A stretch of DNA of 36,420 nucleotides from positions 147,202 to 183,621 of the forward strand of contig JAUYCZ010000028.1 in assembly GCA_030704795.1 (NCBI GenBank), read 5' to 3'. The stretch is from a bacterium. Lineage in GTDB: Bacteria > Patescibacteriota > Minisyncoccia > Minisyncoccales > GWA2-46-15. Below the pieces are notes generated by a model. That model searched no databases and had not been told where the DNA came from. It was given only the letters and a program-made list of their open reading frames with translations. Positions within the stretch are counted from its first letter, which is position 1. Every line of letters starts with the position of its first letter. The translations under genes were made by a program, and so were the position numbers. Shown in pieces: positions 1 through 36,420 of the stretch.

Positions 1-23
1 TTAATTTAGCAACAACTTCCATG

Positions 24-368
24 TTAAGGTTTTTTTGTTTCTGGAGCATTTTTAACTGCGCTCACTTTGGCCGCCTCGGTTTCAACTGCCTTGGCCTCAA
101 CCTCTCTTTGCATCCTACCGCCGTGACGAGAAAATTTGGTTGTCGGTGAAAATTCGCCTAGCCGATGGCCAACCATTTCTTCGGTGGCATAAACTGGGAT
201 GAATTCCTTGCCATTATGAACGCCAAAGGTAAAACCAATCATCTCCGGGGTAATGGTACAGCCTCTAGACCAAGTCTTGATGATTTCCTTAGATCCCGAC
301 TTCAATTTCTTGATTTTCTCTATTAATTTTGGGTCAATGTAAGGACCCTTTTTGAGCGATCTTGACAT
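24..368 (-). CDS. rpsS: 30S ribosomal protein S19, with a C-terminal extension
   Basis: [19 protein letters not shown]...[18 protein letters not shown] is classic S19; about 25 extra residues at the C-terminus. Confidence 0.97.
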
Positions 369-373
369 GGTGA

Positions 374-1150
374 TTACTTTTTCTTTCTTCTTTGTAAAAT
401 AAACTTATCTGTCCACTTACTTCTTCTGGTCTTGACTCCTTTGGCAGGCTTTCCCCAGGGAGTTTTTGGGTATTTCAAACCGATTGGGGTTTTGCCTTCA
501 CCGCCGCCGTGGGGATGATCAACCGGATTCATGGCCGTGCCTCGAACGGTGGGCCTGACACCCCGCCAACGATTGGCTCCGGCTTTGCCAATATCCTCAA
601 ACATATGTTCTGAATGAGAAACCGTACCAATGGTGGCAAAGCAGTTTCCGGAGATTTTCCTCACTTCTCCCGAAGGCATGACCAACTGTGTTTCTCCGCT
701 GTCTTGAGCCAAAACCTTGGCGCTATTGCCCGCGGATCTGACTAATTTGCCGCCCCGATTGGGCTCTAATTCAATATTGAAAACCATGATGCCGACCGGC
801 ACATTTTTCAGTCTCAAACGATTGCCAGACTTTATTTCGGCCTGGTCCGCGACAATCACTTCGTCTCCGGGTTTTAAATCCTGAGGAGCAATGACATAGC
901 GACGGTCTTTGTCTGAATATTCCAAAAGAGCGATATAGGCGGTGCGGAAAGGATCATATTCTATGGATAAAACCTGGGCAGGCTGATTAATTTTTTCCTG
1001 GCCAAAGTCCAAAAGACGATAGAGCTTCTTGGCTCCGCCGCCGCGATGACGGACAGTGATGCGGCCCGAATTGCCACGACCGCCTTTCTTCTTGATGAAT
1101 TCCAAAAGTCTCTTTTCCGGTTTGTTTTTTGATAATATCGTCTTGATCAT
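374..1150 (-). CDS. rplB: 50S ribosomal protein L2
   Basis: [20 protein letters not shown] motif, [23 protein letters not shown] signature. Confidence 0.98.
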
Positions 1151-1155
1151 GATGA

Positions 1156-1557
1156 TTAAACCGTGATGGCTTCAATCTTCTGTCCTTTTTTAATCTGAAC
1201 AATGGCTTTTTTGTAGCCCTTCTTCCAGCCCTGTGTTTTGCCCAGTCTTCTCTGCTTGGCCGGCACATTGATAACCCTGACGCCGATGACCTTGACACGG
1301 TAAAGGCTTTCGATGGCTTTCTTAATTTCGATCTTATTGGCCTTGGAAAAAACCTTAAAAACGTATTGATTATCACTGGAAAGCAGGGTGGCCTTTTCGG
1401 TAATGTGGGGCGAGGTTAAAACCAAGGCGCTTTCGATCCCCTTTGACTTTAGGAGAACTGCCCGAGGTTTTTCCACGAGTTTTTCAGTGGGTGAAACTTT
1501 TTTCACCTCAACTTTTTCGAGTCTTTCCTTTTTTTTAAAAATTCCTTTGAAAACCAT
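1156..1557 (-). CDS. rplW: 50S ribosomal protein L23 with N-terminal extension (start taken at MVFKGIFKKK; the ORF opens to 1599)
   Basis: SPHITEKATLLSSDNQYVFKVFSKANKIEIKKAIESLYRVKVIGVRVINV; operon position between L4 and L2. Confidence 0.93.
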   Translation of the reverse strand: MVFKGIFKKKERLEKVEVKKVSPTEKLVEKPRAVLLKSKGIESALVLTSPHITEKATLLSSDNQYVFKVFSKANKIEIKKAIESLYRVKVIGVRVINVPAKQRRLGKTQGWKKGYKKAIVQIKKGQKIEAITV

Positions 1558-1579
1558 ACTGGTTAATTTACTCAACTTG

Positions 1580-2254
1580 TTAGGTTTGCTCGCTCTCAAT
1601 GACTTCGTCCTTTTGTGAAAATAACTTCTTCAAAGAGGAAATCGTTTCCTTGGTCATTATTAAATTCTTAAAAGAAAGTATTTTCAGAGCATTAATATTC
1701 CGAGCTTCAATCGTCTCGACGTCGGATAAATTATGAGTAGCCCTGATTATCTTTTCGTCTTTATAGGGCAGGATAAAAAGGAGGCTGCCTTTCTTTAAAC
1801 TCGCCACTTTTGATCTTAATCCTTGGATCATTTTGGCCATTTCTCTGGTCTTCGCCTCTTCCACCTTTAAACCATCGAGGACCACCAATTCCTGTTCCTT
1901 GGCCTTGCCCGAAAGCGTCATCAAAAGGGCTTTCCTGGCCATTTTTCTGTTGATCTTCTGCTTGTAAACCTTGTCTTTAGTTGGTCCGAAGGTGACTCCC
2001 CCGCCTCGCCATAAGGGCGACCGGATCGAAGCGTGTCTGGCCCGACCGGTTCCTTTCTGACGCCAGGGTTTTTTGCCGCCGCCCCGAACTTCGCTTCGGG
2101 TCTTGGTGTGAGCTGTTCCCTGACGCTGATTAGCCATTTGCGAACGAACGACCTGATGCAATAAATCAGAATTGACCTTGACCTCAAAGATAGCCTTGGG
2201 CAGTAAGGTTTTTCCCGTTTCTTCTCCGCTTTGATTGTAAACTTTAATAAACAT
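1580..2254 (-). CDS. rplD: 50S ribosomal protein L4
   Basis: RQGTAHTKTRSEVRGGGKKPWRQKGTGRARHASIRSPLWRGGGVTFGP signature. Confidence 0.98.
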   Translation of the reverse strand: MFIKVYNQSGEETGKTLLPKAIFEVKVNSDLLHQVVRSQMANQRQGTAHTKTRSEVRGGGKKPWRQKGTGRARHASIRSPLWRGGGVTFGPTKDKVYKQKINRKMARKALLMTLSGKAKEQELVVLDGLKVEEAKTREMAKMIQGLRSKVASLKKGSLLFILPYKDEKIIRATHNLSDVETIEARNINALKILSFKNLIMTKETISSLKKLFSQKDEVIESEQT

Positions 2255-2856
2255 TAGCCTCTAATTTCCAGCAAGGTGCCTCTTCTTCCGGGAATCGCTC
2301 CTTTGATGGCCATAATATTATTCTCTTTATCAATCTTAGCGATTTTCAGGTTCTTGACGCTGACTCGTTCCGCTCCCAGCCGGCCCGACATTTTTCTGCC
2401 TTTTCTGACACGGCCCGGCCCGGAAGAACCAACAGACCCGAGGGTCCGTAATTCGTGCTTCTGGCCGTGAGTGGCGGAAAGCCGGCCATGAAATCCCCAG
2501 ATCTTGACGGCGCCCTGATAGCCTTTGCCTTTGGAGATTCCGGCAACAATAATCTTGTCGCCTTCGTTAAAAATGCCCGCTTGGAGCGTATCTCCCGGCT
2601 TGTAATTCTCTAAATCCTCTTTTTTGACCAGAAATTCCCGTAAATAGCGGAATTCTTTTCCTTTCTGCGTCTTTTTAATTTTCTTTGTTTTAGTTATTTT
2701 TTCTAAGCCCAGCTGAACGGAACAATAGCCGTCTTTCTCCATATTTTTAACCTGAGTGATCTCGCAGGGCTCCACCTCAACCAAAGTCACGGGAATGGCT
2801 TTCCCTTCAGAAAATACCTGGGTCATGGTGATTTTTTTACCCAGCAAGAATTTCAT
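2254..2856 (-). CDS. rplC: 50S ribosomal protein L3
   Basis: MKFLLGKKITMTQVF...GKGYQGAVKIWGFHGRLSATHGQKHELRTLGSVG...GPGRVRKGRKMSGRLG. Confidence 0.98.
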   Translation of the reverse strand: MKFLLGKKITMTQVFSEGKAIPVTLVEVEPCEITQVKNMEKDGYCSVQLGLEKITKTKKIKKTQKGKEFRYLREFLVKKEDLENYKPGDTLQAGIFNEGDKIIVAGISKGKGYQGAVKIWGFHGRLSATHGQKHELRTLGSVGSSGPGRVRKGRKMSGRLGAERVSVKNLKIAKIDKENNIMAIKGAIPGRRGTLLEIRG

Positions 2857-2882
2857 GGCTTAATTTAGGATGGGGAACCAAA

Positions 2883-2901
2883 AATCGGGCATAGCCCGAT
2901 T
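2883..2901 (-). terminator. Terminator-like hairpin in the leader just upstream of rplC (possible attenuator)
   Basis: Minus strand AATCGGGC-TAT-GCCCGATT followed by TTTGG; 8-bp stem, 3-nt loop, U-tract. Confidence 0.6.
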
Positions 2902-2962
2902 CAGTCTTGGCTATTTGAAAATGTCTCTTTTTAACTTTTAATTGATCTTCCCGTCATAGTGA

Positions 2963-2992
2963 CCTCGCCCTAGCGAGGCTAAGCTTTGCTTA
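2963..2992 (-). repeat. Two-hairpin dispersed element, copy A
   Basis: Minus strand TAAGC-AAA-GCTTA-G-CCTCGC-TAGG-GCGAGG. Confidence 0.7.
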
Positions 2993-3020
2993 TACTAAAT
3001 CAAATTTTGATAGCGGTCAA
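2992..3020 (-). promoter_or_regulatory. Sigma70-like promoter for the rplC-led transcription unit
   Basis: Minus strand TTGACC-17 nt-TAGTAT (-35 at 3020..3015, -10 at 2997..2992). Confidence 0.55.
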
Positions 3021-3027
3021 GACCGAA

Positions 3028-3050
3028 AATCGGACATCGCACGTCCGATT
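3028..3050 (-). terminator. Hairpin terminator overlapping the rpsJ stop
   Basis: Minus strand AATCGGAC-GTGCGAT-GTCCGATT then TT. Confidence 0.55.
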
Positions 3051-3394
3051 CACATCTTAATCTCGATATCAACCCCCGTCGGCAGATTGAGGTTGGTCAG
3101 GGCGTCGATGATCTTTTGATTAGGCTCTAAGATATCAATCAGCCTCTTGTGAACCCTCATTTCGAACTGCTCGCGGCTGTCTTTGTGGACGAACGAAGAA
3201 CGGTTAACCGTGTATTTCCTAATTTCCGTTGGTAAAGGAACCGGCCCTAAAACCTGAACACCAAATCGGGCCGCAGTATCAACGATCTGACGGCAGCTCG
3301 CATCAAGAATTTTGTGATCGTAGGCGCGCAATCGAATACGGAGTTTAGTCACCTCAATCTCTGCTTTTTCTGGAGTCTTGGTTTTAGTTGCCAT
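3050..3394 (-). CDS. rpsJ: 30S ribosomal protein S10
   Basis: [25 protein letters not shown]...[39 protein letters not shown]. Confidence 0.98.
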
Positions 3395-3436
3395 CTCGGA
3401 ATTTTCTCGAAACTATTTTAAGATAATAACTTTTGA

Positions 3437-4636
3437 CTAAACGTTAATTTTCGCCACCACGCCGGCACCAACGGTCTTGCCTCCTTCTCTGATAGCAAAC
3501 CTTTGTTTCTCTTCCATCGCCACCGGCACAATTAACTTCACTTTGACATTAACCGTATCGCCGGGCATGACCATTTCCGTTCCGGCGGGTAAAGCCACAT
3601 CACCCGTCACGTCGGTTGTCTTGAAATAAAATTGAGGTTTGTAACCGGTAAAGAAAGGGGTGTGTCGGCCACCTTCTTCCTTAGTCAAGATGTAAACCTC
3701 GGCATCAAATTCTGTGTGAGGCGCAATCGTGCCGGGAGCGGCCAAAATCTGACCGCGTTCCACCTCTTCTTTCTTTAATCCTCTCAAGAGAATGCCCACA
3801 TTGTCTCCGGCCCGACCCTCATCAAGAATCTTATTAAACATCTCGATACTGACGGCGGTTGTCTTGACCGTTGGCCTCAGTCCCAATAATTCCACCTCAT
3901 CATTAGCACGAATAATGCCTCTTTCCACCCGTCCCGTGGCCACCGTTCCCCGACCCTCAATGGTAAAGATGTCTTCAATGGCCATTAAAAATGGTTTGTC
4001 CACCTCCCGAGAAGGTTCGGGAATGGCGTCATCCAGGGCTTGAACCAAGTCCAAAATTCCCTTGACCCATTGATCATCAGCCGAAGTGGCTTCCAGGGCC
4101 TTTAAGGCCGAGCCGCGAATAATGGGAATGGTATCGCCGGGATAACCATACTTCTTCAATAATTCTCGGACTTCTGATTCCACTAAATCAATAATCTCCG
4201 GATCATCCACCGCGTCGACTTTGTTCAAAAAGACGACCAAAGCGGGCAAGCCTACCTGGCGAGCCAAAAGGAGGTGCTCTCTGGTTTGAGGCATCGGGCC
4301 ATCGGGAGCAGAGACGACCAAAATGGCGCCATCCATTTGAGCCGCTCCGGTGATCATGTTTTTGATGTAGTCGGCGTGTCCCGGACAATCAATGTGAGCG
4401 TAATGACGATTGGCCGATTCGTATTCAACGTGACAAACATTGATCGTCACGCCACGGGCTCTTTCTTCCGGAGCCGAATCGATTTCATTAACGCCTTTTT
4501 CCGACGCCTTAAAACCCTTCAGTTTTAAAGTCTTAAGGATGGCGGCGGTTAAAGTTGTCTTACCATGGTCAACGTGCCCAATGGTACCCACATTAACGTG
4601 AGGCTTTGTCCTCTCGAACTTTGCTTTTTCTGCCAT
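3437..4636 (-). CDS. tuf: Elongation factor Tu
   Basis: [53 protein letters not shown]. Confidence 0.99.
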
Positions 4637-4710
4637 GTTTTTTACTGTAAACCTTTAATGTTATTATCTGCTTATTTTAGACTAACTGGTTGAAAAGAAA
4701 ATGTCAAACC

Positions 4711-6819
4711 TTATTTTCTTTTCCCCTCAATGATTTCCTGAGCAATATTATTTGGCACTTCCTGGTAGTGGGAAAATTCCATGGTGAAAGTTCCCCGGCC
4801 TTCGGTCAAAGATCTCAAGGCCGTCGCATAGCCAAACATTTCAGATAAAGGAACCGTACCATCAATAATCTTTGAGTCAAGCCGGTCCGAAGTCTCTTTA
4901 ATCTGACCCCGGCGGCCATTGAAGTTGCCAATGACTTCGCTGAAAGATTTCTGCGGACAAACAATTTCAATCTTCATGATCGGCTCCAGGAGAACGGCCT
5001 TGGCTCTTTTGGCCCCATCTCGTATGGCTTGAATCGCCGCAATCTTAAAGGCCAGTTCCGAAGAGTCAACTTCATGGAAAGAACCGTCATAAAGAGTCAC
5101 CTCCGTATCCACCATGGGATAACCCGCCACCACGCCTTTTTCCATCGCTTCTTTGACGCCTTTTTCCACGGCCGGAATAAATTCATGAGGAATGGTGCCG
5201 CCCCTGATTTCATTGATAAACTCAAAACCCGTGCCCCTCTCCTTCGGCTTCAGTTTCAACCAAACATGACCATATTGGCCTCGGCCACCAGACTGCTTGA
5301 CATACTTACCCTCGACATCCGCCTCGCCCTTAATCGTTTCCTTATAGGCGACCTGGGGTCGGCCGACATTAGCCTCGACGCTAAACTCTCTTTTCATTCG
5401 ATCAACAATGATTTCCAAATGCAGTTCGCCCATGCCGGAAATGATGGTTTCTCCCGTTTCAATGTCGCCCCGCATCTTGAAGGTCGGATCTTCTTCGGTC
5501 AGTCTCCTTAAAGCCAAGCTCATTTTTTCCTGATCCGCCTTGGTCTTGGGCTCAATCCGGACCGAGATAACCGGTTCCGGGAAGATAATGGTTTCTAAAA
5601 CAATGGGATTATTTTCATCGCAAAGAGTGTGACCGGTGCCCGTGTTTTTTAAACCGATGGTGGCGCCGATTTCTCCGGCATAGATTTCCTCCACCTCTTC
5701 TCTTTCGTTGGCGTGCATTCTCAGAATCCGGCCGATTCTCTCTTTCTCGCCGGTGGTCGTGTTTAAAACATAGGAGCCGCGCGTCAGTTTTCCAGAATAA
5801 ACTCGGAAAAAGGTTAGCGTACCGACATAGGGATCCGCCGCGACCTTAAAGGCCAGAGAAGCAAAGGGCTCTTCGTCCGAAGTTTTTCTTTCGGTGGTCT
5901 GACCCGTCCGGGGATCAATCCCCTTGATGGGCGGCAGATCTAACGGCGAAGGCAGAAATTGAATAACCGCGTCTAAAATAGTCTCCGTGGTGGCCTTGCG
6001 ACCATCGCCCGCGAGAATCGGAAAGAACTGGCCGGAAAGAGTTGATTTTCTGATGCCGATTAAAAGCTCTTCATTGGTCAAAACGTTGTCCGAGAGGAAC
6101 TTTTCCATTAACTCATTGTCCGCCTCAATCGTTCTTTCAATTAACTGGCCGCGGTACTTTTCCACCAATTCCTTCATGTCGTCGGGAACCTCAACCTCTT
6201 TTAGGGAAAGCCCCTCGTCATCGGCATAGACATAGGCCTTCCGGGTAATTAAATCCACCACGCCCTTGAGAGTCCCCTCCTCTCCGATGGGCAGCTGGAT
6301 GGGCGAAGCATTGGGAGCCAATTTCTTCTGGATCGAATCCACGCTTTCATAGAAATCTCCACCCGTCAGATTAAGTTTGTTGATATAGCACATTCTGGCC
6401 ACCTGGTATTTATCGGCCTGGCGCCAAACGGTTTCTGACTGGGGCTGAACGCCTTCTTTGCCGTCAAAAATAACCACCGCTCCGTCCAAAACCCGGAGAG
6501 ATCTCTGAACCTCAGCCGTAAAATCAATGTGACCCGGCGTGTCAATAATATTGATGCGGAATTCGTCTTCGCCCAGAGGGCCAAAATCCATGGTCTTGGC
6601 TTTCCAAAAACAAGTCGTGGCGGCGGCGGTAATGGTAATGCCCCTCTCTCTTTCCTGGGCCATCCAATCCATTTGCGTATCGCCCCGATCAATATTGCCA
6701 ATTTTATGGGTTTTGCCCGTGTAATACAAAAGCGTCTCGGTCGTGGTGGTTTTCCCCGCATCAATGTGGGCGATAATCCCAATGTTTCTGACTCTTTCGA
6801 GTGGATAAAGTCGAGGCAT
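4711..6819 (-). CDS. fusA: Elongation factor G (start taken at MPRLYPLERVRNIGI; the ORF opens to 6840)
   Basis: NIGIIAHIDAGKTTTTETLLYYTG, DTPGHIDFTAEVQRSLRVLDGAV, C-terminal EF-G domains. Confidence 0.98.
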   Translation of the reverse strand: MPRLYPLERVRNIGIIAHIDAGKTTTTETLLYYTGKTHKIGNIDRGDTQMDWMAQERERGITITAAATTCFWKAKTMDFGPLGEDEFRINIIDTPGHIDFTAEVQRSLRVLDGAVVIFDGKEGVQPQSETVWRQADKYQVARMCYINKLNLTGGDFYESVDSIQKKLAPNASPIQLPIGEEGTLKGVVDLITRKAYVYADDEGLSLKEVEVPDDMKELVEKYRGQLIERTIEADNELMEKFLSDNVLTNEELLIGIRKSTLSGQFFPILAGDGRKATTETILDAVIQFLPSPLDLPPIKGIDPRTGQTTERKTSDEEPFASLAFKVAADPYVGTLTFFRVYSGKLTRGSYVLNTTTGEKERIGRILRMHANEREEVEEIYAGEIGATIGLKNTGTGHTLCDENNPIVLETIIFPEPVISVRIEPKTKADQEKMSLALRRLTEEDPTFKMRGDIETGETIISGMGELHLEIIVDRMKREFSVEANVGRPQVAYKETIKGEADVEGKYVKQSGGRGQYGHVWLKLKPKERGTGFEFINEIRGGTIPHEFIPAVEKGVKEAMEKGVVAGYPMVDTEVTLYDGSFHEVDSSELAFKIAAIQAIRDGAKRAKAVLLEPIMKIEIVCPQKSFSEVIGNFNGRRGQIKETSDRLDSKIIDGTVPLSEMFGYATALRSLTEGRGTFTMEFSHYQEVPNNIAQEIIEGKRK

Positions 6820-6820
6820 T

Positions 6821-7285
6821 TTAACGAGCAAAATGGGCAAAGGCCCGATTGGCTTCGGCCATCCGGTGAGTGTCTGATTTCTTTTTCACGGCCGAACCGT
6901 CGTTGTTAAAGGCTAAAATTAATTCTTCGGCTAACTTTTCTCTCATCGGTTTTCCTTTCTTGGTTTTGGCCGCTTGAATAATCCAGCGCATGGCCAAAGC
7001 AATTTTGCGATCTCCCTTGACCTCAACCGGCACCTGATAAGTTGCTCCGCCCACTCTTTTTGGCCTAACTTCCAAGAGCGGAGCCGCATTGATTAAAGCT
7101 CCTTCAAAAACCTCGAGAGGTTCTTTCTTGGTCTTTTCTTTCATGATATCAAAAGCCTGATAAACGATTTTTGTGGCGATCGTTTTTTTGCCGCGACGCA
7201 TAACCTGATTGATTAATTTGCTCACCAGAACATTGTCATAAATAAAGTCTGGCTGAGTTTCGTGTCTTTTTATTTTTCCTCTCAT
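6821..7285 (-). CDS. rpsG: 30S ribosomal protein S7
   Basis: [37 protein letters not shown]...[18 protein letters not shown]. Confidence 0.98.
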
Positions 7286-7293
7286 CGTAATTG

Positions 7294-7704
7294 TTATTTA
7301 GGTCTCTTTACGCCGTACTTTGATCTTTCCTGTTTCCGGCCTTCGACCCCGCTCGTATCCAGAATGCCTCGGACAATATGATATCGGACGCCGGGCAGAT
7401 CCTTGACCCTACCCCCGCGCAGCATCACCACCGAGTGCTCCTGGAGATTATGGCCCTCGCCCGGAATATAGGCGGTCACTTCCATGCCATTGGTTAAGCG
7501 AACCCGGGCGACTTTTCGCAAAGCCGAATTTGGCTTCCTCGGCGTGGTGGTAAAAACCTTGAGACAAACGCCTCTTTTAAAAGGGGAAAAATAGTCCTGA
7601 GGACGATTCTTCAAAACATTAAAACCATAAGTCAGGGCCGGGGTCTTGTCCTTATGAGTAGCTTTCTTTCTGCCCTTTTTTACTAATTGATGGATCGTTG
7701 GCAT
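7294..7704 (-). CDS. rpsL: 30S ribosomal protein S12
   Basis: [14 protein letters not shown]...[61 protein letters not shown]. Confidence 0.99.
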
Positions 7705-7763
7705 AGTCAGAATTCAAAAATATTCAAAAACTTGATTAAACTTAACAAATCCTCAAAATAAAG

Positions 7764-8363
7764 TCAACCGACGAGAAAACGAAAAGCGGCAAAAACGAGA
7801 ATGTTCAAAAACTTGAAGCCGAAGAAAATGAAGAATAAAAGTAAAAACATTCCCCAGCGAGAGAGAAACTCCTTAACCTCCCAAAACCTGGCCGGCAGCA
7901 AAGAAAAAAGAATCTGCGAGCCGTCTAGGGGCGGAATCGGCACGAGATTAAAAAATCCCCACAAGAGGTTGTAAATGACAATAATCCCCAAAAGTTGGGA
8001 AAATTGCCCGGGAAACGAAAAAAACCTGATAATAAGCCCGAAAAAGATGGCCACCAAAAAGTTAGATAAGGGACCGGCCAAAGCCACTTTAAGCGTCCCC
8101 CACTTTTGATCGCGGAAGTTATAGGGATTGATGGGGACGGGTTTGGCCCAACCGAAAAGGGGTCCTTGTCCCAAGGTGGTGACATAGAGAATCAGGGGAA
8201 CCAGAACTGAGCCTAGAGGATCGAGATGCTTTAAGGGATTTAAAGACAACCGGCCTTCATCTTTGGCCGTGCTATCCCCCAACAGCAAAGCCACCCAGCC
8301 ATGAGAAACTTCGTGAAGAACCAGAGAAAAAAGCAAAACAATTAAGGTGAAAATTGTCAGCAT
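7764..8363 (-). CDS. Site-2 protease family (M50) membrane metalloprotease
   Basis: HEVSHGWVA (HExxH), multiple TM, FFNLVPIPPLDGSQ motif. Confidence 0.93.
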   Translation of the reverse strand: MLTIFTLIVLLFSLVLHEVSHGWVALLLGDSTAKDEGRLSLNPLKHLDPLGSVLVPLILYVTTLGQGPLFGWAKPVPINPYNFRDQKWGTLKVALAGPLSNFLVAIFFGLIIRFFSFPGQFSQLLGIIVIYNLLWGFFNLVPIPPLDGSQILFSLLPARFWEVKEFLSRWGMFLLLFFIFFGFKFLNILVFAAFRFLVG

Positions 8364-8435
8364 GGATATATCTTACCCCAACGAAGTCAAAAATCCAACT
8401 TGTAAAAATTATCGGTTCCTGATAAACTAGGTCAT

Positions 8436-8624
8436 ATGGCAAAAATTTGTTCAATCTGTGAAAAAACTTCCGTCATGGTTTGGCATCGGAAAAAGCTCCG
8501 CGGCCGATACAACCCCACCATCAAAAGAAGAAAATATCCCAATCTCCAATGGGTCAGGTTAGCTTCGGGAAAACGAGTCAAGGCCTGCGCCAAGTGCATC
8601 AAGGCGATGGCCAAAACCAAGTAG
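8436..8624 (+). CDS. rpmB: 50S ribosomal protein L28
   Basis: MAKICSICEKTSVMVWHRKKLRGRYNPTIKRRKYPNLQWVRLASGKRVKACAKCIKAM. Confidence 0.95.
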   Translation: MAKICSICEKTSVMVWHRKKLRGRYNPTIKRRKYPNLQWVRLASGKRVKACAKCIKAMAKTK

Positions 8625-8631
8625 TTCTGCC

Positions 8632-8702
8632 CGGGCTGTAGTACAACAGTAGTATTTGCCCTTGGGGTGGGTAAGACCTGGGTGCAACTCCCAGCAGCCC
8701 GA
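8632..8702 (+). tRNA. tRNA-Pro (anticodon GGG), noncanonical D/T loops
   Basis: Acceptor CGGGCTG/CAGCCCG (C1-G72, A73); D-stem GTAC/GTAT; anticodon stem TGCCC/GGGTA with loop TTGGGGT; T-stem CTGGG/CCCAG with loop TGCAACT; no encoded CCA. Confidence 0.85.
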
Positions 8703-8767
8703 CACTTCGACTTTGCTCAGTGCCTTCGGCCAAGACTTTTTGACTAATACTATTTAATTAAAAAAAC

Positions 8768-9457
8768 GTGGTTAAAAATATAAATCAAAACAGCCGATCG
8801 TATTGGCAATGTTCAGAGTGCGGTTTTAAATATGCAGGAAAAGAGTGGGCGGAAAAATGCGAAGCCTGGTGTCGCGAACACAAAACCTGCAACGTCGAGA
8901 TAACTAAGCAGGCGATTCAGGAAGTTTCCGGCAAGGAAAAATGGATTCAAAAACAGGCGGAACGGGAAGAGGGACAGAAAAAGATACAGCAGAAGAAAAA
9001 AATGAAAAAGATAGTTAAAATCGTTTTGATTTTCTTAATTGTTGGCACGGGAACATTTGCTTTAAACTGGTATTTTTCTTCAAGGCCGAAGTTAATGGAA
9101 TCAGAGACGATCGCTAGAAACGGCCTTCATTGGCATCCGGAAATTAAAATCACGATTTTGGGTAAAAATCAGGAGATTCCGGCAAATATCGGGCTGGGCA
9201 TTACGGAAAGACCAATCCATACCCATGATAATATGGGCGTTATCCATCTTGAATTTCCGGGTCTAGTGAAAAAGGAAGATGTGCGCTTGGGCCGCTTTTT
9301 TGAAATCTGGGGAAAACAATTCAACCAAAACTGTATTTTTGATAGTTGCAATGGACCCGAAGGCCAGCTTAAAATGTTGGTTAACGGCCAAGAAAATTTT
9401 GAATTTGAAAATTATACCATGAAAGATGGGGATAAAATTGAAATAATTTTTAAATAA
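8768..9457 (+). CDS. Single-TM protein with N-terminal Cys-rich (zinc-ribbon-like) segment and His-rich extracytoplasmic domain
   Basis: WQCSECGFKYAGKEWAEKCEAWC; TM KIVKIVLIFLIVGTGTFALNWYF; HWHPEIKI and HTHDNMGVIHLE motifs. Confidence 0.8.
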   Translation: MVKNINQNSRSYWQCSECGFKYAGKEWAEKCEAWCREHKTCNVEITKQAIQEVSGKEKWIQKQAEREEGQKKIQQKKKMKKIVKIVLIFLIVGTGTFALNWYFSSRPKLMESETIARNGLHWHPEIKITILGKNQEIPANIGLGITERPIHTHDNMGVIHLEFPGLVKKEDVRLGRFFEIWGKQFNQNCIFDSCNGPEGQLKMLVNGQENFEFENYTMKDGDKIEIIFK

Positions 9458-9494
9458 AAGTCGAGGATTAAAATTAATCAACTACTAACTGAAT

Positions 9495-9695
9495 ATGTCA
9501 AGAAAAATATTAAAAACCGCGAATGGCCCTTTTGAGATAAAACCGCAAGAAAAATCCGCTTGGATTTGTCTCTGTGGTCTGTCTCAGAATCAGCCTTTTT
9601 GCGACGGCAGTCATAAAAAAACTTTAGATGAGCCAGAAGATAAGACATACGAATACGACGAGCAAGGCCATCGAAAAGAAGTAGAAAGCAGATAA
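9495..9695 (+). CDS. CDGSH iron-sulfur domain protein
   Basis: CLCGLSQNQPFCDGSH matches C-x-C-x2-S-x3-P-x-C-D-G-S-H. Confidence 0.93.
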   Translation: MSRKILKTANGPFEIKPQEKSAWICLCGLSQNQPFCDGSHKKTLDEPEDKTYEYDEQGHRKEVESR

Positions 9696-9707
9696 GTAAC
9701 ATTCAAT

Positions 9708-10121
9708 ATGAATAAAACAATTTTAGTCATCGCCGGCGTTTTAATCGTCATCGTCGGAGGCTATTTTCTTTTGAGAGGGACGCCAGGCCCAGGCGCGGGG
9801 CAGCCGGTAGAAACACCCCTCGCCACCCAAACCCCGGCGGCCGGAGTGACGGAAATTAGTGTCAGCGGAAATGAATTTAGTTTTAGCCCCGCCAGCATCA
9901 ACGTTAAGGCCGGCGAACGAGTAAAAATAACTTTCCGCAACATTGGCCAAGCTCCCCACAATCTCGTCCTGGAAGGGCTGGGGATAACGACAAAGACCAT
10001 CAACGGCGGGCAAACAGACGTGGTTGAGTTTATTGCGCCGGCGGCGGGAACTTATGCTTTTTTCTGTTCGATTCCCGGTCACCGATCGGCCGGCATGGAA
10101 GGAAGCCTAAAAGTTGAGTGA
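9708..10121 (+). CDS. Membrane-anchored cupredoxin (plastocyanin-like type-1 copper protein)
   Basis: N-terminal TM; VKAGERVKITFRNIGQAPHNLVL; CSIPGHRSAGM gives C-x4-H-x4-M ligand set. Confidence 0.93.
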   Translation: MNKTILVIAGVLIVIVGGYFLLRGTPGPGAGQPVETPLATQTPAAGVTEISVSGNEFSFSPASINVKAGERVKITFRNIGQAPHNLVLEGLGITTKTINGGQTDVVEFIAPAAGTYAFFCSIPGHRSAGMEGSLKVE

Positions 10122-10151
10122 GCCTATCTTTAAGGATGAGTAAAAAAATTC

Positions 10152-10391
10152 ATGCCAACTTTAATCTGGGGGCAAGATTTGCTTTTCTGGATCGCGGTTC
10201 TGTTGACGGTGGTATTTTTTATCGACCTATCAACTTGCTGGTGGTATAACTCGCTCAACTGGGGACCGTTAAAGAAATTCCGGGACAAGCTTGTTAAGTA
10301 TCATAAATATACCCGAATTCTACTGATTCTGCTGGTGATAATCCATCTTCTCTTGCATATATTGTTTCAAGTTTTCGGAGTCATCTTTTAG
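10152..10391 (+). CDS. Small two-TM membrane protein of unknown function
   Basis: 79 aa; two hydrophobic helices; His in YHKYTRILLILLVIIHLLLHILF; tandem after the cupredoxin gene. Confidence 0.65.
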   Translation: MPTLIWGQDLLFWIAVLLTVVFFIDLSTCWWYNSLNWGPLKKFRDKLVKYHKYTRILLILLVIIHLLLHILFQVFGVIF

Positions 10392-10436
10392 TCTGTGATT
10401 GGCACGGCGTTCAGTAATTGCGATTGAGCGGAAAAC

Positions 10437-10475
10437 CCAAAAACGCCCGACCGAAAAGGTATAGGGCGTTTTTGG
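10437..10475. terminator. Bidirectional rho-independent terminator
   Basis: CCAAAAACGCCC ... GGGCGTTTTTGG, 12-bp stem; T-tract on both strands; inner ACC-GAAAA-GGT hairpin. Confidence 0.88.
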
Positions 10476-10477
10476 TT

Positions 10478-10612
10478 GGTCCTGCCACCTTTCCGGCAGA
10501 TTAATCCGGTAAAAAATTCAAGTGGGTGCCCGCTCCCCCGGCCCGAAAGCCGAAGGAATAAAGGCTCCCGAAAAAAGGTATTGCCAGAATCTACCTAGAA
10601 AGGAACAGGACC
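10478..10612 (-). ncRNA. Rod-shaped structured RNA, 6S RNA (ssrS)-like candidate
   Basis: Minus strand: closing stem of about 25 bp (GGTCCTG/CAGGACC, CCTTTC/GAAAGG, GGTAGATT/AATCTGCC, CTGG/CCGG), symmetric 14/14-nt central bubble, apical stems GGGAGCC/GGCACCC and CCTTCGGC/GCCGGGGG; G-U pairs fix the strand; promoter upstream, terminator downstream. Confidence 0.7.
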
Positions 10613-10618
10613 GCTTTC

Positions 10619-10648
10619 ATCCTATCCCAAAAGCAAATAAGTGGTCAA
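10619..10648 (-). promoter_or_regulatory. Sigma70-like promoter of the structured ncRNA
   Basis: Minus strand TTGACC (10648..10643)-18 nt-TAGGAT (10624..10619), then 6 nt to the first base of the closing stem at 10612. Confidence 0.65.
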
Positions 10649-10677
10649 ATTGTGGGAGGTCGGACCTCCCACAATTT
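10647..10677. terminator. Near-perfect inverted repeat at the 3' end of the adenylate-kinase-like gene
   Basis: AAATTGTGGGAGGTC-G-GACCTCCCACAATTT, 15-nt arms. Confidence 0.75.
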
Positions 10678-11758
10678 AAAGATTCAAAGTTTGAGCGAGT
10701 TGTTTTATTAAAGAAACGACCACGGCCGGCGCCAAAAGACTTACCGACGGAACGCCATCGTCATCGGGAAAGATCCAGGGTTTTTCCAAGACCCTGACCT
10801 CTTTTACTTGCTCCAGCCATTCATAGCTGTACTCGGGAGTGATTTCGTACTGATCGGCTAGCTCTAACGATCGGTCAACCGGCAAGTGGTTCCTTAAAAG
10901 AATCTTGGGAACGCCGTGCAGTTTTAAAGCCTCCTTCATCAGGTTCTCTTCTGCCGTCAATCTTTCCCTTAAGGCTTCGAGGCCCAGGTTATCCCCTTCC
11001 TTGCCCCGGTTTAATCTTTGCCCCCGGCAAGCGGGATTGTCACAGATCAAATAAAACTCTTTCTGGACTTCATCGTAACCAACTCTTTTGGTCGGATTGA
11101 GTTTGAGATTAGGCGTCGTCTGGCACCTGGGGCAGACGACCCGATACTTCATTCTTTCTTCAATTACTTTCTCCGGAATATCGATCAGAACAAAAATGTC
11201 TGGGTCATCCCGGTAACCGATTAAATCACGAAAAAACAAGGAATAGGAAATCTGATCCAGATTGCGAGGAAAGCCGTCGAGAAAAAGCGCTTTTTTGCCG
11301 AACTGGGCGATCTCCCTCTTAACCAAAGCTAAGATAAACTCAGAAGGCAAAAGCTTTTTGACATCGCGCCCTAAAAGAGCCTCCAGAGCCTCTTCAATCG
11401 AGATATAACCTCGGTAGTTTTTCTCCAAGAATTTAACCAATTCATCTTTTTCCGGCCCGTTGGCCAAAGCGGTCTGATGAACTCTCCGGACTAAATCTCC
11501 AATCGAGACTTGAGCCGTTTTTTCCGGCCCGAAGATCTCCAAAAAAAGTTTGGCATAGGTTCCCTTGCCCGAATTCTTCTTGCCGAGCAGATAGACAATA
11601 AAACTGTTTTTAACTAAATACTCCCGGATCTTCTCAATCTCCGGCCCGACTTTCAGATAAAAATATTCCTGCCTTTGGACGGGGTCAGCCAATTTAAAGG
11701 TTTGAGCCACGCCTTCAATCTTAGTTTTGTGGAAAGGAAAGTTCATAGTTTTCTCCAT
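10676..11758 (-). CDS. Adenylate-kinase-like nucleoside monophosphate kinase with Zn-type lid (start may be at the internal MNFPF)
   Basis: GKKNSGKGTYAKL P-loop; FLDGFPRNLDQ; lid CPRC...CDNPAC; 360 aa, longer than typical Adk. Confidence 0.85.
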   Translation of the reverse strand: MEKTMNFPFHKTKIEGVAQTFKLADPVQRQEYFYLKVGPEIEKIREYLVKNSFIVYLLGKKNSGKGTYAKLFLEIFGPEKTAQVSIGDLVRRVHQTALANGPEKDELVKFLEKNYRGYISIEEALEALLGRDVKKLLPSEFILALVKREIAQFGKKALFLDGFPRNLDQISYSLFFRDLIGYRDDPDIFVLIDIPEKVIEERMKYRVVCPRCQTTPNLKLNPTKRVGYDEVQKEFYLICDNPACRGQRLNRGKEGDNLGLEALRERLTAEENLMKEALKLHGVPKILLRNHLPVDRSLELADQYEITPEYSYEWLEQVKEVRVLEKPWIFPDDDGVPSVSLLAPAVVVSLIKQLAQTLNL

Positions 11759-12602
11759 TGCTAATTATTTTAATATCACCTTGTTCGTCGGTTCTCAGAA
11801 TCTTGATACCATAATTCTTTAATCTCTCCAACACTTCTTGATTCGGATGGCCGTATCGGTTGTCTCGGCCGACTTGAATGACGGCGATTTCCGGAATTAC
11901 CGCCTCAAGCCAGGCTTGGCTGGTTGAACTCTTTGAGCCGTGGTGGCCAACCTGCAATATCTCGACGCCTAAGTCGCTCTTCATTATTTCCACCAGCTCT
12001 TTCTCGATTGAAACCGGCGCGTCACCGGTCAGTAAAAAATCAGTTTGGCCGTAAGAAACTTTAAAAACCAGAGAGGAAGTATTATAGTCTTTGACCTCTC
12101 GACCAACAAAATCTTCCAGAGGAGCTAAAACCTCAATCTTTAAATCTCGGCCCACGCGAATTGTCTCTCCCCTCTTTAAAATGATCTTTTCGGCTCCTTC
12201 TTGGTTAGTCTTGGTCATAAACTCTTCGAACTCCGCCGTCTGACCCTTGACCCCGGTCGAACCGACCGCCTCGACCTGATAACTTTTTAAAACCTCAACC
12301 AAACCCGCCAAATGATCAAAATCAGGATGGGTGGAAATAATTAAATCAATCGATCGGTCAAAAAAGGGCATGGTCCGGCCCAGTTTCTCAACAATTTTAT
12401 TTGAGGGGCCGCCATCAATCAGAATCTGGGCGTGTTGGGGCGTCTCGATAAAAACGCTGCTGCCCTGGCCAATGTCAAAAAAAACTACTTTTAAAGAATG
12501 GGGTGGCGATTCCTTAAAAACCAGGCTCCAGGCCAATAGGTTAAAACAAGCGAGAACGATAACGATCCAGATAATTGGATTATTTTTCGAATCAGAGCCC
12601 AT
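11721..12602 (-). CDS. ComEC/Rec2-like MBL-fold metallohydrolase (standalone, N-terminal TM)
   Basis: FFDIGQGSSVFIETP..ILIDGGP; STHPDFDHLAG; LLTGDA; VGHHGSKSSTS. Confidence 0.93.
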   Translation of the reverse strand: MGSDSKNNPIIWIVIVLACFNLLAWSLVFKESPPHSLKVVFFDIGQGSSVFIETPQHAQILIDGGPSNKIVEKLGRTMPFFDRSIDLIISTHPDFDHLAGLVEVLKSYQVEAVGSTGVKGQTAEFEEFMTKTNQEGAEKIILKRGETIRVGRDLKIEVLAPLEDFVGREVKDYNTSSLVFKVSYGQTDFLLTGDAPVSIEKELVEIMKSDLGVEILQVGHHGSKSSTSQAWLEAVIPEIAVIQVGRDNRYGHPNQEVLERLKNYGIKILRTDEQGDIKIISNGENYELSFPQN

Positions 12603-12622
12603 TGATCAATTGTAAGCGAAGC

Positions 12623-12660
12623 TAGAAAAAAAACCAACCCCGCCGGCGCGTGCCGGCGGG
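12623..12660 (-). terminator. Rho-independent terminator
   Basis: Minus strand CCCGCCGGC-ACGC-GCCGGCGGG-GTTGGTTTTTTTT. Confidence 0.9.
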
Positions 12661-12686
12661 ATGGTATGCTCTTGAAAAGGTTGTTG

Positions 12687-12716
12687 CCTCGCTCTAGCGA
12701 GGCTAAAGTTCCTTTA
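12687..12716 (-). repeat. Two-hairpin dispersed element, copy B (starts at the TAA stop of the upstream gene)
   Basis: Minus strand TAAAG-GAA-CTTTA-G-CCTCGC-TAGA-GCGAGG. Confidence 0.7.
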
Positions 12717-12878
12717 CTTGGCGTTGCCCAAAATCTTGAACATCTTGGTGCCACACTTGGGGCAAATGCCGGTCATGGCACGTCTCTTTGTCCCGCCCTT
12801 CCCCTTCATGGAGATTTCCTTCGGATCATTCATCTCTCCTTTGGCCTTACATTTCACGCAATAAGCAGTTTCCGCCAT
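12714..12878 (-). CDS. Small zinc-binding protein, DUF5679-like (start taken at MAETAYCVKCK)
   Basis: MAETAYCVKCKAKGEM...KRRAMTGICPKCGTKMFKILG; two CxxC pairs. Confidence 0.85.
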   Translation of the reverse strand: MAETAYCVKCKAKGEMNDPKEISMKGKGGTKRRAMTGICPKCGTKMFKILGNAK

Positions 12879-12979
12879 AGTTTTAGATAAAAAATTTGGT
12901 TTAATCAAGCGACCTTTGTTCGACTGGTTAGATTGTTTTACCTTAATTTAAGCCAAAAGACAAGTCAAGGCCCTGGTCC

Positions 12980-14155
12980 CTAGCCGAACATCAAAAGTTC
13001 AGGCTTAAAAACTAAAGCGGCGCCCAATAAAAGCATTAAGAGACCGCCCAGAAGCGCGCTCCATTTGGCATATTTATCGGTAAAGCCGAGTTTTTGCAGA
13101 GTCAGAACCGCCAGAGAAAAAACGATGATATCGTCGAGCATGTAGAAGATGACATAGACAAGGATGTAAAGGTAGCGCGTTAAAGAAGAAACGTTTTGAA
13201 CCGCCAAAACCTGGGTAAAAATGGCCGGAAAACCGGCCGAGCAGAAAAATTCCACCAGGTTAACCGAGAAAGCCAAAGCAACAATGCCTAGAAAAGTCGC
13301 GGGCAGGGCCGCCGGAACTAGCAGACTGCGGATTTTCTGCTCGATTTTACCGTGGGATTTCTCATCGCCGACTTTGCAGACGCCTGACTGCCAAGTAAAG
13401 AAGTCTTTGATTCGCCAGACGCCGGCGGCAACGGCGATGGCGCCGATGATGACTCTGGTCAAGCTGACGTAGCCGATAAAAAGAAAGAAGTTCAGCCAAG
13501 CCGTCATAAAAAGAAAATAAAGGAGGCCGGAAACAGCAATAAAGGTACCGCCGACCAACCATAATTTCTTTTTTGACCGAACGGTCAAAAGCAAAGAAAT
13601 CAGCAAAAGCAAAACCCACATGGCACAGGGGTTAAAACCGTCCATCAATCCAAGCGCAATTGATAATAAAGGTAAAGAAACTTTTTTGGCGTCAAACCCG
13701 CCAATGAGGGGCAGGTTAAAAATCTTTGGCTTTTCTTCTTCTTTTATTTTCTCTAGAGGATCGGAGCAGGAATTTTCTTGGCAAAATTTTATCGCCTCTT
13801 TAATTTCTTTGCCGGTCGTCTCATCATCGGCATAACCGATAATGGTTTTCTCGCCGATAAAAATCACCGGCACAGCTAAAGGCCCGGTCAATCCCGCCGC
13901 CTTGAAAGCCTTTTGGAATAAAACGGCGTTTTCTTTGTTTCCAAAAACCTCAAAAAGAATAATCTCCAGGTCGGGGTAATCAGGTTTTACCTTTTCGAAA
14001 AACTCTTCTGCTTTCTGGCAATGCGGGCAGGTTGAACCATAGAAAAAATAGAGCGGCGTTTTTTCCGCCGCAAAAGTAAAGCCGGCGGCAATCAAACCGC
14101 CGAGAACAAAAAAAACAAAAAAAGAAAGAGTTTTCTTTGACATCGTCTTGATCAT
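12980..14155 (-). CDS. Thioredoxin/glutaredoxin-like domain fused to CcdA/DsbD-like membrane domain
   Basis: LYFFYGSTCPHCQKAEEFF followed by several TM with GLMDGFNPCAMWVLLLLISLLL. Confidence 0.88.
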   Translation of the reverse strand: MIKTMSKKTLSFFVFFVLGGLIAAGFTFAAEKTPLYFFYGSTCPHCQKAEEFFEKVKPDYPDLEIILFEVFGNKENAVLFQKAFKAAGLTGPLAVPVIFIGEKTIIGYADDETTGKEIKEAIKFCQENSCSDPLEKIKEEEKPKIFNLPLIGGFDAKKVSLPLLSIALGLMDGFNPCAMWVLLLLISLLLTVRSKKKLWLVGGTFIAVSGLLYFLFMTAWLNFFLFIGYVSLTRVIIGAIAVAAGVWRIKDFFTWQSGVCKVGDEKSHGKIEQKIRSLLVPAALPATFLGIVALAFSVNLVEFFCSAGFPAIFTQVLAVQNVSSLTRYLYILVYVIFYMLDDIIVFSLAVLTLQKLGFTDKYAKWSALLGGLLMLLLGAALVFKPELLMFG

Positions 14156-14156
14156 A

Positions 14157-14885
14157 TCAAATCCGACCGATCACTGCTAGCATCGCTTCGATTTCCTCGG
14201 GCTTATCCCGCCGGGCGGAAAAGTATTTGTCCTTAAGGCAAAAAGTGCACTCCGGATTCGTCTCAATGTTTTCTTCCTTCAGGCCAAGCTTCACCAGCTG
14301 CAACCGGACAATCTTTTTGAGATCGAGAAATGTCCTGCCCTCCCGCCTGGCCAAAGCTTCTGCCCGGAACTCCCGGAATCTTTCCAGAACGTCGTCTTGG
14401 ACTTCAAAATGGCAGGCTGAGATAGCGGGACCGATGCCAATCAGGACGTCAATTGGATTACTGCCAAAGCCATTTTTGAACTCTTCAACAGCCGCCGCCA
14501 GAATGCCCTTGTCTAACCCTTTCCAGCCGGCGTGAACCAGGCCAACGGCCTCTTTTTGCGGATCATAAAGAAAAATCGGCAGGCAATCAGCCACGGTTAG
14601 AGTTAGAAACAATCCCCTCTCTTCAGTTAATAGACCGTCAGTCCTTAAAATCGTTTTGTTTTTATCTTTACTTCCGATAATTTTAACCTCGCTGCCGTGA
14701 ACAATATCTGCTGCGACGGTATTTTCTTCTCCGATACCCAGTTGTTCAAAAAACCGTCGGCGGTTACCGGTAATAATTTTAGCCGACTGAGCATCACCAA
14801 CTATTTTCATTGACCCATCTTTTTTCTCTGATAAAGTTACTGTCAGATCAGAGAATTCCTGAAAAACCTTAAACATCGCCAACAT
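14157..14885 (-). CDS. Laccase-domain (YfiH/polyphenol oxidase) family protein (start approximate; the ORF opens to 14927)
   Basis: VHGSEV; ADCLPIFLYDPQKEAVGLVHAGWKGL; IGIGPAISACHFEV; CTFCLKDKYFSARRD. Confidence 0.92.
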   Translation of the reverse strand: MLAMFKVFQEFSDLTVTLSEKKDGSMKIVGDAQSAKIITGNRRRFFEQLGIGEENTVAADIVHGSEVKIIGSKDKNKTILRTDGLLTEERGLFLTLTVADCLPIFLYDPQKEAVGLVHAGWKGLDKGILAAAVEEFKNGFGSNPIDVLIGIGPAISACHFEVQDDVLERFREFRAEALARREGRTFLDLKKIVRLQLVKLGLKEENIETNPECTFCLKDKYFSARRDKPEEIEAMLAVIGRI

Positions 14886-15058
14886 CACAATTTTCCTACG
14901 ATCGTCGGATTTTAACCATTTTCCCACGATCGTTGATTTTTGGTAAAGTTGAGAAACTTAACCTCGATTTCTTCAGCCATATATTGATATTCTAGCAAGG
15001 GTGAAAAGATGCTACAATATGGAAAGGGTCGGTTAATAAAATTAATTATTTCAAAAAT

Positions 15059-15535
15059 ATGGATAACAATAATCCCTGTTTCGCTTACAATAGTTCCTTG
15101 AGGTTTACCAGAAATGCCTTTGGCGTCCTGGCCCTCTTGGCATTTTTCATTCAAAGTGAATGGTTTGTTTTTATCCTGGGCCTGGTCATGGCCGTGGCCG
15201 CGATTTCCTTAAAATATAATCTCGCCTACCAGTTTCATGCCCGTTTCCTTAAGAAATGGCTGAAAACTGATGCCGAAGAGCCCGTGGCTAAAGATTCGGG
15301 CGAGCTTTCCTTTGCCTGGGCCATGGGCGCTTCTTTTCTTTTAATCCCGGCTTTACTTTTCTATCTGAACCAGTGGCCAGCGCTCGCTTGGGGCTTAGTT
15401 ATACTCGATGCCATGCTTCTGCTTTTGGCCGGGATTGCCGGCACCTGTGTCGCTTCGATTATGTACGCCTCGTTAATCAAAAAATGGTTTGTCAAAGAAA
15501 AGAAAACCACTCCTTCAGAGAATCAAAATCCTTAA
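15059..15535 (+). CDS. Multi-TM membrane protein, possibly DUF4395-like
   Basis: 158 aa, four hydrophobic helices; family assignment weak. Confidence 0.7.
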   Translation: MDNNNPCFAYNSSLRFTRNAFGVLALLAFFIQSEWFVFILGLVMAVAAISLKYNLAYQFHARFLKKWLKTDAEEPVAKDSGELSFAWAMGASFLLIPALLFYLNQWPALAWGLVILDAMLLLLAGIAGTCVASIMYASLIKKWFVKEKKTTPSENQNP

Positions 15536-15552
15536 TCGGTTAACGATCTTAA

Positions 15553-16152
15553 ATGGAAGAGTCAGAGAAACCACTCTCAAAAAGAATCGGCCAGCCTGAT
15601 TATGTCAATGAAAACTGCTGGCTGGCCATGACTCTGGGCTATCCCCCAGCCAAACGCTGTTGGTATTGTGAATTAAAATTCCGCCACTGCCCCTTCACTC
15701 AATATCTGGGAATGAGCCTCGTTCTAACCCTGGCTTCTTTTAGCATTCTCTATCTCTCCAGCGGAAAAATCACCCGAGCGGACGTTTTCGTTGTCTTTGT
15801 ACTGGTTCTTTCCTATGGTTATTTCAGCACGATAAGCACGGAAAAAATCATTGAAGCTAATTTTGCCGAGAGAAAAATCCGGATTGCCCTGGAAAAAACC
15901 AAGTCTTCCTTAGAAGACAACGTCGCTCAGAGAACTAAGGAATTGCGGGAAATGACCCAAACCCTCGAACAACAGGTAAAAGACAGGACTAAAGAACTCC
16001 AAGAAAAAGTGGAAGAATCAGAAAGAATCAACAGATTGGCGGTGGGCCGTGAATTAAGAATGATCGAACTCAAGGAAAAAATCAAGAAATTAGAGCAAAA
16101 TTTATCTGATGAACAACAAAAAAATCAAAGGTCGAAAATCTCTATAGATTAA
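15553..16152 (+). CDS. Two-TM protein with Cys-rich N-terminus and signalling-helix-like coiled coil, no kinase domain
   Basis: CWYCELKFRHC; DRTKELQEKVEESERINRLAVGRELRMIELKEKIKKLEQ. Confidence 0.78.
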   Translation: MEESEKPLSKRIGQPDYVNENCWLAMTLGYPPAKRCWYCELKFRHCPFTQYLGMSLVLTLASFSILYLSSGKITRADVFVVFVLVLSYGYFSTISTEKIIEANFAERKIRIALEKTKSSLEDNVAQRTKELREMTQTLEQQVKDRTKELQEKVEESERINRLAVGRELRMIELKEKIKKLEQNLSDEQQKNQRSKISID

Positions 16153-16163
16153 CTTTTTTCAAC

Positions 16164-16649
16164 ATGATGAAGAAAATTCTAGGAACGGTAATTCTTCTTT
16201 CTTTTGCCGCACTGGCCCAGGGCGCAATTTTAGCCCAGACAGAATCGCCGGCGCCAATGCCTCCTCCACCGCTGGCCTCGCCCTCTCCCAGTCCATCGCC
16301 CTTAATAAAAGCTAAAAATCTTGACTCAGCCTGTATGCAAGCAGCTGTCGACAAAAGAGAGACGGCCATTATTGCCGGGGTGGACGCTTATTCTGCGACG
16401 GTAAGATTAGCTCTGAGCGCCAGAAAGGATGCTCTCAAAGTCGCTTGGGGAATTGCCGACGCTAAAGAAAGGCGAATGGTTCTCAAGAAAGTCTGGAAAG
16501 ATTTTAAAGTTACCTCGGAAAAAGCCAGAAAAGATTTTAAGCTGGCCAAAAGAGCGGCTTGGGATCAATTCAATCGGGACAGAAAAGCCTGCGGATCCTC
16601 GGGCGCTTCGGACGACCCGACTAATGTGAGCGCGGACAACAATCTGTAA
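16164..16649 (+). CDS. Secreted/lipid-proximal protein with signal peptide and basic helical domain
   Basis: Signal peptide MMKKILGTVILLSFAALAQGA; Pro-rich linker; charged helical C-terminal half. Confidence 0.75.
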   Translation: MMKKILGTVILLSFAALAQGAILAQTESPAPMPPPPLASPSPSPSPLIKAKNLDSACMQAAVDKRETAIIAGVDAYSATVRLALSARKDALKVAWGIADAKERRMVLKKVWKDFKVTSEKARKDFKLAKRAAWDQFNRDRKACGSSGASDDPTNVSADNNL

Positions 16650-16663
16650 CAAAATACGAACGA

Positions 16664-16696
16664 CAAAACCGCCTGTTTTCTGGCGGTTTTGTTTTC
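16664..16696 (+). terminator. Rho-independent terminator
   Basis: CAAAACCGCC-TGTTTTCT-GGCGGTTTTG followed by TTTTC. Confidence 0.9.
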
Positions 16697-16702
16697 TGCG
16701 CG

Positions 16703-17950
16703 CTACTCGTAACGTAGCGCTTCGATCGGATCTTTTTTGGCCGCGGCTTTCCGGGCCGGATAGAGGCCGAAAATCAATCCCACCAGCGAAGAAACGATTA
16801 AGCCCGCGGCCGCGGCCGAAAAGGGAAAACTAAAACCCCAACCAAAACCAACTACCTGAGTGAGAATCAATGAAGTCAGGAAAGAAAAACCCGCGCCGAC
16901 CGCAATGCCGATGATCCCGCCGATGGCCGTCAATAAAACGGCTTCTAAAAGAAATTGAATTAAGATGTCATTTTCGGTTGCCCCCACCGCTTTCCTCAAA
17001 CCGATCTCGCGGGTTCTTTCGGTCACCGACACTAGCATAATGTTCATAATGCCGATGCCGCCAACGATCAAAGAAATGGCCGCCACCGAAAGCAAGAGCG
17101 CCGTCAAAGCGTCGGTGACAATCCCGACCCTCTCGGCCATTGACACCTGAGTCATCACGTGAAAATCATCTTTCGAAGGATCATCGATATTGTGAAGCTC
17201 CCTCAAAGTCCTTTCAATGTCTCCGGCAACGCGGGTCACGGCCGCCTCGCCTTCTGCTTGGACCAAAATCGTGTTGTAAAAATTAGTTCCGAGAACATAT
17301 TTTTGCAAAGTGGTGTAGGGAACAACCACCATATTGTCAACGTCAAACATCCCCACTCTGCCCTTTTGCGGCAAGGCGCCGATGACTTTAAAATTCCTGT
17401 CTTTAATTTTGATTTTCTCTCCCAGGGCGTCGGAATCGCCGAACAGTTCCTTCTTGACCTCATAACCCAGAACAACAACTGATGAATACTGTTTAATTTC
17501 TTCTTCGCCGAAAAATATGCCTTTCTCGGGGTAAATCTCCATAATTTCCATCAGCAGATCGCTGGCGCCGACAACGTTTATCCTTTTGGTCTCGTTTTCA
17601 AAGGCGACGGTCATAACCTGGAGAACTATTGGCGACAACCTCTTTACCCCCGGCACCATGGCCGGGTCCTTCAATGCTTCCACTTCTTTGTTTTTGAGAG
17701 AGTCGGACAGAATTTCCGTAAATTCTGACGGCCCTTGCGGTTCCCGACCGGGACCGACGAAAATCGTTTCCGAGCCCAGGCCGCGAATTTGGTTTAAAAT
17801 TAAATCCTGAGCTCCTTGGCCAATGGCCATAATTAAAATGATGGCGGCAATGCCAATGACAATACCCAGAATCGTCAGTGAAGAGCGCGACTTGTTGGCC
17901 TTTAATCCGTTGAGGGCGGTTTTAAAACCGTAGATCAAATACGTGTTCAT
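16703..17950 (-). CDS. MacB/FtsX-type ABC transporter permease
   Basis: [77 protein letters not shown]. Confidence 0.95.
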   Translation of the reverse strand: MNTYLIYGFKTALNGLKANKSRSSLTILGIVIGIAAIILIMAIGQGAQDLILNQIRGLGSETIFVGPGREPQGPSEFTEILSDSLKNKEVEALKDPAMVPGVKRLSPIVLQVMTVAFENETKRINVVGASDLLMEIMEIYPEKGIFFGEEEIKQYSSVVVLGYEVKKELFGDSDALGEKIKIKDRNFKVIGALPQKGRVGMFDVDNMVVVPYTTLQKYVLGTNFYNTILVQAEGEAAVTRVAGDIERTLRELHNIDDPSKDDFHVMTQVSMAERVGIVTDALTALLLSVAAISLIVGGIGIMNIMLVSVTERTREIGLRKAVGATENDILIQFLLEAVLLTAIGGIIGIAVGAGFSFLTSLILTQVVGFGWGFSFPFSAAAAGLIVSSLVGLIFGLYPARKAAAKKDPIEALRYE

Positions 17951-18630
17951 TTTGTTTTGTCGCTTTCAATGCGACCATCACGTAAACGAATAATCCTCTG
18001 AGCATAATCGGCGATCTCGGTGTCGTGAGTGATTAAAATAATGGTATGCCTTCTCTTCTGGTTGAGCTGACTAAGAATCGCCATCACCTGCTGGCCGGAT
18101 TTTGAGTCAAGGTTGCCCGTCGGTTCGTCGGCAAAGATAACTTCCGGCCCCATGACCAGAGCTCGGGCAATGGCCACCCGCTGTTGTTCGCCACCCGACA
18201 ACTGGGAAGTTCGGTAATCAGAACGATGACTCAGGCCAATTTCTTTGATGGCTTTTCCGGCCAATTCTTCCCAGAGAGATTCCTTTATCTCAGAATAAGG
18301 CAGGGGTAGCCTCACGTTTTCCAGAACCGTGGTTCTGGGTAATAAGTTAAAGGACTGAAAGACAAAGCCCATCTTGGTATTCCGGATCCGGGCCAATTCT
18401 GTTTCCGAATAGTCATTCATTCTTTTGCCTTCAAAGAAATAGTCCCCGGCGCTGGCTTGGTCTAAAAAGCCCAAGATGTGCAATAGAGTCGATTTGCCCG
18501 AGCCCGAAGGTCCCATAATGGCGACAAACTCCCCCTGGGCGACGGAAAAAGTCAAGCCGCGCAAGACTTCGGTCTTAACGTCATCGGTCAGGTAGGTTTT
18601 TTCCAGGTTTTTGACTTCGATCAAAGGCAT
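17947..18630 (-). CDS. MacB/LolD-type ABC transporter ATPase
   Basis: [34 protein letters not shown]. Confidence 0.97.
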
Positions 18631-18634
18631 GAAT

Positions 18635-19507
18635 TTATTTTTCCCGCTGGATAATGTTGGGCAAGGCCGCTCCGAAAATAATCAGAGCGCCGCCGATCAA
18701 TGAATAAATTGTCAGCAATTCTCGATAAAACAGCCAGCCGAGAATAACTCCAAAAACGGGCTCCAGCAACATAATTAAGCTGCCCTCTTGCGCTCCGAGG
18801 CGCCGGAAGCCAAAGATGTTCAAAAAAGCTGCGCCGATGACCAGCAAAGCGAATAAGATGACGATGAGCCAGGGAAAAGAAAAGCTGGGCAAGATGATGT
18901 TTTCTTTGAAGCCCAAGGTTAAAAACAAACTACTGACGGTAAAAATCAGATTGTCTATCGTCATAATTTGAAGTAAAGAATACCGATTGGAAACTTTTTT
19001 GGAAAGAACTTGCCAACCGGCAAATCCCAAGCCAGCCAAAACCGACGATAATAAATAAAAAAGTTTCGCCGGTTCGAAAGTCACGGAAAATATAACAAAA
19101 AGGCCGGCGAAAGAAATTAAAAGAGAAATGATTTTAGTTCTCGTCAGTCTTTCTCGAAAAAGAATGGCGCCGAGAAAATAGCCGCCGAGCGTCGAGGCGG
19201 CGTAAAGGACAAATAAGGCGGTGCCGATGGTCAGATAGTTAAAGGCGACAAAAGCGCTAACCGTTGACAACAATCCCAGCAAACTCATCCCCAAAAACCA
19301 TTTATAATCTGCCGGTAAAATCCTTTTCCAATCTCTTTTCAAGAGAAGAACGCCGGATAAAATCAGAAAAACAATCAAGCCTCGGGAAAACGCCTGGTAA
19401 AAGATTCCGAAATCAATGCCCAACAGCCTGGAAAAAACACCCCAGAAACTCCAAAGGAGAGCGGCGAATAGCAAAGAAATAATGCTGGCAGTTTTGTTTT
19501 TATCCAT
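18635..19507 (-). CDS. EamA/DMT-family transporter
   Basis: About 10 TM, two EamA-like halves, LLEPVFGVILGWLFYRE. Confidence 0.9.
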   Translation of the reverse strand: MDKNKTASIISLLFAALLWSFWGVFSRLLGIDFGIFYQAFSRGLIVFLILSGVLLLKRDWKRILPADYKWFLGMSLLGLLSTVSAFVAFNYLTIGTALFVLYAASTLGGYFLGAILFRERLTRTKIISLLISFAGLFVIFSVTFEPAKLFYLLSSVLAGLGFAGWQVLSKKVSNRYSLLQIMTIDNLIFTVSSLFLTLGFKENIILPSFSFPWLIVILFALLVIGAAFLNIFGFRRLGAQEGSLIMLLEPVFGVILGWLFYRELLTIYSLIGGALIIFGAALPNIIQREK

Positions 19508-21162
19508 TATTTTTCAGACAGCGAGATGATCGCCTTGTCTCCTTCTGACAATCCCTCTGTAATTTCGATCTCTCCCGCCGATCCCCTCAGGCCGATTTTG
19601 ACCTTGACTTCCTTGACCGCGTCGCCGACCAAGATCCGGACGATTTTGTCTCCGTTCCGAGTGATAACGCTTCTTTGCGGGATGGCCATCACGTCCTTCT
19701 TCTGGACGGTTAAGATATCAATGTCGGCCGTCATCCCGGATCGAGGTCTCTCGTCGCCGGAACTCAAAAACTGGAGGATGACTTTGTAGGTGGGCAAGCC
19801 TTCGACCATCGTTTCCGCCGGATCAATTCTGACCACTTTGGCTTCAAAAACAACTTCCGAACCATAAGCATCCAGGGTGACTCGCGAGGCGTCATTCAGT
19901 TTGACTTTGGCAATATCAACCTCGGGAATCTTGGCCTCGATCTCAAACTCGGCCGAGGAAATCAAAGAAACAACCGGAATGTTGGGCGAAACATTTTCTC
20001 CGACTTCAATCTCTTTCTTGGTAATGACACCGGCGATCGGAGAAAAGATAACGGTTTTGCCGATTTGAACCTTGATATTTTCCACGCCCGCTTCCACTGC
20101 CCTCACGGCTGCCGTCTGCGCCAGAAGCTGTTCTAGGGTGGCACCCGCCTCTTTCAATTTCAAAGAATCACGGGCACTGTCGAGAGCATTCTGGGCCGCG
20201 GTCAAAGATGCTCTGGCCGCCGCCAAACTGCTTTCATTAGTCGCTTTCTGAACCAAGATCGTTTGTGTTTTTTGAGAGATCGTCGTGATCTCGGTGGCGA
20301 TATTGGTTTTTTCGGTGCTCAGATTGGTTTTTTCCGTCGAGGTTAAATCCGAAGTGACGGGCACCGTTGCTAAAACGTCTTTGACTTTCTGTAGGGCCCC
20401 AGCCGTCGTTAATAAGGCCTCGTCGATATTCGGATAGTTGGGAGTAGAGACGGCTTTCTGAACGTCGCCCCAGGCTCCGCCAGAAAGATTATTAATCGCC
20501 GAGCTAGTCCAGCGGCCGGCATCCTCGGTCCCCAGTAAAACCAAAACCGCGATTTGCTTGGCTTTAATTAGATCGCTGTTTTCAATGAAATGAGCGTACT
20601 GGATATCGGTCAGGATCAGCAGAGAACCCTTGGCCACGGTCGCGGATTTCTGGGCCGAAACCAGAGCCGAATTATAGGCATTGTCGAGGTCGGCGGCGGC
20701 TTTATTCTGAACGCTTTCCAGATTTACCCGGGCGTCCTGCAAAGACTTTTCCGCGTTCAAGGCAGCGGTTCTCGCCATCTCTAATTCCTCGGTTCTCGTT
20801 CCTTTCTTCAGTTCTTCTAACTGGGCTTTTTCCACTTCCAGATTGGCTTCGGCCTGCCTTAATTGGGCAAAGAGCTGGCTGCTTTCTAATTCCATAATTT
20901 TACTGCCGGGGAAAACCTGGCTGCCAACCTGAACCGAGATTCGGCTGATACGGCCGCCTGTCTCAAAAGCCAAATCAATCATTTCCGCCGGCTTGACCTT
21001 GCCCGTGACGCTGACTTCTTGTTTTAAGTCTGCTCGCGTGACCGTCACCAAATTATAGGTTGGTTTTTTATTGCGATTCAAAAGAAAATAGCCGGAACCC
21101 AGCACCAGGGCCACGGCCGCGAAAACGACGAGGAAATTCTTTTTGAAGAGAAAGTTTTTCAT
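19507..21162 (-). CDS. HlyD/MacA-type periplasmic adaptor (membrane fusion) subunit
   Basis: TM anchor; SVTGKVKPAEMIDLAFETGGRISRISVQVGSQVFPGSKI; long coiled coil; second lipoyl half. Confidence 0.93.
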   Translation of the reverse strand: MKNFLFKKNFLVVFAAVALVLGSGYFLLNRNKKPTYNLVTVTRADLKQEVSVTGKVKPAEMIDLAFETGGRISRISVQVGSQVFPGSKIMELESSQLFAQLRQAEANLEVEKAQLEELKKGTRTEELEMARTAALNAEKSLQDARVNLESVQNKAAADLDNAYNSALVSAQKSATVAKGSLLILTDIQYAHFIENSDLIKAKQIAVLVLLGTEDAGRWTSSAINNLSGGAWGDVQKAVSTPNYPNIDEALLTTAGALQKVKDVLATVPVTSDLTSTEKTNLSTEKTNIATEITTISQKTQTILVQKATNESSLAAARASLTAAQNALDSARDSLKLKEAGATLEQLLAQTAAVRAVEAGVENIKVQIGKTVIFSPIAGVITKKEIEVGENVSPNIPVVSLISSAEFEIEAKIPEVDIAKVKLNDASRVTLDAYGSEVVFEAKVVRIDPAETMVEGLPTYKVILQFLSSGDERPRSGMTADIDILTVQKKDVMAIPQRSVITRNGDKIVRILVGDAVKEVKVKIGLRGSAGEIEITEGLSEGDKAIISLSEK

Positions 21163-21962
21163 AGCCGATTGATTAAGTGTGATTTTTCCAGATAGCGAAG
21201 AACGTATCGTTTTAAAATCTGCTTCAGCCTCTGGCTCTTCAGCTCTCTGACGCCGAGTTCAAAATCCTTCAGCACGGGCTTGGCGGCCAATCTCTTGATT
21301 TTCTGGTAATCCTCGGCGGAGATGACTTCCTTTCTTCCCAACTCCAGGCCGATATCAATACCCATGACCAAATACTGTTTCAGGGCTAGTGACGCGCTCC
21401 ATTTAGCTTCTTTGGCCAGCGCGATCACGCCGACCAAAGGGACGATGCGAATCTTCTTTTTACGGTGCAGGCCGTTTAAATAAATTTCCACGCCGGACCT
21501 CGCTTTAGCCATCCTCTTTAAGTGCGGCAGAATCAGGTGGCGCCAGTAAACTCTTTGTCCGGTCAGATAAAGATCATTCCAGGGATAACGCCCCTTGGGA
21601 GCATGCACCCCCAGCACGACTTCGACGCCTTGGTTTAAGATCGGATCCAACAGGGACCGAACGTGATCTGGAGAAAAATTGACGAGATCGCTGTCGAGAA
21701 AGACGACGATCTCTCCCCGGGCCGCTTTGGTGCCGACGGCCAGGGCAAAACCCTTACCGTGATTGCGCTTCAGGTTGATCAACTTGATCCTCGTGCCAAA
21801 GCCCTCCAAGACGGCCAAGCTTCTGTCTTTGGAACCGTCGTTGACGACGACGACTTCCGAGACCAAGTCTGAGCCCAGAAACGCCTCAATTATCCTGGCC
21901 ACGGTCTTTTCTTCATTGAAGACCGGGATGACCGCCGAAACAGTTTTTCCTGCTATATCCAT
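21159..21962 (-). CDS. Glycosyltransferase family 2
   Basis: SAVIPVFNEEKTVARII; VVNDGSKDRS; GKGFAL; FLDSDL. Confidence 0.93.
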   Translation of the reverse strand: MDIAGKTVSAVIPVFNEEKTVARIIEAFLGSDLVSEVVVVNDGSKDRSLAVLEGFGTRIKLINLKRNHGKGFALAVGTKAARGEIVVFLDSDLVNFSPDHVRSLLDPILNQGVEVVLGVHAPKGRYPWNDLYLTGQRVYWRHLILPHLKRMAKARSGVEIYLNGLHRKKKIRIVPLVGVIALAKEAKWSASLALKQYLVMGIDIGLELGRKEVISAEDYQKIKRLAAKPVLKDFELGVRELKSQRLKQILKRYVLRYLEKSHLINRL

Positions 21963-22017
21963 AAATACTATCTTAGCGCCGTTGAGACGCTAAAATCAAG
22001 AGGCGCTCCATCGCTGA

Positions 22018-23733
22018 CTAGGGAGCGAACAAAGCTTGGCAAGCGGATTTCGTGCTCGTCTTCTTGATCGCCGAACAGAAAGTCGGATCTTTGGCCGCCC
22101 CGGCCAGGCAATAATTTCTCCAGTCAAGACTGATTACCTTTTGACAGAGAGAGGAATCTGGTTTGATTTCGGCCACAGCCCGATAACATTCGTCTTTCCA
22201 GCCCTGGCTGCCCTTTCCCTTCATTTCCTCACAAGCAAGGCTATTGACGGCTGCCTTGGCCACGCCATAATAGCAATCATTTCTTTTACTCAAAGAAGCG
22301 ATCAGTTGACAATCGTCTCTCTCTAGACTGGAGAGGGCCAGGTCGAAATAGCATTGGTCCTTTTCTGAAGCGGGTTTTTGGACGCAGTCTTCAATGGTTT
22401 TCGCTCCCAGCAAACCTTGGAAAACCAAACCCAGAGCCTCTTCTAGCGATTTCGTCTGGGCGGGGGCCTGAACGTCAACCGGCTGGTTGAAATTCTTTAG
22501 AAAAACAGTAGCCTGGAGGCGACCAGCGAATTTCGTTTCTTTTTCCTCGCCCTTCACTTCCAATTTCAAAGTCAATTTATGGGGCAAGAGATCTTTCTGG
22601 CCGATCCAAATTTCTCCTTCGATGGATCCCAGAGAATCAAACGACCGAAAGAAATCATTTCTGGTTTCCTCGTCCCATCCTTTTTCGCCGGAGAGCCGAT
22701 CCATTTCCTGAATCAGTTTTTTGACGGCTTCTTTTTCAATAACATATTTGTAATGATAAGTGTTTTGACCGTCAATTTTCTCTCCGCTGAGCTTAGCCGT
22801 GATTTTCAGAACTTTGAACTCCTTCAAAAGTTCGGCCATTTTCTCCGAACTGATTTCCGGCGCTTTCCAGGCTTCCTCAAATTCTTTAACATCTTTTTCT
22901 GCCGTGCCCATCTGTCTCATCTGACTGGCCACTTCCTCGGGATCAATCTTGACCCACTGACCCACCAGACCAGAGGCATCTTGTCCCAGACCGGACAACT
23001 CATTGATTTTGAGATAAACGACTTGGTCTAGACCGCGCATTTCCAGGCCGAAAAAGGGTTTTCGGCTCTCCGCGGGTTCGTCCTTGTTGACTAAGTTAAA
23101 AACGAAAAAGTAACGGGGATGGCTCGGCTCTTTTAGATCGGCGGCCATTTCAAACTCAGTGGTCAGTCCTAAGATTACCTTAGTCGAAAGGGGTGAGCCC
23201 GAAGGAGGTGAATCAGGCGTTTCCCCGCCCAGAAAACTACTGAGCAGGCTATTGCCGCTGACTTCCAGTTCTAGGTCGGCCTGCCCGGAATAATGCTCGG
23301 ACTTAACCTGAGCTGACTTTTCCAGCATCTGGGCGATGATTCTTTCCGGTGACTGGGAATAGTAAAAATAGGCCGCCGCTCCGCCGCCAACTAAAGAAAC
23401 TCCCAGAGCCAAGAGGATAATTAAAAGTCGTTTCTTGTCGAGAAAGTTTGAAGAAGAAGAGTCTTTTTTAAAAATCTGCGCTTCTTCTTCGTCGGTCAGA
23501 TCGCTATCTAAGCCTGTTCTTCTAACCGATGGTTGGCTGGCCGGGGGCGAAAACGAAGGCAGGGGTGGCCGAACCGCTACTGGCGGCACAAAAGAAAGAT
23601 CCATCCTGCCGAAAGCTTCATTGAGATCGGCTTCAGGCCAACCCTGGCCCCTCAAAGCCGAGGCGATCTCCTCTTTTGCTTTTCCCTCTCTTAGTTGTTT
23701 ATTGATATAAGCGACGAGTTCCGGAGTAATCAT
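22018..23733 (-). CDS. Membrane-anchored lipoprotein-like domain protein with C-terminal Cys-repeat region
   Basis: N-terminal UBA/SHOCT-like helix, TM, long extracytoplasmic domain, then repeated C-x(n)-C units. Confidence 0.75.
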   Translation of the reverse strand: MITPELVAYINKQLREGKAKEEIASALRGQGWPEADLNEAFGRMDLSFVPPVAVRPPLPSFSPPASQPSVRRTGLDSDLTDEEEAQIFKKDSSSSNFLDKKRLLIILLALGVSLVGGGAAAYFYYSQSPERIIAQMLEKSAQVKSEHYSGQADLELEVSGNSLLSSFLGGETPDSPPSGSPLSTKVILGLTTEFEMAADLKEPSHPRYFFVFNLVNKDEPAESRKPFFGLEMRGLDQVVYLKINELSGLGQDASGLVGQWVKIDPEEVASQMRQMGTAEKDVKEFEEAWKAPEISSEKMAELLKEFKVLKITAKLSGEKIDGQNTYHYKYVIEKEAVKKLIQEMDRLSGEKGWDEETRNDFFRSFDSLGSIEGEIWIGQKDLLPHKLTLKLEVKGEEKETKFAGRLQATVFLKNFNQPVDVQAPAQTKSLEEALGLVFQGLLGAKTIEDCVQKPASEKDQCYFDLALSSLERDDCQLIASLSKRNDCYYGVAKAAVNSLACEEMKGKGSQGWKDECYRAVAEIKPDSSLCQKVISLDWRNYCLAGAAKDPTFCSAIKKTSTKSACQALFAP

Positions 23734-23819
23734 ATATTAACGTTGATATCATCAGTTGATTTTACCGTCAATCAGACAAAGTCGCAATCTCTTTGTTTTT
23801 AAAGCCGCTGGTTGTATGA

Positions 23820-23849
23820 TAAGGAAACCTTAGCCTCGCTAGGGCGAGG
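23820..23849 (+). repeat. Two-hairpin dispersed element, copy C (leader of S41 gene)
   Basis: TAAGG-AAA-CCTTA-G-CCTCGC-TAGG-GCGAGG. Confidence 0.7.
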
Positions 23850-23863
23850 TTAACAGTAGTCAA

Positions 23864-25210
23864 ATGAAACCAAGTTTAAGCGCTTTCAAAGAAAGGGTGA
23901 AAAACCATTGCCTAAAATATCGCCGATCTTACCAGCGGGGCGGCTTGGTTTTTCTTTTGCTCGCCGTTTTCCTGACCGGAATCGTCGGAGGTTATCTCTA
24001 TTCGAATCGCCAAGAAAAAGAAAAGCTCTTTCAGAAAGACATTTACCTGGGCTTCCTTTCTGAGGTCTATAACACGATTAAAGAAAACTATTGGGAAAAG
24101 ACCACCGACGAACAATTGACCGAACTCTTTAAGTTGGGAGCAGAAAAAATTACCGGTAAAACTCAGATTCTGGAAAAAGCCGACCAGGCCGGCTTAAGAC
24201 AGATGGCCCTGATCACCATGAAAGACATGAGCTCAGATCAAAAGAAAGAATTCGTCACCCAGCTGGCCAACATCGTTTTGGTCAATCTCAAGCCCTTTGG
24301 CCGCAGCCAGCTCTATACCACCAAAGAAGAAACTCAGCTGAGAGAAACCGTAAAAAATATTGATAAGGGCACCGACCTCTACCAGTCTCTGGGAGTGGAA
24401 AAAACGGCCTCTCCACAACAGATCCAAAAAGCCTACGAGCAAAAAGTGGCGGAATTAACTCCTCAAAAAGAAACTTCCCCCCAAGCGGCTCAGGAACTGG
24501 CCCAGGCCCAGCGGGCTTTTGAGGCCTTAGCCGAACCCGAAAGCCGCCAAATTTATGATCAAAGCGGCGTCGAACCAACCGTCTTTGCCAAATTATTGAC
24601 CCCGGATATTGTTCATCTTCGGCTGACCAAACTCTCACCGCAAACCTTTGAAGAATTCCAGAAGGTGACCGCGGAGGTTGACAAAACTTCTCGGGCCAGT
24701 TCTCTGATTCTGGACTTGAGAGGCAATGTCGGCGGCGCTATCGACCTTTTACAATATTTTCTGGGGCCTTTCATCGGCCCGGGACAGTATGCCTATGACT
24801 TCTTTCACCGAGGCGATTACCAGCCCTTCAAAACTCAGATCGGCTGGCTCCCCTCTCTGGTGCGCTACAAGAAAGTCGTTATATTGGTTGATAACCAGAC
24901 CCAGTCTTCGGCCGAATTGATGGCCGCCGTCTTGAAGAGATACAATGTCGGCCTCCTGGTCGGCCAGACGACCAAAGGCTGGGGCACGGTGGAAAACACT
25001 TTCCCATTAAAGCAGCAACTCGATCCGAACGAGAAATATTCTCTTTTCCTGGCTCACAGTTTAACTTTAAGAGAAGACAATCAGCCGATCGAGGGCCGGG
25101 GCGTGGACCCGGTTATCAACGTGGCCGCGGCCGACTGGCCAAGACAACTTTTTGGCTATCTCCACTACGAAGAACTGGTCAAAGCGGTTGAGGACTCGGT
25201 CAAGAAATAG
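23864..25210 (+). CDS. S41 (C-terminal processing) peptidase with inserted J-like domain
   Basis: LILDLRGNVGGAIDLLQYFL; NQTQSSAELMAA (Ser); GQTTKGWGT (Lys); internal YQSLGVEKTASPQQIQKAY...AQRAFEALAEPESRQIYDQSG. Confidence 0.88.
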   Translation: MKPSLSAFKERVKNHCLKYRRSYQRGGLVFLLLAVFLTGIVGGYLYSNRQEKEKLFQKDIYLGFLSEVYNTIKENYWEKTTDEQLTELFKLGAEKITGKTQILEKADQAGLRQMALITMKDMSSDQKKEFVTQLANIVLVNLKPFGRSQLYTTKEETQLRETVKNIDKGTDLYQSLGVEKTASPQQIQKAYEQKVAELTPQKETSPQAAQELAQAQRAFEALAEPESRQIYDQSGVEPTVFAKLLTPDIVHLRLTKLSPQTFEEFQKVTAEVDKTSRASSLILDLRGNVGGAIDLLQYFLGPFIGPGQYAYDFFHRGDYQPFKTQIGWLPSLVRYKKVVILVDNQTQSSAELMAAVLKRYNVGLLVGQTTKGWGTVENTFPLKQQLDPNEKYSLFLAHSLTLREDNQPIEGRGVDPVINVAAADWPRQLFGYLHYEELVKAVEDSVKK

Positions 25211-25221
25211 CTCATCCTCTA

Positions 25222-25249
25222 CCTTCTTCGGAAGGCTAAGCCCTGCTTA
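25222..25249 (-). repeat. Two-hairpin dispersed element, copy D (starts at the TAA stop of the GT gene)
   Basis: Minus strand TAAGC-AGG-GCTTA-G-CCTTC-CGAA-GAAGG. Confidence 0.6.
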
Positions 25250-26056
25250 CCCTTTGAAATGCTGGCTCAAAGAAGAAAAGTATTTCTTCAAGGCTTCTAA
25301 AACTTCTTTATCGCTGACCCGGGCCAGGGCTCTAATCAGATCCTTGGTTGTTTTTATCCTGGGATGATTTAAGATTGGCATTTTCTTCCCCAGCTTTTTT
25401 TCATTATTCCACAGCAGAGTCCGGCTGACCTCTAGCCATTCGATAAAGTATTCTTTTGAGGTTTCGGAAAACCCCCTTTTTTTGTGTTTGATGACGTGCC
25501 CCAGACCCTTGAGCCAAACGACTTCAACCCTCTTCTTCTTGAAGGCTTCGTTCAGATAGACTTCGACGCCGTATCTCGTCTTGGCCATATTATTCAGATG
25601 AGACAAAAGGTCTTTTCTCCAATAGGCTCGCTGACCGACAAAGGGTAAGAGGAACGAGCGAAGCCTCGGATTATGGATGGCCCCCAAAGTCGCTTCGGCC
25701 CTCTTCTCTAAAAGAGGAGAAACCAGTTGTTGGAGATGCCCTTCGGTCAAATCAAAGAGATCCGAATCCAAAAAAACAACGACTTCTCCGCCGGCTTCCC
25801 TGAGGCCCGCGACCAGGGCAAAACCCTTGCCCCGATTCTGAGTAAGATTAATGATCTTGATCCGGTCTTTGAAGGTCTGGACTATTTCACCACTTTTATC
25901 GGTTGAACCGTCGTTGACGCAGATGATTTCGGCCACGCTGCCAAAGCTCAAAAGCGAGGTCAGCACCCCGCCCACGGTTTTTTCTTCGTTAAAGACCGGC
26001 ACGATAACAGAAATGGAGGAGTAATTTCCCATTAGGAAATTATAGCAGAAAATCAA
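25247..26056 (-). CDS. Glycosyltransferase family 2, paralogue of 21159-21962 (start may be at MGNYSS)
   Basis: ISVIVPVFNEEKTVGGVL; CVNDGSTDKS; GKGFALVAG; FLDSDL; shared GQRxYWR...MAKxRxGVExYLN. Confidence 0.93.
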   Translation of the reverse strand: MIFCYNFLMGNYSSISVIVPVFNEEKTVGGVLTSLLSFGSVAEIICVNDGSTDKSGEIVQTFKDRIKIINLTQNRGKGFALVAGLREAGGEVVVFLDSDLFDLTEGHLQQLVSPLLEKRAEATLGAIHNPRLRSFLLPFVGQRAYWRKDLLSHLNNMAKTRYGVEVYLNEAFKKKRVEVVWLKGLGHVIKHKKRGFSETSKEYFIEWLEVSRTLLWNNEKKLGKKMPILNHPRIKTTKDLIRALARVSDKEVLEALKKYFSSLSQHFKG

Positions 26057-26077
26057 ATCTGGCGATCCCCGTTAGTC

Positions 26078-26105
26078 TTGACATTTATTAAAAATGTGGT
26101 AGTAT
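26078..26105 (+). promoter_or_regulatory. Strong sigma70-like promoter
   Basis: TTGACA (26078-26083)-16 nt-TAGTAT (26100-26105). Confidence 0.75.
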
Positions 26106-26164
26106 TTGGCCAGTATCCAATCCGCGCCTTTGGGCTAAGGCGCATCACAACTAAGGAGGATTCA

Positions 26165-26983
26165 ATGGGAACTTTGAAAATTCTCACCAGTACGGAGGCG
26201 TGGCGGATCGCCTCAAGCATCCGCAACTCCCTGCTCGACGCCAGGCTCCAAGCCAACATCTGCGTCGTCAACCGGGACGGTCGCCCGCTCTGCGAAATCA
26301 CGATGGACGAAACGCGCCCCTTTACCGCCACGCTCGCTTTCCACAAAGCGCAGCAGGCGACTCTCGTCGGTCGCCGCACGCGCTGGATCCGCGACCAGGT
26401 CGCCGACGGCGAAATTGGTCTCGACGCTCTGGGCATTGACCCCGCCAAGTTCGTCAGATGGGCGGGCGGCGTGCCCATCTACGATAGCCAGGGTACCCTG
26501 CTCGGCGGCGCCGGCGTTAGTAACTTATCGGAAGAGCAGGATGAAGCGTTCTGCGCCGCCGGCGTCGAGGCGTGCCGCTACGCTTCGGACCGCGATCAGC
26601 CGTCGCCCGATGGCAATCCCGAAGGCGTCATCACCGCGCATCACACCGCTTTTGGTCTACCCCACCGCGAAATGGTGGAGCGTTTCGTGGAAATACTGCA
26701 GAAACGCGGCGCCATCATCGTCAGCAGCGACGATGTGAAATGCAAGTACTTTCTCCGGATCAACCCCTGGGACGAGGCGCTGCTGGAAGTCTTCCTGGAA
26801 GACAACCGCGGCACCAGCGTCCACGTAGACTATGCGGTCGAAAGCCTGGGCGTGGTCAAGCAAGTCCACGCTGTCGCCGACGACCTCTTGGACGTCGGGT
26901 TGCCGAACATGGTCTTCCTCATCGCCGCCAAGGAAACCGCCGACGGACCCGTCACCGCCGAAATCGCTTTCAGCCAGCGCTAG
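26165..26983 (+). CDS. GlcG/HbpS-like (DUF336) protein with additional C-terminal domain; GC-rich
   Basis: AAGGAGG ribosome site just upstream; AHKAQQATLVGRRT...WAGGVPIYDSQGTLLGGAGVSNLSEEQDEAFCAAGVEA. Confidence 0.8.
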   Translation: MGTLKILTSTEAWRIASSIRNSLLDARLQANICVVNRDGRPLCEITMDETRPFTATLAFHKAQQATLVGRRTRWIRDQVADGEIGLDALGIDPAKFVRWAGGVPIYDSQGTLLGGAGVSNLSEEQDEAFCAAGVEACRYASDRDQPSPDGNPEGVITAHHTAFGLPHREMVERFVEILQKRGAIIVSSDDVKCKYFLRINPWDEALLEVFLEDNRGTSVHVDYAVESLGVVKQVHAVADDLLDVGLPNMVFLIAAKETADGPVTAEIAFSQR

Positions 26984-27019
26984 ACAAGGAGGACGGAATC
27001 GCCCACCATCCTTCCAAGC

Positions 27020-27054
27020 AAAACGCCCCCACCACTCTAAGGAGGGGGCGTTTT
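27020..27054 (+). terminator. Rho-independent terminator
   Basis: AAAACGCCCCC-ACCACTCTAAGGA-GGGGGCGTTTT. Confidence 0.92.
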
Positions 27055-27067
27055 CAGTTGGAGAGAA

Positions 27068-29083
27068 TTAAAAACTGAGTTCGTTCACTTTCGTCCAGTC
27101 GAGTTCGTTTAAAACCACGATTTTGCTGTCGCCAATGAGGTAGAGATAGTCATCGAGATAGATAGCCCGGCGGACCGAAGTCTCGCTGACGGCTCTTTTC
27201 ATCTCCAGCCGTTGGCCTTTGTAGGAAAAAATATAAGCGCCCTGACCGCCCGGCAAGAAGAAGATCTCGTGCTTTTTATCCAGGAGAAAAGCGTGGTGAG
27301 TCGAAAGGACTTCCGACCAGCCTTCGTTCAAAATGTATTTGTCCAACTCTCGGGGATTCTGAGCCGAACTGACGTCAAAAAGAGAAATCTTGACTTGCCC
27401 GCCTTCCTGGCCGATCCCCAAAACCAAGTCTTTGTCGATCGGTTCCAGATAAGAGGAATAACCCGGGATTTTTAGCTCGCCTTTCATTTGAGGATTCCTC
27501 GGATCAGATAAATCCAAAACATAGAAAGGATCAGTTTGCCGGAAAGTGACCAAATAGCCCCTCTCTCCGACAAATCGGGCCGAGTAAATTCTCTCTGTCA
27601 GACCCAAGTTTAAGACTTGGCCAACCGTCTTTAAATTCTTGTCTAAGACATAGACGTCGTTGGCCGATTCCGGCTGGCTGCCGCCGAAGCCCCAACCCCA
27701 CCAGCCCTGGCCCACGGTCGTGGCGAGCCGTAGATTATCTTGATATTCATCTAAAGAAAATTGATTCAGGGGCTGGCCGGGCACGCTGCCCGAAGCCAGA
27801 ACCGTAAAAGAATCTAAGCCGATTTTAACAATGCCCGTCTTCTGCAAATCCCGGAGATGAGCCTTTAAATAGTCTGTCATCCGGTTATTTAGCTCGTTTC
27901 CTAGTTTTAAACTTTCGTCGTCCGACAAAGAACTCTGATATTTCTGCAGAATTAACTGCAGCTCCATCATCTTGGCCTGCTGGCTGAGGTCATAGCCGGC
28001 TAGCTTTTCCATTTTATCCATAACCCAACTGGGGAAAAGATCTCGGGAGTTTTCCTTGACGAAGTTAAGGAAAAACTGGGTCGTGTCTTCGTAATAGGAA
28101 TAGGCCAGATAAACAGCCTGGTTCGACATATAGACGACCGAGTTTCCCGAGGAGCTGACAAAAGAGATGTTCTTTTCGACCCGACCAGAAGCCGGATCCA
28201 AAATCATGGCCGTTGAGGTCGTATCAACCGGCAGAGGGCTGACGGGGTGATAAATGTCCGTGCAACGAATGCTCAAGGGGCTGTCTCCTCCTTTTAATAT
28301 TTCAATCGGACAGGGATTGGCATCGTTGATGGCGGTCTGGGTGACCAAGTAAATCTTGTCGCCTTTCAGGCGGGCGGCCACTAGCCAGACATTATTTTCC
28401 AGCTCTAAGCTCCATTTCTTTTCGGGCTTCTTGGAATCCGAGACGTCGTAACCCAGGATTTCCTGGCCCGAAAAGATGATCAACCTATTCTTGACCAGCA
28501 AAAGGTTGCCGGCTTTATCAATCTGGCTGTCTTTGGTTAAATCAGCCGGCGGAAAAGCTCTGATCAAATTGGTTCTGTTTTGATACTCCGGAGCGATCAT
28601 TTTTTGCTCCCCACCCCACCAGCCATAGCCTTCTTTCGAAAAATAGATTTCTCGGCCATCGGTTTTGACAATATCTGGTTCATCGATGCCCGCCACCTGA
28701 ACCGTGGTTTCAGAGACCCTTTCCGGACCGCCTCCGGCTTTGGCCTGAGGCGAAAACACTTCTTCGCGCAGAGCAAAATCTGCTTCACCGCCGAAACCGC
28801 CCGGGTAATTAGTTATCTCTCTGCCCTTGGCTAGATAATCTTTAAAATCGGCTTCGGAAACAAACTTCTTGACGTCTCGGGCCGCGGAAGTCGCCGGCAA
28901 GAAAGGAATTTTTGGTAAGGAAATGCGTGGGAGTTTCGAACGGAACTCGGAAAAAGAAAAATTCAGCTGGGGCAAAATATCTTGCGACTCAAGCCAAACC
29001 AGCCCGAGAACCAGGGAAAAGGTGGCCAGCAGAACCAAAGCTACTACCCGGCCGTTCAAATCTCTTTGAAAAAAATTATTCAT
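27068..29083 (-). CDS. Secreted beta-propeller domain protein
   Basis: N-terminal TM; VSETTVQVAGIDEPDIVKTDGREIYFS, WLVAARLKGDKIYLVTQ, ARFVGERGYLVTFRQTDPFYVLDLSDPRNPQMKGELKIPGYSSYL. Confidence 0.9.
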   Translation of the reverse strand: MNNFFQRDLNGRVVALVLLATFSLVLGLVWLESQDILPQLNFSFSEFRSKLPRISLPKIPFLPATSAARDVKKFVSEADFKDYLAKGREITNYPGGFGGEADFALREEVFSPQAKAGGGPERVSETTVQVAGIDEPDIVKTDGREIYFSKEGYGWWGGEQKMIAPEYQNRTNLIRAFPPADLTKDSQIDKAGNLLLVKNRLIIFSGQEILGYDVSDSKKPEKKWSLELENNVWLVAARLKGDKIYLVTQTAINDANPCPIEILKGGDSPLSIRCTDIYHPVSPLPVDTTSTAMILDPASGRVEKNISFVSSSGNSVVYMSNQAVYLAYSYYEDTTQFFLNFVKENSRDLFPSWVMDKMEKLAGYDLSQQAKMMELQLILQKYQSSLSDDESLKLGNELNNRMTDYLKAHLRDLQKTGIVKIGLDSFTVLASGSVPGQPLNQFSLDEYQDNLRLATTVGQGWWGWGFGGSQPESANDVYVLDKNLKTVGQVLNLGLTERIYSARFVGERGYLVTFRQTDPFYVLDLSDPRNPQMKGELKIPGYSSYLEPIDKDLVLGIGQEGGQVKISLFDVSSAQNPRELDKYILNEGWSEVLSTHHAFLLDKKHEIFFLPGGQGAYIFSYKGQRLEMKRAVSETSVRRAIYLDDYLYLIGDSKIVVLNELDWTKVNELSF

Positions 29084-29708
29084 GTTTTTTCCTTTTAATA
29101 TTGACTTGGAAACTAAATAATTTGCCGAGCAAAACCGCTAGAAAGGCGAAAGCCACTATTAGTATAATAACATATGTCCAGGGAGAATAACGATTCAAAA
29201 AGGAAGAAAAACGGTAATAGATTCCCTGAAAAATGTTGGCTGGTACCACCCTGAAATGAAGTTCGCTGGCCGCGGCGATGCCAAAGGTCGTGCCTGATTC
29301 TTGTTTTAAAATGGGTTTGGCCTCGATGTAGGCGAAATAATCTCCGGGCTTGATTTTCAAGGGCAGTTCCAATTGCAGGGACACGTTTTTCAGCTCTCCT
29401 CCGGCCAGCTTGAACGAAGAGGGAGAAAACCCGAGCCAAGCCGGGTCGGGCCTCTCCTGCGGCTGGTCTTGGTGATAGGCCAGGCTGACCTGGAACTCGC
29501 CTTCGGTATCGCCGGTATTGATCACTCCGATCGTCGGCAGATCATAAGTTGCCCCGGGTTTTAGCAGTTCATCGACGACGATCCGACCGAAGTTGAGGCC
29601 AACGCCGACCCCGGCAAAAGAAACTGTCGGTCCAAACAGAGAGATAAAAACCAGCGTCCAAACAAAAAATGCTGGGAATTCCCTGAAAAAATTCCTTTGG
29701 TTAGACAT
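29076..29708 (-). CDS. Signal-peptide protein with Ig-like/COG1470-like domain and C-terminal TM
   Basis: FGRIVVDELLKPGATYDLPTIGVINTGDTEGEFQVSL; TM YVIILIVAFAFLAVLL; basic tail. Confidence 0.75.
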   Translation of the reverse strand: MSNQRNFFREFPAFFVWTLVFISLFGPTVSFAGVGVGLNFGRIVVDELLKPGATYDLPTIGVINTGDTEGEFQVSLAYHQDQPQERPDPAWLGFSPSSFKLAGGELKNVSLQLELPLKIKPGDYFAYIEAKPILKQESGTTFGIAAASELHFRVVPANIFQGIYYRFSSFLNRYSPWTYVIILIVAFAFLAVLLGKLFSFQVNIKRKKHE

Positions 29709-29728
29709 AGTTCAGAGGGACCAACCAG

Positions 29729-30286
29729 CTACTGCCCGGCCCAAACCGCGGCAATGGTCACGTTGGTCGAGTAAGCCTTGCCCAAAGCAGTTTCAGTTCC
29801 GGCTGTCGTCGGCGTGTAGAACTTCAAGACAAAACTGGTGGCTGCCCCCGGCGTCACGTTGCTCGCCAAAGTCTGGTTGGCCGCAGCTAGATTAGTCTCA
29901 GCGCCGCCGGCTGGGGTAAAAGTATAGCGGTAACTATCTACCCCCGGCGCACTGGACAGCGCCCAATTACAATTATCCTGAGCCGCCGTGCTGGCGCATT
30001 TTGTCGCCTCTCCGGTCGCCTCGACATAAGTCGCGTCAGACCCCTTAATCAGAAAATTCTCATTGACATTGCCGTTGTTGGTGACGACAAGCGAGCTCGA
30101 TGACTTGGCCGACCCCAAGGGCATGGCACCGTAATCGTAAGATGCCGCACTGACCGTCACCGAAATCGTACCGGGAGTAACGGTGACCAGTAAAGAAGTT
30201 GACTCGGCGGCCTGGATGACAGCGGAGACGACTACTCCGGCTAAAATTGAACTAGCGACAATGGTTAAAAAAGATTTTTTTGACAT
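29729..30286 (-). CDS. Secreted surface protein (beta-rich, WxL-like style)
   Basis: Signal peptide; VTPGTISVTVSAASYDYGAMPLGSAKSSSSLVVTNNGNVNENFLIKGS. Confidence 0.75.
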   Translation of the reverse strand: MSKKSFLTIVASSILAGVVVSAVIQAAESTSLLVTVTPGTISVTVSAASYDYGAMPLGSAKSSSSLVVTNNGNVNENFLIKGSDATYVEATGEATKCASTAAQDNCNWALSSAPGVDSYRYTFTPAGGAETNLAAANQTLASNVTPGAATSFVLKFYTPTTAGTETALGKAYSTNVTIAAVWAGQ

Positions 30287-30347
30287 TTCTTTTCCTTGTA
30301 AAATATTTTACGACCTTTCTATCCCTCCCTCTTAGTGACAATAGCTA

Positions 30348-30376
30348 ATTTTATCGACAGTCAGACGCCGCGTCAA
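30348..30376 (-). promoter_or_regulatory. Sigma70-like promoter upstream of the surface-protein gene
   Basis: Minus strand TTGACG-17 nt-TAAAAT. Confidence 0.75.
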
Positions 30377-30401
30377 GCCCTGTTTTCCGATTTCAACGAA
30401 C

Positions 30402-31256
30402 TTAATCGATTTGGTTTAATTCTTTCAAAAGCTGGATGACTTTGGCCAACTGATCGGCCATCTCCTGGAGCATCTTAATCACCTGGCTCAAGTCTTTACC
30501 CGGCGGCACGACGCTACCGGTAATGGTAAAAGCATTGTCGCTCTCGTCCCAGCTCATTGATGGGGCCGGCCAGATCTGCGTTGTCGGCAGAGACCCGCCT
30601 TCCTGTTCGTATTTGTAAAGCGGTATGATATTCCGGCCCACGCTCACCCGGATGACATAGTCTGAACCGTTGGCGATGTCATTGCTGACCTTCCAGGAAT
30701 AAGAACCGTCAAAGAGATTGACCATAGCCAGATGTTTGACAAAAGTCGGCATCGGATAAAGCAGAGGACAAATTTTCTGTCCGTCAGGTCCGGTCTGGCA
30801 TTTTATTTCAGATTTTCTGAATAAATCAATTGAGGCTTTCGTCCAAAATGGCCTGGGTATGCTTTTCGTTTCCGTTTCCGCCACCGGCGAAATACCAACC
30901 GCGTTCCATTTAATCGTTTGAATCTGTCCCCGATCCCAAGTTTCCCCACCATTCGGAGAAACAACCGTTATCTGGTAATCGACCGGAAAAATGCACTTTT
31001 CTGTGTCGTCGTCGACTATCCCGGTCTGGAGCAGACCGCACTTGGCCTGGACCTTAGTCACGGCTTTTTTGGTCGCTTGACCAAAATAACCGGTGACCAA
31101 GCCCTCGGGATAAAGGGATTTATCGGTTTTTAGAACTTCCTGAATGGCTTTGACTTCGTCGCTTCTAGACCCAAGAGAAATCGCTTTTTCGCTCTGCGCC
31201 GCGGCCGCCCCGGCCAAAAGCAGAGAGAAAAGGGAAACCATTAAGATTTTTTTCAT
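30402..31256 (-). CDS. Secreted protein with peptidoglycan-binding (PG_binding_1) domain and Kre9/KNH-like domain
   Basis: LGSRSDEVKAIQEVLKTDKSLYPEGLVTGYFGQATKKAVTKVQ; VVSPNGGETWDRGQIQTIKWNAVG. Confidence 0.87.
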   Translation of the reverse strand: MKKILMVSLFSLLLAGAAAAQSEKAISLGSRSDEVKAIQEVLKTDKSLYPEGLVTGYFGQATKKAVTKVQAKCGLLQTGIVDDDTEKCIFPVDYQITVVSPNGGETWDRGQIQTIKWNAVGISPVAETETKSIPRPFWTKASIDLFRKSEIKCQTGPDGQKICPLLYPMPTFVKHLAMVNLFDGSYSWKVSNDIANGSDYVIRVSVGRNIIPLYKYEQEGGSLPTTQIWPAPSMSWDESDNAFTITGSVVPPGKDLSQVIKMLQEMADQLAKVIQLLKELNQID

Positions 31257-31352
31257 GATCGCTATAATTAATTCTTAGTATCAACTTTTTATCAACCGTC
31301 TAAAACAAAACGTTTTCGTCTCAATAAGGTTGCGCCTTTTTTCAACGGCTAA

Positions 31353-31455
31353 TTATTTGGTATACCCCGCGGCTCCGTCCGCGGGGAACCAAATAATGAG
31401 GATTCCAAAGGAGGCTACTCCTTTGGTCGCCCCGCGGGGTTTAAGGCCCCGCGGG
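31353..31455. repeat. Array of three adjacent hairpins with a shared CCCCGCGG core
   Basis: TTATTTGGT-ATA-CCCCGCGG-loop-CCGCGGGG-A-ACCAAATAA; CCAAAGGAG-GCTA-CTCCTTTGG; CCCGCGGGG-TTTAAGG-CCCCGCGGG. Confidence 0.85.
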
Positions 31456-32007
31456 TGAAATACCTTTAAAAATATTGTAATTTACTTTTCGGACGCTCGT
31501 CACTTTGTTTTCCTTGAAATCAACATCGACTGAAAAAGTGGTAAATGTAACGGCTTCTTTTGATGGTTTGCTAAAAAATTGCTGATTCTCAGCCGGGAGA
31601 GAATCGGCCGGTCTTTCGATTTTTTCAGTCTTGGCAACGCCCCTGCTTGACCGAGTAACCGGCTTGATCAACAAAAGACGGGCCCTCCCCTGAACAATCT
31701 GAATATCCTGGATAATACCGCCTTCTTCTATTAGGGCTCGCACCTCGGGGCTTCGCAGGGCAATCTCCTTGGCCAAAGCCAGACTCGGCTGGGAAAAGAA
31801 CGAAGCATTCAAAATCGCTGCCAATAAAATCGCAAAGGCGAAACCGCCAGCCAAGACCGGCCGCAAAAACGCGAAAACCTCTCCCCTCTTTTGTTCAACA
31901 GAGTATCGGCTCATCAAAAACAGGCGCAATTTATGCTTGTGGCCCAAAAGCTCAACTTCGGGAAGCTCTATTCTCTCTAATTTTTTAATTAAATCTTCTT
32001 CTCTCAT
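31441..32007 (-). CDS. Single-TM protein downstream of an ECF sigma gene, probable anti-sigma-like regulator
   Basis: Cytoplasmic N-terminal helix, one TM (VLAGGFAFAILLAAILNASFF), extracytoplasmic C-terminal domain; adjacent to sigma factor. Confidence 0.7.
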   Translation of the reverse strand: MREEDLIKKLERIELPEVELLGHKHKLRLFLMSRYSVEQKRGEVFAFLRPVLAGGFAFAILLAAILNASFFSQPSLALAKEIALRSPEVRALIEEGGIIQDIQIVQGRARLLLIKPVTRSSRGVAKTEKIERPADSLPAENQQFFSKPSKEAVTFTTFSVDVDFKENKVTSVRKVNYNIFKGISPAGP

Positions 32008-32021
32008 TTAAACAAAACGCT

Positions 32022-32594
32022 TTAATGGCTCAATGGTGGCAGATCTCTTCTCAGTCTTTCGATGCCCCGATGAATCAAAGATTTTATCGTCCCCTCTCTT
32101 TTTCCCAGAATTTCGGCGATCTCTTTAATCTGCTTTTTCTCAAAAAATCTCAGAGTCAAAACTTCCTGGTATTTCTCGGGCAAGGTCATGATTTCTTTCT
32201 GAACCATCAAGAAATCCTGATGCCGGGCTAGTTTTTCCTGAGCTCGAGCAATTTCTTCCAAGATGTTTTGGTCAGACGAAGGATCCGAGATAATTTCCAG
32301 GGAAACGGTCGGTTTTTTCCGGCGCCAGAAATTGACGATTTCGTTGGCGGCGATACGGTAAAGCCAGGCCCCGAAAGAAGAGTTGCTCCGGAAAGCTCCG
32401 ATCCATTTAAAACGCCGGAGATTTTTGAGGGCCTTGAGAAAAGTTTCGGAAACCACGTCTTGGGCCATCTCCAGATTAGCCGTTCTCCTCAAGACATAGC
32501 CAAAGATTCGAGGGTAATATTCATCATAAAGCCGGCCGAAAGCTTCGGGATCTTTTTTAGCTTTTTTAACCAGCTTTTTCTCTTCATCCAGAGT
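32022..32594 (-). CDS. ECF RNA polymerase sigma factor (start taken at MTLDEEKK; the ORF opens to 32669)
   Basis: DPEAFGRLYDEYYPRIFGYVLRRTANLEMAQDVVSETFLKAL; LPEKYQEVLTLRFFEKKQIKEIAEILGKREGTIKSLIHRGIERLRRDL. Confidence 0.94.
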   Translation of the reverse strand, partial: TLDEEKKLVKKAKKDPEAFGRLYDEYYPRIFGYVLRRTANLEMAQDVVSETFLKALKNLRRFKWIGAFRSNSSFGAWLYRIAANEIVNFWRRKKPTVSLEIISDPSSDQNILEEIARAQEKLARHQDFLMVQKEIMTLPEKYQEVLTLRFFEKKQIKEIAEILGKREGTIKSLIHRGIERLRRDLPPLSH

Positions 32595-32610
32595 CATTCT
32601 AAGCCTCGAT

Positions 32611-32892
32611 CTAGCCAGCCCTCTGCTCTTTCTTGTATTCTCTCCAAGCGGCAGAAGCGGCGGGCTCAACCACGTCCAGTTCGCTGAGAATCTTGTCTCT
32701 TATCGCCAGGGTCGGAATCTCTTCTCTTCCCTCGGCGGATTGAAGAACCTTGGCTAAAACTTCTTCGACGACGACCACGGTTCTTTCTTCGGAAAGATTG
32801 GCTTTACGGGTGGCGGCGCGAATGCCTTTTTTAATTTTCTCCGGGTCAAAAGACTCTTTTGTCCCGTCTCTTTTAACGACGAATTTAATCAT
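32611..32892 (-). CDS. Standalone ATP-cone domain protein
   Basis: KFVVKRDGTKESFDPEKIKKGIRAATRKANL...IPTLAIRDKILSELDVVEPAASAAWREYKK. Confidence 0.85.
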   Translation of the reverse strand: MIKFVVKRDGTKESFDPEKIKKGIRAATRKANLSEERTVVVVEEVLAKVLQSAEGREEIPTLAIRDKILSELDVVEPAASAAWREYKKEQRAG

Positions 32893-32981
32893 GATAAATA
32901 AAATTGATCATAACGGGCAGAATGCCCGATATATCGTACTCGCTATTAATTGCCGACCTTTACGACTCTCTTTCTCTTACC

Positions 32982-33545
32982 CTACCATGCTTTGCTACCA
33001 AGACAAAACCAACCAATCCGCAAGCCCCTCTTTCCCAGGCGCAGACAAAGAAGAAAGATGCCGGCCAGAAGAAAAATTGAGACGAGAGAAATCTGAACCA
33101 TCTCCTTCTCCAGTAAAGAAGGAGTCTTTAAAAGAAGTAAAGCGGAATAAAAAAGAAAACTCATCTGCAAAGTCATGGAAATCATGTGCCAATAGCCGCC
33201 GGCGTTCCATTTCCAGGGTTCGGGCATTATCCAAACTTTCCATCTCCGGACGGACATAAAAATGTGAGCCGTCACCATCGAAATAAAGCCCGTCAGGAAG
33301 GCCAGCGTCAGATCTTGAACTAAAACCTTAAACCTAAGCTCAAGCAAAAGGTTCAGAGCAATAATATTAATCAGTCCGGCCAAAATCCCGTCCATGACAA
33401 TACCCCAGATATTACAGCCGCCCTGACCGCGGTAACCTTTCCGACCAAACTGGCGGAAATAGATGGCGAAAGGAATCAGCAGGTTGTTGAGCAGCGACAA
33501 ACAAAGAATCAGAATGAAAAAGGGTAATTTTTCCGACAACTCCAT
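32982..33545 (-). CDS. Multi-TM membrane protein of unknown function
   Basis: Five to six hydrophobic helices; no family recognised. Confidence 0.65.
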   Translation of the reverse strand: MELSEKLPFFILILCLSLLNNLLIPFAIYFRQFGRKGYRGQGGCNIWGIVMDGILAGLINIIALNLLLELRFKVLVQDLTLAFLTGFISMVTAHIFMSVRRWKVWIMPEPWKWNAGGYWHMISMTLQMSFLFYSALLLLKTPSLLEKEMVQISLVSIFLLAGIFLLCLRLGKRGLRIGWFCLGSKAW

Positions 33546-33554
33546 AGAGCGTTT

Positions 33555-34019
33555 TTAATAACTTAATTCTAATTGGTCGCCTGGCTTTAAATCAATGGCC
33601 CGGGCCCGGCCGCCGGAGATTTCCCAGACGTAACGGGCATTTTGTCCGGGATTGATAACCGGACAGGGATCCTGACGACAGGGCGTCGCTGTTTCTTTAA
33701 TGAAGATGACTCTCTGCTCTTGGTCGATCCAGATTATGTCCAGAGAAATTAAGGTATTCTTCATCCAGAAGGGCAGTTCTTTTTCTTGGTCATAGATGAA
33801 AAGCATGCCCTGGTCTTGGCCCAGCTCTTTCCTAAACATCAGCCCTCTCTGCCGCGTCTCCGGCGTCCGGGCCAATTCAACAAAAAAACACTTCTCGCCA
33901 AAACAAACCGTTCCAGTTTCCTTTCTCCCAAAGAAGATAAAAACGACGGCAATAAATCCTATTGCCAAAACGAAAGAAACAACAACCTTAAGCGCTATGC
34001 TTGATTTCAATGACATCAC
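33555..34019 (-). CDS. DUF192 family protein
   Basis: RQRGLMFRKELGQDQGMLFIYDQEKELPFWMKNTLISLDIIWID; RYVWEISGGRA. Confidence 0.93.
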   Translation of the reverse strand: MMSLKSSIALKVVVSFVLAIGFIAVVFIFFGRKETGTVCFGEKCFFVELARTPETRQRGLMFRKELGQDQGMLFIYDQEKELPFWMKNTLISLDIIWIDQEQRVIFIKETATPCRQDPCPVINPGQNARYVWEISGGRARAIDLKPGDQLELSY

Positions 34020-35070
34020 CGTCCTGGATCAGATAGTCTTTGCCTTCGGTCCGGATCAGACCCTTTTCCCGCGCCGGAACAAAACCGCCGGCCTTGATCA
34101 AATCGGCGTAAGCGATGACCTCGGCCTTGATGAAATGACTTTCAAAATCAGAATGGATGACGCCGGCGGCCTGAGGCGCCCGCGTTCCCTTTTTAACGGT
34201 CCAGGCGCGAGTTTCATCCGGACCGGTCGTAAAAAAGGTCAAAAGATTTAGAAGGTCGTAAGATTTTTTTATCAAAACATCAAGTTCGGACTCCGCCGGC
34301 AAACCCAGAGAAACCCTTTCCTCGCGGACAAAAGACGAGTCCGCCGCTTCAAACTCGGTCAAAACGTCAACGATCAAGAACGGAAAACCCTTCTCTTTAA
34401 AAGAATTGATGACGACGGGATCCACCTCCTCATCCCGGCCATTTAAGAGATAAAGCCGGGGTTTGGCGCAGAGCAACTGTGAGTTCTGCATCAGCCCTCT
34501 TTCTTCTTCGCTGAAGTCCGCGACGTCCAAAAGCCGCCCCTGATCTAAGAAACCCTTGATCTTCTTTAGCGCCTCTGTCTCCTTGGCCGCTTCTTTTTTG
34601 CCGGCCCTAACCTCGCCTTCCAGATGATCCAGCTTTTTCTGAATCGTCTCAAAATCTTTCAAAACCAGTTCCGTCTCGAGGATCTCTTTTTCCTGGAGAG
34701 GATCGATGCCGGTTTGAGTGTTAATGACGTCAGTCTTTTGAAAAGCTCGCAGCAGATAAATGACGGCGTCCACTTCGCGGATGTGGGAGAGAAATTTGTT
34801 GCCTAACCCTTCGCCCTGGCTGGCGCCCTTGACCAAGCCAGCAATATCGACAAACTCGATGGTGGTATAGATTTTCTTGGCCGATTTTTCCCGCTCGGCT
34901 AATTTATCCACCCTTTCGTCGGGCACGCCAACGACGCCGACATTGGGATCGATGGTGGCAAAAGGATAATTGGAACGGTCCACCTGTTTCCGGGTCAAGG
35001 TCTGGAAAAGGGTGGATTTGCCCACGTTGGGCAGGCCGACAATGCCGATGGATAGTTTTGTACTCGACAT
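33988..35070 (-). CDS. ychF: Redox-regulated GTPase/ATPase YchF
   Basis: [78 protein letters not shown]. Confidence 0.97.
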
Positions 35071-36420
35071 GGTTTATGTTTTCTATGGGTATGTAGCCGT
35101 ATACCTGTAATCCGTTTGGCGAACCCATGATTTTATCTACGGTGTTCCTAATTATGACTTTTCTTGCCTCAAAATTCAAGTTTTGAAGGGCTTTTACCGC
35201 TTTCTCGGCGAATGACTCTACTTCGCCCTGGCCGGGCAGAGTAGCTTCATTTATTTGTCCTCGTTCCACCTGTGCTTTTATAATCTGCTCCTCAAGGGAA
35301 GAGGCTCTCTCTCGTAATGGATTAGTGTATTCCTTCAGCCTCTCTATCGAAAATAGGCCGGCGCCATAAGCCTTAGCATAACGATCTTCTTCTTTCCTTA
35401 ATCTAACGATCTCTTTCTTTATGGAATCAACATCCGCCGTCGAACCGCTTGTTTGACTACGCCTCTCATCCGACCAACGCCTGATCTGTTTAAATAGTAA
35501 CTCTGGAGAACTCATAAGCTTTGAGATTTTTTGCCAAACCAGTTTATCGGCGATTCTCGCATTTATTCCTTTTTCGACACACGTTGGCGGCAAGGGAAAA
35601 CTATGAGTTCTATTTGTGCATCGGTAATATAAATACTTCCCGTGCTGGGGGCCTTCGCCAGCTCTCCTCTCTCCACAGCTGCACCATATCTTGCCGGCAA
35701 GTAAATATTCATTCTTCTTATTTCTCTGGCATAAATCAAAGTTAGTTTTCAGTTGCGTTCGCGCTCGCGTAAACAAATCTCTGTCAACAATCACCGGCAC
35801 GGGAATCTTGGATGCGATCCATTCTTCTTCTGGTTTTATTCTCCGGCTGCTCTTTTTCATTTTCCTATATTTTTCTCTATTGGTAGGATTTTCTGGAACT
35901 ACGGCATACGAGCTGCCCCAGCGGGCTTCTCCTATGTATGCTCTGTTCCTTAGCATGGTGGTTAGGGTGCTTGTATTCCAAACGCCCCTCTTACTTTTTC
36001 GTGGCTTTATACCTAATTCCTGCAATCTTTTGACCACCTTTCTAAAAGTTAAGCCCTCTCCGGCAATCCAACCAAATATCATTTTTACAACCCTCGCTTC
36101 GGCCGGGTTTATTTCATAATAACCGTGAATTTTCTTTTCTTTATCTCCTCGGATGTAGGTATATCCATAGAGCGCTTCACTTACTAATAAATGCCCCTCT
36201 CTGACTTTCCGAAGTTTACCTAATCGGAAACGTTCAGAAATTTTTGCTCTTTCATATTGAGCAAACAAACCCTTAACTCCATATAGAATTTTGTCCTCCT
36301 CGTTTTTAGGAGTAGACGTGGTAACAAATAGTACTTCTATCCCAGCTTCTCGCAGTTCATCCATAACCAATTCCTGATATGAATATCTACGGGCTAATCT
36401 ATCCGGGTCGTATATCAAAA
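34904..36420 (-). CDS. Serine recombinase (resolvase/invertase family, recombinase domain plus zinc ribbon), N-terminus beyond window edge
   Basis: IYDPDRLARRYSYQELVMDELREAGIEVLFVTT; YGYTYIRGDKEKKIHGYYEINPAEARVVKMIFGWIAGEG; LRNRAYIGEARWG; LLAGKIWCSCGERRAG; coiled-coil tail. Confidence 0.92.
   Translation of the reverse strand, partial: LIYDPDRLARRYSYQELVMDELREAGIEVLFVTTSTPKNEEDKILYGVKGLFAQYERAKISERFRLGKLRKVREGHLLVSEALYGYTYIRGDKEKKIHGYYEINPAEARVVKMIFGWIAGEGLTFRKVVKRLQELGIKPRKSKRGVWNTSTLTTMLRNRAYIGEARWGSSYAVVPENPTNREKYRKMKKSSRRIKPEEEWIASKIPVPVIVDRDLFTRARTQLKTNFDLCQRNKKNEYLLAGKIWCSCGERRAGEGPQHGKYLYYRCTNRTHSFPLPPTCVEKGINARIADKLVWQKISKLMSSPELLFKQIRRWSDERRSQTSGSTADVDSIKKEIVRLRKEEDRYAKAYGAGLFSIERLKEYTNPLRERASSLEEQIIKAQVERGQINEATLPGQGEVESFAEKAVKALQNLNFEARKVIIRNTVDKIMGSPNGLQVYGYIPIENINHVEYKTIHRHCRPAQRGQIHPFPDLDPETGGPFQLSFCHHRSQCRRRWRARRKGG

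Follow-up and report, generated by a model that had tools for sequence, protein, structure and literature searches.

Location and predicted fold of the RNA

The window, by which we mean the whole 36,420-nucleotide stretch of Patescibacteria DNA analyzed, carries on its minus strand an adenylate-kinase-family gene (10676-11758) and, directly downstream of it on the same strand, a gene for a rod-shaped RNA of about 135 nt that we annotate as a probable 6S RNA. The features of the locus are as follows.

8632..8703, plus strand: tRNA-Pro (GGG), the only tRNA of the window, lying 3' of the 6S gene
10437..10475, minus strand: intrinsic terminator, 12-bp stem and T tract, beginning 2 nt after the rod
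10478..10612, minus strand: probable 6S RNA rod, about 135 nt (from the fold z score, the match to model R3, and covariation)
10506..10522, minus strand: 3' side of the central bubble, expected to hold the "-10-like" strand and the site of the 3'-CB hairpin (role inferred, PMC8876501)
10519..10534, minus strand: 3' half of the conserved 6S core, GAGCGGGCACCCACTT; CCCAC is invariant in the class alignment
10556..10569, minus strand: start of the apical arm and 5' half of the conserved 6S core, GGGAGCCTTTATTC
10580..10612, minus strand: 5' strand of the closing stem and start of the 5' central bubble; expected pRNA template (6S anatomy, PMC8876501, laid on the fold)
10619..10624, minus strand: -10 element TAGGAT, 18-nt spacer (N18); TACAAT in the nearest relatives
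10643..10648, minus strand: -35 element TTGACC, read from the sequence; kept in the genus and enriched in relatives
10648..10676, minus strand: terminator-like hairpin that follows the adenylate-kinase-family gene and separates it from the RNA gene

In the predicted structure, a closing stem leads through a 14/14-nt central region into an apical arm, and the 12-bp terminator follows. Folding of the transcript 10618-10437 gave -90 kcal/mol, compared with -56.0 ± 4.3 kcal/mol for dinucleotide shuffles (z = -8.0), and none of 200 shuffles was equally stable. The minus-strand rod drawn by hand at 10612-10478 in the first-pass annotation therefore holds up: the sequence is as described, its stability is far outside that of the shuffles, and homologues occur in relatives. 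The 14/14-nt bubble of that annotation stands as a region, but a few weak pairs are closed within it in the minimum-free-energy fold, most of which are opened by the centroid. A closing stem, a large central bubble, and an apical arm with a terminal loop are the parts of a 6S rod, and all three are present.

At the window edge, a recombinase-like open reading frame (ORF), recognized by eye from its translation, occupies 34904-36418 (minus strand); its 3' end overlaps, in a different frame, the start of a YchF-like GTPase ORF (33988-35070).

Homologues and relationship to known 6S RNAs

Three further genomes of the genus gave BLAST matches to the RNA; one same-genus genome (90% completeness) had no match, another (64% completeness) matched at E 0.11 only, and blastn against plasmids returned no match. 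A covariance model of the four genus sequences (R1) matched 40 of 142 class genomes at E ≤ 0.1, and a second model (R2), made from 32 class sequences with the window sequence among them, had matches at E ≤ 0.001 in 63 of the 142 class genomes and in 54 of 145 from the phylum, with few second matches.

The first-pass annotation had suggested running the Rfam 6S model on the locus, and this did not detect the RNA directly: Rfam 15 returned nothing relevant for the region, either at the gathering cut-off or at E ≤ 10, and RF00013 (6S) had no match anywhere in the 637-kb genome. The matches that did appear in the region at E ≤ 10 were spurious and came from two hairpins, the terminator and the one of the adenylate-kinase-family gene. 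The window RNA thus lies below the RF00013 gathering cut-off, which is an annotation criterion and not a biological definition, and so do 13 of the 14 Patescibacteria genomes with any RF00013 match. When 145 genomes of the phylum were sampled, RF00013 matched 14 at E ≤ 0.1 and 11 at E ≤ 0.001, one of them over the cut-off, and no class member sampled there gave a match. We read the shortfall as a limit of model sensitivity rather than as the lack of a biological feature.

The relationship becomes visible when models are matched in both directions. None of the sequences used to train R2 came from a genome with an RF00013 match in that survey, and R2 found the same interval and strand as RF00013 in 11 of the 14 RF00013-matching phylum genomes (G017, G022, G024, G044, G047, G054, G056, G079, G093, G097, and G149); a local R2 search recovered all 13 fetched RF00013 loci and added G009, bringing the count to 12 of 14 genomes. 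The exact core pattern occurs at 55 loci across GTDB, mostly in Patescibacteria, apart from a small number of Chloroflexota-type records and a single Thermoleophilia MAG. Two of these loci, L122 (the Thermoleophilia MAG, 77.4 bits) and L071 (Saccharibacteria, 48.8 bits), score above the RF00013 cut-off of 46.4, and R2 matches the same place in each. Conversely, a covariance model built only from 13 RF00013-recognized loci of other genomes (R3) matched exactly 10612-10478, its sole match in the 637-kb genome (91 bits, E 6.5e-20), with the qualifications that only L005, L071, and L122 of its loci exceed the Rfam cut-off, most members being below it, that L071, L098, and L122 were located via the core pattern of the window RNA's family, and that its column layout (not its sequences) is shared with R2, whose training set includes the window sequence. 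Alignment A9, guided by R2, was adopted because MAFFT aligned the distant RF00013 loci too poorly to give a full consensus. On E. coli ssrS, R2 gave no meaningful match, and R3 ranked the gene first, but at E 0.2.

The core GGGAGCC...GGGCACCCACYU of the window RNA is the 6S consensus core: the Rfam consensus carries GGGagccc...gggcaCCCACCUgg, and GGGAGCC / GGGCACCCACCU flanks the bubble in the window RNA as the conserved core does in 6S RNAs. Because the models match in both directions and the Rfam consensus core is shared, we file the RNA as 6S. A different structured RNA that only resembles 6S, whether an Ms1-like binder of core polymerase or an unrelated rod-shaped small RNA, would fit the lack of an Rfam call on the window RNA and the precedent of Ms1, a 6S-like rod able to bind core polymerase instead (PMC9130861), but we consider it improbable, given that the model matches link the window RNA with RF00013 loci in both directions and that both have the GGGAGCC/GGCACCCACCU core. 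Ms1, moreover, is about 300 nt long, has additional hairpins at both ends, and binds the core enzyme without sigma (PMC9130861), whereas the window rod measures 135 nt between its promoter and its terminator.

Promoter, terminator, and neighboring genes

The TTGACC-N18-TAGGAT promoter reported in the first-pass annotation can be read directly, with 6 nt between the end of the -10 element and G10612, and the 12-bp terminator placed 2 nt past the rod is seen both in the sequence and in the fold. All three genus relatives retain a counterpart, TTGACC-N18-TACAAT, together with a terminator hairpin and T tract; compared with this TACAAT, the -10 element of the window RNA gene (TAGGAT) is the weaker one. 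Upstream of the RNA, and at the expected distance from it, 63% of 52 relatives have a promoter pair with 9 or more of the 12 consensus bases; the figure is 0% for the opposite strand and 6.4% for shuffled upstream sequence. A T5 tract lies within 50 nt downstream in 38 of the 52, compared with 7 on the reverse side, although this set includes a few duplicate records of one locus or shared flanks, so the loci are not all independent. Judged from its sequence, the RNA gene would form an independent transcription unit with a housekeeping promoter and a 3' end of its own. The genome encodes a primary-sigma-type factor: a 429-residue frame carries a Sigma70_r3 domain (E 8.2e-22).

Since the RNA lies directly downstream of the kinase gene on the same strand, it could be taken for a cis-acting 3' untranslated region or attenuator of that gene. 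This is very unlikely: a terminator-like hairpin (10676-10648, touching the -35 element of the RNA gene) stands between the two, the RNA has its own promoter, and it is found in other contexts in other classes. In genome G005, the RNA is present in another gene neighborhood from which the kinase gene is absent, so the RNA is not part of the kinase gene.

Covariation

Compensatory changes are visible already among the four genus sequences. In the model-fitted alignment, which leans towards structure, 90.5% of pair cells hold standard pairs (61.4% when shuffled, at most 52% when slid) and 42 of 46 base pairs have changed on both sides. A structure-blind MAFFT alignment served as the control; on it, RNAalifold recovered the apical arm, with 12 of 15 pairs compensatory, and did not recover the closing stem, because MAFFT cannot align it. 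The class alignment shows no variation in CCCAC and in one GG, and almost none in GCGG. The comparison with relatives proposed in the first-pass annotation thus came out in favor of its rod, as fold, promoter, and terminator recur and compensatory base changes are abundant.

A chance fold, or coding sequence in the form of a 91-aa plus-strand ORF (10522-10797) that is open on the other strand and has a counterpart in relatives, is refuted by this covariation and can be set aside, given also the stability of the fold (z = -8), the breaking of the frame by apical-loop indels, the antisense overlap of the ORF with the kinase gene, and the preservation of structure, rather than frame, in relatives across the phylum.

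Synteny with tRNA-Pro

The tRNA-Pro of the window lies 1.8 kb from the 6S gene, in the arrangement found in relatives. A tRNA-Pro is present within 1.5 kb of 38 of 91 distinct related rods, on the 3' side in all 38 and never on the 5' side, and 32 of the 38 have the anticodon GGG; the 251 kb around related rods contain 16 tRNAs of all other isotypes combined. The loci with this neighbor include RF00013-positive ones of other classes (L006 and L009-L013) and Saccharibacteria, and further loci with a 3' tRNA-Pro are L017, L018, L022, L023, L075, L081, L085, L093, L095, L103, L116, and others. As the gene order is common to RF00013-positive loci, it supports orthology independently of the RNA sequence, and it is apparently old in the phylum.

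In some lineages, the tRNA-Pro follows on the same strand 4 to 90 nt past the 6S RNA, and more than half of these gaps are without a T5 tract. Spacing of 4 to 40 nt on the same strand, often without a clear terminator, was observed at L048, L075, L081, L085, L093, L095, L103, L116, L006, L009, and L012. Short gaps that often have no T5 tract suggest co-transcription; 6S and tRNA-Pro may be co-transcribed at these closely spaced loci, with the 6S 3' end coming from tRNA processing. We offer, tentatively and with some doubt, a broader scenario in which Patescibacteria would have retained an ancestral 6S gene that Rfam largely misses, with the order 6S then tRNA-Pro conserved; the two could be co-transcribed in several lineages, with RNase P, in cutting the tRNA, also making the 6S 3' end, and in the window's class the pair would have moved apart and the 6S gene acquired a terminator of its own.

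The 6S label, which the first-pass annotation had inferred, is supported by the profiles matching both ways, covariation, the core motif, the promoter and terminator, and the tRNA-Pro synteny. With high confidence, then, we regard the window RNA as the 6S RNA (ssrS) of this organism, predicted to be expressed from its own sigma-70-type promoter up to its own terminator, a promoter mimic expected to sequester the holoenzyme until pRNA synthesis releases it.

Proposed mechanism

Characterized 6S RNAs imitate an open promoter with the bubble and the helices on either side of it; a -10-like element lies in the 3' strand of the bubble, and polymerase is freed when pRNA is transcribed from the 5' bubble into the closing stem (PMC8876501). 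By analogy, the most likely function of the window RNA is promoter-mimicking sequestration of the sigma-70-type holoenzyme, undone by pRNA synthesis. The rod would act as an open-promoter mimic: upstream "-35" DNA would be represented by the apical arm, the non-template "-10" strand by the central bubble's 3' strand, and the downstream duplex by the closing stem. Polymerase carrying the primary sigma factor would bind the rod and be withheld from DNA promoters; with the 5' side of the bubble as starting template, it would then synthesize a short pRNA reaching into the closing stem, thereby opening the stem and releasing the enzyme. On 6S anatomy, pRNA synthesis is predicted to start near the U at 10580, beginning at about AUUGCCAGAAUC, and the expected product would start near AUUGCCAG. 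Expression and growth-phase control, with accumulation in stationary phase, would likewise be expected from 6S biology.

For gamma-proteobacterial 6S RNA, the release element has been described as a hairpin that forms within the 3' bubble (PMC8876501). The corresponding region reaches -3 kcal/mol or lower in 78% of 59 relatives, a few of these counts being other local hairpins. The hairpin, in the columns after ACCCAC, is predicted in most Patescibacteria relatives and is absent in a few; in the window it is weak (-0.7 kcal/mol), and a small alternative hairpin is possible in a constrained fold. This weakness suggests that the pRNA release path in the window's genus may be different or weaker.

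6S RNA in Patescibacteria and comparison with known systems

In the library searched, we found no paper discussing 6S RNA in Patescibacteria. RF00013 matches 11 of 145 phylum genomes and the lineage model 54 of 145 (both at E ≤ 0.001), so apparent absences of 6S are largely a detection problem; 6S is under-annotated across Patescibacteria, and the main value of the window RNA is in showing so. RNA-based global regulation of polymerase thereby becomes testable in reduced, host-dependent Patescibacteria cells, and the 6S/tRNA-Pro gene order provides a synteny handle for locating more 6S genes. As a separate observation, PMC9130861 describes 6S RNA as widespread among bacteria with the exception of Actinobacteria, and the 77.4-bit RF00013 match at L122 (5964-6120, minus strand) is in a Thermoleophilia, and hence actinobacterial, MAG despite that reported absence; this match may come from contamination.

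The window RNA resembles the 6S/SsrS family of RF00013 in its rod of closing stem, central bubble, and apical arm, in the GGGAGCC...GGGCACCCACYU core, in having its own sigma-70-type promoter, and in the reciprocal covariance-model matches. It differs in being shorter (135 nt, compared with 187 model positions), in scoring below detection, and in its weak 3'-bubble hairpin, which is strong in the 6S RNAs of L071 (Saccharibacteria) and L122 (Thermoleophilia). Its surroundings differ as well: E. coli 6S adjoins ygfA/fau, whereas the window RNA is near an adenylate-kinase-family gene and tRNA-Pro, and at several other Saccharibacteria-type loci the tRNA-Pro follows in the same orientation after about 30 nt. 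Ms1 of Actinobacteria is alike in being a 6S-like rod bound by RNA polymerase. The sequence of E. coli ssrS is too distant for R2, and B. subtilis 6S-1 is likened to the window RNA by mechanism only; by analogy with both, promoter mimicry and pRNA-driven release (PMC8876501) would be expected here too.
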